Both the position numbers and the translations under genes were made by a program. From Desulfonispora thiosulfatigenes DSM 11270 (lineage in GTDB: Bacteria > Bacillota > Peptococcia > Peptococcales > Desulfonisporaceae): DNA of 64,000 bases. The stretch lies in assembly GCF_900176035.1 (NCBI RefSeq), contig NZ_FWWT01000014.1, positions 1-64,000 of the forward strand, read 5' to 3'. The notes under the pieces were generated by a model. It did no database searches, was not told the DNA's origin, and worked only from the letters and a program-made list of their open reading frames with translations. Below, in pieces: positions 1-64,000 of the stretch (its first letter is position 1; every line of letters starts with the position of its first letter).

Positions 1-380
1 TGCTGCCTCCCGGTAGGAGTCCTGGGCCGTGTCTCAGTCCCAGTGTGGCCGTTCACCCTCTCAGGCCGGCTACTGATCGTCGCCTTGGTGAGCCATTACC
101 TCACCAACTAGCTAATCAGACGCGGGTCCATCCATAAGCGATAGCATTGTAAAGAGGCCATCTTTACTTAATCTACCATGCGGTAAATTAAGCTTATTCG
201 GTATTAGCACCGGTTTCCCGGAGTTATCCCCAACTTATGGGCAGGTTACCCACGCGTTACTCACCCGTCCGCCACTAACTTTTAGTATTTAGTAAACTAA
301 AAACTAAAAGTCCGTTCGACTTGCATGTGTTAGGCATGCCGCCAGCGTTCGTCCTGAGCCAGGATCAAACTCTCCATTAA
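1..380 (-). rRNA. 16S ribosomal RNA, 5' end (partial)
   Basis: The first 20 bases are the complement of the universal 338-357 region, and positions 354-373 are the complement of the universal 27F site, so this is the first ~370 nt of a 16S gene read leftwards. The mature 5' end should be near 380. The rest of the rRNA operon lies beyond the left edge. Transcription runs away from the origin, as is usual for rRNA operons. Confidence 0.97.
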
Positions 381-502
381 TATCCTGCAAGCTCAAAACC
401 AACTTTTGGCTTTGTTATTTATCCGTTTGTTACTTGTGGTCTGTTTCTTTATAACTGTTTGATTTTCAAAGAACAACTTGTTTTGTGTCGCTTGTTGGCG
501 AC

Positions 503-538
503 ATTTAATATCTTACCACTTACAAATTTCTCTGTCAA
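503..538 (-). promoter_or_regulatory. rRNA operon promoter
   Basis: On the minus strand, TTGACA (538-533), a 17-nt spacer and TAAGAT (515-510) form a near-consensus sigma-A promoter. Transcription should start near 503, about 120 nt before the 16S 5' end. Just downstream, 487-502 is a small hairpin with stem GTCGC/GCGAC. The motif TTCTTTGAAAA (minus, around 465-475) is typical of Firmicutes rRNA leaders. I see no protein gene in 381-830; a 61-codon plus-strand frame at 459-644 covers this leader and is not credible. Confidence 0.8.
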
Positions 539-662
539 TATCTTTTTTTCGATATTGTTTTGTGCATTTTTTCTATGCCCACTTGGCACTCAAATAATAT
601 ATCATGATTATCATATCCATGCAAGTACTTTTTATACATTTTAAATTATTATATTCTCAAAA

Positions 663-730
663 TAAAAAACCATAGATAAATTAGAATCATTGCATCCTCT
701 AGATACAATTAAAACTAATCTTCTCTATGG
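663..730 (-). terminator. Probable terminator of the rubrerythrin-like gene
   Basis: Arms at 670-684 and 716-730 pair imperfectly (CCATAG / CTATGG cores) around a ~30-nt loop. On the minus strand the hairpin is followed by a run of six T (669-664). It lies between the 3' end of the rubrerythrin-like gene and the rRNA promoter. The long loop makes it a weaker call than the compact terminators elsewhere in the window. Confidence 0.5.
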
Positions 731-830
731 TTACATTAGTAGTAACTTTATATACCTAATAAACTTAATTCACTTAATAAACCTAGTTTACTAAATAAGC
801 TATTGTCTTCATTTAAACTTACATATAAAA

Positions 831-1298
831 CTATATTTGTGCTCTTAGTCTCGCTAGTGTACGAATATGTGCATGTTCTTGGTTAATTAAATCATCAATT
901 GTATTTTGATTATGATCAGTAACTACACGACGAAGCTCACTAAAGAATAAAATAGAATCCTTTTCAAAACTCATTGCTAAATCAATAGCTTCTCTAGGGC
1001 TAGAAACCTTCCCAGCTAAAGCTTTTACATCAGTATTTTTGATAAACACATGGCTATCAACTAATGCTTTCATGTATTCTTCAAATTCTCCTTCATAAGC
1101 TTCTGGAGTTTCAACATTACTTACACCTTCCATTAAAGCAGTGAAATCAACAATATGTTGTGCTTCAGCCTTTGCTAAACCAGTGAAAATTTCTTTCACT
1201 TTTGCATCTTCTGATAGTTCAGCCACCGTATTGTAAAATATTTCACCATTTTTTTCAACTTGTACTGCAAAGTTTAATACTTCTATTGCTTTAAACAT
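831..1298 (-). CDS. Rubrerythrin-like ferritin-family diiron protein
   Basis: 155 aa, almost certainly a four-helix ferritin-like protein that carries a diiron site without the C-terminal rubredoxin domain of classical rubrerythrins. The carboxylate/histidine pattern is visible: VEKNGEIFY near residue 15, EAQH near 45, FEKDS near 110 and EHAHIR near 141. Such proteins usually act in peroxide reduction or iron handling in anaerobes; the exact activity cannot be told from sequence. The ATG is preceded by AAGGAGG at good spacing. It is monocistronic, sitting between the rRNA promoter and tadA. Confidence 0.85.
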   Translation of the reverse strand: MFKAIEVLNFAVQVEKNGEIFYNTVAELSEDAKVKEIFTGLAKAEAQHIVDFTALMEGVSNVETPEAYEGEFEEYMKALVDSHVFIKNTDVKALAGKVSSPREAIDLAMSFEKDSILFFSELRRVVTDHNQNTIDDLINQEHAHIRTLARLRAQI

Positions 1299-1507
1299 CT
1301 TAACGCCTCCTTATTTTCTAACTTCATAATATTCATAGTTATATTATACTATACATGATATTTTATTTCCTCCCATATATTTCATAAATATGCGAATCAT
1401 CAAGAAATAACTATCTAAAAAACTAATTTTAAGGATTATCTTGATTCATATTTATATTTCGATAACCTCATTCCTTCATTATTTAATTCCTTAATTGCTC
1501 CTTAAAT

Positions 1508-1534
1508 AAAAAAACCACCTCAATTATGAGATGG
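1508..1534 (-). terminator. Intrinsic terminator of tadA
   Basis: Arms 1515-1522 and 1527-1534 form a stem with a 4-nt loop, followed on the minus strand by seven T. It sits 11 bases past the tadA stop codon. Confidence 0.85.
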
Positions 1535-1545
1535 AGCAAATTTAT

Positions 1546-2007
1546 CTATTTCTTTTTTCGTTCTCTTAAAGTTTTGAAAAATCCCTTTATAAGATTTTCA
1601 CATTCTTCTTTTTGTATACCTGCGATTATTCTAACCTGATGATTAAAACCAGGAAACTGTAATAAATTTATTTGGCTCCCTGCTGAACCAAATTTAGGCT
1701 CATCAGCTCCATACACTACAGTTTCTATTCTACTATTAATTAAAGCACCTGCGCACATAGGACAAGGTTCTATTGTTACATAAATCAAAGCTCCATTTAA
1801 CCTCCATGTCCCTAACCCCTGACCGGCATTTCTTAAAGCCATAATTTCAGCATGAGCAGTTGCATCATTATTCGTTTCACATAAATTATGACCCCTGCCT
1901 ATTATTTCTCCTTCTCTAACTATAACCGCTCCTATTGGAACTTCATTTTTTGCTAAAGCCTTTTTTGCTTCAATTAATGCTTCATTCATAAAATATTCAT
2001 GATTCAT
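1546..2007 (-). CDS. tadA: tRNA adenosine(34) deaminase TadA
   Basis: 153 aa. TadA converts A34 to inosine in tRNA-Arg(ACG), so that one tRNA reads CGU, CGC and CGA. The zinc-deaminase signature is complete: HAE with H52 and the proton-shuttle E54, and PCPMC with zinc ligands C82 and C85. Length matches the family. The ATG start has a short GGTGA ribosome site. Its expected substrate, tRNA-Arg(ACG), is encoded in this same window at 10215-10291. A tRNA-Arg(CCT) gene lies just upstream of the start, and a terminator follows the gene. Confidence 0.95.
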   Translation of the reverse strand: MNHEYFMNEALIEAKKALAKNEVPIGAVIVREGEIIGRGHNLCETNNDATAHAEIMALRNAGQGLGTWRLNGALIYVTIEPCPMCAGALINSRIETVVYGADEPKFGSAGSQINLLQFPGFNHQVRIIAGIQKEECENLIKGFFKTLRERKKK

Positions 2008-2067
2008 ATTATCACCACTTAAAAAGGCCTTACAAATTAATGTAAGACCTTAAGATTATTATAATAA

Positions 2068-2144
2068 TGGTGTTCCCGGCGGGATTCGAACCCACGGCCT
2101 ATCGCTTAGGAGGCGATCGCTCTATCCTGCTGAGCTACGGAAAC
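2068..2144 (-). tRNA. tRNA-Arg (anticodon CCT)
   Basis: 77 nt including an encoded CCA (2070-2068). On the minus strand the acceptor GTTTCCG pairs with CGGGAAC (one G-T). The anticodon stem ATCGC/GCGAT encloses loop CTCCTAA, giving anticodon CCT for AGG codons. The T-arm has GGTTCGAATCC. Confidence 0.96.
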
Positions 2145-2252
2145 ACAACACTAAAATAATACTATACTTTAAATAATAATACTAGTATTTCTTCAAATTT
2201 TTTCAATTACCTATTCCCAAGTTTAAATACTTATCTTCTCAATATTAATATC

Positions 2253-2303
2253 CTTAAATAATTAATATTCTTAAATAATTAATATTCTTAAATAATTAAT
2301 ATC
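2253..2303. repeat. 17-bp tandem repeat, three copies
   Basis: CTTAAATAATTAATATT is repeated three times head-to-tail (2253-2269, 2270-2286, 2287-2303; the last copy differs in its final base). A second low-complexity run of TTTCTTAGTCTC-like units lies at 2430-2471, up to the TauE stop. The 2145-2470 interval is very AT-rich and I see no gene in it. Confidence 0.85.
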
Positions 2304-2470
2304 TTTATAATTAAATATTCTTATATGTTAATAATATAATATTTTACCCATGAATTAGCTTAAGATTTCAATATATTATCTTAAACACTTCTGAATAGAT
2401 TAGTAATATCATAAATCCTTACCAATTTTCTTAATCTCTTAATTTCTTAGTCTCTTAGTTTCTTAGTCTC

Positions 2471-3232
2471 TTATAGAATATTCAACCACATCTTAATAGC
2501 CGAACCAGAAATTAATAACGCTAATAGTAATTTTAAGGTTTTTGCTGGTACTTTGTTACTAATCTTACTACCTAAGTTTGCTCCTGGGATAGCCCCTATA
2601 ATTATTGCAAGCGATAAAAACCACATAATTTGCCCGGTTAAAACCTTTCCTGCAAATCCAGCTACAGCTGAAAAAAATACAATTCCCAGAGAACTACCAA
2701 TTGTAACACGTAAAGGTATTTTTAAAATATATAACATAACTGGAACTAATAAAAATGATCCTCCAGCTCCAATTAATCCTGCTAAAATTCCTACTACAGC
2801 AGCGGATAAGACTGCTAAAGGTTTGTTAAATACTACTTCTTCTGAATTAACTTCTTTTTTAGGTATAAACATCATAATAGCAGCTATCAATGCAAGGCTG
2901 GCAAACACAATTTGTAATGTAGTTTCATCAACATACTTTGAACCCATTCCACCAATAAACGATGCAACAATGATACTTGATCCCATCCACATAACTAAAT
3001 CCGTATTTACGGTTTTATTAGATTTATGGACAAGAGCTGCTGTACCCGTGGCAACTAAAACCTGTACTATTGAAATTGCCGCAGATTCTTGCATACTGAG
3101 ACCCGTTAATCCAAACAATGGAGGTATAAAATAAAGCATTGGAACAATTATAATAGCTCCTCCTATACCTACTAAACCAGATATGAATGCACCTATAAAC
3201 CCAATAAATAAAATGGTTATAAATAAATCCAT
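2471..3232 (-). CDS. TauE/SafE-family sulfite/organosulfur exporter-like membrane protein
   Basis: 253 aa, about eight hydrophobic segments in two halves. Each half starts with the family's glycine-rich motif: GLVGIGGAIIIVPML near residue 20 and GLIGAGGSFLLVPVML near residue 152. Members move sulfite, sulfoacetate or related anions; the substrate here is unknown. The ATG is preceded by AAGGGAGG. The 193-codon frame on the opposite strand is an antisense shadow. The gene is flanked by the trpB terminator upstream and repeats downstream. Confidence 0.85.
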   Translation of the reverse strand: MDLFITILFIGFIGAFISGLVGIGGAIIIVPMLYFIPPLFGLTGLSMQESAAISIVQVLVATGTAALVHKSNKTVNTDLVMWMGSSIIVASFIGGMGSKYVDETTLQIVFASLALIAAIMMFIPKKEVNSEEVVFNKPLAVLSAAVVGILAGLIGAGGSFLLVPVMLYILKIPLRVTIGSSLGIVFFSAVAGFAGKVLTGQIMWFLSLAIIIGAIPGANLGSKISNKVPAKTLKLLLALLISGSAIKMWLNIL

Positions 3233-3285
3233 ATTTCTTAACCTCCCTTATACAATCTATTCTAAAAAAACACTACTTAAAATTT

Positions 3286-3320
3286 ATAAAAAAATGATAC
3301 CTTAAAGTCTAAGATATCAT
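3286..3320 (-). terminator. Intrinsic terminator of trpB
   Basis: ATGATACCTT (3294-3303) pairs with AAGATATCAT (3311-3320) with one mismatch. On the minus strand it is followed by a seven-T run. It lies between trpB and the TauE-like gene. Confidence 0.75.
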
Positions 3321-3447
3321 TTTTTATTAGGTCTTTTATTCTCTACTATTAAAGATATATTAAACAATCATTTTTAAGACTTTATCTATTCAAATTTCCT
3401 TCAATATTATAAAGGTTAATTTTAAATATTTACACTTTGAAAAATAA

Positions 3448-4626
3448 TCATTTATTTAATATTTCAAATACCTGCTGTACATCTTTATCTCCCCTACCTG
3501 AGAGATTAACAATGATTATTTGATCTTTACTCATTGTAGGAGCTATCTTCATCGCATAACTAATCGCATGGGCACTTTCTAAGGCTGGTATGATTCCTTC
3601 TAATTTTGAAAGCTCCTTAAAAGCATCTAGTGCTTCCATATCAGTTGCTGTTACATATTCAGCCCTGCCACTTGCTTTTAAATAACTATGTTCTGGACCC
3701 ACTCCAGGATAATCTAATCCAGCAGCTATACAATAAGTAGGTAAAGGTTCTCCCTTTTCATCAGCTAAAACATAACATTTGAAACCATGTAAGGTGCCTG
3801 GTGTCCCCATCGTCATGCTTGCCGCATGTTCACCTGTTTCTAAACCTTTTCCTGCTGGTTCAACTCCGATAATTTTTACACCTTTATCTTTTACAAAAGG
3901 AGAAAATAATCCTATCGCATTACTTCCACCACCTACACAAGCAATAATGCAATCAGGTAATCTTCCTTCCTTTTCTAAAATTTGTTCTTTAGCTTCTCGC
4001 CCAATTATGGATTGAAAGTATTTTACTATTTCAGGATAAGGATGTGGACCTACTGCAGACCCTAAAACATAATAAGTATTATCACTATTTGCAACTAAAT
4101 CATTTAAGGCTTCATCCACAGCATCTTTTAAAGTTCTAGTTCCAGTTTTAACTGAAACTACTTTTGCTCCTAGTAATTCCATACGAAAAACATTTAAACT
4201 TTGACGCTTTGTGTCTACTTCACCCATGTAGATAACACATTCTAAACCAAAAAGGGCTGCTGCTGTTGCAGTTGCTACACCATGTTGACCTGCACCAGTT
4301 TCTGCAATAATCCGCTTAAAACCCATCTTTTTAGCTAATAATACTTGACCTAAAACATTATTAATCTTATGTGAACCTGTATGATTTAGTTCTTCTCTTT
4401 TTAAGTAAATTTTAGCTCCACCCAATTTTTCCGACAGCTTCTGTGCATAGTATAAAGGATTAGGGCGTCCCACATATTCTTTTAAATAATAATCTAACTC
4501 GCTGTGAAAATCATCATCTTCTTTACATGCATAAAATACTTCTTCTACCTTTTTTAATACTTCTTTCATTTCATTTGGGACAAAAGACCCCCCAAATTCT
4601 CCAAAAAAGCCTCTTTCTAAACTCAT
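3448..4626 (-). CDS. trpB: Tryptophan synthase beta chain
   Basis: 392 aa, full length for TrpB1. TrpB condenses L-serine with indole, the indole normally channelled from TrpA, to make tryptophan with PLP. The PLP lysine is K87 in [10 protein letters not shown] and the phosphate-binding loop is GGGSN at 232-236. The ATG follows AAGGAGC at good spacing. No trpA or other trp gene is beside it: its neighbours are a TauE-like exporter and deoC, and it has its own promoter and terminator. This is an orphan trpB that may scavenge free indole or use a TrpA encoded elsewhere. Confidence 0.96.
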
Positions 4627-4678
4627 CTAAACTCAGCTCCTTCTATATTTATCTATTCTTTAGAGATTTCTATTCTTT

Positions 4679-4720
4679 CTTTAAATATTAAATTTAAGGA
4701 CTAACTTTTAATATTTAAAG
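4679..4720 (-). promoter_or_regulatory. Leader hairpin upstream of trpB
   Basis: A perfect 14-bp inverted repeat (4679-4692 with 4707-4720; CTTTAAATATTAAA and its complement) around a 14-nt loop lies in the predicted ~95-nt trpB leader. It has no following T-run, so it is not an obvious terminator. No tryptophan-rich leader peptide or T-box sequence is visible. Confidence 0.6.
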
Positions 4721-4722
4721 AC

Positions 4723-4759
4723 TAGGTATATTATAGTCCAAAAATTAGCTAATTTTCAA
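4723..4759 (-). promoter_or_regulatory. trpB promoter
   Basis: Minus-strand TTGAAA (4759-4754), an 18-nt spacer and a perfect TATAAT (4735-4730). It lies in the deoC-trpB gap and gives trpB its own transcription start near 4723. Confidence 0.65.
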
Positions 4760-4768
4760 TACTTCTTA

Positions 4769-5476
4769 CTAATTTTTTAAGACTTCTTTAATAATTTCAA
4801 TACCCTTACTTGCACCAATCCTATTTGCTCCTGCTTTTATCATTCGGAAGGCATCTTCATAATTTTTGATACCTCCTGATGCTTTTACTCCTATTTCTGG
4901 GCCAACTGCTTTACGCATTAATTGAATATCTTCTGCTGTTGCTCCCCCACCAGAAAAACCTGTGGATGTTTTAACAAAATCTGCTCCAGCTTTAACGGCT
5001 AACCTACAAGCCCGTATTCTTTCTTCCTCGGTTAATAAGGCAGTTTCTATAATTACTTTTACAATTACCTGACCTTGGGCCTTTTTTACTACAGATTTTA
5101 TATCTTCTAATACCAAAGTATCTTCTTTATCTTTTAAGGATCCAATATTAATAACCATATCAATTTCTTTTGCCCCATCTAGGATAGCTCGCTCAGCTTC
5201 AAATGCTTTTACTTCCGAATTTGTAGCTCCTAAAGGAAAACCAATAACCGTACACACTTTAACCTCAGTTCCTTTTAAAACATCGTGAGCAGTCTTTACC
5301 CAAGTTGGATTTACACACACAGAGGCAAAATTATATTTTAAGGCTTCTTTAGAAAGTTTGATAATATCTTCTCTTTGGGCATCAGGCTTTAATAAAGTAT
5401 GATCAATCATTTTAGGCAAATTATTGTTTATAGCATCTTTATTCATTAAATCTTTATTCTTTAAACTATCACTCAT
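4769..5476 (-). CDS. deoC: Deoxyribose-phosphate aldolase
   Basis: 235 aa. DeoC splits 2-deoxyribose 5-phosphate into glyceraldehyde 3-phosphate and acetaldehyde. The Schiff-base lysine lies in [14 protein letters not shown], with the second active-site lysine in GVKASGGI. A polar N-terminal tail of ~20 residues precedes the conserved [11 protein letters not shown]. The ATG at 5476 is preferred over the TTG three bases earlier because GGAGG is then 7 nt away. It follows pdp by 31 bp, a nucleoside-salvage operon in which deoxyribose from pyrimidine deoxynucleosides is catabolised (through a phosphopentomutase not seen here). Confidence 0.95.
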
Positions 5477-5507
5477 CAAATATCCTCCTTTAAATTACGG
5501 TATGACC

Positions 5508-6812
5508 TTACTCTTTTATCACATCTATGATAAGAGGGGGAGGATTAACAGGTTTTAAATTAAAATTATAAGAATCATAAATCATATCAATTGCTTGATT
5601 TACATTTTCCTGATTACTATGTATAGTTGCTAATACTTCTCCTTTTTGCACCTGATCACCTATTTTTTTATGTAAGATAATTCCGACCGCTAAATCAATA
5701 ATAGAATCTTTTGTTTTTCTACCTGCACCTAATATACTTGCTACAATACCTATTTTATCTGACTTAATTTCGTTAACATAACCTTTTTCTCTAGATTTTA
5801 CTTCTGTTTGATATTTAGCCTCGGGTAACTTACTAGGATTATCGACAACCTGAGAATCTCCTCCTTGAGCGGTGATAAACGTTTTAAATTTTTCTAAGGC
5901 TTTTCCTGTATTAATAGCATCTTCTAGCATAGTATATGCTTCTTCTATATTTTGTGCTTTATTTGCCAAAATTAGCATCTGACTTCCTAAATTTAAACAT
6001 AATTCATAAAGATCTTTGGGTCCCTTACCCTTTAAAGTATCAATAGCTTCTTTTACTTCTAAAGAATTTCCAATCGCATAACCTAAGGGTTGGTTCATAT
6101 CTGAAATAACAGCAATAGTTTTACGTCCTACTTCATCACCTATTTCTACCATTGCGCGAGCTAGACTTTTAGCATCCTCTATATTTTTCATAAAAGCTCC
6201 ACTACCAACCTTTACATCTAAAACAATAGCATCTGCCCCTGAGGCAATTTTTTTACTCATAATTGAGCTTGCTATTAAAGGAATTGAAGGAACCGTTGCT
6301 GTTACATCTCGTAGAGCATAGAACCTTTTATCCGCAGGGGTTAAATTTCCAGTTTGCCCCACAAGGGCTATTTTATTATTATTTATTAGTTCAATGAATT
6401 TTTCCTGCTCTAATTCAACATTAAAACCTGGAATAGATTCTAATTTGTCAATAGTTCCTCCAGTATGTCCTAGGCCCCTACCCGACATTTTTGCTACAGG
6501 TATTCCTAATGATGCTACTAAAGGAGCTAAAATTAAGGTAGTTGTATCTCCTACACCACCTGTGCTATGTTTATCTACTTTTATTCCTTCTATATCACTT
6601 AAATTAACCTGATCCCCAGTCTCCACCATAGCCATCGTAAAATGAGCTCTTTCTTTTTTAGTCATATCCTTAAAATAGACAGCCATTAAAAAAGCAGAAA
6701 CTTGATAGTCTGGTATTTCTCCACTAGTAAAACCTTGGATGATAAAGTCAATTTCAGCCTTTGTTAACGAAAGGCCATCTCTTTTCTTTTCTATTAAATC
6801 AACCATTCTCAT
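5508..6812 (-). CDS. pdp: Pyrimidine-nucleoside phosphorylase
   Basis: 434 aa, the usual length. It phosphorolyses uridine, thymidine and deoxyuridine to free base plus (deoxy)ribose 1-phosphate. The phosphate-binding signature KHSTGGVGD is near residue 80, with [13 protein letters not shown] near 108, and the C-terminal hybrid-barrel domain is intact. The ATG is preceded by AAAGG. deoC follows in the same direction, so the pair salvages deoxynucleosides. The ORF matches the Pdp/DeoA family; specificity between uridine and thymidine is inferred from Firmicutes relatives. Confidence 0.94.
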
Positions 6813-6879
6813 AAAAGATCATCCTTTAAAATAAGATTTACTATATAGTTTTCGCATTTTTTATTTAATTCCTGCTAGT

Positions 6880-7362
6880 TTAGGATAAATTTTCTTTTTC
6901 ACTATAATGTCTAATAACGGCTATTACTCCTCTAATAAAGAGAAAACTCAAAGTTAAGCTAAAATAAGTAATATAGATATTCCAATTAAGATAATTAATT
7001 AAGTCGGTATTTCTTTCAAACCACCATTCTAAAAGGGTAATAGGTAGACTTAGTAAAAAAGCCTTTACAATAATCATGGGCACTTTATCATGATAGGTCA
7101 TTTGATTAAATAATACTCCTAAAGTAGGATAGGCAAAAAAATCAAATAAAATAGCAGGTTTAAACACATGTGGTAAAAAACGCACAGGGTATTCGATTAA
7201 TTTATACGTAATTACAAAACAATCTAAAATAGCTGCATTAAAAGCCCTAATAAAATAAATCAGCAGCCAATCTTTTAAAGGAGGCTTACGTAATAAAAAT
7301 GCAAATAAACCTAGCGACAAAATTAAAAAAAACCAATTAATCATCATTTCCATATTATACAT
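6880..7362 (-). CDS. Small multi-pass membrane protein (CBO0543-family-like)
   Basis: 160 aa with four to five hydrophobic helices (about 8-25, 30-50, 70-87, 95-112, 128-150). The pattern KDWLL.YF, YPVRFLP and ILFDFFAYPTLG.LFNQ.TY resembles the uncharacterised Firmicutes 'CBO0543' membrane family. I recognise this by pattern only, and no function is known. It is the last of three same-strand genes with a lipoprotein and a larger membrane protein upstream. The start may be the fourth codon rather than the first, as both ATGs have weak sites. Confidence 0.6.
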   Translation of the reverse strand: MYNMEMMINWFFLILSLGLFAFLLRKPPLKDWLLIYFIRAFNAAILDCFVITYKLIEYPVRFLPHVFKPAILFDFFAYPTLGVLFNQMTYHDKVPMIIVKAFLLSLPITLLEWWFERNTDLINYLNWNIYITYFSLTLSFLFIRGVIAVIRHYSEKENLS

Positions 7363-7405
7363 CTACCCTTTGTATATTATTATCATTCCTGAGTATCTTG
7401 AAATT

Positions 7406-8011
7406 TTATTTATCCTTTTGTTTTGCTAAAAATTCATCTCTAATCGTTCCGTACATATAAAAATCCACTAAACCTTCCAGCATCTCAGGCTGAAAGTAGT
7501 CTCGGTTAATGTTCTTCAATAATTTACAATTTGCCGTTAAAATAAAAATTTTTTCTTCATAAGGGTTACCAAATTTATCTAGATAATATTTATCTACGCA
7601 TAAGCGAATTTCTTTCACCTCAGGGAAAGTATCTAGCACGGTATACAATAAAAACAAACTATTATCCCAAAGTATTTCCTCCAAGGATTGTTCTTTTTCT
7701 TGTCTATTTTTACAAATAAAGTTAACCTTTATACAATCCTTTTCAATTTCAGCACTTTTGACAATTTCTAAACTTTGTAATGCTTTTAAGCCACCTTCTA
7801 GCTTATAAGAATCTAAAATATCCTTATTTTTTTGCTGTTTTAATTCTTGCTTGGTTGAACACTCTTTAGGCAATTTGAATCCTGCCTTAGCATCTATTTT
7901 TTTAAAATTGTCGGGAACCTGATATAAAGCACCCGAACAACCAGTTAAACTAAAAAGCACTGTAATTAACAACAGGTTTATGATTATTTTAGCCCTACTT
8001 TTTGCTAACAT
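7406..8011 (-). CDS. Predicted lipoprotein, function unknown
   Basis: 201 aa. A signal peptide with hydrophobic core at ~9-21 ends in the lipobox SLTGC (C25), so the mature protein should be lipid-anchored on the outer face of the membrane. The remainder is soluble and mixed alpha/beta, with EKDCIKVNFICKN and VKEIRLCVDKYYLDKFGNPYEEKIF reminiscent of GerMN/GerM-like beta-strands. That resemblance is too weak to use as a name. It starts 15 bp after the 436-aa membrane protein and precedes the 160-aa membrane protein by 43 bp, suggesting co-transcription. Confidence 0.75.
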   Translation of the reverse strand: MLAKSRAKIIINLLLITVLFSLTGCSGALYQVPDNFKKIDAKAGFKLPKECSTKQELKQQKNKDILDSYKLEGGLKALQSLEIVKSAEIEKDCIKVNFICKNRQEKEQSLEEILWDNSLFLLYTVLDTFPEVKEIRLCVDKYYLDKFGNPYEEKIFILTANCKLLKNINRDYFQPEMLEGLVDFYMYGTIRDEFLAKQKDK

Positions 8012-8026
8012 TAGATCACCTTTTCA

Positions 8027-9337
8027 TTATGTTAATAAACTTTGCAATTCCTCTTTATTTACTACACCTACATATGGAACATTTTTTTCCATAAATATTT
8101 TAGTCACATAATCATGTTGCTCTCTGCTATTAACCCTGGCAATGATTAATACTTCTCCTTCTACAGGATTACTTCCCTTGATAGGATCCCAGTTTAATTT
8201 TGCCCTTATCCAGCCTACTAGATAAGCATCGATAAGATAACCAATTAAAGCACCTAATAAAAAACCAGCTAAACCTATAGCAATAGGTCCTCCCGGAATT
8301 AAAGCCCCACCCCACATCGTACCAAAGAGCATTAATACTGTAGCTCCACAAATAGCCCCATTAAAATTACTTATGCCATCTGACTTACGAATACTATCGC
8401 CTGTTTCTCTTTTTTTATTGGTTAAACGATCTAAAAAGATAATTTCATGCTTATCAATTCCATGAATCTTAAATGAATTAATAATTAATTCCAAGCTAAT
8501 GCTTTGTTTACTTTTGCCCACTAAAAAGGTAAAACTATTGTCCTTATTTTCTTGAGTAGTAGAGGAAGGTAAATTATCTAAGGACTTCCTTCCTTTTTTC
8601 TTGCCATAAGTATATCTTTGTTCTTCAATAATTAATTTATTAGTTTCAATAGTATGCACATAGCTATCCCAAATACAAAATCCCCAAATAGAAGGCAAAA
8701 AAAGTAACCACTCCCAATTGACATTTTGCAAATAAATTTCTTTCCCTAATACAAATTTTTGCACTAAATGACCAGTTTGAGAATAATAATTGATTGCGAT
8801 ACTCCAGCCTAATAAAATAAACCCTTTAATAATCTGGCCAATATATACATGTCCCATGCCCCCTAAAATTGTAGACAGAAAAACAGTAAAAAAGGGCTCA
8901 CGTTGATTTAAGAAAGTCATCCCAAATAAGGAGTTATGCATTTTTTGAAAATAGCGATATTCTTGCGCCTCTTCTAGTTCACAGATTTTATTTTGTTCAA
9001 TAGATAATAAATAAGAATCATAAATAGCAAAAATCCAGACTGCTATATAAAATAAACCCCACCGTTCATTAAACACATCATTGGCTTTATCAAAATTACC
9101 GATAAAAGTATAATAAATGGATAAGTTAATACGTGCCTTTAGATTAAGTAAAATTTCTCCAAACATAAATAAGAAACCTTTTAAATATGAACCTAAAGTT
9201 AAATGACCAAACCCTGGTAGTGCTGCTGACCACCATGCGATAGCCCATGGGTTAGTTCTATGTGAATATTTCACACCAAAGGCATCTATATACATTTTAG
9301 TATAACGAACATCCTCTTTTTTGATTTTATTTAACAC
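8027..9337 (-). CDS. Membrane protein with two TM2-like repeats and a glycine-zipper C-terminus, function unknown
   Basis: 436 aa. Two related membrane units are visible: residues ~32-65 (PGFGHLTLGSYLKGFLFMFG) and ~155-190 (GGMGHVYIGQIIKGFILLGW), each a G.GH...G...KGF motif like the TM2/DUF5683 type. Each is followed by an IWDSY/IYDSY motif (near 104 and 223). A polar linker (235-320) leads to a glycine-rich hydrophobic hairpin (~327-370: GGALIPGGPIAIGLAGFLLG) and a soluble tail. The start is a GTG with GGAGG 6 nt upstream. It is first of three unknown membrane-associated genes. I cannot assign a function. Confidence 0.7.
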   Translation of the reverse strand: MLNKIKKEDVRYTKMYIDAFGVKYSHRTNPWAIAWWSAALPGFGHLTLGSYLKGFLFMFGEILLNLKARINLSIYYTFIGNFDKANDVFNERWGLFYIAVWIFAIYDSYLLSIEQNKICELEEAQEYRYFQKMHNSLFGMTFLNQREPFFTVFLSTILGGMGHVYIGQIIKGFILLGWSIAINYYSQTGHLVQKFVLGKEIYLQNVNWEWLLFLPSIWGFCIWDSYVHTIETNKLIIEEQRYTYGKKKGRKSLDNLPSSTTQENKDNSFTFLVGKSKQSISLELIINSFKIHGIDKHEIIFLDRLTNKKRETGDSIRKSDGISNFNGAICGATVLMLFGTMWGGALIPGGPIAIGLAGFLLGALIGYLIDAYLVGWIRAKLNWDPIKGSNPVEGEVLIIARVNSREQHDYVTKIFMEKNVPYVGVVNKEELQSLLT

Positions 9338-9457
9338 AAGATCCCTCCCTAGTAAATATTATTTTCCAAATCACAATTAGTTATTCCACCATTTACTAGA
9401 GATAAGTTTTATCTATTAAAAAATGTTAAAAAGTAAAATTAATTTGCTTTAATTGTA

Positions 9458-9508
9458 GGCACAAAAAAAGGGTTATCCCAAATAAAGTTATTTTGAGACA
9501 ACCCTTTT
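9458..9508 (-). terminator. Intrinsic terminator of the universal stress protein gene
   Basis: AAAAGGGTT and AACCCTTTT form the base of a long imperfect hairpin (about 9466-9508). On the minus strand it ends in seven T. It begins 10 bases after the stop codon of the stress protein gene. Confidence 0.85.
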
Positions 9509-9518
9509 ACTTTTACTA

Positions 9519-9959
9519 TTATTTAGCTGGTGCTGATCTTACTACTAATACCGGAACCTTTGAGTGATGTACTACTTTATTAGTTACGCTACCAATTAGG
9601 AATCTCTTCGTTGCTGACATTCCATGTGTACACATGATAATAAAATCACACTCTTCTTTTTCCGCTATATCTAAAACCTTTGCTGCTGGATTTCCAAAAG
9701 CAGTTAAAGTAGTAATTTTAAGATCTAAACCTTCAAACATTTCTCTGGCCTTATCTAAAACTACATTTTTAACTTGATTGTCATATCCTTTAGCATTTTC
9801 TTTAATAGCTTCTTCTTCAATTAGCGTAAATGGAATTTCTGGATCCTGAACATTACAGATAACTATTTCAGCTCCATATTTTGAAGCTAAATCCTTTGCC
9901 ATTTCAAAAGAACATAATTGTAAACCGTTATTATCAATTGGTAATAATATTTTATTCAT
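9519..9959 (-). CDS. Universal stress protein (UspA family)
   Basis: 146 aa, a single Usp domain. The N-terminal strand KILLPID with its acidic residue and the C-terminal THGMSATKRFLIGSVTNKVVHHSKVPVLVV are diagnostic. The nucleotide motif G-2x-G-9x-G-S/T is partly degenerate (GMSA in place of GxxG), so ATP binding is plausible but not assured. Members help cells survive starvation or stress, often as dimers. The ATG follows AAAGGGGG. The gene is monocistronic with its own terminator. Confidence 0.9.
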   Translation of the reverse strand: MNKILLPIDNNGLQLCSFEMAKDLASKYGAEIVICNVQDPEIPFTLIEEEAIKENAKGYDNQVKNVVLDKAREMFEGLDLKITTLTAFGNPAAKVLDIAEKEECDFIIMCTHGMSATKRFLIGSVTNKVVHHSKVPVLVVRSAPAK

Positions 9960-10157
9960 ATATTTTCCCCCTTTAAAATATTGTATTGTGCAGATATTTA
10001 GATATATTATTTATATATATTTCTCTATATTTTTTTATATCCCTTTTTTTAAAAATAATTTTTAAATAAAATATACTTAACTAAGCTATATCGTGCAATC
10101 TTATATTTTCATTATTTATCCTCTTTTAATGAAATGATATCTTATAATAAAATTAAA

Positions 10158-10199
10158 TAAAAAAAGAGTATAAAACCTAAATATAGATTTTACACTCTT
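10158..10199 (-). terminator. Terminator of the Ser-Ser-Arg tRNA operon
   Basis: AAGAGTATAAAACC (10164-10177) pairs with GATTTTACACTCTT (10186-10199) with mismatches near the loop. On the minus strand it is followed by a run of T. It lies 16 bases past tRNA-Arg(ACG). Confidence 0.85.
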
Positions 10200-10214
10200 A
10201 AATATTTTACGTAA

Positions 10215-10291
10215 TGGCGCGCCCGGCAGGATTCGAACCTGCGACCTTCAGATTCGTAGTCTGCTACTCTATCCAGCTGAGCCACGGGCGC
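10215..10291 (-). tRNA. tRNA-Arg (anticodon ACG)
   Basis: 77 nt with encoded CCA (10217-10215). Acceptor GCGCCCG pairs with CGGGCGC, and the anticodon loop CTACGAA gives ACG. It is the standard substrate for A34-to-inosine editing by TadA, which is encoded at 1546-2007. It is the last gene of a three-tRNA operon. Confidence 0.97.
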
Positions 10292-10296
10292 ACAAA

Positions 10297-10390
10297 TGGC
10301 GGAGAGAGAGGGATTTGAACCCTCGATACGGGTTTAAGCCCATATAATCCCTTAGCAGGGGACCGCCTTCGGCCACTCGGCCATCTCTCC
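10297..10390 (-). tRNA. tRNA-Ser (anticodon GCT)
   Basis: 94 nt with encoded CCA and the long variable arm of class II tRNAs. Acceptor GGAGAGA pairs with TCTCTCC. The loop CTGCTAA gives anticodon GCT for AGU/AGC codons. It is separated from tRNA-Arg(ACG) by five bases. Confidence 0.97.
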
Positions 10391-10430
10391 GTGTTTTGTA
10401 ACTTATGAAATTAAATCAACAATAAATAAA

Positions 10431-10520
10431 TGGCGGAGAGGGTGGGATTCGAACCCACGGAACCCGTAAAGGTTCAACGATTTTCAAGACCGCCTCCTTC
10501 AACCGCTCGGACACCCCTCC
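10431..10520 (-). tRNA. tRNA-Ser (anticodon TGA)
   Basis: 90 nt with encoded CCA and a long variable arm. The loop CTTGAAA gives anticodon TGA for UCN codons, mainly UCA. It is the first gene of the tRNA operon and lies just downstream of serS. Confidence 0.97.
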
Positions 10521-10542
10521 AAAACATTTAATTGTTGAATGC

Positions 10543-10579
10543 AAGATTAATATTACCATGAGATCATATAGCATGTCAA
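10543..10579 (-). promoter_or_regulatory. Promoter of the tRNA operon
   Basis: Minus-strand perfect TTGACA (10579-10574), an 18-nt spacer and TAATAT (10555-10550). Transcription should start about 23 nt before tRNA-Ser(TGA). The site lies between the serS terminator and the tRNAs, so the tRNAs are expressed separately from serS. Confidence 0.8.
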
Positions 10580-10621
10580 CTATATTTTGAAAAGTTTTTT
10601 TAAATTTATTTATAAAAGGGT

Positions 10622-10660
10622 AAAAGGTAGCTTTAAATGTTAATTCTAAAGCTACCTTTT
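10622..10660 (-). terminator. Terminator-like hairpin after serS
   Basis: AAAAGGTAGCTTTA (10622-10635) pairs perfectly with 10647-10660 around an 11-nt loop, five bases past the serS stop codon. The following minus-strand sequence has only a short T-run (ACCCTTTTAT), so the stem itself must supply the uridines. Confidence 0.75.
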
Positions 10661-10664
10661 CTCA

Positions 10665-11969
<1,305 letters not shown>

Positions 11970-12011
11970 TTAAAAGAAAGGGAGAAAAATCTCCCTTATC
12001 TAAAATATATT

Positions 12012-13592
12012 TTACAGGCAAACATAGCGAACGTCAAAGATACCTTCTGCTGTACACATAGCCTCTAAAGCTTCGGTTGGAACAGAGTGATCAATACTAA
12101 TAATCATGATTGCTACCCCACCAATTTCTTTTCTTCCTACCTGCATTCCAGCAACGTTTACATCGTATTTTCCTAAGATATTACCAATATGACCAATCAT
12201 ACCTGGTTTGTCATTATGTGGAACGATTAACATATGTTTAGTAGGAGTAGTATCCATTGAGTAATTATCTAATTGTACAAGCTTTGCTTCCCCATTACTA
12301 AAGATAGTACCTGCTAAATTATGAACTACCCCGCTACCTTCAACTTCTAAAGTAATTAAGTTTGCATAGTTCTTTAATGATTCTGTTTTAATTTCTTCTA
12401 CTTTAATTCCTCTATTTTTAGCCACAATAGGTGCATTTACATAGTTTACAGAATCAGCTAGTACTGGTCTTAATAAACCTTTTAAAATAGTATTTGTTAA
12501 AGTTGTTAAATCATACTTAGCTAAATTACCATTATAGTTAATTTTGATTTTTTCAATAGGTTTGTCCATTATTTGCGCGATGAATTTACCCAAAGTTTCT
12601 GAAAGACCAATATAAGGTCCTAATTCATTAATTAATTCTTGGCTAATGCTTGGAATATTAACAGCATTTTTAACTGGTTCACCTTTTAATACTTTTAAGA
12701 CTTCTTCAGCTACGTCTTTAGCTACTGAAAATTGCGCTTCTTCAGTAGAAGCACCTAAATGTGGAGTAGCTATTACTTCTGGTAATTCTAATAATGGATT
12801 ATCAATTGCTGGCTCTTTTAAAAATACGTCGATAGCGGCACCTTTTACTTTGCCTGCTTTAATTGCATCATAAAGAGCAGGTTCATCAATAATTCCACCA
12901 CGAGCACAGTTTAATATTCTTACGCCATCTTTCATCATTGCAATTGTCTCAGCATTAATCATACCCATAGTTTCTTCAGTTTTTGGTAAATGAACGGTAA
13001 TAAAATCACTTGCTGCAAATAATTCTTTTAAATCCATTACCTCTATATCTAATTCCACAGATCTTTCTTTATTAACATAAGGATCATATCCTACTACATT
13101 CATTTGAAAAGCTTTAGCTCTTTGAGCAACTTGACGACCAATTTTACCCAAACCTACTACACCTAATGTTTTATTTCTAAGTTCAACCCCAGTAAATGCT
13201 TTTCTATCCCATACCTTTTCTTGTAGTTTAAAATAAGCTTGTGGGATATTACGAGCTAGGGCAAGCATCATTCCTATAGTATGCTCAGTCGCGGCAATTG
13301 TATTACCATCTGGAGCATTTACAACTACTATTCCCTTTAAGGTAGCAGCATCTAAATCAATATTATCTACCCCTACCCCTGCTCTACCGATTACTTTTAA
13401 ATTAGTAGCACTATCAATAATTGCTTTAGTTATTTTCGTTGCACTTCTTACTAAAATTGCATCATATTCTGGTGCTATTGCGATTATCTCTTCTTCAGTA
13501 CTTTTATATTTATGCACAATCTCCATGGTAGGATCTTCATATAGTGCCTCTAAACCTTCTTGTTCAATTGGATCACATACTAATACTCTCAT
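12012..13592 (-). CDS. serA: D-3-phosphoglycerate dehydrogenase
   Basis: 526 aa, the long form: an NAD-binding catalytic core (1-315), an allosteric substrate-binding-type domain (~320-450) and a C-terminal ACT domain (~455-526) that usually binds serine. It oxidises 3-phosphoglycerate to 3-phosphohydroxypyruvate, the first step of serine synthesis. Visible residues: G147-G149-G152 of the dinucleotide fold, catalytic R231, E260 and H278 in TPHLGAST. The ATG follows the aminotransferase TAA directly, with AAAGGGGG inside the upstream gene, so translation is probably coupled. Feedback by serine is inferred from the ACT domain. Confidence 0.97.
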   Translation of the reverse strand: MRVLVCDPIEQEGLEALYEDPTMEIVHKYKSTEEEIIAIAPEYDAILVRSATKITKAIIDSATNLKVIGRAGVGVDNIDLDAATLKGIVVVNAPDGNTIAATEHTIGMMLALARNIPQAYFKLQEKVWDRKAFTGVELRNKTLGVVGLGKIGRQVAQRAKAFQMNVVGYDPYVNKERSVELDIEVMDLKELFAASDFITVHLPKTEETMGMINAETIAMMKDGVRILNCARGGIIDEPALYDAIKAGKVKGAAIDVFLKEPAIDNPLLELPEVIATPHLGASTEEAQFSVAKDVAEEVLKVLKGEPVKNAVNIPSISQELINELGPYIGLSETLGKFIAQIMDKPIEKIKINYNGNLAKYDLTTLTNTILKGLLRPVLADSVNYVNAPIVAKNRGIKVEEIKTESLKNYANLITLEVEGSGVVHNLAGTIFSNGEAKLVQLDNYSMDTTPTKHMLIVPHNDKPGMIGHIGNILGKYDVNVAGMQVGRKEIGGVAIMIISIDHSVPTEALEAMCTAEGIFDVRYVCL

Positions 13593-14753
13593 TTACATTT
13601 CCCCCTTTAAATTAAGTATAACCTCTTGAGCTGCCTTTACGCCTTGGCCTAACTCTAATTTGTATCCTAATTTATATAAAGCCATTTCTAAATCAGCTAT
13701 AACTGTTAATAAATCAGTTTCTTGCACATATCCCATATGACCTATACGGAATATTTTCCCTTTCAACTCGTCTTGTCCACCTGCAAGTAAAACATTAAAT
13801 TCATTTAGCATAATATTATTAATGTCTTTCCACGCAATATTTTCAGGAACCATTACTGCTGTTACTCCTGGAGAAGCACTTTGTTCATCTTTTACTAAAA
13901 CATCTAAGCCCATAGCCTTTACAGCTTCTCTAATTATTTTTTTAAACTTTAATTGTTGCTTGAATTTTGATTCTAAACCTTGTTCTAAAATAATATCTAA
14001 GGCCTCTTTTAATCCTAAAATTAAATTAGTTGCTGGAGTAAATGGTGTTGTATCCTGGGCATAATTCTTTTTAGCAGCACGTAAATCAAAATAAAAGTTA
14101 AAGCTCGTGCAATTTTCATTTACTTTCCATGCTTTTTCACTAACAGTTATAAATGCAAGTCCTGGAGGAAGCATAAAAGCTTTTTGACTACCTGCAACAA
14201 CTACATCAGCACCTATTTCATCTACTGGTAAATCTGCAACCGCCATTCCAGAAATACTATCCACAATTAACAGTGCTTCATGATCACCCATTGCTTGTTT
14301 AATTGCTTTAACATTATTTACAACTGCAGTTGAAGTTTCATTATGCTGTACAAAAACTGCTTTAATGTCCGGATTTTTAGCTAACATATTTTTAACGTCT
14401 TCAGGATTTGCAGATGTTCCTGCTTCATAATCTACTCTAATTACTTCAGCGCCTACTCTTTGATTAATCTTAACAAATCTATCTCCAAATTTACCATTAA
14501 CCAAAACTAAGACCTTATCATCACGATTAATAAAATTAACTACTGCTGCTTCCATAGCTCCAGAACCAGATGAGGTTAAGATATAAACATCTTGCTCAGT
14601 TTGAAAAACCTTTTTTAAGTTATCAGCAACATCCTTGATAATTGCACTAAACTCCTTTGATCTATGTCCCATACTTGGAGCAGACATTGCCCGTAAAACT
14701 CTTGGCGGAACCATTGTTGGACCAGGAATTAATAATAATTGCTTTTCATACAT
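13593..14753 (-). CDS. Class V PLP aminotransferase (serine-pathway aminotransferase)
   Basis: 386 aa of the alanine-glyoxylate/serine-pyruvate aminotransferase family. The PLP lysine is K191 in GSQKAFMLPPGLAF, with the cofactor aspartate in IVDSISG. Annotations of this family as 'soluble hydrogenase subunit' are historical and not supported here. Because it directly precedes serA behind a serine T-box, it probably supplies the phosphoserine aminotransferase step in place of SerC; a serine-glyoxylate or serine-pyruvate reaction is the alternative. No serB-like phosphatase is adjacent. First gene of the operon. Confidence 0.88.
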   Translation of the reverse strand: MYEKQLLLIPGPTMVPPRVLRAMSAPSMGHRSKEFSAIIKDVADNLKKVFQTEQDVYILTSSGSGAMEAAVVNFINRDDKVLVLVNGKFGDRFVKINQRVGAEVIRVDYEAGTSANPEDVKNMLAKNPDIKAVFVQHNETSTAVVNNVKAIKQAMGDHEALLIVDSISGMAVADLPVDEIGADVVVAGSQKAFMLPPGLAFITVSEKAWKVNENCTSFNFYFDLRAAKKNYAQDTTPFTPATNLILGLKEALDIILEQGLESKFKQQLKFKKIIREAVKAMGLDVLVKDEQSASPGVTAVMVPENIAWKDINNIMLNEFNVLLAGGQDELKGKIFRIGHMGYVQETDLLTVIADLEMALYKLGYKLELGQGVKAAQEVILNLKGEM

Positions 14754-14842
14754 AATTAATCTCTCCCTTAATTTTTAATTTTTACGAATGTTTTTTTATA
14801 ATTAATGACTAAATGTACATATTTTATGTGTAAATTAAAGAC

Positions 14843-15095
14843 AAAAAAACCCGTCCCAAAAAAAATAGGGACGAGTTATATACCCGCGTTGCCACCCTGA
14901 TTAAATAATAGACATAGGTCTACTACTCCTCTCAGCTACACGATAACGGTCATGTAATCCGGTTGTATTCATCATACTCCACTCCAGGGCGGAAATTCCT
15001 TAAAATCCTAATTATTGGTTCGCACCATCCACCAATTCTCTGAAAAAGGTTTTTTAAGTACTTGTTCCCCTTCACCGTGTTTACTTATTTAGCTT
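14843..15095 (-). promoter_or_regulatory. Serine-type T-box riboswitch leader
   Basis: The minus strand carries the T-box sequence AGGGTGGCAACGCGGG (14898-14883), which pairs with the uncharged tRNA acceptor end. It is followed by the terminator CTCGTCCC/GGGACGGG (14850-14874) and seven T (14849-14843). Stem I has the AGTA and GGTGCGAACC motifs. The probable specifier is TCC (Ser) in AATTTCCGCC, followed by a purine as expected; TTC (Phe) in the overlapping register is less likely and conflicts with the downstream serine genes. Uncharged tRNA-Ser should switch on the aminotransferase-serA-serS operon. Confidence 0.93.
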
Positions 15096-15131
15096 AAAAG
15101 GATTTTACTATATATTTCTTGATGTTGTCAA
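15095..15131 (-). promoter_or_regulatory. Promoter of the serine operon
   Basis: Minus-strand perfect TTGACA (15131-15126), an 18-nt spacer and TAAAAT (15107-15102). The start of transcription near 15095 places the whole T-box leader in the transcript. Confidence 0.8.
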
Positions 15132-15151
15132 TAAATTATTAATAACTTTAT

Positions 15152-15715
15152 TTAATAGCTATCTTTTATCATGTTTAGAAAATAACGATAAAATGTTTCT
15201 TCGTTTAAGGGAAAAAAAGAACAAGCTAGAAAATTACCTTGCCTTACCATAATAATCTTATCTTCCGTAGTACATAAAATACCCACATTAGGACTTAGTT
15301 CTTGCACAACAGGAGCATTGATAAATTTGGCTAAAAAAGGTTTATATCCAAGGGCACATATTTTTAATAATTTACTAAATTCTTTTCTTTTATAAAAAAA
15401 CCCATTTTTTCTTACTTTTATATCCATGAAGCCCAAGGAAAATTCTTTGCTATTACTTATTTCTCGAGCTAAAATTAGCATACCAGCTCCTATACCTAAA
15501 ATAGGTAAATCTTGTTTAGCCTTTTCATTTATTTTTTCTATAAGACCCTTTCTTTTTATAAATCTACTTAGAAAAACATTATCTTCCCCTACTATTATTA
15601 AACCTTGTATTTTCTCAAAATCAAGTGGATCTGATATTTTTAATATATTTCCCCCTAAATTTTCTATTAACTTTAAATCTACATAATGGAAATCACCTAT
15701 TACTCCAATTATCAT
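15152..15715 (-). CDS. PdxT-like glutaminase homologue lacking the catalytic residues (predicted pseudoenzyme)
   Basis: 187 aa that align end to end with PdxT, the glutaminase subunit of PLP synthase: GVIG..., GLI, LGIGAGMLILAREI, LGFMDIKVRKNGF, INAPVV and RQGNFLACSFFP all match in register. The catalytic machinery is gone: the nucleophile Cys of GTCAG is Gly (G76 in GIGAG), the HPE His and Glu are F168 and L170, and the PGGES oxyanion loop is VGEDN. It therefore should not hydrolyse glutamine. The fold seems kept, suggesting a binding or scaffold role. No pdxS is nearby. The ATG at 15715 is preferred over an upstream TTG because AGGA then has suitable spacing. Confidence 0.82.
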   Translation of the reverse strand: MIIGVIGDFHYVDLKLIENLGGNILKISDPLDFEKIQGLIIVGEDNVFLSRFIKRKGLIEKINEKAKQDLPILGIGAGMLILAREISNSKEFSLGFMDIKVRKNGFFYKRKEFSKLLKICALGYKPFLAKFINAPVVQELSPNVGILCTTEDKIIMVRQGNFLACSFFPLNEETFYRYFLNMIKDSY

Positions 15716-15787
15716 TTTTATCAATCCTAATTAGCATAATATTGGAAATTTGTTTATATATTATATTAATATTTTCTATAAAGTTTA

Positions 15788-15823
15788 CAAAAAAAAGAAG
15801 ATAATCATTAGAGATTATCTTCT
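15788..15823 (-). terminator. Intrinsic terminator of ackA
   Basis: AGAAGATAATC (15796-15806) pairs perfectly with 15813-15823 around a 6-nt loop. It is followed on the minus strand by eight T. It lies nine bases after the ackA stop codon and separates ackA from the PdxT-like gene. Confidence 0.93.
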
Positions 15824-15831
15824 TTCAATAA

Positions 15832-17025
15832 TTATTTTGTAAGTTCTAAAGTATCACGAGCAATTACTATTTCTTCATTTGTTGGAATTACAAAAGTACG
15901 AACTCTAGCTCTTGCTTTAGATACGTCTTTTTCTTTTCCACGCATATTATTTTCTTCTTCATCCACTTCAATACCGAAGAATTCTAATCCTTTACAAATG
16001 CTTGCGCGCATTCCAGGAGCATTTTCTCCTACGCCTGCAGTAAATACAACCGCGTCAACTCCGCCAATTGCACCAATATATGCACCTATGTATTTTCTTA
16101 CTACATAAGTAAAGTGATCTAAAGCAAGCTGTGCACGATGATTTCCTTCTTCTGCTGCTTTTTCAATATCTCTAAAGTCACTACTTACTCCAGAAATACC
16201 TAATACACCTGATTTTTTATTTAAAATTTCTAAAGCTTGGTCTATGTTGATATCTTCTTTACCCATTAATACTTGGATAACTGCCGGGTCAATATCTCCA
16301 GAACGAGTACCCATAGTTAAACCTTCTAATGGAGTAATACCCATGCTTGTTTCTATACATTTACCATTTTTAATTGCAGCTAGACTAGCACCATTACCTA
16401 AATGGCAAGAAACAATATTTACTTCTTCAACATTTTTTCCTAACATAAATGCTGCTCTTTCAGTGATATATTTATGAGAAGTACCATGGAAACCATATTT
16501 ACGAATTTTATATTTTTCATAATATTCATATGGGATACTATAAATATAAGCATGTTCAGGAATAGTTTGGTGAAAAGCTGTATCAAATGTAGCTACTTGA
16601 GGTACATTTGGCATAATATTTTGGCAAGATTTAATTCCCATAATATTTGCTGGCATATGTAAAGGTCCTAAATCTATTAATTCTTCAATTGTTTTCATAG
16701 TTTCGTCAGTAATTAATACTGATTTATCAAAGTATTCTCCACCATGTAATACACGATGACCTACTGCATCAATTTCATCCATGCTTTTTACAACGCCATG
16801 TTTTTCATCTACTAAAGCATCTAAAACTAATTTAATAGCTACTTCATGGTTTTCCATTTTTTGCTCTACAATAAATTTATCTTTTCCCTCAGGTTTATGG
16901 GTTAAGATTGATCCATCCATACCAATTCTTTCTATAAGTCCAGAAGCTAAAACGCTCTCATCAACCATATTAATGAGTTGGTATTTTAAGGAAGAACTAC
17001 CACAGTTTATAACAAAGACTTTCAT
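15832..17025 (-). CDS. ackA: Acetate kinase
   Basis: 397 aa, full length. It interconverts acetyl phosphate plus ADP with acetate plus ATP, a main ATP-yielding step in anaerobic fermentation. The N-terminal [15 protein letters not shown] and the signature HRVLHGG and [10 protein letters not shown] are present, as is the C-terminal TAGVGENA. The ATG follows AGGGGG. No phosphotransacetylase gene is adjacent, so pta must lie elsewhere. It has its own terminator. Confidence 0.97.
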
Positions 17026-17128
17026 TTACTTACCCCCTAAATAATTTTTCACTATTATATAATTTAACACAGTTATTACACTAGAACAAGTTTACAAATT
17101 AGATTAATTATAAAATTAACAGATTAAT

Positions 17129-19549
17129 TTAATTAACAACTCTTGCAATAGCCATTACTTCATCATCTTCTCCGATATTCATCAAATGTACACCTTGAGT
17201 AGTTCTACTCATAGAAGAAACTTCACTTACTTTTAGTCTGATAATAATTCCTCTTTTAGAAATTAACATTATTTCTTCTTCATCTCTAACTATCTTAGTA
17301 CCTACAAGGAGGCCATTTTTATCAGTTTTTCTCATGGTGATAATACCCTTACCACCTCTATTTTGACTACGATATTCACTTATAGGTGTTTTCTTTCCAT
17401 AGCCATTATCAGAAACAACTAAGACAGAGCCACCTTCTCTTACTCTTTCCATACTAATAACAAAGTCATCCTGTAAGCTGATACCTTTTACTCCTCTAGT
17501 TGTTCTGCCCATTGCTCTTACATCTTCTTCATTAAATCTTATCGCCATCCCTTTACGAGTGCTAAGGATCATATCTTGGCTACCGTCAGTTAATTGAACT
17601 CCTACTAATTCATCATTATCATCTAAACTAATAGCAATAATTCCATCTTTCCTCTGAGAATCATATTGACTTAAATCAGTTTTCTTTACTATTCCATTAC
17701 TAGTAGCAGCAATTAAATACCAATTTGGTGTATATGTTTTAATTGGAATAACAGCTGTGATTTTTTCATCACCTGTTATATTTAAGAGGTTTATAATTGC
17801 CATTCCTTTTGCCTGTCTACTTGATTCTGGTATTTCATATACTTTCTTTCTGTATACTTTACCTTTATTAGTAAAGAATAAAAGATAATGATGTGTAGTT
17901 GTAGTAAATAACATTTCTACAAAGTCTTCTTCTCTAGTGGTCATAGCCGTTATGCCTTTGCCACCTCTTCTTTGACTTTTGTAGTTATCCATCAGCATTC
18001 TTTTTACGTAACCATTATGGCTAATGGTTATAATTACATCTTCTTCAGCTATTAAATCTTCCATGTTTGCATTATCTTCATCTATGCCGATTTCAGATAA
18101 ACGCTCGTCAGAATATTTACTTTTAATTAATGTAATTTCTTCTTTAATAATATTTAATACCATATTTTCATCGCTTAAAACACTTCTTAAATATTCTATT
18201 TTCTTAACTAATTCTGCATATTCTTCATCTAACTTTTCTCTTTCAAGACCAGTTAATCTTTGCAGTCTCATATCTAAAATAGCTTGAGCCTGTTTATCAG
18301 AAAGAACAAACTTATTAATTAAATTTTGTTTAGCTTCTTCTGCATTTTTAGAAGCCCTTATAGTTTTAATAACTTCATCGATATTATCTAAAGCAATTTT
18401 TAAACCCTCTATGATATGAGCCCTAGCTTCAGCTCGCTCTAAATCAAATTTAGTTCTACGTACAATTACATCTTTTTGATGCTCTAAATAATGGTATAAA
18501 ACATCTTTTAAAGTTAAAACCTTTGGTGAACCATTTACAACTGCTAACATAATAATGCTAAAAGTATCTTGTAATTGCGTAAACTTATATAATTGATTTA
18601 AAATAACCTGAGGATTTGCATCTCTCCTTAATTCAACTACAATACGCATACCTGTACGATCAGATTCATCTCGTAAATCCGTAATACCATCTATCTTTTT
18701 ATCGCGTACTAAATCTGCTATTTTTTCAATTAATCTAGCCTTATTTACTAAATATGGAATTTCAGTAACAACAATGCGTATCTTACTATTACTCATTGTT
18801 TCCATATGAGTTCTAGCTCTAACCTTTACAGATCCTCTACCGGTTGTATACGCTGATTTTATTCCTTCTCTTCCCATAATTACTGATCCTGTTGGGAAGT
18901 CTGGACCTTTAACATACTCACATAATTCTTCATTAGTAATTTCGGAATTATCAATTAAAGCAGTAACCCCATCAATTACTTCACCTAAATTATGAGGTGG
19001 TATATTAGTTGCCATCCCTACTGCAATACCCGATGACCCATTTACTAAAAGATTTGGGTAACGAGATGGTAAGACAACTGGTTCTTCTAAAGATTCATCA
19101 TAGTTAGGAATATAATCAATTGTATTTTTTTCAATATCATTTAATAATTCTAGGGATAACTTTGTCATACGAACTTCTGTATAACGCATTGCTGCAGCTG
19201 AGTCACCATCGACAGAACCAAAGTTACCATGACCATCTACTAAAGGATAGCGGGTAGAAAATGTCTGAGCCATACGAACCATAGCATCATAAACTGCTGT
19301 ATCACCATGCGGATGATACTTAGCTAAAACATCCCCAACAACGTGGGCAGACTTTTTATGAGGTTTGTCTGAAGTCATACCATTTTTGTACATTGAATAT
19401 AAAATACGCCTATGCACAGGTTTTAAACCATCCCTAACATCAGGAAGGGCTCTACCTACAATTACACTCATTGCATAGTCAATATATGACTTTCTCATTT
19501 CATCTTCAATATCTATGGGTACTATCCGACCATGATTAAAGTTTTCCAA
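17129..19549 (-). CDS. gyrA: DNA gyrase subunit A
   Basis: 806 aa. GyrA cuts and rejoins DNA during ATP-driven negative supercoiling with GyrB. The catalytic tyrosine is Y123 in [10 protein letters not shown]. The C-terminal half shows six repeats of the beta-pinwheel, including the GyrA-box-type motif QRRGGKGI. Position 84 of the quinolone-determining region is Thr ([11 protein letters not shown]), common in clostridial GyrA. The start is a TTG with AAAGGAG 9 nt upstream. It follows gyrB by 88 bp. Confidence 0.97.
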
Positions 19550-19603
19550 GCTTGTTTACTCCTTTCAAAACATCATTTTAAATCATCTTATATGCCAAAA
19601 TAT

Positions 19604-19632
19604 AAAACCCGGTTAACATAAAACCAGGTTTA
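19604..19632 (-). terminator. Weak hairpin between gyrB and gyrA
   Basis: AAACCCGGTT (19605-19614) pairs with AACCAGGTTT (19622-19631) with one mismatch, followed on the minus strand by TTTTATATTTT. It may be a partial terminator that tunes gyrA relative to gyrB. Confidence 0.45.
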
Positions 19633-19637
19633 AAATC

Positions 19638-21593
<1,956 letters not shown>

Positions 21594-21696
21594 TTAATTT
21601 AATAGACCTAAGGACATGATAATCCTATAATAGGATACCATAAAATTCTTATGTCCACAATTTACTGTAAAATAAACATAAATAATGACCAATAAT

Positions 21697-21951
21697 TTAC
21701 TTTAATTCAAAAGCTTTATTAAATCTCTTATTTAAGGTTACTGAAGAAATTGGAGAAAGGTAAACAAACTTAGAGGTAATAATAAAAGTTTTTACTTTTT
21801 CGTCTGATCCAACTTGCTTAATCAAATTATCAAGGCTAGCTAGTTCTAAATATTCTTTAGTAGTCTTAGCCCTAGTAGTTGTATTTTTATCAAAAATTCC
21901 TATAATATCCTTTTTGGGGATAACTATATCCTCACCAATATGTAAAAACAA
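21697..21951 (-). CDS. remB: RemB/YaaB-like regulator (DUF370, RemA family)
   Basis: 84 aa, DUF370/RemA-type fold, in the position of Bacillus yaaB (remB) between recF and gyrB. MFLHIGEDIVIPKKDIIGIFD and the C-terminal VYLSPISSVTLNKR are typical. Family members are small DNA-binding proteins controlling matrix and osmotic-stress genes in Bacillus; the role of this one is inferred. The start is a TTG 7 nt after GGAGG. It is spaced only 12 bp from recF. Confidence 0.88.
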   Translation of the reverse strand: MFLHIGEDIVIPKKDIIGIFDKNTTTRAKTTKEYLELASLDNLIKQVGSDEKVKTFIITSKFVYLSPISSVTLNKRFNKAFELK

Positions 21952-21963
21952 ATTAAGACCTCC

Positions 21964-23085
21964 TTAGTTTTGCTTAATTTTACCTTTCTCAATTAAAAAT
22001 ATTTTACTCTTTTCTATCTTTTGATTAATCATTTCGATATTTGCTCCGGTAACAAAGGTTTGGATATTTTTTTCTTTAATTAAGTTTAATAGATATTCTC
22101 TCCTAGAATCATCTAATTCAGACATCACATCGTCTAATAATAATACGGGATATTCCCCATTTATTAAAAAAAATAATTGGATTTCAGCTAACTTTAAAGA
22201 TAAAACTGCTGTTCTTTGTTGTCCTTGGGAACCATAATTTTTTAATTCTTGATTATTAATATAAAAAGTTAAATCATCTCTATGAGGTCCCATTAAACTA
22301 CTTGCCCTTTTAATTTCTTCATGAGTAATTTCCTGTAAACTATTTCTAAAAACTGTTTCAATTTCTCCAAGATCCAAGGTTGCTCTTTTTAAAACTAAGG
22401 AACTATATGTGATATTTAGTGATTCTTTATCATTCGTAATTATTTTTTGAATTTTATTAGCTAAAGGGACTAATTTTTTCAAAAATTCCATTCTCTTTTG
22501 GATAATTCTGCTACCATAAGAAATTAATTGATTATCCCATAATTCCAAAAGATCTTTATTTTGTTTTTTAAACTTAATTTCTTTTAAAAGATTATTACGC
22601 TGAGTTAAGACCTTATAATAATTTTTAAGGTCATCATAATACAATCTATCTAATTGACTAATCTCTATATCAATATATCTCCTGCGCTCACTAGGTCCTT
22701 CTTTAATTATTTTTAAATCTTCTGGAGAAAAAATTATTACATGTAAATAACCAAATAAGCTAGATATTTTTTTATATTTTACACCATTAATTTTCAGTAA
22801 TTTATTTTTTTTCTGATCATAATAAATATCAAGTTCATTACTTCTATTACTTCTTATCGTATTTATTTGTCCTTTTATCCGAAAAAAATCCTGCTTAAAA
22901 TAAATTAACTCCTTATCCTTAGCCCCTCTAAATGTTTTACCAATGGCTAAATAATAAATGGCTTCGATAAGATTTGTTTTTCCTTGAGCATTATCTCCTA
23001 CGATAAGATTAATATTTTCACTAAAATTAATATCTAAAGAAGTATAATTTCTATAATTTTCGAGAATTAGCTTATTTATTATCAA
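21964..23085 (-). CDS. recF: DNA replication and repair protein RecF
   Basis: 373 aa SMC-like ATPase that helps load RecA at gapped DNA. The N-terminal LILENYRNY, Walker A GDNAQGKTNLIEA, ABC signature QGQQRTAVLSLKLAE and Walker B LLLDDVMSELD are all present. The start is a TTG with GAGG only 2 nt away, so the precise start is uncertain. dnaN ends just 23 bp upstream; the small S4-domain gene yaaA that sits between dnaN and recF in Bacillus is absent. Confidence 0.95.
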   Translation of the reverse strand: MIINKLILENYRNYTSLDINFSENINLIVGDNAQGKTNLIEAIYYLAIGKTFRGAKDKELIYFKQDFFRIKGQINTIRSNRSNELDIYYDQKKNKLLKINGVKYKKISSLFGYLHVIIFSPEDLKIIKEGPSERRRYIDIEISQLDRLYYDDLKNYYKVLTQRNNLLKEIKFKKQNKDLLELWDNQLISYGSRIIQKRMEFLKKLVPLANKIQKIITNDKESLNITYSSLVLKRATLDLGEIETVFRNSLQEITHEEIKRASSLMGPHRDDLTFYINNQELKNYGSQGQQRTAVLSLKLAEIQLFFLINGEYPVLLLDDVMSELDDSRREYLLNLIKEKNIQTFVTGANIEMINQKIEKSKIFLIEKGKIKQN

Positions 23086-23108
23086 ATCCTCTACACCCCA
23101 ACATATAT

Positions 23109-24218
23109 TTAGACAACTCTAATAGGCAATATAACATAAATGAAATTATCATGATTACCGGGCTTTACGATAGCGGGGCTTAAAGATCCAGTTAAATTAA
23201 AATCAAGATCTTCAGTATCCATAACTTTTAAAACGTCTAATAAATATTTAGCATTAAATGCAATTGTCATTGGTTCTCCTTCATCAAGTACCGATATCTT
23301 TTCTTCTACCTTACCCAATTCTGACTGTGATGTTACTTGTAAGGTTCCATTTTCGATATGTAGATTGATTACACTCGTACCATCTTTTTCATTACTAAAT
23401 AAATTAGCACGTTCCACAGTATGCTGGAGACTTTTAGTTTTAATTTTTAGGAATGTTTTAGGATCGTTTGGAATAACCTGACGATAGTTAGGAAATTTAC
23501 CATCGATCAATCTACTGATAATTTTTGTATCTTCTGTTTCAAAGCATATTTGTTTGGTATTGCCATTAATTTTTATTAATTCTTCTTCATCTTTTGTAAT
23601 TCTATTTACTTCACTTAAGGTTTTTCCTGGAATAATAACATTGATTGCTTGATCATTTAAAACATTTACCTTTCCAGAACGAAGAGCTAAACGGTGAGTA
23701 TCAGTTGTGATTATTTTTAAATGATCATTTTCTATTTCAAATAAAGCACCTGTAAAAATAGGCCTAGTATCATCGGAAGTAGTAGCAAAGATAGTTTGTT
23801 TAATCATGTTTTTTAAGACATTAGGATTTATTTCAAAGGCATAATCTCCTTCAAAATCAGGGATTAAAGGAAATTCATCTCCTGGCCATCCTTTTAAAAC
23901 TACTTCTGAATCATCATATTTAATCTCTACCCCTGTTATTTCAGGGAGATAATTAATAGTGATTTTTGTATCTGGTAATTTACGAACTAATTCAGATAAA
24001 TGTCTAGCTGGTAAAACTATTTCACCATCTTCAATTGCTTCTATAGGAACATGACATTCAATACCAATTTCTAAATCAGTAGCTGTAAAATATAAACGAT
24101 TATTTTCTACTTTAAATTTAATTCCTGATAATGTTGGAATTGTATTTTTTGTAGAAATAGCTTTTTGAACTGTTTGAATTCCATATAAAAGATTCTCTTT
24201 TGAAATAGTTATTTTCAA
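23109..24218 (-). CDS. dnaN: DNA polymerase III beta sliding clamp
   Basis: 369 aa, three clamp domains of ~120 residues. The protein encircles DNA and tethers polymerase III. The C-terminal YVILPIRVV is typical of clamps. I take the TTG at 24218 as start (MKITISKENLL, as in homologues), because AAAGG lies 9 nt before it and directly abuts the ATG three codons upstream. It is separated from dnaA by a strong terminator, so it needs its own promoter inside the origin unwinding region. Confidence 0.96.
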   Translation of the reverse strand: MKITISKENLLYGIQTVQKAISTKNTIPTLSGIKFKVENNRLYFTATDLEIGIECHVPIEAIEDGEIVLPARHLSELVRKLPDTKITINYLPEITGVEIKYDDSEVVLKGWPGDEFPLIPDFEGDYAFEINPNVLKNMIKQTIFATTSDDTRPIFTGALFEIENDHLKIITTDTHRLALRSGKVNVLNDQAINVIIPGKTLSEVNRITKDEEELIKINGNTKQICFETEDTKIISRLIDGKFPNYRQVIPNDPKTFLKIKTKSLQHTVERANLFSNEKDGTSVINLHIENGTLQVTSQSELGKVEEKISVLDEGEPMTIAFNAKYLLDVLKVMDTEDLDFNLTGSLSPAIVKPGNHDNFIYVILPIRVV

Positions 24219-24239
24219 ATTTATCATCCTTTCAGAAAA

Positions 24240-24466
24240 AAGTGTGTATATATTTTATTAATCATCATAGATATATAAATATAGTAGTAATAGTAGTAGT
24301 AGCTGTGGAAATGTGGAAAAGCATCTTAAACTGAGTTATCAACAAGTTTAACTGATGTTCATAACCCTGTGGGCGAATTTCTGACTTTATCCACATATAC
24401 ACAGGAAAAATAATTATCCACATTGTTCTACATGATACTAACATATTATCAATAATCTTATCCACA
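24240..24466. other. Replication origin, unwinding half (DnaA-trios, DnaA boxes, AT-rich DUE)
   Basis: Between dnaN and dnaA. Three perfect DnaA boxes TTATCCACA lie at 24387-24395, 24414-24422 and 24458-24466, with a one-mismatch box at 24336-24344. Two further box-like sites in reverse orientation, TGTGGAAAT and TGTGGAAAA, are at 24304-24320. Next to them seven trinucleotides (TAG TAG TAA TAG TAG TAG TAG, 24282-24302) run into an AT-rich stretch (24241-24281). Box, then trios, then AT-rich DNA is the order described for the Bacillus DnaA-trio unwinding element. A 66-codon frame across it is not a gene. Confidence 0.9.
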
Positions 24467-24506
24467 TTTAATCTTAAATATAGAAAAAAATAAAAAGCAA
24501 ATTTGC

Positions 24507-24555
24507 AGAAAAAAAGTACTCAGGATAGATAAATTGTTTATCCTGAGTACTTTTT
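24507..24555 (-). terminator. Strong terminator between dnaA and dnaN
   Basis: AGTACTCAGGATA (24515-24527) pairs perfectly with 24539-24551 around an 11-nt loop, with T-runs on both strands. It lies immediately after the dnaA stop and should stop dnaA transcripts before dnaN and the unwinding element. Confidence 0.95.
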
Positions 24556-26062
24556 ATTTACCTTGTAAATTATCTTTAATTTTCTTAATTGTTTCTTTAA
24601 GTCCATGTTCTGTTTTTATTTCGCTATTTATCTTGTCGTAAGAATGAATAACTGTAGTATGATCTCTGCCTCCAAATATTTCACCAATCTTAGGGAGAGA
24701 TAAATCAGTTAATTCCCTACATAAATACATGGCAATTTGTCTTGGAAATACTACATTTTTTGTTCTTTTTTTAGCTTTTAAGTCTTCTACACGAATGGCG
24801 AAAGTACTAGCAACGACTTCTTGAATTAATTCTCCTGTAATTGGTCTTGGCTTATCTTCAGGAATTATATTTTTTAAAGCTTCAATTGCTAAATCTAAAT
24901 CTACTTTTCTATTATTCAAAGAAGCATAAGCCATTATCCTTACTAATGCCCCTTCTAATTCTCTAATATTGGACTTAATTTTATCAGCCATATAAAGGGT
25001 CACATCATCAGGTACATCCATTTTTTCGATTTGAGCTTTTTTTCTTAAAATTGCAATTCTCGTTTCTAAATCAGGAGCCTGAATGTCTGTAATTAGCCCC
25101 CACTCAAATCTGGTACGTAATCTTTCTTCTAAAGTAGGTATTTCTTTAGGTGGTCGATCACTTGAAATAATTATTTGACGATTAGCTTCATGTAAAGCGT
25201 TAAATGTATGGAAAAACTCTTCTTGAGTTCTTTCTTTTTTGGCTAAAAATTGAATATCATCTATTAATAAAACATCAATATTACGGTATTTATTACGAAA
25301 ATTAGCCGTTTTATCATCTTTTATTCCATCAATTAATTCATTAGTAAACTTTTCGCTAGTAACATAGACAACCTTAGCGTTTTTATTATTTTTTATTACA
25401 TAATGGCCGATAGCATGCATTAAATGTGTTTTTCCTAGTCCTACACCACCATAAATAAATAAAGGATTATAGGCTTTAGCTACAGATTCGGCAACAGCCA
25501 AACTTGCAGCATGCGCAAATTTATTACTATTACCTACAACAAAAGTATCAAAGGTATATTTAGGATTTAAGTGTTTTTCTAATAATGTATCACTATCTGA
25601 ATAGTCAGTTTGATAATTATGTTGGTAATTGTTTTGATGTTTTTTGTTTGGCTCAAATTTATTTTCATATTCCGAAATTTTGTCCATTTCCTGTTCTTCT
25701 CGCATTTGTTGAAGCCTTTGTGTTTCTTCTAATTGATCTAAATCATTTAAATTAGGATCTGGAGTGTTACTTAAATTTTCAGAAATGATATCAATTTCAT
25801 TTTCTTTATTTGAAAAGGTTACAAAGTTAATTTTTACGGGATGTTCTAATATTTTCTCTAAATTATTTTTAATTAAGCCTATATAACTTTTTTCGAGCCA
25901 ATCTTTTGCATATTCATTAGGTACCCTAATAATTAAGTAATCTTCATAATAGGCTACTAATTCGGTAGCCTTAAACCAGGTTTCAAAGCTTGGACGACTG
26001 ATTTCACCTTCGATTTCAGCTAATGCTTTTTTCCATATATCTGATAGTTGAGTTTTAATCAT
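24554..26062 (-). CDS. dnaA: Chromosomal replication initiator DnaA
   Basis: 502 aa. Domain I is at 1-85 and the linker domain II at ~90-165 is long and rich in Glu, Asn and Gln. The AAA+ domain III has Walker [10 protein letters not shown] and Walker [11 protein letters not shown], and domain IV ends with the DnaA-box-binding [15 protein letters not shown]. The ATG at 26062 ([10 protein letters not shown]) has GGAGG 6 nt upstream and matches homologues; an in-frame upstream extension is not needed. It is transcribed away from the oriC box cluster at 26211-26371. Confidence 0.97.
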
Positions 26063-26137
26063 TCTATACCTCCTAAAAAAAGCATAAATGTGTTTAGCCG
26101 GAGGCAACTCTGACCGTCCGTACTTGCATTTATTACT

Positions 26138-26167
26138 AAAAAAAAATTAGTCACCTCAAAAAGGTGA
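26138..26167 (-). terminator. Attenuator-like hairpin in the dnaA leader
   Basis: TCACCT (26151-26156) pairs with AGGTGA (26162-26167) around a 5-nt loop. On the minus strand CTAA and then nine T follow (26146-26138). If dnaA transcription starts upstream, at 26170 or beyond, this would be a small terminator about 75 nt before the dnaA start codon. Confidence 0.45.
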
Positions 26168-26210
26168 TAAATTTTTGCAAAAAAAATATTATTTAGCTAG
26201 AATTAACAAC

Positions 26211-26371
26211 TTATACACAGGTTTATCCACACTGTGTGGATAAAATGTTTATAAAATTGTGAACAAGCAAGTAAATAATATCAAAATATTTGAAAGTTAT
26301 CAACATAAATAACTTTCTTAGGTTTATATTATCCACAATTTTTTAAAATATTAAAAATTAACTTATCCACA
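26211..26371. other. Replication origin, DnaA-box cluster between dnaA and rpmH
   Basis: Five perfect matches to TTATNCACA: 26211-26219, 26223-26231, 26235-26243 (reverse), 26329-26337 and 26363-26371. A TTATCAACA variant lies at 26297-26305. The second and third boxes form a perfect 9-bp inverted pair with a 3-bp spacer. With the cluster in the dnaA-dnaN gap this gives a bipartite origin flanking dnaA, as in Bacillus. Gene polarity switches from minus to plus here, consistent with bidirectional replication. Confidence 0.93.
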
Positions 26372-26390
26372 TAGGTAAAAAATACTTAAC

Positions 26391-26425
26391 TTGACCATGA
26401 CTTTAAGATAATATATAATTTGTAT
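26391..26425 (+). promoter_or_regulatory. rpmH operon promoter
   Basis: TTGACC (26391-26396), a 17-nt spacer and TATAAT (26414-26419), about 65 nt before the rpmH start codon. It is close to consensus and lies at the right edge of the DnaA-box cluster. Confidence 0.8.
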
Positions 26426-26485
26426 GTTATCGTAGTGAATGTGTAAATTCATATAAAATAAGATTAACCTAAGGAGGTGTTTTAA

Positions 26486-26620
26486 ATGAAAATGACTTAC
26501 CAGCCAAAGAATAGAAAACATAAAAGAGTTCACGGATTCCGTAAAAGGATGAGTACTCCTACAGGTAGAAATGTTTTAAGAAGAAGAAGAGCTAAAGGTA
26601 GAAAAAGATTAAGTGCATAA
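26486..26620 (+). CDS. rpmH: Ribosomal protein L34 (bL34)
   Basis: 44 aa, [20 protein letters not shown] at the start and [13 protein letters not shown] at the end, the complete and highly basic L34. It starts 5-6 nt after AAGGAGGTG. It is the first gene right of oriC and is followed by a terminator before rnpA. Confidence 0.98.
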
Positions 26621-26641
26621 AAGGCCCTCTGAGGCCTTTTT
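26619..26641 (+). terminator. Terminator/attenuator between rpmH and rnpA
   Basis: AAAAGGCC pairs with GGCCTTTT around a 6-nt loop, followed by T. It should make L34 mRNA exceed the downstream rnpA-yidD-yidC-jag transcript. Confidence 0.85.
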
Positions 26642-26662
26642 AAATTATAAGGGGATGATATC

Positions 26663-27007
26663 TTGCTTCCTAAATCCTATAGGTTAAGAAAAAATAACGA
26701 TTTTAGAATTACCTATAAATATGGAAAGTCATTCTCTACGAAATATCTTGTACTATATATAAAAAAACATCATAAAGATGATAGTAGAGTAGGATTTTCT
26801 ATTTCCAAGAAAATTGGGAAAGCAAATGAAAGAAACTACCTTAAAAGAAGACTTCGAGAGATTATGCGCAAAAAGCTACCGCGGGTTAAAAGTGGACATA
26901 ATTTAATTTTTATAGCTAGAAAAGGTATTACAGGCATAGACTTTAATGAAATAGAGAAAAATGTTGAGTATTTACTTAATAAAGGAAAGCTCTTTAATGA
27001 AGAATAA
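26663..27007 (+). CDS. rnpA: Ribonuclease P protein component
   Basis: 114 aa basic protein that assists the RNase P RNA in trimming 5' ends of tRNAs. The signature [16 protein letters not shown] is present. The start is a TTG with AAGGGG 8 nt upstream. It overlaps yidD by 11 nt, indicating translational coupling. Confidence 0.96.
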
Positions 27008-27221
27008 TTTCATAGTTATGGTAGTTGTTTTTATAGTTCGGTTATATCAAAAATTCATTTCTCCTTTAAAAGGGCCAACCTGTAGATTTATGCCAACTTG
27101 TTCTGAATATACTATCTTGGCTTTAAAGAAATATGGATTCTTTAAAGGGTCTTTTTTATCTATAAAAAGAATTTTAAAATGTCACCCATTTCATCCAGGT
27201 GGATACGATCCTTTAAAATAG
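26997..27221 (+). CDS. yidD: Membrane protein insertion efficiency factor YidD
   Basis: 74 aa. The diagnostic [19 protein letters not shown] and [11 protein letters not shown] are present, with an N-terminal amphipathic/hydrophobic helix. YidD aids insertion of membrane proteins with YidC. The ATG at 26997 inside the rnpA 3' end is chosen because homologues begin near it; a longer frame has no support. yidC follows. Confidence 0.95.
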
Positions 27222-27234
27222 TTACTACAAGGAG

Positions 27235-27930
27235 GTGAACCTGCGTAAAGCAGGGGATAATTTGTGGAATGGATTAGTTAATGGAGTAAAAAGTATAATT
27301 AATTTATTATATGGCTTTACTGATACCTTAGGGGTTCCAAGTTATGCTTTAGCTATAATTATTTTAACTGTTTTACTTAAACTCGCGTTATATCCTTTAA
27401 CTGTAAAGCAAATGACGTCCATGAAAGGCATGCAAGAAATTCAACCTAAAGTGCAGGCTTTACAAAAGAAATATAAAAATGATAAAGAAAAGTTAAATAA
27501 GGCTGTCATGGAATTGTATCAAGAATATAATGTCAACCCAATAGCAGGTTGTTTACCAATGATAGTACAAATGCCTATATTAATTGCTCTTTTTACGGCT
27601 TTAAGAGATTTTGATTTTGTGCATGCAGCTCATGCTAGTTTTTTCTGGATTGATAGCTTATCAAACCCAGATCCATACTATATTTTACCTGTCCTTGTTG
27701 GTGTGGCAACATTCTTTCAGTCGAAACTTACTACTCCTCAAGGTGGTGCAAATCAACAAAATATGGCTTTAATGTTATATTTCATGCCAATATTTATTGG
27801 GTGGATTAGTATGAAGTTTCCAGCAGGTCTTGGTTTATATTGGGTAGTTTTTAATACTTTAGGAGTAGTTCAGCAACTAATTATCAATAAGAAACCGCTG
27901 GCTAAGAAGGGAGAAGTTAGTGGTAAATGA
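27235..27930 (+). CDS. yidC: Membrane protein insertase YidC/SpoIIIJ (OxaA)
   Basis: Up to 231 aa, five membrane segments of the Oxa1 core, without the large periplasmic domain of Gram-negative YidC. TVLLKLALYPLTVKQMTSMK with its conserved basic residue, and the NPIAGCLPMIVQMPILIALF segment, are typical. Unusually it lacks an obvious lipoprotein signal. The start is uncertain: AAGGAGG (27229-27235) overlaps the in-frame GTG. The real start may be CTG 27241 or, more likely, TTG 27262 (MWNGLVNG) beyond a small CCTGC/GCAGG hairpin. Its stop overlaps the jag ATG (ATGA). Confidence 0.92.
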   Translation: MNLRKAGDNLWNGLVNGVKSIINLLYGFTDTLGVPSYALAIIILTVLLKLALYPLTVKQMTSMKGMQEIQPKVQALQKKYKNDKEKLNKAVMELYQEYNVNPIAGCLPMIVQMPILIALFTALRDFDFVHAAHASFFWIDSLSNPDPYYILPVLVGVATFFQSKLTTPQGGANQQNMALMLYFMPIFIGWISMKFPAGLGLYWVVFNTLGVVQQLIINKKPLAKKGEVSGK

Positions 27931-28556
27931 AAAGTATAGAGATTTCTGCTAAAACTGTAGAAGAAGCTATTGATCTTGCTTTGAATGAATTAAACTTAAC
28001 AAAAGATGAAGTGAATATTGAAGTATTAGAGCAACCAAGTAAAGGGTTTTTTGGAATTATAGGAACTAAAAAAGCTGTAGTCAAAGTAGATGAAATCTAT
28101 AATCCTACAAAAAAAGCTAAAGATTTTTTAATGCAAATTTTTGCTCCTATGAATTTAAATCCTAAAATTGAAATTGTCGAAGATAAAAGTAGTGTTACTT
28201 TTAATATAACTGGTGATGATCTAGGAATTTTAATTGGACGTAGGGGAGATACTCTTGATTCCTTACAATTCTTATTAAATTTAGTAATGAATAAAGATAA
28301 TGAATCTAGAACTAAATATATAATAGATATTGAAGGTTATAGAAAGAAAAGAGAAGAAACATTATTGAATTTAGCCTTAAGGCTAGGGGATAAAGCTAAA
28401 CGTACAGGAAGAAAAGTAATTTTAGAGCCTATGAATCCTCAAGAAAGAAGGATAATTCATATGACTTTACAAAATGATACTGAAATCGGTACGTATAGTG
28501 AAGGTGAAGAGCCTTACAGAAAGGTAGTAATTATACCAAAAATTAAACGCAACTAA
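27927..28556 (+). CDS. jag: RNA-binding protein Jag/KhpB
   Basis: 209 aa with three domains: Jag-N (1-52, with the SKGFFGIIG motif), KH-II (~75-150, GILIGRRGDTLDSLQFLLN) and R3H (~150-209, MNPQERRIIHMTLQ). It binds RNA, usually with KhpA, and affects cell division, and sporulation in spore-formers. It overlaps yidC by 4 nt (ATGA), so the two are translationally coupled as in the Bacillus spoIIIJ-jag pair. Confidence 0.95.
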   Translation: MKSIEISAKTVEEAIDLALNELNLTKDEVNIEVLEQPSKGFFGIIGTKKAVVKVDEIYNPTKKAKDFLMQIFAPMNLNPKIEIVEDKSSVTFNITGDDLGILIGRRGDTLDSLQFLLNLVMNKDNESRTKYIIDIEGYRKKREETLLNLALRLGDKAKRTGRKVILEPMNPQERRIIHMTLQNDTEIGTYSEGEEPYRKVVIIPKIKRN

Positions 28557-28586
28557 CCAGTGATCTTTGATTACTGGTTTTTTTTA
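28555..28586 (+). terminator. Terminator after jag
   Basis: AACCAGT pairs with ACTGGTT with further ATC/GAT pairing toward the loop, then eight T. It ends the rnpA-yidD-yidC-jag transcript. Confidence 0.95.
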
Positions 28587-28701
28587 TTTAAATATTAGCT
28601 AAATTTTAAACAGAAATAATTATATATTAGATATAATTAAAAAGCTATTTTGTGGTCTTGAAATTTAGTATACAATGGATATAGTAAAATGGGGTGAGAT
28701 A

Positions 28702-29424
28702 ATGTTAATTATGAGAACTTTAATTTGGTTTTTGTATTTTTGGTTATTTTTAATTTTTAGTATTCCTTTACTCTTTACAGTCCGATTAATGGAAAAAAGA
28801 AATCAAATTTATGAAAAAGATGTTTTAGTAAATAAAATAGCCACGATATGGGCAAAATCTTTAATTAACCTAACAGGTAGTAGGGTAAAAGTTACAGGTA
28901 CTGAATTAATACCAACGGATGGGCCAGTATTATTTGTTAGCAACCATCAAGGAAATTTTGATATTCCTTTATTATTAGCTGCAATTAGTAAGCCTAAGGG
29001 TTTTGTAGCAAAAATAGAGTTAAAAAAGATGCCTTTAGTTAATCGTTGGATGCAGGCTATTAATTGTGTTTTTATTAAAAGAAATCATCCGAAAGAAGCA
29101 TTAAAGTCAATCAATGAAGGTATAGCTGTTTTACGCAAAGGCTATTCTTTAGTAGTATTTCCAGAAGGAACTAGAAGTAAGGGTAAAAATATGAATGAAT
29201 TTAAATCAGCCAGTTTAAGATTAGCTACTAAATCAGGAGTACCTATAGTACCGATAACCATTAATGGATCATACAAAATTATGGAACAAAATAGCGGGTT
29301 AATAAGACCAGCAGATGTAGAAATAACTATCTCAGAACCAATTAATCCACAGGATTTTAAAAGTTATGATGCAAATGAACTTATGCACATGTTGAAAACT
29401 AAAATAGAAGAAAACTTAAGATAG
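28702..29424 (+). CDS. plsC: 1-acyl-sn-glycerol-3-phosphate acyltransferase
   Basis: 240 aa. It adds the second acyl chain in phosphatidic acid synthesis at the membrane. The catalytic NHQGNFD (HxxxxD) motif and the glycerolphosphate-binding FPEGTRS are present, after an N-terminal membrane segment. The ATG at 28702 is preferred because GGGGTGAG is well placed; the frame extends nine codons further upstream. It lies between the jag terminator and mnmE. Confidence 0.93.
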   Translation: MLIMRTLIWFLYFWLFLIFSIPLLFTVRLMEKRNQIYEKDVLVNKIATIWAKSLINLTGSRVKVTGTELIPTDGPVLFVSNHQGNFDIPLLLAAISKPKGFVAKIELKKMPLVNRWMQAINCVFIKRNHPKEALKSINEGIAVLRKGYSLVVFPEGTRSKGKNMNEFKSASLRLATKSGVPIVPITINGSYKIMEQNSGLIRPADVEITISEPINPQDFKSYDANELMHMLKTKIEENLR

Positions 29425-29441
29425 AAATGAGGTAAAATATA

Positions 29442-30818
29442 TTGATTAATGATACTATAGCAGCAATTATTACAGCTTATGGAAAAGCTAGTGTAGGTAT
29501 CATAAGAATTAGTGGTTCAGATGCTTTAGAAATAGGAAATAAAATTTATAAAGGTCATAAAGATTTAAAAAGAGCCGAAAATCACACCATTAATTATGGC
29601 AAGGTTTATGATAATTATACTGATAAAATTATAGATGAGGCTTTATTTTTAGTAATGTTAGCTCCTAAAAGCTTCACCGGGGAAGATGTAATTGAAATCC
29701 AATGTCATGGCGGGGTAGTCGTGGTTAAAAAGATTTTAGAATTAGTGTTAAGAAATGGAGCTAGAATGGCTGATGCAGGAGAATTTTCTAAAAGGGCTTT
29801 TTTAAATGGAAAATTAGATTTAGCTCAAGCAGAAGCCATTATTGAAATAATAGAAGCCAAAACTGATAAGTCCTTAAGTTTAGCTGTAAATCAATTAGAA
29901 GGTAATTTATCTGCATTAATAAAAAAAGTAAGGGTTGATTTACTAAGTTTAATGGCCTTTATCGAAGCTGATATAGATTTTCCGGAAGAAGATATTGAAA
30001 GACTAACAATAGAGCAGCAATTAGAATTATTATTGGGTATTGAACATGAAATAACTAATATTTTAAAAACTGCAAAAGGTGGAAAGATAATTAGAGAAGG
30101 ATTAAATATTGTCATTATCGGTAAGCCGAATGTTGGTAAATCAAGTTTATTAAATGCTTTAGTGAAAGAAAACAGGGCAATTGTGACGGATATACCTGGA
30201 ACGACTAGGGATATAATTGAAGAATATATTAATTTAGGTGGAATACCGATAAAGGTTATAGATACAGCTGGAATTAGGGAAACTGAAGATATAGTTGAAA
30301 AATTAGGTGTAGATAAAGCTAAGGATTTAATAAATAGAGCTGATTTAGTTTTATTTGTCATAGATAGTGAAAGAAAAATAAGCGAAGAAGATAAAGACAT
30401 TATAAGCCTATTACAGGATAAAGAAACAATTATGCTAGTAAATAAAGTAGATTTAGGGGTAAAGGATGAGTTTTTAAAAGAGCTTAAAGACCTTAGCCAA
30501 AAGCCTATTATTCAAATTTCAGCAAAAGAAAATATAGGGCTTGAAGATTTAGAAAAGAATATTATAGATTTATTTTTTGATGGCGATATCGAGTCTAATG
30601 ATCAAGTCTTAGTAAGTAGTACAAGACATATCGATGCATTAGAAAGAGCAGACGATCATTTAAAAGGAGCAATTAATAGTATAGAAGCCCAGTTACCAGG
30701 GGACTTTATTACAATTGATGTTCAGGGAGCCTTTGAAAGTTTAGGTAAAGTAACGGGGGAAACGATTGAAGAAGATATTTTAGACCAAATATTTTCACAG
30801 TTTTGTATAGGAAAATGA
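29442..30818 (+). CDS. mnmE: tRNA modification GTPase MnmE
   Basis: 458 aa. With MnmG it installs the 5-(carboxymethyl)aminomethyl group on U34 of some tRNAs. It has an N-terminal folate-binding domain (1-120), a helical domain, and the inserted G domain with G1 [10 protein letters not shown]3 DTAG and G4 NKVD. The C-terminal CIGK motif is at the very end. The start is a TTG with GAGG 9 nt upstream. mnmG follows after 10 bp. Confidence 0.97.
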
Positions 30819-30828
30819 GGAGGATGTT

Positions 30829-32712
30829 ATGAGTTATATTGCAGATACCTATGACGTAATCGTAGTGGGAGCTGGACATGCAGGTTGTGAGGCTGCTCTA
30901 GCATCTAGTCGTCTTGGAATGAAAACAGTAGTATTTACATTAAATATTGATAATATTGCTTTAATGCCTTGCAATCCATCTGTAGGAGGACCAGCAAAGG
31001 GTCATTTAGTACGCGAAATAGATGCACTAGGTGGAGAAATGGGACTTAATTTAGATAAAACACTTATTCAAGTGCGAATGCTAAACACTTCTAAAGGGCC
31101 AGCTGTTCATGCTTTAAGGGCGCAGGCTGATAAAAGTTTATATCAACAAGAAATGACGCAAACCTTATTTAATCAAGAAAATTTAGATGTAAAACAAGCT
31201 TTAATTGAGGAATTAATAATCGAAGATAGTAAGGTATGTGGTGTTTTAACAGATACGGGAGCTATTTATAAAGCCAATGCTGTTATACTAACAACTGGTA
31301 CGTATTTAAAGGGAAAAATATTTGTCGGTGAAATGAGTCGTTTAGCAGGCCCCCAGGGGAATATGCCTTCAATTAACTTAAGTAATAATTTAAAAGATTT
31401 AGGTTTTCAAATTGAGCGGTTTAAGACAGGTACACCATCTCGGATTGATAAAAATACCGTAGACTTTAGCAAAATGATTGAGCAACCAGGAGATGACCAA
31501 AATTTAAAATTCTCTTTTATGACAGATGAACCGTCGACAGTTAATTATTCTTGCTGGTTAACCTATACAAATGAAAAAACTCATAAAATTATCCAAGAAA
31601 ATATCCATAGATCTCCTCTTTATGGAGGAGAAATTGAAGGAACCGGTGCAAGATATTGTCCTTCAATTGAAGATAAAGTAGTAAGATTTGCTGATAAACC
31701 TGCACATCAAATTTTTGTGGAGCCAGAAGGGGTAAATACTAATGAACTATATGTACAAGGATTAAGTTCTAGCTTGCCTGAAGATGTGCAAAAACAAATG
31801 CTAAGAACAGTAGAGGGATTAGAAAAAGCAGAAATTATTAGAATTGGTTATGCTATAGAATATGATATACTTGTGCCAACTCAATTAAAAACTACTTTAG
31901 AAACTAAAAAAATTGCAGGATTATATTCAGCTGGACAAATTAATGGTACCTCTGGTTATGAAGAAGCAGCAGGACAAGGATTAATGGCTGGAATTAATGC
32001 AGCTTTAAAAATTCAAGGCAAAGAGCCATTCACTCTTAAAAGATCAGATGCTTATATAGGTGTTTTAATTGATGACTTAATTATTAAAGGAACTAATGAA
32101 CCTTACAGGCTGTTAACATCAAGAGCAGAGTATCGTTTATTACTTCGTCAAGATAATGCTGATTTAAGATTAACTCAAAAAGGACGAGAGGTCGGACTAG
32201 TAAAAGATGATCGTTATGAAAGATTTATGAGTAAAAAGGCTAAAATTGAAAGCGAATTAGAAAGATTAGCAACTATAACTGTGAGCTTTAAGGATGAAAA
32301 ATTAATTGAAATTTTAGCTAAAAAGAATAGTACTAATATAGGATATTCTATCAAAGCGATTGATTTAATTAAAAGGCCAGAGATTAGTTATGTAGAGCTA
32401 GTCGAAGAAGGTATTTTAACAAGTGACTTAAACCAAGAAGAAAAAGAACAAATTGATGTTCAAATTAAGTATGAAGGATATATTAAAAAACAAATTACTC
32501 AAGTTGAGCGTTTTGAAAAGATGGAAAGTAAGAAAATACCGGAAAATATTGATTACGATGAAATTGGTGGCTTGCGTATCGAAGCAAGACAAAAGCTAAT
32601 CCAAATTAGGCCTGAATCAGTAGGACAAGCATCAAGGATTTCAGGGGTTTCACCTGCTGATATTTCTGTCATTTTAATTTATTTAGAACAAAAGAGAAGA
32701 AAAAGGAGCTAG
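30829..32712 (+). CDS. mnmG: tRNA uridine 5-carboxymethylaminomethyl modification enzyme MnmG
   Basis: 627 aa FAD protein, partner of MnmE. The FAD dinucleotide motif [10 protein letters not shown] lies near the N-terminus. The family signatures [17 protein letters not shown] and [12 protein letters not shown] are present. The length is normal. GAGGAGG precedes the ATG. It sits in the mnmE-mnmG-rsmG operon. Confidence 0.98.
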
Positions 32713-32716
32713 AAAA

Positions 32717-33433
32717 TTGCAGGAAAAATTAAAAAGAATATTAACAGAGGAACAAATTGAGTTTACAGGGGAAAATATTATTAAATTAACTACTTTCATG
32801 GATTTATTACAAGAATGGAATAAAAAAATGAATTTAACTGCAATTGAAAGTGATGAAGAAATCATGTATAAACACTTTTTAGATTCACTTTTATGCCTAA
32901 AAGTATGGGATAAATGGGAAAATAAAAAGATTATTGATATTGGCACGGGTGCTGGTTTTCCAGGGATACCTTTAAAAATATTTGAAGATAGCATTAAAAT
33001 TGATTTACTTGACTCTTTAAATAAAAGATTAGTATTTTTAGAAAATGTGATAGAAAATTTGAGTTTAACTAATGTAAATGTTATTCATGGAAGAGCAGAA
33101 GACTATGGCAAGGATATAGATTATAGGCAGGGTTATGATTTAGTTTTAGCTAGGGCTGTAGCTAATTTACCAATTCTCTTAGAATTTTGCTTGCCATTTG
33201 TAAAAGTAGGAGGACACTTTATAGCTTTAAAGGGTCCAGAGGTACAAGAAGAGTTAACTAATAGTGAAAAAGCTTTAGAAACCCTTGGTGGAAAATATGT
33301 TGATAGTAAAAGTTTTAGTTTAATGAACGGACAACATCAACGTAATATCATGATTTTTGAAAAAATATTTGATACACCTGATAAATATCCTCGCAAAGCA
33401 GGGATACCTAAAAAAAGACCTATTATTAAATAG
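32717..33433 (+). CDS. rsmG: 16S rRNA (guanine-N7)-methyltransferase RsmG
   Basis: 238 aa. It methylates N7 of G527 of 16S rRNA using SAM. The SAM motif IDIGTGAGFPGIPLKI is at ~75-90 and the conserved HFLDSL precedes it. The start is a TTG, four bases after mnmG, with AAGGAG 8 nt upstream. Loss of RsmG is a known route to low-level streptomycin resistance in other bacteria. Confidence 0.97.
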   Translation: MQEKLKRILTEEQIEFTGENIIKLTTFMDLLQEWNKKMNLTAIESDEEIMYKHFLDSLLCLKVWDKWENKKIIDIGTGAGFPGIPLKIFEDSIKIDLLDSLNKRLVFLENVIENLSLTNVNVIHGRAEDYGKDIDYRQGYDLVLARAVANLPILLEFCLPFVKVGGHFIALKGPEVQEELTNSEKALETLGGKYVDSKSFSLMNGQHQRNIMIFEKIFDTPDKYPRKAGIPKKRPIIK

Positions 33434-33503
33434 TAATTTAATGGAGGATTTTAACGCTATTTAAAGAATATATACAAAGAAGTAAGAATAAGGGGTGTCC
33501 TTA

Positions 33504-34343
33504 ATGAAAGATCATTTATCTAAGCTTTTTAACATAGGCAATGATACTAAAGATAATATAAAGGATATAGATTTAGAGTTAATACATCCTAATCCATATC
33601 AGCCGAGAAAGTTTTTTGAACAAAGACAATTAGAAGAATTAGCTGAATCAATTAAACAATATGGAGTCATGCAGCCAGTTGTTGTTCGAAAAGTAGGCAC
33701 AAATTATGAATTAGTAGCAGGAGAAAGAAGAACAAGAGCTTCAAGATTAGCAGGGCTAAAAACTATTCCTGCTATAGTGAAAAACCTAACTGATAAAGAA
33801 ACAGCTGAAATAGCTTTAATTGAAAACCTGCAAAGGGAAAATTTAAACTATTTTGAAGAAGCTGAAGGTTATAATAGATTGTTAAAAGAATTTGATTTAA
33901 CCCAAGAAGAATTAGCTAAAAAGGTAAGTAAAAGTCAATCTACAGTTGCTAACAAGATAAGATTATTAAATTTAGATAAAGATGTTAGAGATTTGATAAC
34001 CTTTGATGTAATTACAGAAAGACATGCAAGAGCCCTGCTTAAGTTAGAAGATCAAGAATCACAAAAAAAATTATTACAAGCAATTTATGAAAAAGGTTTA
34101 AATGTAAGACAAACCGATGAGTTAGTAGAAGTAATTTTAATTGACAGCGAGAAAAAGGAAAATGAAAAAGTAAAAAGAAAAGTTAAAAAAGTATATAAGG
34201 ATATGAGAATTTTTCTTAATACAATACGTGATGCTGTAAATACAATTAAAGATGCAGGATTAGAAGCAGATATCAAGGAAGATGAAAACGAAGAATATTT
34301 TGAGGTTACGATTAAACTACCGAAAAATAATACTGCCAAATAA
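33504..34343 (+). CDS. noc: Nucleoid occlusion protein Noc (ParB family)
   Basis: 279 aa ParB/Noc CTPase. The ParB N-terminal domain has the box GERRTRASRLAG near residue 80, then the helix-turn-helix LTQEELAKKVSKSQSTVANKIRLL near 140, then a basic linker and a dimerisation tail. Noc blocks septum formation over the nucleoid. Assignment to Noc instead of ParB rests on its place between rsmG and soj, the presence of a second ParB next to soj, and an N-terminus without the ParB KRLGKGLGALL start. The ATG follows AAGGGG by 8 nt. Confidence 0.88.
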   Translation: MKDHLSKLFNIGNDTKDNIKDIDLELIHPNPYQPRKFFEQRQLEELAESIKQYGVMQPVVVRKVGTNYELVAGERRTRASRLAGLKTIPAIVKNLTDKETAEIALIENLQRENLNYFEEAEGYNRLLKEFDLTQEELAKKVSKSQSTVANKIRLLNLDKDVRDLITFDVITERHARALLKLEDQESQKKLLQAIYEKGLNVRQTDELVEVILIDSEKKENEKVKRKVKKVYKDMRIFLNTIRDAVNTIKDAGLEADIKEDENEEYFEVTIKLPKNNTAK

Positions 34344-34356
34344 GGCAGTTTTTTTT
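34332..34356 (+). terminator. Terminator of noc, overlapping its stop codon
   Basis: ACTGCC (34332-34337) and GGCAGT (34344-34349) with the noc TAA in the loop, followed by eight T. Confidence 0.9.
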
Positions 34357-34467
34357 CTAAGAAAAATGCATCCAAAAATGGCCTTCAAATTTGCCTTTAA
34401 ATGACTTAAAATAAGACCTCCTTAATGATAACCCTAGCAGGAAAAAAAGGAATATTATAAGGAGAAA

Positions 34468-34504
34468 TCCTGTACATTTTCATTTTTATAGTCAAAATAC
34501 AGGA
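34468..34504. repeat. Inverted repeat between noc and soj
   Basis: TCCTGTACATTTT pairs with AAAATACAGGA except for a two-base bulge, around a loop of ~13 nt, about 45 bases before the soj start. It is not followed by a T-run on either strand. It may be part of the soj leader or an operator. Confidence 0.5.
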
Positions 34505-34553
34505 ATTTATCAAAACAACTAGAAATTTTAACTTAAAAGATGAGGTGAGTAGG

Positions 34554-35330
34554 GTGGGGAGAACTATAGCCATAGCTAATCAAAAAGGCGGAGTAGCTAA
34601 AACAACAACTGCTGTAAATTTAAGTACAGGCATAGCTATGCTAGGCAAGAAGGTGTTATTAATTGATATAGACCCTCAAGGAAATGCAACTAGTGGACTA
34701 GGGGTTGATCGTAAGAATATTAATAAATGCATATATGATGTATTAGTAAATGGAGTATCTTTAGATAAAGTAGTTATACCAACTAATATTGATAATTTAT
34801 CTGTTTTACCTTCTACTATCCAATTAGCTGGTGCAGAAGTAGAATTAGTTTCTGTTATCTCTAGAGAGGTGAGGTTAAAAAAGGCTATAGATAACATTAA
34901 AAAGGATTATGATTATATTTTTATTGATTGTCCACCTTCATTAGGTCTATTAACTCTTAATTCTTTAACTGCAGCAGATTCAATCTTAATACCTATCCAA
35001 TGTGAGTACTATGCTTTAGAAGGTTTAAGTCAATTGATGAGTACAATCAAATTAGTGCGTAAACATCTTAATGAAGATTTAGATATTGAAGGTGTTGTAA
35101 TGACTATGTTTGATGCTCGTACTAATTTGTCAAATCAAATTGTAGATGAAGTAAAAGAACACTTTAAAGAAAAGGTATTTGCAAGTATTATCCCCCGAAA
35201 TGTAAGGTTAAGTGAAGCTCCTAGCTTTGGAAAACCAGGTATTATCTATGATCCTAAGTCTAAAGGCTCTGAAATGTACAAACAATTAGCTAAGGAAGTG
35301 GTTGAAAATGAGTACAAAAAGATTGGGTAA
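34554..35330 (+). CDS. soj: Chromosome partitioning ATPase Soj/ParA
   Basis: 258 aa. ParA-type Walker ATPase that binds DNA non-specifically as a dimer and works with ParB-parS in origin segregation and, in Bacillus, in control of DnaA. The deviant Walker A is KGGVAKTT (residues 11-18), with DIDPQGNAT and DCPPSLG further on. I choose the GTG at 34554 (MGRTIAIANQ): GAGG is 8 nt upstream and homologues start there. It overlaps parB. Confidence 0.95.
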   Translation: MGRTIAIANQKGGVAKTTTAVNLSTGIAMLGKKVLLIDIDPQGNATSGLGVDRKNINKCIYDVLVNGVSLDKVVIPTNIDNLSVLPSTIQLAGAEVELVSVISREVRLKKAIDNIKKDYDYIFIDCPPSLGLLTLNSLTAADSILIPIQCEYYALEGLSQLMSTIKLVRKHLNEDLDIEGVVMTMFDARTNLSNQIVDEVKEHFKEKVFASIIPRNVRLSEAPSFGKPGIIYDPKSKGSEMYKQLAKEVVENEYKKIG

Positions 35331-36183
35331 AGGATTGGGAGCCTTACTTTCCGACACTGATACAAGTAGAGAAGATATTGAAAACATTAAAAGAGGAAGT
35401 AGTGAATTAAAAATAAGTTCTATAAAACCAAATTCATTTCAACCTCGAAAGGTTTTTGATCCAGAGAAATTAAATGAATTAATGCTATCGATTAAAGAAC
35501 ATGGTGTAGTTCAACCTATTGTTGTCAGAACCATTGATCAAGGATATGAATTAGTAGTTGGCGAAAGAAGACTAAGAGCATGTAAAAAGTTAGGGTTTAC
35601 ACATATTCCTGCAATCATCAAAGATTATAATGATGAAAAAATGATGGAAGTTGCTTTAATAGAGAATATTCAAAGACATAATTTAAATCCAGTAGAAGAG
35701 GCAAATGCTTATAAATCTTTAATTGAAATATATAATTTTAGTCAAGAAGATTTAGCTAAAAAGGTGGGAAAATCTCGTCCCTATATCTCTAATTTTCTAC
35801 GTTTATTAAATTTACCGGATAATATCCTTAATTTATTAGCAGAAAATAAAATAAGTGTAGGCCATGCTCGTTCACTATTATCTTTAGAAGACCCTAATAG
35901 TCAAATTGAAATTGTCCAAAGGATAATTGATGAGCAACTTTCAGTAAGACAAACAGAAAATATAATTAAAAAATTATTAAATAATGAACATAAAAAATCT
36001 GCAAAAAACACAAATGAACCTAGTTCTCCTATTATTAGTGATTTTCAAGATAAATTAAGAAGTAAATTTGGGACAAAAGTTTTAATTAAGGAAAAAGGAG
36101 ATAATGGTAAAATAGAGATAGAATTTTATAATCAAAGCGACTTGCAAAGAATTTTAGAATTAATCTTAGATAGTGAATTTTAA
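35308..36183 (+). CDS. parB: Chromosome partitioning protein ParB/Spo0J
   Basis: 291 aa. It begins with KRLGKGLGALLSDTD, the segment that stimulates ParA ATPase. It has the CTP-binding GERRLRACKKLG motif, the HTH FSQEDLAKKVGKSRPYISNFLRLL and a C-terminal dimer domain. It loads at parS and spreads as a CTP-dependent clamp. Two perfect parS sites lie directly after its stop codon. The ATG lies inside soj (23-nt overlap), so the two are translationally coupled. Confidence 0.96.
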   Translation: MSTKRLGKGLGALLSDTDTSREDIENIKRGSSELKISSIKPNSFQPRKVFDPEKLNELMLSIKEHGVVQPIVVRTIDQGYELVVGERRLRACKKLGFTHIPAIIKDYNDEKMMEVALIENIQRHNLNPVEEANAYKSLIEIYNFSQEDLAKKVGKSRPYISNFLRLLNLPDNILNLLAENKISVGHARSLLSLEDPNSQIEIVQRIIDEQLSVRQTENIIKKLLNNEHKKSAKNTNEPSSPIISDFQDKLRSKFGTKVLIKEKGDNGKIEIEFYNQSDLQRILELILDSEF

Positions 36184-36184
36184 G

Positions 36185-36200
36185 TGTTTCACGTGAAACA
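36185..36200. promoter_or_regulatory. parS site 1
   Basis: TGTTTCACGTGAAACA, a perfect match to the Bacillus/general parS 16-mer, extended to a 22-bp palindrome (36182-36203). It starts two bases after the parB stop codon and is followed by CTTTTCTT, so the hairpin could also help terminate soj-parB mRNA. Confidence 0.97.
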
Positions 36201-36225
36201 CTTTTCTTATGTTTTAATTTTCTAA

Positions 36226-36241
36226 TGTTTCACGTGAAACA
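36226..36241. promoter_or_regulatory. parS site 2
   Basis: A second perfect TGTTTCACGTGAAACA, 41 bp centre-to-centre from the first. It is extended to a 22-bp palindrome with different flanks (TAA/TTA, 36223-36244). Confidence 0.97.
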
Positions 36242-36276
36242 TTAAATTTTGGTTAAGGAAGGTAGGATAGTTTTTA

Positions 36277-36975
36277 ATGTTAGGAACAATAGTGAATGTT
36301 TTGGCAATAATCTTAGGTTCTGTCATTGGACTTAATTTAAAAAAAGGAATGCCAGCAAGATTTAAAGAAGTAATCATGCAAGGAATTGGTTTAACAGTAA
36401 TTTTAATAGGTTTAAAAATGTCCTTAAATGTTAATAACGAAATAATAGTAATTATAGCCTTAGTTTTAGGAGGTTTATTAGGAGAATACTTAAATATAGA
36501 TTATCGTTTAAATCAATTTGGTGAACGCTTAAAAAGCATTATTGGTTCAAAAGATGGTGGATTTGTAAATGGGTTTGTTACAGCTAGTTTGATTTATTGT
36601 GTTGGAGCTATGGCCATTATGGGCTCGATTGAAAGTGGATTAAATGGAAATCATCAAATTTTATTTGCTAAATCCTCTTTAGATGGTATTTCAGCAATAG
36701 TTTTTAGCTCTACTTTAGGGATAGGTGTAATGTTTTCAGCACTTGCAGTTTTTATTTATCAAGGAATATTAACCCTTTTAGCAGTTGCTGTAAAAGATTT
36801 TTTAACTCAAGATATTATTACTTATATGAGTTGCGTGGGTGGATTATTAATAGTAGGTATAGGTTTTAATATTTTAGGAATCAAAGAATTTAAAGTAGCA
36901 AATTTATTACCAGCAGTTTTTATAGTCATTATTGTTGTTTATATCGGGATATATTTTTTTCCACAATATGTTTAA
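36277..36975 (+). CDS. DUF554 family membrane protein
   Basis: 232 aa, about seven hydrophobic segments. MLGTIVNVLAIILGSVIGL, the CVGAMAIMGSIESGL motif and the KSSLDGISAIVFSSTLGIGV segment are diagnostic for DUF554 (YdfK/YqgA type). The function is unknown; homologues look like small transporters with glycine-rich helices. It begins 36 bp after the second parS, a common neighbour of parB in Clostridia. Confidence 0.88.
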   Translation: MLGTIVNVLAIILGSVIGLNLKKGMPARFKEVIMQGIGLTVILIGLKMSLNVNNEIIVIIALVLGGLLGEYLNIDYRLNQFGERLKSIIGSKDGGFVNGFVTASLIYCVGAMAIMGSIESGLNGNHQILFAKSSLDGISAIVFSSTLGIGVMFSALAVFIYQGILTLLAVAVKDFLTQDIITYMSCVGGLLIVGIGFNILGIKEFKVANLLPAVFIVIIVVYIGIYFFPQYV

Positions 36976-37043
36976 ATTAGGAATGTATAAAAACAGCCTC
37001 TTTTCTTAATAATAAGAAGGTAGAAGAAAAGGAGTTGAGTGTG

Positions 37044-37277
37044 ATGGATAAGACTATTGCAGTTGAAAGTAACTTACTCAGAGTAGGAAGATATTTAGAA
37101 TGTAATGGATACGATATTGTTGATTTAGATAATATTAATAGAGCTGATATGGTAGTTATTTCAGGTGGTAGCAAGGATTTTTTAGGTCACCAAGATTCTA
37201 TGACTGCTCGTCCTGTTATTGATGCTACTGGTTTATCAGTTCATGATGTTTTACTTCGTGTTAAATCGTATCACTAG
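37044..37277 (+). CDS. UPF0180 (YkuS-like) small protein
   Basis: 77 aa. The pattern IAVESNL..VGRYLECNGYDIVDLD and the ADMVVISGGSKDFLGHQD segment match the UPF0180/YkuS family of small Firmicutes proteins, of unknown function. The ATG at 37044 is 9 nt after AAAAGGAG; an in-frame GTG three bases earlier is the alternative. It is followed by a strong terminator. Confidence 0.82.
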   Translation: MDKTIAVESNLLRVGRYLECNGYDIVDLDNINRADMVVISGGSKDFLGHQDSMTARPVIDATGLSVHDVLLRVKSYH

Positions 37278-37352
37278 GATTAACATAAATTACAAATAAT
37301 TGGTATCTAAAGATTAGTGAAAAAATAAGTCACATTTCCTTTTCAAATATAT

Positions 37353-37383
37353 AAAATAGCTAGCTTTGCTAGCTATTTTTTTT
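37353..37383 (+). terminator. Terminator of the YkuS-like gene
   Basis: AAAATAGCTAGC (37353-37364) pairs perfectly with 37368-37379 around a 3-nt loop, then eight T. Confidence 0.95.
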
Positions 37384-37438
37384 ATGTATATTTAGAAGAA
37401 ACAATCAATATATATACTAATAATGCTTTAATTTTAAA

Positions 37439-37458
37439 CCAGCACTAATTAGTGCTGG
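37439..37458 (-). terminator. Perfect palindrome over the yyaC stop codon, probable terminator
   Basis: CCAGCACTAATTAGTGCTGG is a 20-bp perfect palindrome overlapping the last codons and TAA of the YyaC gene. On the minus strand it is followed by TTTAAAATT. Confidence 0.6.
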
Positions 37459-38039
37459 TACTTAGATTCATATAGTTTAGCTATAACTTGAGAAATTTTA
37501 TCTGCCATTTGCATGACAATACTTAATCTAGTATTTTGTAAAACTAAGTACTCCATAAATCCGCCTACATTTACTACCCCTGATATAGAAAGGTCTCCTA
37601 CAGGAGGAAGATTTTTATTTACTGCAGCACCAGGTTTTATGGATCCTTGATTATATGCTACATAACCTATGCTATTTAGATTTCCTAAGCAAGCGTCTAT
37701 AGCAATAATAAGAGGATTATTAAAAGTAGTATTAATTGATGAAAATACATCATTCATATTAGTAGCATGTACTGGATTATTTAAAGTACCATAAACAAAT
37801 TGATTGTAGGGTTGTTTTTGTTTTAGCATCCATCCTACTAAGGGACCTAAACTGTCACCAGTTGATCTATCAGTTCCAATACAAACAGTGACTAGGGGCC
37901 TATTGGTATACGCATTTAAGTCCATAATTCTATCATTTAGAAATTGAGCACTTTGATCAATAAAATTATCACTTTCCATATGAAGACGGATTTTTTTCTC
38001 AGTTGTTTTAATATTTTTTGCAACAGTACTTTTTAACAT
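37449..38039 (-). CDS. yyaC: YyaC-like spore protease/hydrolase
   Basis: 196 aa. VTVCIGTDRSTGDSLGPLVG and the IIAIDACLG and GDLSISGVVNVGGFMEYL segments match the YyaC family, which is related to the GPR/hydrogenase-maturation protease fold and limited to endospore formers. The gene lies near spo0J in Bacillus too. It is one of few head-on genes on this arm. RBS GGAGGTATTATG is good. The exact substrate is unknown. Confidence 0.88.
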   Translation of the reverse strand: MLKSTVAKNIKTTEKKIRLHMESDNFIDQSAQFLNDRIMDLNAYTNRPLVTVCIGTDRSTGDSLGPLVGWMLKQKQPYNQFVYGTLNNPVHATNMNDVFSSINTTFNNPLIIAIDACLGNLNSIGYVAYNQGSIKPGAAVNKNLPPVGDLSISGVVNVGGFMEYLVLQNTRLSIVMQMADKISQVIAKLYESKYQH

Positions 38040-38215
38040 AATACCTCCTTAAATCATTATTCTGAGGTTAGTATGTCCTAAATCTTAAATATAAAACTTT
38101 AAAAACATTAAATTTAAAGGTAAGAATATTATTAATACTCATAAATGAAAGAATATTATCAATAATTTAAATTAATTTATTTTATTAACAATTTTAAAAC
38201 CGGAGGTGAAGTAAT

Positions 38216-39232
38216 ATAAAAAGTATTATCAAGGTTGCATTAACTTTTATTGGATCATTAATTGGAGCGGGTTTTGCTTCAGGTCAAGAAATGGTTAAGT
38301 TTTTTGTCTTATTTGGTGATAAAGGAATATGGGGGGCAATTTTAGGAGGTACCCTAATTTCCGTAGTAGGTGGATTTACTACACTTATAGTTAATAAGAA
38401 TAACATAAGTAATTATGGTGATTTATTAAACTTTATGTTTCCAAAGAAAATAGCAAAGATTATGGATACAATTATTTTTATTTCGATATGGGTCAGTCTA
38501 GGAGTCATGTTTATAGGAAGTTCAAATATTTTATTAGAACAATTTGGGATACCAATTTACTTAGGTGTGGCAATTATAGCTATTACAATTTGTCTATTTT
38601 TATGGGTAGGAATAGAGGGCTTATTAAAGGCTAACTCAGTTTTAGTTCCTTTTCTTATTGTTTTAACTCTTTTTAATAGTTCATATTATTTGATTAATCC
38701 ACTTCCTTGTCTGCATATGACTAATGGTCTCTTACCTAATTGGTGGATTTCAGGTATCTTGTACGCAACATTAAATATGCTTTTAGGAATAGTAATCATA
38801 ACTTCTCTGAAAGAAGAAGATAAAAAAATTCCTCTGAGTGGAGGAATTTTAGGTGGTATAATTTTAGTATTATTATCATTATTAATTATTAAAAGTCTCT
38901 CATTATTACCAGATAGCATGCTATACACGGAAATGCCTTTGTTAACTCTAAGTTTAAGCATTAGTAAAATGGTGGGTATTTTATATATAGTAGGATTATT
39001 AGTAGCCATGTTAACAACAGCATTAGCTGATACTCATTCTATCTGCAAAAGGTTAGAAAGAAGATTTACATATCGTAGAAGTTTACCTTTAGTAATTGCT
39101 TCAACTTTTGTTTTTGTTCCTTTTAAATTTTCATTACTAGTAGGAATTTTATATCCTCTAATAGGTTATATCGGAATTCCTTTAGTTTTAGCAGTAATTT
39201 GGTACGGTTTAAAATCCCTTAAAGTCGGGTGA
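38216..39232 (+). CDS. YkvI-family membrane transporter-like protein, apparent ATA start
   Basis: 338 aa if started at ATA 38216. The N-terminal conserved helix IKVALTFIGSLIGAGFASGQE lies upstream of the first in-frame ATG (38291). GGAGGTGA (38202-38209) is 9 nt before ATA, and an in-frame TGA at 38207-38209 rules out a longer start. No ATG, GTG or TTG exists between that stop and the conserved helix. About ten membrane segments follow, as in the YkvI family distantly related to amino acid/sodium symporters; the substrate is unknown. The 3' end overlaps the convergent lysR by 24 bp. Confidence 0.8.
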   Translation: MKSIIKVALTFIGSLIGAGFASGQEMVKFFVLFGDKGIWGAILGGTLISVVGGFTTLIVNKNNISNYGDLLNFMFPKKIAKIMDTIIFISIWVSLGVMFIGSSNILLEQFGIPIYLGVAIIAITICLFLWVGIEGLLKANSVLVPFLIVLTLFNSSYYLINPLPCLHMTNGLLPNWWISGILYATLNMLLGIVIITSLKEEDKKIPLSGGILGGIILVLLSLLIIKSLSLLPDSMLYTEMPLLTLSLSISKMVGILYIVGLLVAMLTTALADTHSICKRLERRFTYRRSLPLVIASTFVFVPFKFSLLVGILYPLIGYIGIPLVLAVIWYGLKSLKVG

Positions 39233-40102
39233 TTCAGTATAATTTTTAATAAAGTCAATAAAAGATTTAGTGGCTTTTGATAAATATTTATCTTTGCGCC
39301 AAGCTAGTCCAATAGTAGTTTCGATGGTTTCGGTTAAAGGAACTGCGACAATATCTTTAGTATCCCTAGCAGCCATTTCTAATAAAAATGATATTCCAAC
39401 GCCACTAGCTACTAAAGCTTTTATTGTTTCGATTTGATTTGAAGAAAAAATAACCCTAGGCTTTAATTTATGCTGATGGCACCTTTGCATAATAGCACGT
39501 CTATGAAAAGAATCATCTTTTAATAAAATAAAATCTTCATTTTCAAGTTCAGTAAAACAAACTTCTTTACAATTACATAGCCGATGGTCTTTCGAAACAC
39601 ATAACACAATATTAGTTTTAAATATTTCAATAGTATCTAATTGTTTTGAGTTTTTAGGCAAAATTATTAAACCTAAATCTAAATCACCTTTTTCAATTAA
39701 CTGTCTAGCATTAATAGAACCTTCTTCATATACTTGTAAGTCTAAATTAGGATAATCCTTTGAAAATTTAGTAAACATATTAGGAAAAAAATGGGCCCCT
39801 ATCATAGGAGGGAGTCCTAATTTTATTTGTCCTTTATCTAAACACTTTAAATCCCTGATTTCAAGCAAGGTATCATTAAGTTCAAAAAGAATTTTATCTA
39901 TTCTATTTAAAAAAACCTTTCCTTCTTCTGTTAGATAAACTCTTTTTTTGTTACGGTCTAATAGTACGACCCCTAATTCTTCTTCTAATTTACGAATGGA
40001 ATTAGTAACAGAGGGTTGTGATACATGGAGAGCTTCAGCAGCTTTGGTGAAATTTTTTAATTTACTAACCTTTTGAAAATATTCTAATTGTCTTAATTCC
40101 AT
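39209..40102 (-). CDS. LysR-family transcriptional regulator
   Basis: 297 aa. The N-terminal winged HTH (FTKAAEALHVSQPSVTNSIRKLEEELG, ~18-45) is followed by a periplasmic-binding-type effector domain (~90-290). It is divergent from fumarase (288-bp gap), so fumarase genes are the likely targets, with a dicarboxylate or related metabolite as possible co-inducer; this is inference from position. The ATG at 40102 follows GGAG by 8 nt; a GTG nine bases earlier is less likely. No confident operator was found in the AT-rich gap. Confidence 0.92.
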   Translation of the reverse strand: MELRQLEYFQKVSKLKNFTKAAEALHVSQPSVTNSIRKLEEELGVVLLDRNKKRVYLTEEGKVFLNRIDKILFELNDTLLEIRDLKCLDKGQIKLGLPPMIGAHFFPNMFTKFSKDYPNLDLQVYEEGSINARQLIEKGDLDLGLIILPKNSKQLDTIEIFKTNIVLCVSKDHRLCNCKEVCFTELENEDFILLKDDSFHRRAIMQRCHQHKLKPRVIFSSNQIETIKALVASGVGISFLLEMAARDTKDIVAVPLTETIETTIGLAWRKDKYLSKATKSFIDFIKNYTESPDFKGF

Positions 40103-40390
40103 GCAAATCACTCCAAAGAAATAGTTATTATTTATTATACTATAACTTTATAATATAATCATGTTATTTTAGCATATTTAAGGCAAATAACAAAAAATAT
40201 AAATATGCAAGTTATTAAGATATTAATATATAAAATATTAAGGATACAAGCATATAATCAATAAAGATTAATTATATTAACTAAATATTTGAAAGATTAG
40301 ATAATTTTCAATAAATTTATCCCAAATATAATTTATTTAGTTTACAATAGAAATATATACTTTTTTAATTAATGTAGAAGGGGTGGAGGC

Positions 40391-41236
40391 ATGAAAGAAA
40401 TATCCGTTAAAGAAGTCCAAAAAGAAGTTAAAAGATTATGTATGGAAGCAGCTTATAATTTACCAGAAGATGTCGAAAAATTAATTAGAGAAGGTAAAGA
40501 AAAAGAAGAGTCACCTTTTGGTAATTACTGTTTTGATAAAATAATTGAAAACTTTGAATTAGCCCGCAAGGATCAAGTTGCTATGTGTCAAGATACTGGT
40601 CTTGCAGTTATATTTGTAGAATTAGGTCAAGATGTACGTATAATTGATGGTGATTTAATAGTGGCAATTAATAATGGTGTAGCTGAAGGTTATACAGATG
40701 GTTATCTACGTAAATCAGTTGTAAATGAGCCTATTTTTGAAAGAAAAAATACAGGTAATAATACTCCAGCTGTTATTCATACAGAGCTAGTACCAGGAGA
40801 TAAGCTTAAAATTCAGGTAGTTCCTAAAGGTGCAGGGAGCGAAAATATGGGTGCTTTAAAAATGTTAAAGCCAGCGCAAGGATTAGAAGGAGTAAAGGAT
40901 TTTATTATCGAGTCTGTAACTAAAGCTGGTGGAAATCCTTGTCCTCCTATTATTGTTGGAGTAGGCGTAGGGGGTACAATGGAAAAATGCACTATTTTAG
41001 CTAAAAAGGCTTTGGCGAGAAAAGCAGGTGAACCTAATCCTGACCCACGTTATGCAGAACTCGAAAAAGAATTATTAGAGAAAATCAATAAATTAGGTAT
41101 CGGGCCTCAAGGTTTTGGGGGAAGGGTTACAGCCCTTGCTGTACATATTGAATACTACCCAACTCATATAGCGACTTTGCCTGTTGCAGTAAATTTAAAT
41201 TGTCATGCAGCAAGACATAAAGAAGTAATTTTTTAG
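40391..41236 (+). CDS. Fumarate hydratase class I, alpha subunit
   Basis: 281 aa, the N-terminal (TtdA-like) part of the two-subunit, oxygen-sensitive [4Fe-4S] fumarase. Cluster cysteines are visible in MCQDTGLA, GNPCPP and EKCTILAK. With the beta subunit it interconverts fumarate and malate. L-tartrate dehydratase is the alternative for this family, but the nearby fumarate reductase favours fumarase. Strong GGGGTGGAG ribosome site. The beta gene follows after 15 bp. Confidence 0.93.
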   Translation: MKEISVKEVQKEVKRLCMEAAYNLPEDVEKLIREGKEKEESPFGNYCFDKIIENFELARKDQVAMCQDTGLAVIFVELGQDVRIIDGDLIVAINNGVAEGYTDGYLRKSVVNEPIFERKNTGNNTPAVIHTELVPGDKLKIQVVPKGAGSENMGALKMLKPAQGLEGVKDFIIESVTKAGGNPCPPIIVGVGVGGTMEKCTILAKKALARKAGEPNPDPRYAELEKELLEKINKLGIGPQGFGGRVTALAVHIEYYPTHIATLPVAVNLNCHAARHKEVIF

Positions 41237-41251
41237 GAAGGGGCGAAAATA

Positions 41252-41812
41252 ATGAAGGAAATTAAGAAAATTACAATACCTTTTACTCTTGAACAAGCTA
41301 AAGGATTAAAAGCAGGGGATCAAGTAGCTATAACAGGTACAATTTATACAGCTAGAGATGCTGCACATAGAAATATGCTTAATGAATTAAAAGAACAAGG
41401 AAAATTACCAATAGAGATAGAGAATCAAGTTATCTATTATGTAGGACCAGCTCCAGCAAAACCAGGAAAGCCAATTGGTTCTTGTGGTCCAACTACTAGC
41501 TATAGAATGGATAGTTTTACACCAAGCTTATTAGATTTAGGGCTTAGAGGAATGATTGGTAAAGGTCCACGCGATAAAGATGTAGTTGATTCCATGATTA
41601 AAAATGGAGCTGTTTATTTTGCAGCTATTGGTGGGGGAGCAGCGTCAATTGCAAATTCAGTAAAAAAAGCTGAATTAATAGCTTATCCTGAACTAGGGCC
41701 CGAGGCACTTAGAAAATTAGAAGTTGAAGATTTTCCATGCGTCGTGGCTATTGATGCCGAGGGTAATAATTTATATGAATTAGGCGTTAAAGAATATCGG
41801 ATAGAAGATTAA
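41252..41812 (+). CDS. Fumarate hydratase class I, beta subunit
   Basis: 186 aa, the C-terminal swivel domain. VAITGTIYTARDAAHRNM, GPTTSYRMDSFTP and the terminal KVEDFPCVVAIDAEGNNLYE-like segment are characteristic. It completes the active site with the alpha subunit. The unit ends with a terminator at 41871-41920, so it is transcribed apart from sdhA. Confidence 0.94.
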   Translation: MKEIKKITIPFTLEQAKGLKAGDQVAITGTIYTARDAAHRNMLNELKEQGKLPIEIENQVIYYVGPAPAKPGKPIGSCGPTTSYRMDSFTPSLLDLGLRGMIGKGPRDKDVVDSMIKNGAVYFAAIGGGAASIANSVKKAELIAYPELGPEALRKLEVEDFPCVVAIDAEGNNLYELGVKEYRIED

Positions 41813-41870
41813 AATATAGTTAATAAGAATGATATTGGCTATAAGATTGAAAATTTCATAGAATTTAATA

Positions 41871-41920
41871 AAAGTGTATCTAGAGGGTGAAAAATTCCTG
41901 CCTACGGTACACTTTTTTTA
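41871..41920 (+). terminator. Terminator of the fumarase operon
   Basis: AAAAGTGTA (41871-41879) pairs with TACACTTTT (41909-41917) around a 29-nt loop, then seven T. Confidence 0.75.
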
Positions 41921-42205
41921 TTTTCTAAATAATATTCCTAGAGAAGATAACTACCTTTTGAGAATATACTTTTTAAGATATGTAGATACTATTAATATAC
42001 AATAGGTTTTCTTCGGGAAAAATAATTTTTACAGGATTTAATTAATAGTAACCTTATACATTAAATATACTAATATAACTAAATGAAAGTATTAATTATC
42101 TAAAGCTACTGAGCTCATTCCTTTTAACTGATCGAGCATACTTAACGTAGATAATAATACTTTATAATTAATATTGTAAATTAAATTCAGAGTTGGGGTG
42201 ATTAG
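41921..42205. other. Intergenic region upstream of sdhA
   Basis: AT-rich, with no ORF. A TATAAT at 42165-42170 could be the -10 of the sdhA promoter, but no convincing -35 lies upstream of it. GGGGTGA stands just before the sdhA GTG start. Confidence 0.4.
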
Positions 42206-43912
42206 GTGAAGTTTGATGTTGTCATTATTGGGGGTGGGGGTGCAGGAATGATGTCTGCCCTCGAGGCCAGTAAAAGCAAGGATTTAAGTGTAGCTATTTT
42301 TACTAAGACTTATCCTACAAGGTCTCATACAGGGGCGGCTCAAGGTGGTATTAATGCAAGTCTTGGTTTTCAAGATGAAAAGGATTCGGTAGATGAGCAT
42401 TTTAGGGATACCGTTAAAGGCAGTGATTTTTTAGGTGATCAAGATGCTATTGAATTTTTTGTAAGTAAGGCACCTGAATGTATTTTAGAATTAGAATCAT
42501 TAGGGTTACCTTTTTCTAGAGATGAAAAAGGGAGAATAGCCCAGCGTAACTTTGGGGGAGCATCGCATCCAAGAACATGTTATTCAGCAGATAAAACAGG
42601 TCATGTGATTTTACATAATCTTTTTGAACAATGCTTAAAAAATAATGTTCATTTTTTTAATGAATGGGCGCTCTTAGAAATCGTAACTGATAAAGATGAG
42701 CTTCAAGGTGTTATAGTTTTTGATATAAAAAGTGGGGAAATAAATTCCGTTAATTGTAAATCTTTAATTATTACAACAGGTGGTTTTGGTCGCATTTATT
42801 GGTCACGAACTACTAATGCTTATAATATGACAGGTGATGGAACAGCAATTTGTTTAGAAGCGGGCATTCCTATTAAGGATCCAGAATTTGTGCAATTTCA
42901 TCCGACTGGATTAATTACGACCGGGGTATTGTTATCAGAGGCTTGTCGGGGTGAGGGTGGTTATTTAGTTAATAATCAAGGAGAAAGATTTATGGAAAAG
43001 TATGCACCTGAAAAAATGGAGCTAGCTCCAAGGGATTTAGTTTCCAGAAGTATTGAACAAGAAATTAAAGAAGGTAGAGGTTTTGGTGAAGGTTTAGCCT
43101 CTTATGTTCATTTAGACTTAAGACATTTAGGGAAGAAAAAAATACTAGAGAAATTGCCACAAGTTAGACAATTAGCTATTGAATTTGAAGGGGTAGATAT
43201 GATAGATGAACCTGCCCCGATAAGGCCTAGTGGTCACTATGTGATGGGAGGAATTCATATTAGTGATTATCAAACTTGCGCTACTCCTATTGCGGGAATT
43301 CATGCTGCAGGAGAATGTGCTTGCGTGTCTGTTCATGGAGCTAATAGGCTTGGAGGTAATTCGCTAGCAGAGGCCGTAGTATTTGGAAAGTTTGCGGGAA
43401 AAGGGGCAGCACAAAGTGCTAAAAATAGAGAGCTTGGTCAGGAAGAATTAATTAAAGAAAAGAGAGCAAAATGGGAAAAAATGTTCACGGAAAAGACCAC
43501 ACAAACAAATGGTAAAAATTTATTTACTATAAGGGATAATTTAGCTCAAACCATGTGGAATAATGTTGGTATCTTTAGAAAAGAAGAAGAAATTGAAAAG
43601 GCTTTAAGTGAAATAAATCAGCTTTTAGATGACTATAAAGAAGCCCAAATAGGTGATGACAGTAAGAAATATAATATGGCCTTTATTACATATTTAGAGG
43701 TAGGTAATTTACTTAAATTAGCTAAAGCAATTACAATGGGTGCTCTTGCACGTAAAGAAAGCAGGGGTTCACATGCACGAATGGATTATCCAAAACGTGA
43801 TGATGAAAATTTCTTAAAACATACCTTAGTTTATAAAAATGGTGAAGAGTATAAACTTGATTATTTACCAGTTAAAATAACCAAATATCAGCCTGAAGAA
43901 AGGAAATATTAA
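42206..43912 (+). CDS. Fumarate reductase/succinate dehydrogenase flavoprotein subunit
   Basis: 568 aa. The FAD dinucleotide motif GGGGAG is at 9-14 and the covalent-FAD histidine H41 lies in RSHTGAAQGG. Active-site elements QFHPTG, RGEGG, RDLVSR and GHYVMGG are all present. It interconverts succinate and fumarate. It starts at a GTG after GGGGTGA. The iron-sulphur and CCG subunits follow without gaps, so this is the catalytic subunit of a non-classical complex. Direction (reduction versus oxidation) cannot be read from sequence; beside fumarase in a probable anaerobe, fumarate reduction is favoured. Confidence 0.93.
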   Translation: MKFDVVIIGGGGAGMMSALEASKSKDLSVAIFTKTYPTRSHTGAAQGGINASLGFQDEKDSVDEHFRDTVKGSDFLGDQDAIEFFVSKAPECILELESLGLPFSRDEKGRIAQRNFGGASHPRTCYSADKTGHVILHNLFEQCLKNNVHFFNEWALLEIVTDKDELQGVIVFDIKSGEINSVNCKSLIITTGGFGRIYWSRTTNAYNMTGDGTAICLEAGIPIKDPEFVQFHPTGLITTGVLLSEACRGEGGYLVNNQGERFMEKYAPEKMELAPRDLVSRSIEQEIKEGRGFGEGLASYVHLDLRHLGKKKILEKLPQVRQLAIEFEGVDMIDEPAPIRPSGHYVMGGIHISDYQTCATPIAGIHAAGECACVSVHGANRLGGNSLAEAVVFGKFAGKGAAQSAKNRELGQEELIKEKRAKWEKMFTEKTTQTNGKNLFTIRDNLAQTMWNNVGIFRKEEEIEKALSEINQLLDDYKEAQIGDDSKKYNMAFITYLEVGNLLKLAKAITMGALARKESRGSHARMDYPKRDDENFLKHTLVYKNGEEYKLDYLPVKITKYQPEERKY

Positions 43913-44854
43913 ATGAAAAATATTATTTATAAAATCAGACGATATGATGGTGAAAAAGAATGGGATCAAGAATATAAAATTCCTTATGAAAAAGGAAAAA
44001 CAGTTTTATGGGGCTTAATTAATATTAGAGAAACACAAGATAATACTTTAAATTTCACTTCGGCGTGTAGATCTGCTATCTGTGGTAGTTGTGGAGTAAT
44101 TGTAAATGGAGTAGCAGTCCTTGCATGTAAAACTTCTATTGACGAATTTTTAAACACTTTCAAGACAGATACTTTATACATAGAACCCCTGAAAAATTTT
44201 AATATTGTACGAGATTTAGTGGTAGATTGGGATCCAAAGTTTGAGCGTTTAAAAGGTGTTAAGCCTTGGTTAGTGAAAAATAATAATGATAGCTCATCTC
44301 ATGAGCAATCTGCAGTAGACTTTCTAAAAATATCTAATCCTACGGACTGTATTCTTTGCGGGATATGTGCATCAGAATGTGGTCAGTTATCAATTAATAT
44401 TAAGGGATTTTTAGATCCTTTTATTTATTCTAAGGCTTATCGTTATATTGAAGACTCACGCGATGAAGAAGAAGGAGAACATCTTGATTATGCGCTTGAT
44501 GTGGGCTTATGGAAATGTATTAAATGTATGCAGTGTATGGCAAAGTGCCCGAAAGCAGTTAAACCTGCTGATCATATTAGTGGATTAAGAAAAAAGAGTA
44601 TGGATATGGGTTATCTTAAAAATACAGGAGCACGTCATGCATATGCATTTTTTAATGATATTAAACGAGATGGCAGGTTAAATGAAACTACATTACCGAT
44701 TAAAACTGATGGACTTTTTTATAATATTAAAAGGGTACCTTTTGCCCTTCGTTTACTTAGAAAAGGAAAAATAAAAATAGCAATACCAAAGCCTGTGATA
44801 GGCATAGAAGGAGTAAAAAAAATTTATGAATTAGCACGCAAGGAGGGAAATTAA
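43913..44854 (+). CDS. Fumarate reductase iron-sulphur subunit with two [4Fe-4S] motifs (TfrB/SdhB class E type)
   Basis: 313 aa, longer than classical SdhB. The plant-type [2Fe-2S] cysteines are C52, C57, C60 and C72. Two further sets are each C-x2-C-x2-C-x3-C: C146, C149, C152, C156 and C202, C205, C208, C212. Classical SdhB uses C-x5-C-x3-C in the last set for a [3Fe-4S] cluster, so the extra C205 suggests two [4Fe-4S] clusters, as in class E and thiol:fumarate reductase types. A 70-residue C-terminal extension follows. It starts 0 bp after sdhA. Confidence 0.92.
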   Translation: MKNIIYKIRRYDGEKEWDQEYKIPYEKGKTVLWGLINIRETQDNTLNFTSACRSAICGSCGVIVNGVAVLACKTSIDEFLNTFKTDTLYIEPLKNFNIVRDLVVDWDPKFERLKGVKPWLVKNNNDSSSHEQSAVDFLKISNPTDCILCGICASECGQLSINIKGFLDPFIYSKAYRYIEDSRDEEEGEHLDYALDVGLWKCIKCMQCMAKCPKAVKPADHISGLRKKSMDMGYLKNTGARHAYAFFNDIKRDGRLNETTLPIKTDGLFYNIKRVPFALRLLRKGKIKIAIPKPVIGIEGVKKIYELARKEGN

Positions 44855-45726
44855 TGAAATATGGTTTTTTCCCAGGCTGCACTTTAGAAGCAGCAGCTGA
44901 AGAATTAATGATATCTACAAAAAAGGTCGCCGAAGGATTAGGAATAGAATTAATTGAATTAGAAGGTTGGACCTGTTGCGGTGCTAGTCATAGTCAAGAT
45001 GTCGATGAATTTTTATCCCTGTGTTTAAATGCACGAAATATCGCGCTCTGTGAAAAGTTAAATGCACCCTTATTATCTGTTTGCAATACTTGTACCTTAA
45101 TGATCAGAAAGGCAAAAAAGCAATTAGATGAAGATGATGAAATTAAAGAAAAGGTTAATGAAATTTTAAATAAGGCGGACTTAAATTATGCTGGAACATC
45201 TACGGTTAGTCATTTATTATGGGTTTTAGTAAAAGATTATGGTATTGAAAGATTAAAGAAGAAAGTAGTTAGACCTTTAACTGGTTTAAAAGTAGCTAAT
45301 TTTTATGGATGTCATATTTTAAGACCACAAGAAATAATGGGGTTTGAAAGTTTTTTAAATCCTGATTCTATGGAAATGATCGTTAATGCTATTGGCGCAG
45401 AAAATGTTTATTATGATCGTAGGCTTAGTTGTTGTGGGTTTCATGCTGTTTTTCCAGCTGAAGATGAAGTATTAAAAATAGCGGGGCTTGATTGCTTATC
45501 AGCTAAAAAGGCAGGGGCTGAGGTTATGGTAACCCCTTGTCCATTATGTCAAATGCAGCTGGATATGTATCAACCTGATAGTCAAACACTTTTCAAAGAA
45601 GATATTACAATGCCAATTTTACATTTGCCACAGTTGATTGGTTTAGCCCTTGGTTTTGAGCCAAAAGAGTTAGGAATTAAAAGACATGTAATAGATGCTT
45701 ATAAAGTTTTACATAATCATATTTAA
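44854..45726 (+). CDS. CCG-domain (HdrB/SdhE-like) subunit of fumarate reductase
   Basis: 290 aa with two cysteine-rich CCG motifs: C9, C41-C42, C77, C80 and C153, C193-C194, C229, C232. The spacing fits the C-x(31-39)-CC-x(34-36)-C-x2-C rule of heterodisulfide reductase HdrB, which carries non-cubane clusters. No membrane anchor or haem-binding subunit follows. This marks a class E (SdhABE) or thiol:fumarate-reductase-like complex in which electrons come from a quinol or a dithiol through this subunit. Start overlaps the sdhB stop by 1 nt. Confidence 0.92.
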   Translation: MKYGFFPGCTLEAAAEELMISTKKVAEGLGIELIELEGWTCCGASHSQDVDEFLSLCLNARNIALCEKLNAPLLSVCNTCTLMIRKAKKQLDEDDEIKEKVNEILNKADLNYAGTSTVSHLLWVLVKDYGIERLKKKVVRPLTGLKVANFYGCHILRPQEIMGFESFLNPDSMEMIVNAIGAENVYYDRRLSCCGFHAVFPAEDEVLKIAGLDCLSAKKAGAEVMVTPCPLCQMQLDMYQPDSQTLFKEDITMPILHLPQLIGLALGFEPKELGIKRHVIDAYKVLHNHI

Positions 45727-45841
45727 AAGGTAGAGGAATATATATAATTAATATAGAAATAAGATGTAAATCCATGTACAGCATAGGTTATGTGTGATAA
45801 AATTTTTGAAGTGGAATCATTTTTCGGAGAAAGGAAGCCAT

Positions 45842-47977
45842 ATGGATATTAAAAGTATTTGCAAAAAAAATCCAATTATTCTTGTAGTTGATGATTCTAA
45901 ATATATGCGCACTGTCTTAAGACAGTTTTTGGAAAATAATAATTATGAGGTTATAGAGGCAGATGATGGTAAGGAAGCTTTGCTTAAATATCAAAACTTT
46001 AAACCTGATTTAATTTTAATGGATTATGTTATGCCTGGAATGGATGGTGTAACTGCTGTAAAGGAATTAAGAAAATTATTAGATTCGAATTTAGTTCCGG
46101 TTATTATGGTTACTAGTTTAGGAGATGAAAAGTCAGTTAATGATGCCTTTGAAGCAGGAGCGACTGATTATATTGGTAAACCCATTAACTTTGCGGTACT
46201 TAAACATAGAATCAATCGCTTAGTAAAAGCAAGGTTTACAGAATTATCTTTAATTAAAAGTGAAAAGTATGCACAATCTATCATTAAAAATGCCTTAGAT
46301 GGAATTATTATGGTTGATATGTGTGGAAAGATTAAAGCCTTTAATCCTTCGGCTGAAAAGATATTTGACTATAAGTCAGCTGAAATGGTAGGCAAAGAAA
46401 TTAAAGGTATTATTCCTAAGTTTTATTGTGATAAGTGTGGTGATTGCTTTTCAATAGAACAATACATAGATGGCAAACAAAAAAAGGGAATTAGCTGGGA
46501 AATAAACGGATTAAAAAAGGACGGAACCAGTATTCCTTTAGAACTTAGTGTAAGCAATTTTGATTTAGGTGATCAAATGTATTACGCAATAATTTTGCGT
46601 GATATTACAACTAAACAAAGGTATGAAAAAAAGATAAGATATCAAGCTTTTTATGATAATATAACAGGAATACCTAATCGTTTGTTACTTAAAGAAAGGC
46701 TGAGCCTAGAGGTTTCTCGTTGTAAAATATCTGAAGAAAAGTTAGCTGTAGTGTATTTAGATTTAGATCGGTTTAAATTAATAAATGATACTTTAGGTCA
46801 CAATATTGGTGATGAATTATTAAAATTTGTAGCGCATAGATTAAAAGAGATTTTAAGTAAAAATGATACTATAGCTAGGATGGGTGGAGATGAATTTGCC
46901 ATATTACTTCCTAGCATTGAAAGAGAAGAAGATGCAGCAAAGGTTGCTACAAGGGTTTTAGAGTCACTACGAGAACCTTTTGTGTTAAATGGGCATGAAT
47001 TATTTATTACGGCAAGTATGGGGATAGCCTTTTGTCCATGTGATGGTGATGAAGTCGATAAGTTAATTAAAAATGCTGATATTGCTATGTATAGGGCTAA
47101 GGAAAAAGGTAAAAATAATTTTCAACTTTATACTATGTCGATGAATGATAAGGCGCTTGAACGTTTAGAAATGGAAGGTAGTTTACGTAGGGCCCTAGAA
47201 AATAAGGAATTTATTATTCATTATCAACCTAAAATTAATTCAGAAAGTAAGGATATTGTTGGTTTTGAAGCTTTAATTAGATGGCAACATCCAGAACTAG
47301 GATTAGTCCCTCCTGGTCAATTTATTCCACTTGCTGAAGAAACAGGTCTTATTTTAGGGATAGGTGATTGGGTATTAAGGGAAGCTTGCTTGCAAGCAAA
47401 ACAATGGCAAGATGAAGGATTTACTAACTTACATGTCGCTGTAAACTTGTCTTCAAAACAATTTCAATTACAAAACTTAACCAATACAATTTCTAAAGCA
47501 TTAGCTGAAACTGGACTTGAACCTAGATTTTTAGAGTTAGAAATAACTGAGTCCGTAGCTATGCAAGATGTGGAATATACTCTGAAGGTTATGCAGGATT
47601 TAAAGCAAATGGGTATTAAATTTTCTATTGACGATTTTGGAACTGGTTATTCTTCGCTCAGCTATTTAAAGAAATTCACAATTAATAAATTAAAAATAGA
47701 TAGATCTTTTGTAAGTGAGATAGGATCTAAAAAAGATGATAGAGCTATAGCTTCTACTATTATTGCTTTAGCGAAAAGTCTTAATTTAGGAATAGTAGCT
47801 GAAGGAGTAGAAAACCAAAGTCAGTATGATTTTTTGAAAGACAGTAAGTGTGATGAAATGCAAGGGTATTTATTTGGGAAACCCATGCCACCATTGGAAT
47901 TCAAAAGGCTATTAGATTCAAAACGAGAATTATTAGAACCAAATCAAACATTTTTAGAATCAAAACAAATATTATAA
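45842..47977 (+). CDS. Response regulator with REC, PAS, GGDEF and EAL domains
   Basis: 711 aa. REC 10-130 with phospho-acceptor D61 and K113; PAS ~145-258 carrying C196-x2-C199-x2-C202; GGDEF ~270-430 with the intact motif at 348-352; EAL ~445-695 with EAL at 476-478 and DDFGTGYSSL. Both a cyclic-di-GMP synthase and a phosphodiesterase are therefore possible. The RxxD inhibitory site before GGDEF is absent (SKND). No histidine kinase is adjacent. The ATG at 45842 follows AAAGGAAG. A cyclic-di-GMP receptor (PilZ) gene lies at 58362-59072. Confidence 0.93.
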   Translation: MDIKSICKKNPIILVVDDSKYMRTVLRQFLENNNYEVIEADDGKEALLKYQNFKPDLILMDYVMPGMDGVTAVKELRKLLDSNLVPVIMVTSLGDEKSVNDAFEAGATDYIGKPINFAVLKHRINRLVKARFTELSLIKSEKYAQSIIKNALDGIIMVDMCGKIKAFNPSAEKIFDYKSAEMVGKEIKGIIPKFYCDKCGDCFSIEQYIDGKQKKGISWEINGLKKDGTSIPLELSVSNFDLGDQMYYAIILRDITTKQRYEKKIRYQAFYDNITGIPNRLLLKERLSLEVSRCKISEEKLAVVYLDLDRFKLINDTLGHNIGDELLKFVAHRLKEILSKNDTIARMGGDEFAILLPSIEREEDAAKVATRVLESLREPFVLNGHELFITASMGIAFCPCDGDEVDKLIKNADIAMYRAKEKGKNNFQLYTMSMNDKALERLEMEGSLRRALENKEFIIHYQPKINSESKDIVGFEALIRWQHPELGLVPPGQFIPLAEETGLILGIGDWVLREACLQAKQWQDEGFTNLHVAVNLSSKQFQLQNLTNTISKALAETGLEPRFLELEITESVAMQDVEYTLKVMQDLKQMGIKFSIDDFGTGYSSLSYLKKFTINKLKIDRSFVSEIGSKKDDRAIASTIIALAKSLNLGIVAEGVENQSQYDFLKDSKCDEMQGYLFGKPMPPLEFKRLLDSKRELLEPNQTFLESKQIL

Positions 47978-47979
47978 TC

Positions 47980-48025
47980 AAGGCTCATGATTTTTAAAGA
48001 AATTTAAAAGTTATGAGCCTTTTTA
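47980..48025 (+). terminator. Terminator of the GGDEF-EAL gene
   Basis: AAGGCTCAT (47980-47988) pairs with ATGAGCCTT (48013-48021), followed by T. The loop is ~24 nt with further weak A/T pairing. Confidence 0.85.
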
Positions 48026-48091
48026 TGTTATATTTTTATTATTTTGGCATAATATAGATGATGGGGAGAAAAACATATACCATAAAAAACC

Positions 48092-48127
48092 TTGACAAAA
48101 ATAGGTAGGTATAATAACATTAAACCC
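48092..48127 (+). promoter_or_regulatory. Promoter of the betaine transporter operon
   Basis: A perfect TTGACA (48092-48097), a 17-nt spacer and TAACAT (48115-48120). The leader to the ATP-binding protein gene is about 50 nt. Confidence 0.6.
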
Positions 48128-48174
48128 ACACATCAGGGGTCGATATAAAGTTGTCGGGTGGAAGGAGGAGTTAT

Positions 48175-49362
48175 ATGATTCAGATTAAGGTTGAAAACTT
48201 ATATAAAGTGTTTGGTAGTAATCCGCAAAGAGCTATCAAGTTAATAGAAGAAGGTATGGATAAGGATGAAATTTTAAACAAAACAGGTTTAGCTGTTGGA
48301 GTAGGGGGGGTTTCTTTTGAAGTTAATAAAGGAGAAATTCTTGTTATCATGGGATTATCAGGTAGTGGTAAATCTACTTTGATTAGATGTTTAAATAGAT
48401 TAATAGAACCAACAGCGGGGAAAATATATGTAGATGATAAGGAAATATTAGGTTTAGATAGAAATCAGCTAAGAGATTTAAGAAGAAAGAAATTTGCAAT
48501 GGTATTTCAAAAATTTGCACTATTTCCGCACAGAACTATTTTACAAAATGCTGAGTATGGTTTAGAGGTTCAAGGAATTGATGCAAATACCAGAAAAGAA
48601 AAAGCGAGAAATGCCCTTGAATTAGTTGGTTTAGGTGGTTGGGAAGATCGTTATCCTAACGAGTTAAGTGGAGGAATGCAGCAAAGGGTTGGTCTAGCAA
48701 GAGGTTTAGCTGTTGATCCGGACATTTTATTAATGGATGAGGCCTTTAGTGCTTTAGATCCACTAATTAAAAGAGAAATGCAAGATGAGCTAATATCACT
48801 TCAAAGTAAAGTACAAAAGACTATAGTTTTTATTACTCACGATTTAGATGAGGCAATAAAACTAGGAGATCGTATTATTTTAATGAAGGATGGCGTTGTA
48901 GTTCAAGAAGGAACGCCTGAGGATATTTTAACAAATCCAGCAGATGATTATGTTGAGAAATTTGTTGAAAATGTTGATAGATCAAAAATTTTAACAGCAC
49001 AAGGTGTTATGAATAAAGTAGGGGTGGTTGCATATTCAAAGGACGGACCACGAACTGCTATGCGTAAAATGAAAGAAGAAGGTATCTCTAGTATTTTTGT
49101 TGTGAATTCTGAATACAAGGTTCAAGGTGTAGTTTTAGCAGAACAAGTAGCCCAAGCAATAAAAAATGGAGATAAGGATTTAGCTAATGTAATTGAAAAA
49201 AATATTGCCAAGGTTAGTCCTGATCTATCAGTAAATGAGTTATTCCCAATGATGACAGATATTCGATATCCTTTAGCTGTAGTAGATGAAACTGAAAAAC
49301 TATTAGGTGTTGTCATTAGAGGATCAATCTTAGCAGGTTTAGCTGGAAGAGGTGATGAATAA
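48175..49362 (+). CDS. Glycine betaine/proline ABC transporter, ATP-binding protein (OpuAA/ProV type)
   Basis: 395 aa. The NBD has Walker A GLSGSGKST (60-68), Q-loop FQKFALFPH, signature LSGGM (164-168) and Walker B LLMDEA. Residues ~275-395 are two CBS domains that in OpuA sense ionic strength or nucleotides. The N-terminal ~40 residues (KVFGSNP..AI.LIEEGMDKDEIL) are typical of this class. It powers uptake of compatible solutes. The ATG at 48175 follows GGAGG by 6 nt. It overlaps the permease gene by one base. Confidence 0.95.
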   Translation: MIQIKVENLYKVFGSNPQRAIKLIEEGMDKDEILNKTGLAVGVGGVSFEVNKGEILVIMGLSGSGKSTLIRCLNRLIEPTAGKIYVDDKEILGLDRNQLRDLRRKKFAMVFQKFALFPHRTILQNAEYGLEVQGIDANTRKEKARNALELVGLGGWEDRYPNELSGGMQQRVGLARGLAVDPDILLMDEAFSALDPLIKREMQDELISLQSKVQKTIVFITHDLDEAIKLGDRIILMKDGVVVQEGTPEDILTNPADDYVEKFVENVDRSKILTAQGVMNKVGVVAYSKDGPRTAMRKMKEEGISSIFVVNSEYKVQGVVLAEQVAQAIKNGDKDLANVIEKNIAKVSPDLSVNELFPMMTDIRYPLAVVDETEKLLGVVIRGSILAGLAGRGDE

Positions 49363-50204
49363 TGAAAATGCCCTTTTTACCCAAAATACCGATTGAAAAG
49401 GCTGTAGATAATTCAATTGATTGGTTAACTGACAACTTTTCATTTATTACAAAAGCAATTTCAGATTATGTAGAGATAGGAATTAAAGGTTTAGTAACAG
49501 GACTTGATTTTATTCCACCGTGGTTATTTATTATCATCGCTACATTTCTTGTATTTTATTTAACTAAAAATAAGGGATTAGGAAGTTTCACATTTTTAGG
49601 TCTCTTATTAATTTGGAATCTTGGTTTATGGGAAGCTACAATGTCAACAATAGCATTAGTGCTGTTTGCCACCTCGTTAGCCCTACTGATAGGAGTACCT
49701 CTAGGAATTTTAGCTGCACTTTTTGATTCCTTCTATAAAGTAGTAATGCCAATTCTAGACTTTATGCAGACTATGCCAGCATTTGTATATTTGATTCCAG
49801 CAATTCCGTTCTTTGGATTAGGTGTAGTATCAGCAGCATTTGCTACTGTGATTTTTGCAATGCCACCTTCTATAAGGTTAACATGTTTAGGTATTAGGCA
49901 GGTTCCTGAAGAATTAATAGAAGCATCAGAAGCATTTGGTTCTACTAGAATGCAAAAGTTGGTTAAATTACAAATACCAATTGCTACTCCTACTATCATG
50001 GCAGGAATTAACCAAACCATAATGTTATCTTTATCAATGGTTGTTATTGCAGCAATGATTGGTGCTAAAGGTTTAGGTGGAGAAGTTTGGACAGCCATTC
50101 AAAGATTTAAACCTGGTATGGGATTTGAAGCTGGACTTGGCGTTGTAATTATTGCGATTATTTTTGACCGTGTTACTCAAACTTTAGCAAAAAATAAAAA
50201 ATAA
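49362..50204 (+). CDS. Glycine betaine/proline ABC transporter, permease (OpuAB/ProW type)
   Basis: 280 aa, six or more membrane helices. The EAA-type loop is visible as VPEELIEASEAFGSTRMQKLVKLQIPIA near residue 180. The N-terminal IPIEKAVDNSIDWLTDNF is typical of ProW. It forms the channel with the ATP-binding subunit. TAATG overlap couples it to the upstream gene; the first binding protein follows after 16 bp. Confidence 0.95.
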   Translation: MKMPFLPKIPIEKAVDNSIDWLTDNFSFITKAISDYVEIGIKGLVTGLDFIPPWLFIIIATFLVFYLTKNKGLGSFTFLGLLLIWNLGLWEATMSTIALVLFATSLALLIGVPLGILAALFDSFYKVVMPILDFMQTMPAFVYLIPAIPFFGLGVVSAAFATVIFAMPPSIRLTCLGIRQVPEELIEASEAFGSTRMQKLVKLQIPIATPTIMAGINQTIMLSLSMVVIAAMIGAKGLGGEVWTAIQRFKPGMGFEAGLGVVIIAIIFDRVTQTLAKNKK

Positions 50205-50220
50205 TTTTAAGGGGGATTCT

Positions 50221-51102
50221 ATGAAAAAGTATTTAGTTTTAACACTTATTTTAATGTTGTCACTAACCTTAATAGTTGGATGTGGTAATTCAGGGAGTAA
50301 TGAAGGTGGAGAATCAGGTGAAGCTTCAAAAAAAGTTGAGTTAGCTTATGTAGAATGGGCTACAGAAATTACAAGTAATAATGTTGTCAAAGTTGTATTA
50401 GAAGAAAAATTAGGTTATGATGTAGAACTTACTTCTGTAGGTGCAGCTGCAATGTTTCAGGCGGTAGCTATGGGAGATGTAGATGGAATAGTAGCTGCTT
50501 GGTTACCAACAACTCATAATAGTTATGTAGATAAAATTAAAGATGATGTTGAAGATTTAGGTGTTAATTTAGATGGTACTAGAATAGGTTTAGTAGTTCC
50601 TAAATATGTAGACATCGACTCTATAGAAGAGTTAAAAGCTAATGCAGATAAATTTGATGGTAAGATAATTGGTATCGAGCCAGGTGCTGGTATCATGGAT
50701 AAAACTGAAATTGCTATCGAAGAATATGGTTTAGATAATTTTGAATTAGGAGAAGGAACAGGAGCAACAATGACTGCAGCCCTTGCAGACGCCCTTAAAA
50801 ATGAAGAATGGGTAGTTGTAACTGGATGGAGCCCACATTGGAAGTTTGCTCGTTGGGATTTAAAATATTTAGAAGATCCTAAAAATATATATGGCGGAGA
50901 AGAACAAATCCATACTATTGTTAGAAAAGGTTTAAAAGAAGATATGCCAGAGGTTTATACTTTTCTAGATAAGTTTAATTGGACTCCAGAGGATATGGAA
51001 AAAGTTATGATCTGGAATGAAGAAGAAGGTGCTGATCCATATGAAAATGCAAAACGTTGGGTAGCAGAAAATGAAGATAAAGTAAATGCGTGGTTAGAAT
51101 AA
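50221..51102 (+). CDS. Glycine betaine-type substrate-binding lipoprotein, copy 1
   Basis: 293 aa OpuAC-like lipoprotein; the signal peptide ends LIVGC with C21. Aromatic residues expected to cage the quaternary amine are visible: W46 (YVEW), W94 (AWLPTTH) and the W203/W207/W212 cluster in TGWSPHWKFARW. H231 lies in QIHTI. As the copy directly joined to the transporter, it is the most probable cognate receptor for glycine betaine or proline betaine. A terminator follows it. Confidence 0.93.
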   Translation: MKKYLVLTLILMLSLTLIVGCGNSGSNEGGESGEASKKVELAYVEWATEITSNNVVKVVLEEKLGYDVELTSVGAAAMFQAVAMGDVDGIVAAWLPTTHNSYVDKIKDDVEDLGVNLDGTRIGLVVPKYVDIDSIEELKANADKFDGKIIGIEPGAGIMDKTEIAIEEYGLDNFELGEGTGATMTAALADALKNEEWVVVTGWSPHWKFARWDLKYLEDPKNIYGGEEQIHTIVRKGLKEDMPEVYTFLDKFNWTPEDMEKVMIWNEEEGADPYENAKRWVAENEDKVNAWLE

Positions 51103-51163
51103 TTAATTATCTACATGAAACAATCTTAAGTAGTTAGAATAAAAATTAATTTAAATATTTATA

Positions 51164-51203
51164 AAAAAAAAAGCCCGATTTCATATTAAATCGGGCTTTT
51201 TTT
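51164..51203 (+). terminator. Terminator between binding proteins 1 and 2
   Basis: AGCCCGATTT (51172-51181) pairs perfectly with 51188-51197 around a 6-nt loop, followed by seven T and preceded by ten A. It works on the plus strand and ends the three-gene transporter transcript. Confidence 0.95.
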
Positions 51204-51227
51204 GTAAAAAACTAGAGGAGGGTAATT

Positions 51228-52091
51228 ATGAAAAAATATTTAGTTTTATCACTGATTTTACTTCTTTCATTATCCTTAGTGGTAGGATGTAACAGTTCAG
51301 CTAGTAAGGATGATGAGAAGAAAATTGAACTTCTTTATGCGGAATGGGATTCTACAATAGCTAGTACTAATGTTTTAAAAGCAGTATTACAAGAAAAAAT
51401 GGGATATGATGTTGAAATGACCTCTGTTAGTATAGCTGCGATATGGCAAGGAATTGCATCTGGTGATGGTGATGCAATGGCTGTAGCCTGGTTACCGACA
51501 AATCATGATAATTTTTATCAAGAATATAAGGATAAGGTTGAAGATTTAGGGGTTAACTTAGAAGGTACAAAGCAGGGTTTAGCTGTACCTGAATATGTAG
51601 ATATTAATTCTATTGATGAATTAAATGCCAATTTTGATAAATTAGATGGTAAAATTATCGGAATTGAACCTGGTTCAGGCTTAATGACAAAAACTAAACA
51701 AGTAATGAAAGAGAATGACTTAGAGAATTTTGAATTAATGCAAGGTAGTGGAGCAACTATGGTAGCAGCGTTAGCAGATGCTATTAATAATAAGAAACCA
51801 ATCGTTGTAACAGCTTGGTCTCCGCACTGGATGTTTGGACGTTGGGATTTAAAATATTTAGATGACCCGAAGGAAACTTTTGGTGGGGAAGAGCAAATTC
51901 ATACAATTGTGAGAAAAGGATTACAAAAAGATCATCCGGAAGCTTACAAGTTTTTAGATAAATTTAACTGGACTCCAGAGGATATGCAAGAGGTAATGAA
52001 CATGAACCAAAAAGAAGATGCTGATCCATACGAGAGTGCTAAGATTTGGATCTCAGAAAATGAAGATAAAGTAAATGCTTGGTTAGAGTAA
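51228..52091 (+). CDS. Glycine betaine-type substrate-binding lipoprotein, copy 2
   Basis: 287 aa, lipobox LVVGC (C21). It is clearly homologous to copy 1 over its length, with changes in the first half (LLYAEWDSTIASTN, AWLPTNHDNF). The aromatic cage TAWSPHWMFGRW and the QIHTIVRKGL segment are kept. No transporter gene accompanies it, and it follows a terminator, so it is expected to share the upstream transporter but be transcribed separately. Good GGAGGG ribosome site. Confidence 0.92.
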   Translation: MKKYLVLSLILLLSLSLVVGCNSSASKDDEKKIELLYAEWDSTIASTNVLKAVLQEKMGYDVEMTSVSIAAIWQGIASGDGDAMAVAWLPTNHDNFYQEYKDKVEDLGVNLEGTKQGLAVPEYVDINSIDELNANFDKLDGKIIGIEPGSGLMTKTKQVMKENDLENFELMQGSGATMVAALADAINNKKPIVVTAWSPHWMFGRWDLKYLDDPKETFGGEEQIHTIVRKGLQKDHPEAYKFLDKFNWTPEDMQEVMNMNQKEDADPYESAKIWISENEDKVNAWLE

Positions 52092-52265
52092 AATATTAAA
52101 TATTTACATGAATCAAGCTCAAACAATAATAAGGTGGTATGAATAAAATGCCTTCAGGAACTTTTAAAACTCACTATCGTTCAAACAGTTAAAAGTTCTT
52201 ATCTTCAGACATTTTATTCCTTTATTTAAACTCGCTATGATTCATTTAAAATAATTAATATTTTA
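52089..52265. repeat. Composite inverted-repeat element, copy A
   Basis: Outer arms TAAAATATTAA (52089-52099, using the stop codon of binding protein 2) and its complement (52255-52265). Middle arms AATAAAATG (52142-52150) with CATTTTATT (52210-52218). Inner stem GAACTTTTAA (52158-52167) with 52189-52198. The 21-nt loop begins AACTCACTATCGTTCA and is identical in copy B. The right flank CTCGCTATGATTCATTTAAA is also shared with copy B. Confidence 0.85.
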
Positions 52266-52270
52266 AATTT

Positions 52271-52315
52271 AAAAAGTCCGATTTATGCACAAAATGTACA
52301 AACCGGATTTTTTAT
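52271..52315 (+). terminator. Terminator between binding proteins 2 and 3
   Basis: AAAAGTCCG (52271-52279) pairs with CGGATTTTT (52303-52311) with one mismatch, followed by more T, around a loop that contains GCACAAAATGTAC. It lies 22 bp before the gene for binding protein 3. Confidence 0.75.
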
Positions 52316-52336
52316 CAAAATTTTTAGGGGGTATGT

Positions 52337-53206
52337 ATGAAAAAATATTTAGGTTTAATATTAATATTAATTTTATCGTTGTCGTTGGTAGTAGGGTGTA
52401 ATAGTTCAGCAAGTAAAGATGAAGAATCTAAAAAGGTTGAATTAGCGTATGTAGAGTGGACTACAGCAGTAGCTAGTAATAATGTGGTTAAAGTAGTCTT
52501 AGAAGAAAAACTAGGTTATGATGTAGAACTAACTTCGGTAACAGCACCCGCGATGTATCAATCTGTAGCTATGGGTGATGTTGATGGTCTTTTATGTAGT
52601 TGGGTACCAACTATGCAAGGTCATTATATAGATCAATTTGGTGATGATATGGTAGCTTTAGGTCCAAATTTAGAAGGAACTAAAGTAGGGTTAGTTGTTC
52701 CCGATTACGTAGAAATTGATTCTATAACAGAATTAAATGAAAATGCTGATAAATTTAATGGTCAAATAGTTGGAATGGATCCAGGGTCAGGGGTAGTGCA
52801 TATAACAAAATCTAAGACATTAGATGGATATGGGTTAACTAATATTGAATTATTAGAAGGATCAGATGCAACCATGACAGCAGCATTAGGTGATGCTATT
52901 AAGAATAATGAATGGATAGCAATAACAGGTTGGAACCCACATTGGATGTTTGCTCGTTGGGATTTAAAATATTTAGACGATCCAAAAGGTTTTTATGGGG
53001 AAGCAGAAAGAGTAGAGACTTTTGTAAGAAAAGGTTTAAAAGAAGACATGCCAGAGGTTTATAACCTTTTAGATAAGTTCTATTGGACTTCAGAGGATAT
53101 GGAACAGGTTATGATTTGGAATGAAGAAGAAGGTGCTGATCCATATAAAAATGCTAAACGCTGGGTCGAAGAAAATGAAGATAAGGTAAGTTCTTGGTTA
53201 GAGTAA
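52337..53206 (+). CDS. Glycine betaine-type substrate-binding lipoprotein, copy 3 (divergent pocket)
   Basis: 289 aa, lipobox LVVGC (C21). It is homologous to copies 1 and 2, but pocket-lining segments differ: SWVPTMQGHY replaces AWLPTTHNSY, TGWNPHW replaces TGWSPHW, and AERVETFVRKGL replaces EEQIHTIVRKGL, losing a conserved His. These changes suggest a different quaternary amine or related solute. It again lacks its own permease and ATPase. GGGGG ribosome site. Confidence 0.9.
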   Translation: MKKYLGLILILILSLSLVVGCNSSASKDEESKKVELAYVEWTTAVASNNVVKVVLEEKLGYDVELTSVTAPAMYQSVAMGDVDGLLCSWVPTMQGHYIDQFGDDMVALGPNLEGTKVGLVVPDYVEIDSITELNENADKFNGQIVGMDPGSGVVHITKSKTLDGYGLTNIELLEGSDATMTAALGDAIKNNEWIAITGWNPHWMFARWDLKYLDDPKGFYGEAERVETFVRKGLKEDMPEVYNLLDKFYWTSEDMEQVMIWNEEEGADPYKNAKRWVEENEDKVSSWLE

Positions 53207-53381
53207 AATATTAAATATTTATATATAGTATGCTCAGTCAGTTAAAAGGAATGAGCGTAGGTAGTTTTAGGAATGTACTGAACTCACTATCGTTCAAACA
53301 GCAGCTACATTCTTATCTAAAACTACCTACGCTCTTTTTATTTAATCTCGCTATGATTCATTTAAAATAATTAATATTTTA
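53204..53381. repeat. Composite inverted-repeat element, copy B, with terminator hairpin
   Basis: Outer arms TAAAATATTAA (53204-53214) and its complement (53371-53381) as in copy A. The inner hairpin is much stronger: GAGCGTAGGTAGTTTTAG (53253-53270) pairs perfectly with 53317-53334, then AATGTA/TACATT, with the same 21-nt loop (53281-53301) as copy A. A T-rich run follows (53335-53343), so on the plus strand it can terminate the binding protein 3 transcript. The stems of copies A and B are unrelated while loop and outer arms are conserved. Confidence 0.88.
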
Positions 53382-53391
53382 AAGCAGTATT

Positions 53392-53853
53392 TTATTCTAA
53401 ATTAAGTCGCTTACTTAAAATAAAATTGGTTATTGCAAAATAGACTATACAGAAAATTGCTGTTATTATAATTCTATAAGTATTAGCTAGACTTATAAAG
53501 GAACCCATACCAAGTAGGTCAGGGGTAAGGTTAGGGATATCAGTAAAATATACTACTCCTGGAAACATACCTATAATTGTGGATAGCATTTCTTCAAGGA
53601 TAATTAAACCAATGAATGCACCAAAAGAAGCTAAAATTTTATGTTTATTAAATAGCTGTCCAATAGCAATAGATGCATACACTATTAAGATTATAGAAGC
53701 TAGAATTAGAAGGGCTGCTATGATAATCTCAAAAGCTAAAAGGTATGTAGAAGCACCTATTTGTCCTCCTGTTATATTTAAGTTAATATTCTCTAGAGCT
53801 ATTTTAGTGCCGAATTTTTTTGTAAGACCTTTACATTCTAAAATAGTATCCAT
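53392..53853 (-). pseudogene. In-frame fusion remnant: ABC ATPase N-terminus joined to ABC-2 permease C-terminus
   Basis: 153 codons, open throughout. Residues 1-32 (MDTILECKGLTKKFGTKIAL ...) are the start of an ABC ATPase, ending just before where Walker A should be. From ~33 (GASTYLLAFEIIIAALLIL) the sequence is four hydrophobic helices typical of the last part of an ABC-2-type permease. No ATP-binding motif remains. The simplest reading is one deletion removing most of the ATPase and the first half of the permease gene. It follows gntR by 4 bp, as real YtrB/YtrC-type genes do. Confidence 0.8.
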
Positions 53854-53857
53854 TTTG

Positions 53858-54223
53858 TTATCTGTCCTTTACCATATTATTTATAATGGTTAAGATTTCA
53901 TTTTCTTTAAAACCCATCATTTGCATATTATCTAAGAATTCTTTGATTTGTTCTTGAGCTAATTGAGTTCTGGCCTGTTCAATTATTTGGGCATCTTCAG
54001 TAATTGATCGACCACTAGTGCGGTGTGTAATTACAAATCCATCTTCTTCCAATTTAATCAGGGCTCTTTGCATAGTATTAGGATTTACTGCAGCTTCCCT
54101 GGCTAAATCTCGCACTGAAGGAAGTTTAGAACCCAATGGATATACCCCTGATAAAATTAATAGTTTAATGTGTTCTATCAGCTGGATGTATATAGGCCGA
54201 TCAGATTTTAATTCCCACGGCAT
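53858..54223 (-). CDS. GntR-family regulator, YtrA subfamily
   Basis: 121 aa. An N-terminal winged HTH (PIYIQLIEHIKLLILSGVYP, then LPSVRDLAREAAVNPNTMQRAL) is followed by only ~45 residues of helical dimerisation tail, the hallmark of the short YtrA type. YtrA regulators usually repress a downstream ABC transporter operon, often linked to cell-envelope stress. Here the regulated transporter is reduced to a fusion remnant. A palindromic operator overlaps its promoter. Strong GGAGGGGG site. Confidence 0.9.
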   Translation of the reverse strand: MPWELKSDRPIYIQLIEHIKLLILSGVYPLGSKLPSVRDLAREAAVNPNTMQRALIKLEEDGFVITHRTSGRSITEDAQIIEQARTQLAQEQIKEFLDNMQMMGFKENEILTIINNMVKDR

Positions 54224-54240
54224 AAGATTACCCCCTCCTC

Positions 54241-54276
54241 TGTATTATTGTACTAAGAACTTAATACAATGATACA
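54241..54276. promoter_or_regulatory. Probable GntR/YtrA operator
   Basis: Two 17-bp half sites, TGTATTATTGTACTAAG (54241-54257) and, on the other strand, TGTATCATTGTATTAAG (54276-54260), identical at 15 of 17 bases and separated by 2 bp. It overlaps the -10 and start region of the gntR promoter, consistent with autorepression. Confidence 0.8.
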
Positions 54277-54296
54277 TTATTTTTATTTGTTGTCAA
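54269..54296 (-). promoter_or_regulatory. gntR promoter
   Basis: Minus-strand perfect TTGACA (54296-54291), a 16-nt spacer and TATCAT (54274-54269). The -10 lies inside the palindromic operator. Confidence 0.7.
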
Positions 54297-54307
54297 GGCA
54301 AAATTAA

Positions 54308-54347
54308 AAAGAAGTATACCAAAGTTCTATCTTTGGCATACTTCTTT
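54308..54347. terminator. Orphan terminator-like hairpin between divergent gntR and cvpA
   Basis: AAAGAAGTATACCAAAG (54308-54324) pairs with 54331-54347 with one mismatch around a 6-nt loop, with A/T-rich flanks on both sides. No annotated gene reads into it from either side. The rest of 54348-54532 holds no gene I can support. Confidence 0.8.
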
Positions 54348-54507
54348 AATTTATTATTTTTATCATCTCAAGTGCCTAGGATGATTTATACCTAGTTACA
54401 TTTTATCATTTTTTGCATTTAAGCTATATTTGTTAAGAAAATCTTCTAAAAAAAGAAGGAATTTACCTATAAATATGGAAGTATTTAGGTATATAATAAT
54501 ATTAAAA

Positions 54508-54545
54508 ATGACAGCATAAATCTTGTTTGTGTTATAATATTAGCA
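54508..54545 (+). promoter_or_regulatory. Probable cvpA operon promoter
   Basis: A perfect TATAAT at 54533-54538 preceded by ATGACA (54508-54513) at a loose 19-nt spacing. It lies 24 nt before the cvpA start codon. Confidence 0.45.
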
Positions 54546-54561
54546 CAAATGGGGTGGTTTA

Positions 54562-55299
54562 ATGAGGTTTAGCCTGATTGATGTTTTAATTATACTGATT
54601 TTATTTTCAGGTGCTTATAAAGGATATTATCGGGGTATGGTGGGTAGTGTATTTGGCTTAATTAAAACTATTTTAGCCTTGATTATTGCAAATAAATACA
54701 GTAAGCCTATTGTCGGATTCTTAGATGAAAGGTTTGGAATCATTGAAAAACTGTATAATCTACTACATGGTAAAATGCCTTTAGCTCTTGAAGGAATGAC
54801 GATGCCTGTTGTGGGTAATGGCTCTGATATGATTTCTATATTTATTAATAGCATGATGCTACCAGAATGGATTAAGGAAAAGCTAAACATATTTGCACTA
54901 GGTTCTACCGAATTAGCAAAGGGCCTTGGAATTAGTAATATGGGAGATTTGCTAACGTATTTAATTGTTGTTACACTTATTAAGATAATAGTTTTTTTAC
55001 TTTTATGGTCTTTTATTAGTAGCATTATTAGCTCTATTTCTTTGATGTTTACCAGGAAATTAGATAAATTATTTTTAGGAAAACTTAATCGTATAATTGG
55101 ATTAGTGGTTGGTTTAGCTTTAAATTCACTTATCATATTAGTATTAGTTGGGATGCTAACAGCTTATACAGCAATTATCCCTGACATTGGTGATAATATT
55201 TTAGCAAAAATAGCGGGGAGCATTAATAAATCATTTTTAGTGCCCTATTACCAAGCAGGTTTTAAGTTACTTTTTAGCAAATTTATTAGTTTTATTTAA
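54562..55299 (+). CDS. CvpA family membrane protein
   Basis: 245 aa with four to five membrane helices. The N-terminal SLIDVLIILILFSGAYKGYYRGMVGSVFGL is typical of the CvpA (colicin V production) family. The clustered helices at ~135-165 and ~175-205 fit. The precise role is unsettled; homologues affect envelope stability. It leads a tightly spaced run of five plus-strand genes. Confidence 0.85.
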   Translation: MRFSLIDVLIILILFSGAYKGYYRGMVGSVFGLIKTILALIIANKYSKPIVGFLDERFGIIEKLYNLLHGKMPLALEGMTMPVVGNGSDMISIFINSMMLPEWIKEKLNIFALGSTELAKGLGISNMGDLLTYLIVVTLIKIIVFLLLWSFISSIISSISLMFTRKLDKLFLGKLNRIIGLVVGLALNSLIILVLVGMLTAYTAIIPDIGDNILAKIAGSINKSFLVPYYQAGFKLLFSKFISFI

Positions 55300-55314
55300 A
55301 GGAAGTTTTTGAAA

Positions 55315-56274
55315 ATGATAAAACCAAGATATAGAATTTATTCAAAGCATTTACAGGAAAAATTTCAGCAAAGAGTTTATAAGTTATCAATCAATTTACC
55401 AGGAACTTGTCCTAATAGGGATGGAACTGTAGGTGTAGGTGGCTGTATATTTTGTGATGAGGAAGGCTCAGGATTTGAAGGTTTATCTAATTCTTTAAGT
55501 ATCGGAGAGCAGATTAAAGAAAACAAGGAATTTTTCAAGAAAAGGTTTGGAGTTACAAAATTTATAGCTTATTTTCAAAGTTTTACTAACACTTATTTGC
55601 CTTTAGAAGAGTTTAAGAAAAATATGCTTGAGGCTACCTTAGATGAAGACGTAATTGGAATTTCAATTTCAACGCGTCCTGATTGTATTCATGATAGTTA
55701 TTTGGATTTTTTAAAAGAGTTAAAAGAAGAAAAAAACATTAATATTAATATCGAATTAGGTCTACAAACTGTAAATTATCATACGTTAAAAAGAATAAAT
55801 AGAGGTCATACTTTAGCGGAATTTATTGATGCAATATTAAGAATTAGGGCACGTGGATTTGAAAGTGTGGCTCATATTATTTTGAATTTACCTGGGGATA
55901 CCATGGATGATGTTATTGAAAATGCTAAAATTATTTCATCTCTGGGTGTGGATTATGTAAAACTTCATTCTTTATATATTGTTAAAGATACTAAGCTCGG
56001 TAATATGTATGAAAATGGGGAACTTTCGCTTATATCTTTAGATGAATATATAGAAAGAGTGATTACCTTTATAGAGTATTTAGATCCTGAAATCATTATT
56101 CAAAGATTATTAGGTAAAGGACCTCAAAAGACCTTATTATTTTGTAACTGGGATACTAGTTGGTGGAAAATTAAAGACCGTATAGAATTAGAGTTATTTC
56201 AAAGGGATACTTATCAAGGCAAAAAATTTGATTATCTTAATGGAAAGGCACTAAAAGCAAAGTTGGTGAAATAA
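55315..56274 (+). CDS. Radical SAM protein, TIGR01212/YtqA family
   Basis: 319 aa. The family-specific CPNRDGTVGVGGCIFCDEEG carries the cluster cysteines in the arrangement C-x11-C-x2-C. The SAM-radical barrel follows with ISTRPDCI, ELGLQT and HIILNLPGDT. Homologues are uncharacterised, possibly RNA-modifying. The ATG at 55315 is preferred over a TTG six bases earlier given AAAGGAAG. TAATG overlap joins it to the HEAT protein gene. Confidence 0.9.
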   Translation: MIKPRYRIYSKHLQEKFQQRVYKLSINLPGTCPNRDGTVGVGGCIFCDEEGSGFEGLSNSLSIGEQIKENKEFFKKRFGVTKFIAYFQSFTNTYLPLEEFKKNMLEATLDEDVIGISISTRPDCIHDSYLDFLKELKEEKNININIELGLQTVNYHTLKRINRGHTLAEFIDAILRIRARGFESVAHIILNLPGDTMDDVIENAKIISSLGVDYVKLHSLYIVKDTKLGNMYENGELSLISLDEYIERVITFIEYLDPEIIIQRLLGKGPQKTLLFCNWDTSWWKIKDRIELELFQRDTYQGKKFDYLNGKALKAKLVK

Positions 56275-57170
56275 TGAGTATTGCAAATAAATTAAAAAAT
56301 ATATTTGTCTTTAAAAATCCCTCTAAAAGTAGAGGGATTGATTATAATGAAAAAGAAAATATTACACAAGACTTCTATGTGCTGAAAAAAGCTTTAAATG
56401 AAAATAATAATTTACTTGAAGTTAATTGGGATAATTTAAAAGAAGAACAACAAAAACAAATGGTTATGGAAGTTTATCTTGAAAATTGGCGAGATTTAAT
56501 TTATAAATATAATCAATACGATGAAAAAGAAAAAATCAAAATTATCGAAATGTTAGCATATATTCCTCATAAAGAGGTAGTTGATTTTTTAATTAATGAA
56601 ATGAAATCAACTTCAGAAACGATTAGATTATCAGCAAGTTGTTCTTTACGAAAGCAGGATACCAGTTTAACCTTAGAACCTATGTTGTATGCCCTCACTC
56701 AGCCTAATCAGTGGTTACCTTCTAGGGTTTTAGATGTTTTAAAGGGTATGGGTTCTAGCTTAATTGATCCACTATTAGAAATGATTAAAAATTGCGACCC
56801 CCAAGTGCAAAGCGTTTTAGTGCAGATTTTAGGGGAAATCGGTGATAAGAGATGTTTAGGTGTATTTACAGAACTCGCAAAATCAACTGATGATACCTTG
56901 CGCCTAAGAATAGTAGAAGCTTTAAAGGTCTTAGCTTTAAAAGAAAGTTTTTTTATTTTGACTAATTTAGCCCAAGATGACAAATGGCAAATTAGAATGC
57001 ATGCAGTAGAAGCTTTAGGTAATTTAGAGCTAGATGAAGTAGAAAAAGTTTTAAGGCAAAGATTAAAGGTAGAGGATGATTCTATCGTGCTGGAATACAT
57101 ACAAGAGTTTATAGAGAAAATTAATCAAGACAGTATGCCTGAAATTATTTCATGGGTAAGAGAAGGGTAG
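56274..57170 (+). CDS. HEAT-repeat protein
   Basis: 298 aa. After a charged N-terminus, residues ~80-285 hold six or so helical HEAT/PBS-lyase-like repeats, for example VQSVLVQILGEIGDKR and IRMHAVEALGNLELDE. Such repeats bind other proteins; the partner is unknown. Overlap with the radical SAM gene and a 6-bp gap to mscS suggest one operon. Confidence 0.85.
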   Translation: MSIANKLKNIFVFKNPSKSRGIDYNEKENITQDFYVLKKALNENNNLLEVNWDNLKEEQQKQMVMEVYLENWRDLIYKYNQYDEKEKIKIIEMLAYIPHKEVVDFLINEMKSTSETIRLSASCSLRKQDTSLTLEPMLYALTQPNQWLPSRVLDVLKGMGSSLIDPLLEMIKNCDPQVQSVLVQILGEIGDKRCLGVFTELAKSTDDTLRLRIVEALKVLALKESFFILTNLAQDDKWQIRMHAVEALGNLELDEVEKVLRQRLKVEDDSIVLEYIQEFIEKINQDSMPEIISWVREG

Positions 57171-57176
57171 GATAGA

Positions 57177-58067
57177 GTGGAACAATATCTTGACAAAACA
57201 TTAGAAGCACTTAATAAAATTGATTTATTGCTTATCATAATGACAACTTTAAAAATAATAGGTATTTTAGTAGCCACCCGTGTTGTTAATAAGCTAGGAG
57301 CCATTTTAATTGATCAATTATTTAAAGACCACTTTAATATTAATGAAAAAATGCAAATAACAACGAGAAGAGTAGATACTTTAAGTAAATTATTAAAGAA
57401 TATACTTTCTTATTCTCTATATTTTATTGCTATTATCACCATTTTAGATATGTTTAATGTCCCAGTTAAGGCTATTCTAGGTGGAGCGGGAATTATTGGT
57501 GTTGCGATTGGTTTTGGAGCACAGAACCTAGTTAAAGATATAATCACTGGATTTTTCATAATTTTTGAAGATCAATATGCCGTGGGGGAATATGTAGATA
57601 TTAATGGTAAAATTGGTACAGTTGAAGAAATTGGCCTAAGATTAACCAAAGTTAGGGATTGGGGTGGTCAATTATATATAATTCCTAATGGTAACATTGG
57701 ACAAGTGACAAATTATAATCGTGGAAGTATGAGGGCAATAGTTGAAATTGGAATAAGTTATAAAGATAATCTTAAGCATGCAATACAGGTTATTGAAATA
57801 GCATGTGAGAAGGTATATCAAGAAATGATTGATATTATTGATGAAAAACCATTTGTCCATGGTGTAACAAAGTTAGATTCAAACTTCGTAACTGTAAGGG
57901 TCACTGGAACGACTAAAGATATGAGCCATTGGATGCTAGAAAGAAATTTAAGGCTTAGAATTAGAGAAGAATTTGATAGCCAGGGGCTAGGGGCACCTTT
58001 TCAGCATATTGTCTATATAAATGCTGATGACCATAAAAAGGATCAAGAAAGTCTAGGAGGTATGTAA
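57177..58067 (+). CDS. MscS-family mechanosensitive channel
   Basis: 296 aa. Three N-terminal hydrophobic segments, then the pore-lining helix with glycine/alanine pattern GGAGIIGVAIGFGAQNLVKDIITGFFIIFEDQ, then the beta domain GEYVDINGKIGTVEEIGLRLTK and IPNGNI. It opens under membrane tension to release solutes on osmotic downshock, complementing the betaine uptake system in this window. The start is GTG. The length matches small MscS/YkuT channels. Confidence 0.93.
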   Translation: MEQYLDKTLEALNKIDLLLIIMTTLKIIGILVATRVVNKLGAILIDQLFKDHFNINEKMQITTRRVDTLSKLLKNILSYSLYFIAIITILDMFNVPVKAILGGAGIIGVAIGFGAQNLVKDIITGFFIIFEDQYAVGEYVDINGKIGTVEEIGLRLTKVRDWGGQLYIIPNGNIGQVTNYNRGSMRAIVEIGISYKDNLKHAIQVIEIACEKVYQEMIDIIDEKPFVHGVTKLDSNFVTVRVTGTTKDMSHWMLERNLRLRIREEFDSQGLGAPFQHIVYINADDHKKDQESLGGM

Positions 58068-58068
58068 T

Positions 58069-58254
58069 ATGCCCATGGATCTAAAAGTAGGAGATATAGT
58101 GCAGACAAAAAAAACTCATCCGTGTGGAAGTAAAGAATGGGAAATACTTAGAACAGGGGCTGACTTTAGAATTAAATGTACAGGCTGTGAAAGGCAAGTA
58201 TGGATAAGTAGAGTAAAGCTAGAAAAGTCTATTAAAAAGGTTATAAGTGAGTAA
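58069..58254 (+). CDS. DUF951 (YyzM-like) small protein
   Basis: 61 aa: LKVGDIVQTKKTHPCGSKEW and RIKCTGCERQVWISRVKLEK are diagnostic for DUF951. C-x2-C hints at zinc binding. In Bacillus yyzM lies beside yyaF (ychF) and rpsF. Here rpsF follows, but ychF is absent and a PilZ-PAS gene on the opposite strand occupies the gap. GGAGG is 8 nt before the ATG. Confidence 0.88.
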   Translation: MPMDLKVGDIVQTKKTHPCGSKEWEILRTGADFRIKCTGCERQVWISRVKLEKSIKKVISE

Positions 58255-58361
58255 GGGTGTAAGTGAGTGTATGGAAAATAGCTGCCCTCAAACACAAACA
58301 AAGGCTAAATTGTAAACTATACCTCAGGAAAATCTGGGTATTAATTTATAATCTAGCCTTT

Positions 58362-59072
58362 TTAATTTTCGCTTTTTTCGGCCTTTTCAATAGAATGATA
58401 ATAAACCCCATCACCCAAATAAAACCATCTGATGAAGTATTCCTCTTCCTCAACGGGTAAATTTAAATCTAAAAAATGCGTAAGATCCTTTGCTTTTTTT
58501 AACTGACAAAAGGGGCAAGGATCTGGGCGATCCCAGACGTTTTTATAGCAGGTCCCTTCTAAAAGACATCCTTGCTTCTGGGCTGCAAAATTAAAATCTA
58601 CAATTTTTCTATCCTCGGTAACTAAAAATACGGGTTGAGGGAGGGCTTTAATTAATCGAATTAAAGGTTTTAAATTCCTACGCATATTAATTTTATGAAT
58701 TTTCATTTTTTGATTTTGCTGAATTTTTTGAGCTTGATAGTTATTTAGGGCTGTTCTCAATCTTTCTTCTTCTAACGGAGTTAAGCCAATAAAGTTAATA
58801 CCATAAAACAATCTATTATATTGGTTTTCTTTCCAGACAAACTGTCCGTGAACTTGATAGCTGTGATTTTCAAATTCAAAAACAATTTTTGCAATTATCT
58901 GATTTTCCATAGGAACATCTAACAGAGATTCAGCCTTGATACCTCCGCAGCTTAAGTTTAGTATCTTTATAGGAATACATTTATCTAGATTAAGTTTTGT
59001 CTGCCCTATGGAAATTAAGATTGCTTTAGCTTCTAAGGGTTCTAAAAAGTCAATTCTAAAGTCTTTGCGCAT
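58362..59072 (-). CDS. PilZ-PAS protein, predicted cyclic-di-GMP receptor
   Basis: 236 aa. PilZ domain ~1-110 with the cyclic-di-GMP motif R2-KDF-R6 (RxxxR) and NLSCGG (39-44, the [D/N]xSxxG part). A basic linker (112-135) leads to a PAS-like domain (~138-230) with C169, C175, C186 and C189, in CYKNVWDRPDPCPFC. The combination suggests an output protein that joins cyclic-di-GMP to a redox, metal or small-molecule input; the effector is unknown. It is encoded head-on to its neighbours, in the conserved yyzM-rpsF interval. Ribosome site AGGAG. Confidence 0.85.
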   Translation of the reverse strand: MRKDFRIDFLEPLEAKAILISIGQTKLNLDKCIPIKILNLSCGGIKAESLLDVPMENQIIAKIVFEFENHSYQVHGQFVWKENQYNRLFYGINFIGLTPLEEERLRTALNNYQAQKIQQNQKMKIHKINMRRNLKPLIRLIKALPQPVFLVTEDRKIVDFNFAAQKQGCLLEGTCYKNVWDRPDPCPFCQLKKAKDLTHFLDLNLPVEEEEYFIRWFYLGDGVYYHSIEKAEKSEN

Positions 59073-59219
59073 AATTATTTCTCCTTATACAATACTTAAA
59101 AATAGTACCATTATAGAATGATAAATAAAGCAGTATAGTGTTAAATATACCATGAATGGTAATAATAGTATATAAAGGCAATACAATATGTTTCATAGAA
59201 AAAGATTTTCCTGTTTACC

Positions 59220-59255
59220 TAGACAGTAGTATATCCTTCTGATATAATTACATAT
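59220..59255 (+). promoter_or_regulatory. rpsF operon promoter
   Basis: TAGACA (59220-59225), a 17-nt spacer and a perfect TATAAT (59243-59248). Transcription should start near 59255, about 60 nt before rpsF. Confidence 0.85.
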
Positions 59256-59262
59256 TGTATAT

Positions 59263-59299
59263 CCCTGCTCCATTAGAAATGGAGCCGCTAGTCCAGGGG
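59263..59299 (+). promoter_or_regulatory. Putative S6:S18 autoregulatory leader
   Basis: CCCT (59263-59266) pairs with AGGG (59295-59298), enclosing the hairpin GCTCCATT/AATGGAGC (59267-59274 with 59278-59285). A single-stranded CCGCTAGTC follows, beginning right at the hairpin base. The bulged CCG next to a hairpin is the hallmark of the S6:S18 leader motif known upstream of rpsF. Binding of the S6-S18 pair would block the ribosome site that begins at the AGGG arm. Confidence 0.75.
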
Positions 59300-59316
59300 G
59301 AGGAGGTGAAGTATAG

Positions 59317-59607
59317 ATGCGTCCATATGAACTTATGTATATCGTTAGACCTGATATAGAGGAAGAAAAACTTACACAAGTTATTGAGAAATTCTCTAAC
59401 CTTATCGTTAAAGAAGGTGGCGAAGTCACTAAAACAGATAAATGGGGAAAACGTAAGTTAGCTTATGTTATCAATGATAAATGGAGCGAAGGTTTCTATA
59501 CTCTAGTTCATTTTAATGGACAACCAGAGGTTGTCAATGAATTAGATCGTGTAATGAAACTTACTGAAGATGTTGTCCGTCATATGATTACTCGTATAGA
59601 AGAATAA
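59317..59607 (+). CDS. rpsF: Ribosomal protein S6 (bS6)
   Basis: 96 aa; [17 protein letters not shown] and the [19 protein letters not shown] core are typical. It binds the central domain of 16S rRNA together with S18, encoded two genes on. GGAGGTGA precedes the ATG. First gene of rpsF-ssb-rpsR. Confidence 0.98.
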
Positions 59608-59641
59608 GCACTTCAAGTTCTATGAAGGAGGAGTGTTCGTT

Positions 59642-60061
59642 ATGAATAAAATTATTTTAATAGGTCGTTTGACTAAAGATCCTGAACTGCGTTTTACACC
59701 TTCTGGAAAAGGTGTTGCTACATTTACCTTGGCTGTTAACAGACCCTTTGCTAATCAGCAAGGTGAAAGAGAAGCTGATTTTATTCAAATAGTAGTTTGG
59801 GGTAAACCAGCAGAAAACTGTGCTAATTTTATTGGCAAAGGATCACAAGTAGCAATTGATGGTCGCTTACAAGTGCGTACCTATGATAATAAAGAAGGTC
59901 AAAAACGTTGGGTTACTGAAGTTGTAGCAAATAGTGTAGAATTTTTAGATAGCCGAGGAAAAAGAGAGTCAAATAGAGATAATAATGAGAATAATAATAA
60001 TCAAGAGGACTCCTCTTTTGGAACTGTAATAGATTTTTCTGAGGATGATATTCCATTTTAA
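59642..60061 (+). CDS. ssb: Single-stranded DNA-binding protein
   Basis: 139 aa. OB fold at 1-105 ([20 protein letters not shown]), a short Asn/Glu-rich linker and the acidic tip DFSEDDIPF that recruits partner proteins. The ATG at 59642 is chosen over a GTG nine bases upstream, which would be too near GGAGG. It lies between rpsF and rpsR, as in most Firmicutes. Confidence 0.97.
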
Positions 60062-60080
60062 AAGGTAGAGGAGGGAAATC

Positions 60081-60314
60081 ATGGCTAAAAGAGAATTTGG
60101 AAGACGCGCGAAAAAAAGAATTTGCAGCTTTTGTGTAGGTAAATCACAAGCTGTTGATTATAAAGATTTAAATAAATTAGGCAAATATGTTACTGATCGT
60201 GGAAAGATTTTACCACGTCGTATTTCTGGTAACTGCGCTAAACATCAACGTGAATTAACAATTGCTATCAAAAAAGCAAGATATATGGCTTTATTACCAT
60301 ACACTACAGAATAA
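60081..60314 (+). CDS. rpsR: Ribosomal protein S18 (bS18)
   Basis: 77 aa. [20 protein letters not shown] and [30 protein letters not shown] are diagnostic. The cysteines C14, C17 and C53 (C-x2-C plus NCAKH) retain a zinc-type arrangement (C+ form). With S6 it forms the heterodimer that should act at the leader motif upstream. Followed by a terminator. Confidence 0.98.
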
Positions 60315-60318
60315 AATG

Positions 60319-60346
60319 AGGGGGCACTTAGTTGCCTCCTTTTATT
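60319..60346 (+). terminator. Terminator of rpsF-ssb-rpsR
   Basis: AGGGGGCA (60319-60326) pairs with TGCCTCCT (60333-60340; one G-T) around a 6-nt loop, then T-rich. Confidence 0.88.
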
Positions 60347-60389
60347 ATAGAAAATTTCACTTTAAACCAATTAAGGAGGAAAACCGATA

Positions 60390-61373
60390 ATGCAGCAATC
60401 TTTGACCAAGGGCTTAGGCGAAGGAGCTTTAATGGCCGCACTGACAGCTATTTTTGCTTTGGCTGGCATATACATACCGATAATAAATTTAATAACCATT
60501 TTAATAGTGGCGGTTCCTATCACATTGGTAATAGTACGCAATGATTTTAGAATTGGTTTTATTTCTTCATTAGTAGCAGGATTTTTAGTGGCTATGTTGG
60601 CAGGACCTATTATGGCCGTTACTTTTTACATTCAATTTATGAGTATGGCATTAGCATATGGGTACTTATTTAAAAAGAAAACCAAGGCAGGAAAAATAAT
60701 TATTGCAGGCACAGCAGTTTCTGTGATTTCTACCCTTTTATTATTAATGATAAGTTTTGCCATAATTAATACTGATTTTGAAACGCAAAAAGATTTTATG
60801 CTACAAACAGTAGATGAGACAATGATTATGTATGAAAAGTATGGGTTATTAGATCAAATTACAGAACAAGGTATTAGTAAAGAAGAATTTAAAAAGGCTA
60901 TGGTTGATTCCGTGAATTTATTTATTACTGTTTTACCTGCTATCTTAATTTTAGCAAGTATCTTTAGTTCGGTTATTAATTTTATTGTAACGAGAAGCAT
61001 TCTAAGAAGATTTGGTCATGAAGTAGATAAATTACCTCCTTTTAGCCAGTGGCGCTTACCGTGGTATGCTGTGTGGGGGGTTATATTTGGCTGGGGTTCT
61101 TATCTTATTGGTGATTATTTTGGTATAAGTGCAGGTATAATGATAGGAAAAAATATTTTGATTGCCTATAGTTTTGTTTTATTTGTCTTAGGATTATCAG
61201 TAATTTCTTTCTTTTGGAAAAAGATAAAGGTTAATTTTATAGGTAGATTAATATTTTTATTTCTCTTAATATTTTTAGCAAGGTCTATCATTTTATTGGC
61301 AATTGCAATAGGTTTATTTGATTTAGTTTTAGATTATCGTAAGAGAATCAAAATAAATAAGGCTGAAAAATAA
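60390..61373 (+). CDS. DUF2232 (YybS-like) membrane protein
   Basis: 327 aa, about eight membrane helices. The N-terminal half is like an ECF-type S component, with a charged loop at ~120-160 and the Firmicutes YybS pattern VTRSILRRFGHEVDKLPPFSQWRLPWY near residue 205. The function is unknown. Position between rpsR and rplI is conserved. gdpP (yybT), which usually follows yybS, is absent here. AAGGAGG ribosome site. Confidence 0.88.
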   Translation: MQQSLTKGLGEGALMAALTAIFALAGIYIPIINLITILIVAVPITLVIVRNDFRIGFISSLVAGFLVAMLAGPIMAVTFYIQFMSMALAYGYLFKKKTKAGKIIIAGTAVSVISTLLLLMISFAIINTDFETQKDFMLQTVDETMIMYEKYGLLDQITEQGISKEEFKKAMVDSVNLFITVLPAILILASIFSSVINFIVTRSILRRFGHEVDKLPPFSQWRLPWYAVWGVIFGWGSYLIGDYFGISAGIMIGKNILIAYSFVLFVLGLSVISFFWKKIKVNFIGRLIFLFLLIFLARSIILLAIAIGLFDLVLDYRKRIKINKAEK

Positions 61374-61416
61374 TCCAATTTGTTTTAAAATAGAAATAAT
61401 GAAAGGGGAGATAGTT

Positions 61417-61863
61417 ATGAAAGTAATTTTACAAGCAGATGTTAAAGCATTAGGTAAAAAAGGCGAGGTTATTGAAGCAAAAGAAGGTTATGCACGTAAC
61501 TATTTATTGCCTAAAGGATTAGCAGTAGAGGCAACAACCCAGAATTTAAAAGAAGTAGAAAGATTAAAAAAACTTAAAGATCAAAAGGAAGAAAAAGAAT
61601 TAGCCGAAGCCAATGAATTAGCTGAAAAAATTAGTAATATCAAAGTAGTTTTAAAAGTAAAAAGCGGTGAAGGTGGAAGATTATTTGGTGCAGTTACGAG
61701 TAAAGAAATAGCAGAAGATATTTTAAAAAATCATAACATAAAAATTGATAAAAGAAAAATAGAGTTAAAAGATAATATTAAAACATTAGGAACTTATAAT
61801 ATCAAGATAAAGGTTCATACTAAGGTTACGGCAGACTTATCGGTACAAGTAATAGCAGAGTAG
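61417..61863 (+). CDS. rplI: Ribosomal protein L9 (bL9)
   Basis: 148 aa. N-terminal domain MKVILQADVKALGKKGEVIEAKEGYARNYLLPKGLA is followed by the long connecting helix and the C-terminal rRNA-binding domain. The ATG at 61417 has AAGGGGAG upstream and matches all homologues; six extra codons upstream are not part of the protein. dnaB follows after 24 bp. Confidence 0.98.
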   Translation: MKVILQADVKALGKKGEVIEAKEGYARNYLLPKGLAVEATTQNLKEVERLKKLKDQKEEKELAEANELAEKISNIKVVLKVKSGEGGRLFGAVTSKEIAEDILKNHNIKIDKRKIELKDNIKTLGTYNIKIKVHTKVTADLSVQVIAE

Positions 61864-61887
61864 GATTTTAACAAAGTAGGGGATAAA

Positions 61888-63225
61888 ATGGATAATGCTG
61901 CATTTGAAAGAATACCACCACAAAATCTAGAAGCAGAACGTGCTGTCTTAGCTTCAATGATGTTAGAAAAGGATGCGATTTATGAAGCTATCCAAATGAT
62001 TAAGCCGAAGGACTTTTATAAAGAAGCTCATAGCATTATCTTTTCAGCTATCATTGATTTAACCGAAAAAGGTGAACCAGTTGATTTAATCACTTTAACA
62101 GAACAACTAAGACAAGAAAGCAATTTAGAAAAAATAGGTGGCGTGGGTTACATAGCAGAAGTGGCAAATTCAGTAGGTACAGCAGCTAGTATTGTTCATT
62201 ATGCTCGTTTAGTTAGAGATAAATCATTACTGCGTACTTTAATTAGAACAGCAACTAATATAGCAACACGGGGTTATGAACCAGGTGAGGAGCCTGAGGA
62301 ATTACTAGATGATGCTGAAAGAATGGTATTAGAGGTATCGCAAAATCGGATACGTAGTGGACTAGTACCCATTACAGATGTAATTGAAAATACTATTGAA
62401 AAGTTAGAACTTTTACAGCAGCAAAAAAGCGACATTACAGGATTATCTTCAGGATTTAGAGATTTAGATGCAATGACCTCTGGTTGGCATAGTTCGGATT
62501 TAGTTATTGTTGCAGCAAGACCGGCTATGGGTAAAACATCTTTTTGTTTAAATATTGCTCAGCATGCTGGGATTAAAGAAAATGTACCAGTGGCAATTTT
62601 CAGTCTAGAGATGTCTAGAGAACAGTTAGTTCTACGGATGCTGTCTTCATTAGCAATGCTTGATCAACAAAAATTAAGGACAGGCAGAATGATAGATAAA
62701 GATTGGATTAGTTTAACAAATGCCATTGGTCCCTTAGCAGAAGCGCCAATTTATATTGATGATACTCCAGGTATTTCTGTAATGGAAATAAGGGCAAAGA
62801 CAAGAAGATTAAAGGCAGAAAAGGGATTAGGATTAATAGTTATTGACTACTTACAATTAATGTCAAGTGGACGTCGTTCGGAAAGTAGACAACAAGAAAT
62901 ATCTGAAATATCTCGAAATTTAAAAGCTTTAGCTAGGGAATTAGAGGTACCAATTATAGCTCTTTCTCAGTTAAGTAGGGCTGTAGAACAAACGCAAGAT
63001 AAAAGACCTGGTCTAAGTCATTTAAGGGAATCAGGAGCACTAGAGCAGGATGCTGATATCGTTATGTTTATTTTTAGAGAAGAATATTATAATCCTGAAT
63101 CAGACAAAAAGGCGATTGCAGAAATAATTATTGCAAAACATAGAAATGGTCCAGTGGGTAGCGTGGAACTAGCCTTTCTTAAGGAATTTACAAAGTTTGC
63201 TGACTTAGCAAAAATGGCGGAGTAA
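61888..63225 (+). CDS. dnaB: Replicative DNA helicase
   Basis: 445 aa, the hexameric helicase of the fork (DnaB family; called dnaC in Bacillus). N-terminal helical domain 1-150, then the RecA-like motor with Walker A ARPAMGKTS, Walker B LIVIDYLQLM and the SRAVE and RESGALEQDADIVMF segments. No intein is present. A terminator follows. Confidence 0.98.
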   Translation: MDNAAFERIPPQNLEAERAVLASMMLEKDAIYEAIQMIKPKDFYKEAHSIIFSAIIDLTEKGEPVDLITLTEQLRQESNLEKIGGVGYIAEVANSVGTAASIVHYARLVRDKSLLRTLIRTATNIATRGYEPGEEPEELLDDAERMVLEVSQNRIRSGLVPITDVIENTIEKLELLQQQKSDITGLSSGFRDLDAMTSGWHSSDLVIVAARPAMGKTSFCLNIAQHAGIKENVPVAIFSLEMSREQLVLRMLSSLAMLDQQKLRTGRMIDKDWISLTNAIGPLAEAPIYIDDTPGISVMEIRAKTRRLKAEKGLGLIVIDYLQLMSSGRRSESRQQEISEISRNLKALARELEVPIIALSQLSRAVEQTQDKRPGLSHLRESGALEQDADIVMFIFREEYYNPESDKKAIAEIIIAKHRNGPVGSVELAFLKEFTKFADLAKMAE

Positions 63226-63256
63226 TGCAGGGCAATTAATTGCTCTGCATTTTTTT
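63225..63256 (+). terminator. Terminator of dnaB
   Basis: ATGCAG-G-GCAAT (63225-63236) pairs with ATTGC-T-CTGCAT (63239-63250), followed by seven T. Confidence 0.95.
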
Positions 63257-63329
63257 GAGGAAAATGAGGCATTAAAAGACAAAAACACGAATATTATCTA
63301 AATAATAATAAATATAATTCGTTTATATC

Positions 63330-63365
63330 TTGACCTTAAGGATATTAACTGATAAAATAGTTGAG
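63330..63365 (+). promoter_or_regulatory. Promoter of the FAD oxidoreductase gene
   Basis: TTGACC (63330-63335), a 17-nt spacer and TAAAAT (63353-63358), about 40 nt before the start codon. Confidence 0.65.
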
Positions 63366-63402
63366 GCTTATGTCAAGGAAAAATATTGAGGGGGTCTATT
63401 TA

Positions 63403-64000
63403 ATGAATAAGAATTATGATGTACTAATTATAGGAGCTGGACCTGCTGGGATTTTTACTGCGTTAGAATTAAATAAATTAGATAAAAATAAAAAAATTCT
63501 GATTATCGATAAAGGTAGCAGAATTGATAAAAGATTATGTCCGGAAAAAAAATTAGGATATTGCGTAAAATGTAAAGTTTGTCACATCACTTCTGGCTGG
63601 AGTGGAGCAGGAGCCTTTTCTGATGGAAAGCTTAGTTTATCTCCTGAAGTAGGTGGAAGAATTTCCGAATATATGACCGAAGAAGAAGCGCAAAGCTATA
63701 TCAATTATGCAGATGAATTTTATACTGAGTTTGGCGCTCGTAATGAAGTATTTGGCTTAGATAACCCGAGAGTTGAAGAAATAGCGTATGAATGTTCTAA
63801 ACATAATATTAGATTAGTACCATGTCCTGTACGTCACTTAGGAACAGAGCATGCTTTTACAGTATTAAAAGGAATGCATGATTATTTAGTAGCAGAAGAA
63901 AATGTTGAGTTTATGGAATTAACCAGTGCTGAAGACTTGATCGTTGAAGATGGTGAAGTAAAAGGTGCGATTTTAAATATTAAAAATGAAAAAAGATCAG
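63403..64000 (+). CDS. FAD-dependent oxidoreductase, COG2509-like (3' end beyond window)
   Basis: The first 199 codons are present and open to the right edge. Residues 7-16 (VLIIGAGPAG) are the FAD dinucleotide fold. YCVKCKVCHITSGWSGAGAFSDGKL, with C-x2-C-x2-C, is typical of uncharacterised NAD(FAD)-utilising dehydrogenases of the COG2509 group. The reaction is unknown. GAGGGGG precedes the ATG at good spacing. It has its own promoter. Confidence 0.85.
   Translation, partial: MNKNYDVLIIGAGPAGIFTALELNKLDKNKKILIIDKGSRIDKRLCPEKKLGYCVKCKVCHITSGWSGAGAFSDGKLSLSPEVGGRISEYMTEEEAQSYINYADEFYTEFGARNEVFGLDNPRVEEIAYECSKHNIRLVPCPVRHLGTEHAFTVLKGMHDYLVAEENVEFMELTSAEDLIVEDGEVKGAILNIKNEKRS

Follow-up and report, generated by a model that had tools for sequence, protein, structure and literature searches.

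What is retained in a PdxT homologue that stands without pdxS and has lost its active site? The question is raised by a gene in the window, by which we mean the whole 64,000-nt stretch of DNA analyzed here, for which a preliminary description proposed a full-length PdxT homologue with every catalytic position replaced and kept as a constrained pseudoenzyme. The coordinates given there were right, and the strand, which it omitted, is the minus strand (Table 1); the plus strand at the same place is full of stop codons. An alternative TTG start is possible 9 nt upstream, at position 15724.

Table 1. Features of the pseudo-PdxT gene and its surroundings in the window
Feature	Coordinates	Strand	Remarks
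Pseudo-PdxT ORF	15155–15715 (stop codon to 15152)	−	187 aa
Former oxyanion/glutamine loop VGEDN, residues 42–46	15578–15592	−	alignment against PGGES
Former nucleophile elbow GIGAG, residues 74–78	15482–15496	−	alignment against GTCAG
Conserved motif PNVGILC, residues 142–148	15272–15292	−	alignment
Conserved motif RQGNFLAC, residues 158–165	15221–15244	−	alignment; turn before the strand of the former catalytic His
Former His-Glu site FFP, residues 167–169	15209–15217	−	alignment against FHPEL
ackA, acetate kinase	15832–17025	−	fills the inferred pdxS slot of canonical relatives
Intrinsic-terminator-like hairpin after ackA	15793–15826	−	
Promoter-like TTGACA-18-TAAAAT	15102–15131	−	for the downstream serine operon; 11/12 consensus matches
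T-box leader separating the pseudo-PdxT gene from the serine operon	14864–15084	−	RF00230, 123 bits
Class V aminotransferase (serine operon)	13593–14753	−	
serA-type phosphoglycerate dehydrogenase	12012–13592	−	named from sequence
serS, seryl-tRNA synthetase	10665–11963	−	named from sequence; tRNA-Ser genes follow

Family, fold, and active site of the window protein

The window protein scored 106 bits against the Pfam SNO profile (PF01174; cutoff 27) and 118 bits against the NCBI PdxT equivalog TIGR03800 (cutoff 105.6), and its nearest solved relatives were PdxT structures (2iss PdxT, E-value 5e−29). An AlphaFold model built with 15 natural sequences had a mean pLDDT of 95.1 and a pTM of 0.91; its best PDB matches were all PdxT (top TM 0.91–0.93), with a TM of 0.92 to B. 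subtilis PdxT (2nv2). The profile search and structure prediction proposed in the preliminary description both gave PdxT, and profile scores, fold match, and PDB matches agree on a full-length link. The protein belongs to the PdxT/SNO family by descent, and another best-matching family is excluded by the Pfam, TIGR03800, and 2iss matches and by the PDB matches of the model. The PHROG match of the protein was an unnamed viral family, which says nothing about its function.

The alignment with canonical PdxT showed how thoroughly the active site has changed. The nucleophile elbow GTCAG has become GIGAG, with Cys replaced by G76; FHPEL has become FFP--, with His replaced by F168, Glu absent, and L following; and the oxyanion loop PGGES has become VGEDN. 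The RNxxGxQ segment reads RKNGFFYK and the FIRAP segment FINAP. Thirty-two columns are identical in all 25 canonical rows and correspond to catalytic, glutamine-binding, and PdxS-facing positions; 15 of them are kept by the window protein, and the inactive rows keep only 5–24. The glutamine-binding and PdxS-contact residues are also gone from the aligned window protein. For this protein, then, it is true that every catalytic position was replaced, Cys, His, Glu, and the PGGES loop all being changed. Judged from its sequence, it is without the residues needed for glutaminase activity and is predicted to be non-catalytic.

Inactive relatives and the PLP synthase of their genomes

Homologues were sought in 60 relatives, the whole class, named genomes, and 299 genomes of the phylum. 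A contig scan with the single protein recovered no relatives; they were recovered with an alignment as the query. The search yielded 21 PdxT homologues whose active site is incomplete. Eighteen belong to the window's class, among them the MAGs Peptococcaceae bacterium M1_7_4, Clostridiaceae bacterium BRH_c20a, and HGW-Firmicutes-12; the other three (G082, G121, and G332) come from a different order of the phylum. The frame is intact in all 21 genomes, none of which has a complete triad, and the 20 other genomes rule out sequencing error or recent decay in a single one. The gene has long persisted in several groups of anaerobic bacteria. Several genomes from the same order lack it, and it is therefore dispensable.

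Across the group, the loss of the active site recurs; the same residues are not lost everywhere, the relatives having lost different members of the triad. The Cys is retained in two inactive relatives (G037 and G033), His together with Glu in two others (G006 and G013), and Glu in most members of one inactive family. Because Cys is kept in some and His-Glu in others, the common ancestor had both, unless residues were regained; under the same proviso, the final inactivations would be separate events. In a tree built from all columns, 17 inactive rows fell on one side of a branch (support 96/90), and with the active-site columns removed, the data neither established nor excluded a single origin (p-AU 0.39). 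In two other genomes (G331 and G127; loci L153 and L155), a canonical-looking PdxT was matched as two pieces within one long frame, which suggests an insertion near residue 125.

The retention of Cys or His-Glu in some members, together with the retained pocket fold, might be taken to mean that the old pocket has acquired another catalytic activity or senses a ligand such as serine, glutamine, or a nucleotide. A new pocket shared by the group should, however, show conserved residues, and the pocket residues vary freely, so that we consider this quite improbable.

As the preliminary description stated, the gene stands alone: no pdxS adjoins it in the window. The genome check proposed there for a true pdxS and pdxT located a canonical pair on another contig of the same genome (C5, 66.8–68.2 kb), in which PdxT has an intact active site and all 32 of the 32 canonical-invariant columns; the window ORF is therefore not the PLP-synthase glutaminase of this cell. 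Of the 18 class genomes that carry the gene, five have PdxS (G000, which is this genome, G006, G033, G037, and G044). Twelve gave no PdxS match at all, G001 gave only a doubtful weak one, and PdxS was likewise not found in G082 and G121, the two genomes of the second group that were searched. Among the genomes without PdxS, G013, G010, and G007 are 100%, 99%, and 98% complete, so its absence is not merely due to missing sequence. The PdxJ route was found in none of 46 class genomes, which rules it out as an alternative source of PLP in the PdxS-less genomes. One further genome contains a PdxS (G004:C4:128939-129544) and no PdxT or pseudo-PdxT that we could find.

With no clear PdxS in most of the genomes that carry the gene, PLP synthase cannot be what the retained function depends on. 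The same distribution weighs against continued binding to PdxS, in which the protein would serve as a regulatory or blocking subunit of a PLP synthase encoded elsewhere in the genome. Such a role would suit the five genomes in which PdxS is present, and it has parallels: inactive PdxT mutants, B. subtilis H170N and S. aureus H165N, bind PdxS more stably (PMC11237949), and PDX1.2, a plant PdxS pseudoenzyme cited in PMC6522883, provides a precedent. However, clear PdxS is missing from most genomes with the gene, and the window protein has lost the columns of the PdxS-contact residues E14 and E47 (approximate numbering), which are identical in every canonical row, making PdxS binding the least probable of the roles considered here. 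The glutamine or PLP-synthase-like partner suggested in the preliminary description is unlikely on similar grounds, namely the lost binding and contact residues and the lack of clear PdxS in most genomes.

Gene order and transcription at the locus

The order gyrB-gyrA-ackA-gene-aminotransferase-serA-serS is shared by the window, G006, G013, G033, and G037. It recurs without the aminotransferase in G011, and two contigs cover part of it, that of G044 starting at ackA and that of G032 ending in serA. In the canonical relatives (L050–L054, L063, and G048), gyrB-gyrA are followed by a pdxS-sized gap and then by pdxT and serS, and in L061 an aminotransferase and serA lie between a canonical pdxT and serS. 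The general Firmicute arrangement places pdxS before pdxT. From that arrangement and the size of the gap, we infer that pdxS occupies it in these relatives too. The placement beside the serine aminotransferase operon noted in the preliminary description is the ancestral gyrA-pdxS-pdxT-serS synteny and not a new link to a PLP-dependent enzyme. The inactive genes usually occupy this ancestral place, now devoid of pdxS.

Elsewhere in the group, serS is the neighbor that persists most often. Family f2 has lost the flanking genes, but the gene and serS are still adjacent in eight genomes; in G082 and G121, the gene starts 2 nt past the gyrA ORF and serS comes next. Overall, serS lies directly downstream in 11 of the 21 cases and within four genes in 18 of the 21. 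The linkage is not universal, being missing in G007 and in G001, where the pseudo-PdxT gene directly follows dnaA (L100:7972-10182). Family f2 also has a small gene in divergent orientation to pseudo-PdxT, including at loci in which serS is not a neighbor (L102:8701-9204, L096:7711-8226, and matching places in L095, L097–L099, and L101); one copy gave a weak DUF697 match and another gave none.

The region contains two terminator-like sites, where 0.3 would be expected. The terminator after ackA on one side and the strong promoter-like site and T-box on the other separate the window gene from both neighbors, so that it is probably a transcription unit of its own. Co-transcription with ackA is unlikely in the window because of the terminator between the two genes. 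Control of the pseudo-PdxT gene by the T-box was also rejected: the T-box lies downstream, behind its own promoter-like site, and therefore controls the serine operon and not the pseudo-PdxT gene. The T-box has the same position in the other loci of this type in the class. Where the window has one T-box ahead of the serine operon, G037, G044, and G033 have a tandem pair (L038:10581-11205, L040:2060-2611, and L042:13192-13667).

Selection and the conserved C-terminal patch

In the least saturated pairs of family f2, to which the estimate applies because dS is saturated in many other pairs, dN was ~0.3 and dS ~1.5–1.8, giving a dN/dS of ~0.17–0.2, compared with ~0.03 for serS. Family f2 is therefore under purifying selection, which is weak relative to that on the neighboring serS; the gene evolves fast, with a dN up to ~30 times that of serS. 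Where it can be measured, the dN/dS proposed as a check in the preliminary description is clearly below 1.

The constraint is concentrated near the C terminus. Among the structural motifs listed in the preliminary description, RQGNFLACSF is strongly conserved, as is PNVGILC shortly ahead of it, whereas NAPVV and GLI are conserved only partly across the group. In the window protein, a patch comprising PNVGIL and RQGNFL is kept at 12 of 12 positions, compared with 51 of 148 in the rest (P = 7e−6), and each inactive row keeps 8–12 of the 12 patch positions, a higher share than in its remaining sequence (P of 0.0023 or lower); these P values are optimistic, the patch having been picked after the alignment was viewed, and the rows share ancestry and are not independent. 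In an out-of-sample test on the later-found trio of the G082 group, the patch was kept at 9 of 12 positions (P = 0.0009–0.002). RQG is invariant in all inactive rows. The codons of the invariant residues differ at their third positions, so the constraint acts on the protein, and a DNA element behind the conservation of the motif is ruled out by this synonymous variation. A Cys after both motifs (GILC and LAC; 15221–15292 in the window) is common to most inactive members.

Fast evolution, the loss of different catalytic residues in different genomes, the absence from some relatives, and a GC content of 27%, compared with 33% for the neighbors, would all be expected of a slowly decaying pdxT relic, kept by chance at a stable place near the origin and constrained only against misfolding. 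Such a relic would hardly leave intact frames in 21 genomes whose synonymous divergence is saturated, a dN/dS of ~0.2, an invariant RQG and a patch better kept than the remainder in every inactive row, or a gene that survives where the surrounding synteny is broken, and we regard it as unlikely. The preference for a constrained pseudoenzyme over simple decay in the preliminary description is borne out by the intact frames, the dN/dS below 1, and the selectively kept motif.

In the model, the old His site comes after three consecutive strands, 145–150, 153–159, and 162–165. If this is the PdxT meander, the topology would put the PN and QGN turns at the sheet end remote from the former active site. 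The PdxS-contact residues of S. aureus PdxT (E14, E47, Y58, R106, E112, and E125; PMC11237949) fall outside the patch stretch by approximate numbering. The patch also occurs in the canonical PdxT of the same locus (L050–L054, L061, L063, and G048) and could therefore be a folding requirement of the lineage, so that it may reflect lineage-specific fold stability instead of a binding site; against this, there are many other canonical PdxTs that lack it and still fold.

Our main reading, to which we assign a probability of roughly 0.6, is that pseudo-PdxT is a non-catalytic, PdxT-derived binding protein that acts through the PNVGIL/RQGNFL face. Its ancestor would have been a PdxT standing in a gyrA-pdxS-pdxT-serS cluster. 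The pdxS gene would then have been lost at the locus, with ackA now in its slot, and PLP synthesis would have been taken over by another pdxS-pdxT pair or replaced by uptake. The orphaned PdxT could thereby have lost catalysis while keeping its fold, and would have been retained for something else that uses the patch. We infer that the patch most likely binds a partner and that this binding is the selected function. As a weak guess, the partner would be encoded at the locus, with seryl-tRNA synthetase as the first candidate because serS is the neighbor kept most often, in a linkage that is ancestral. It is also conceivable, though rather doubtful, that a second role besides glutaminase, exerted at the same face and acting, for example, on SerRS or serine metabolism, goes back to PdxT of the gyrA-pdxS-pdxT-serS lineage, and that the pseudoenzymes are what remained once the enzyme function was unneeded.

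If the main reading is true, it shows that a glutaminase from a two-part enzyme can persist after its synthase is lost and be retained for another use, in separate groups. Several members, including the window protein, score above the TIGR03800 cutoff and would be called active PdxT, a misannotation that distorts predictions of the vitamin B6 pathway and may explain some of the "PdxT only" genomes discussed below. No PdxT pseudoenzyme family was described in the literature searched, which is no proof that none has been reported.

Compared with PdxT itself (Pdx2, YaaE), the window protein shares full-length homology, the fold, and the ancestral place next to serS, but is without the Cys-His-Glu triad, the oxyanion loop, the glutamine- and PdxS-contact residues, and an adjoining pdxS. 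The known pseudoenzyme of the PLP synthase system, as cited in PMC6522883, is Arabidopsis PDX1.2, likewise an inactive paralogue derived from this system and kept by selection. PDX1.2, however, is a PdxS, not a PdxT, and works in the synthase complex, whereas most genomes here have no clear PdxS. Finally, 32 genomes with a PdxT homologue and no PdxS have been described, and whether they make PLP was left open by the authors (PMC9997740). Most of the genomes found here resemble these "PdxT only" genomes in having a PdxT homologue without a clear PdxS, but their PdxT homologues have no intact active site, so that at least this kind should not supply ammonia.
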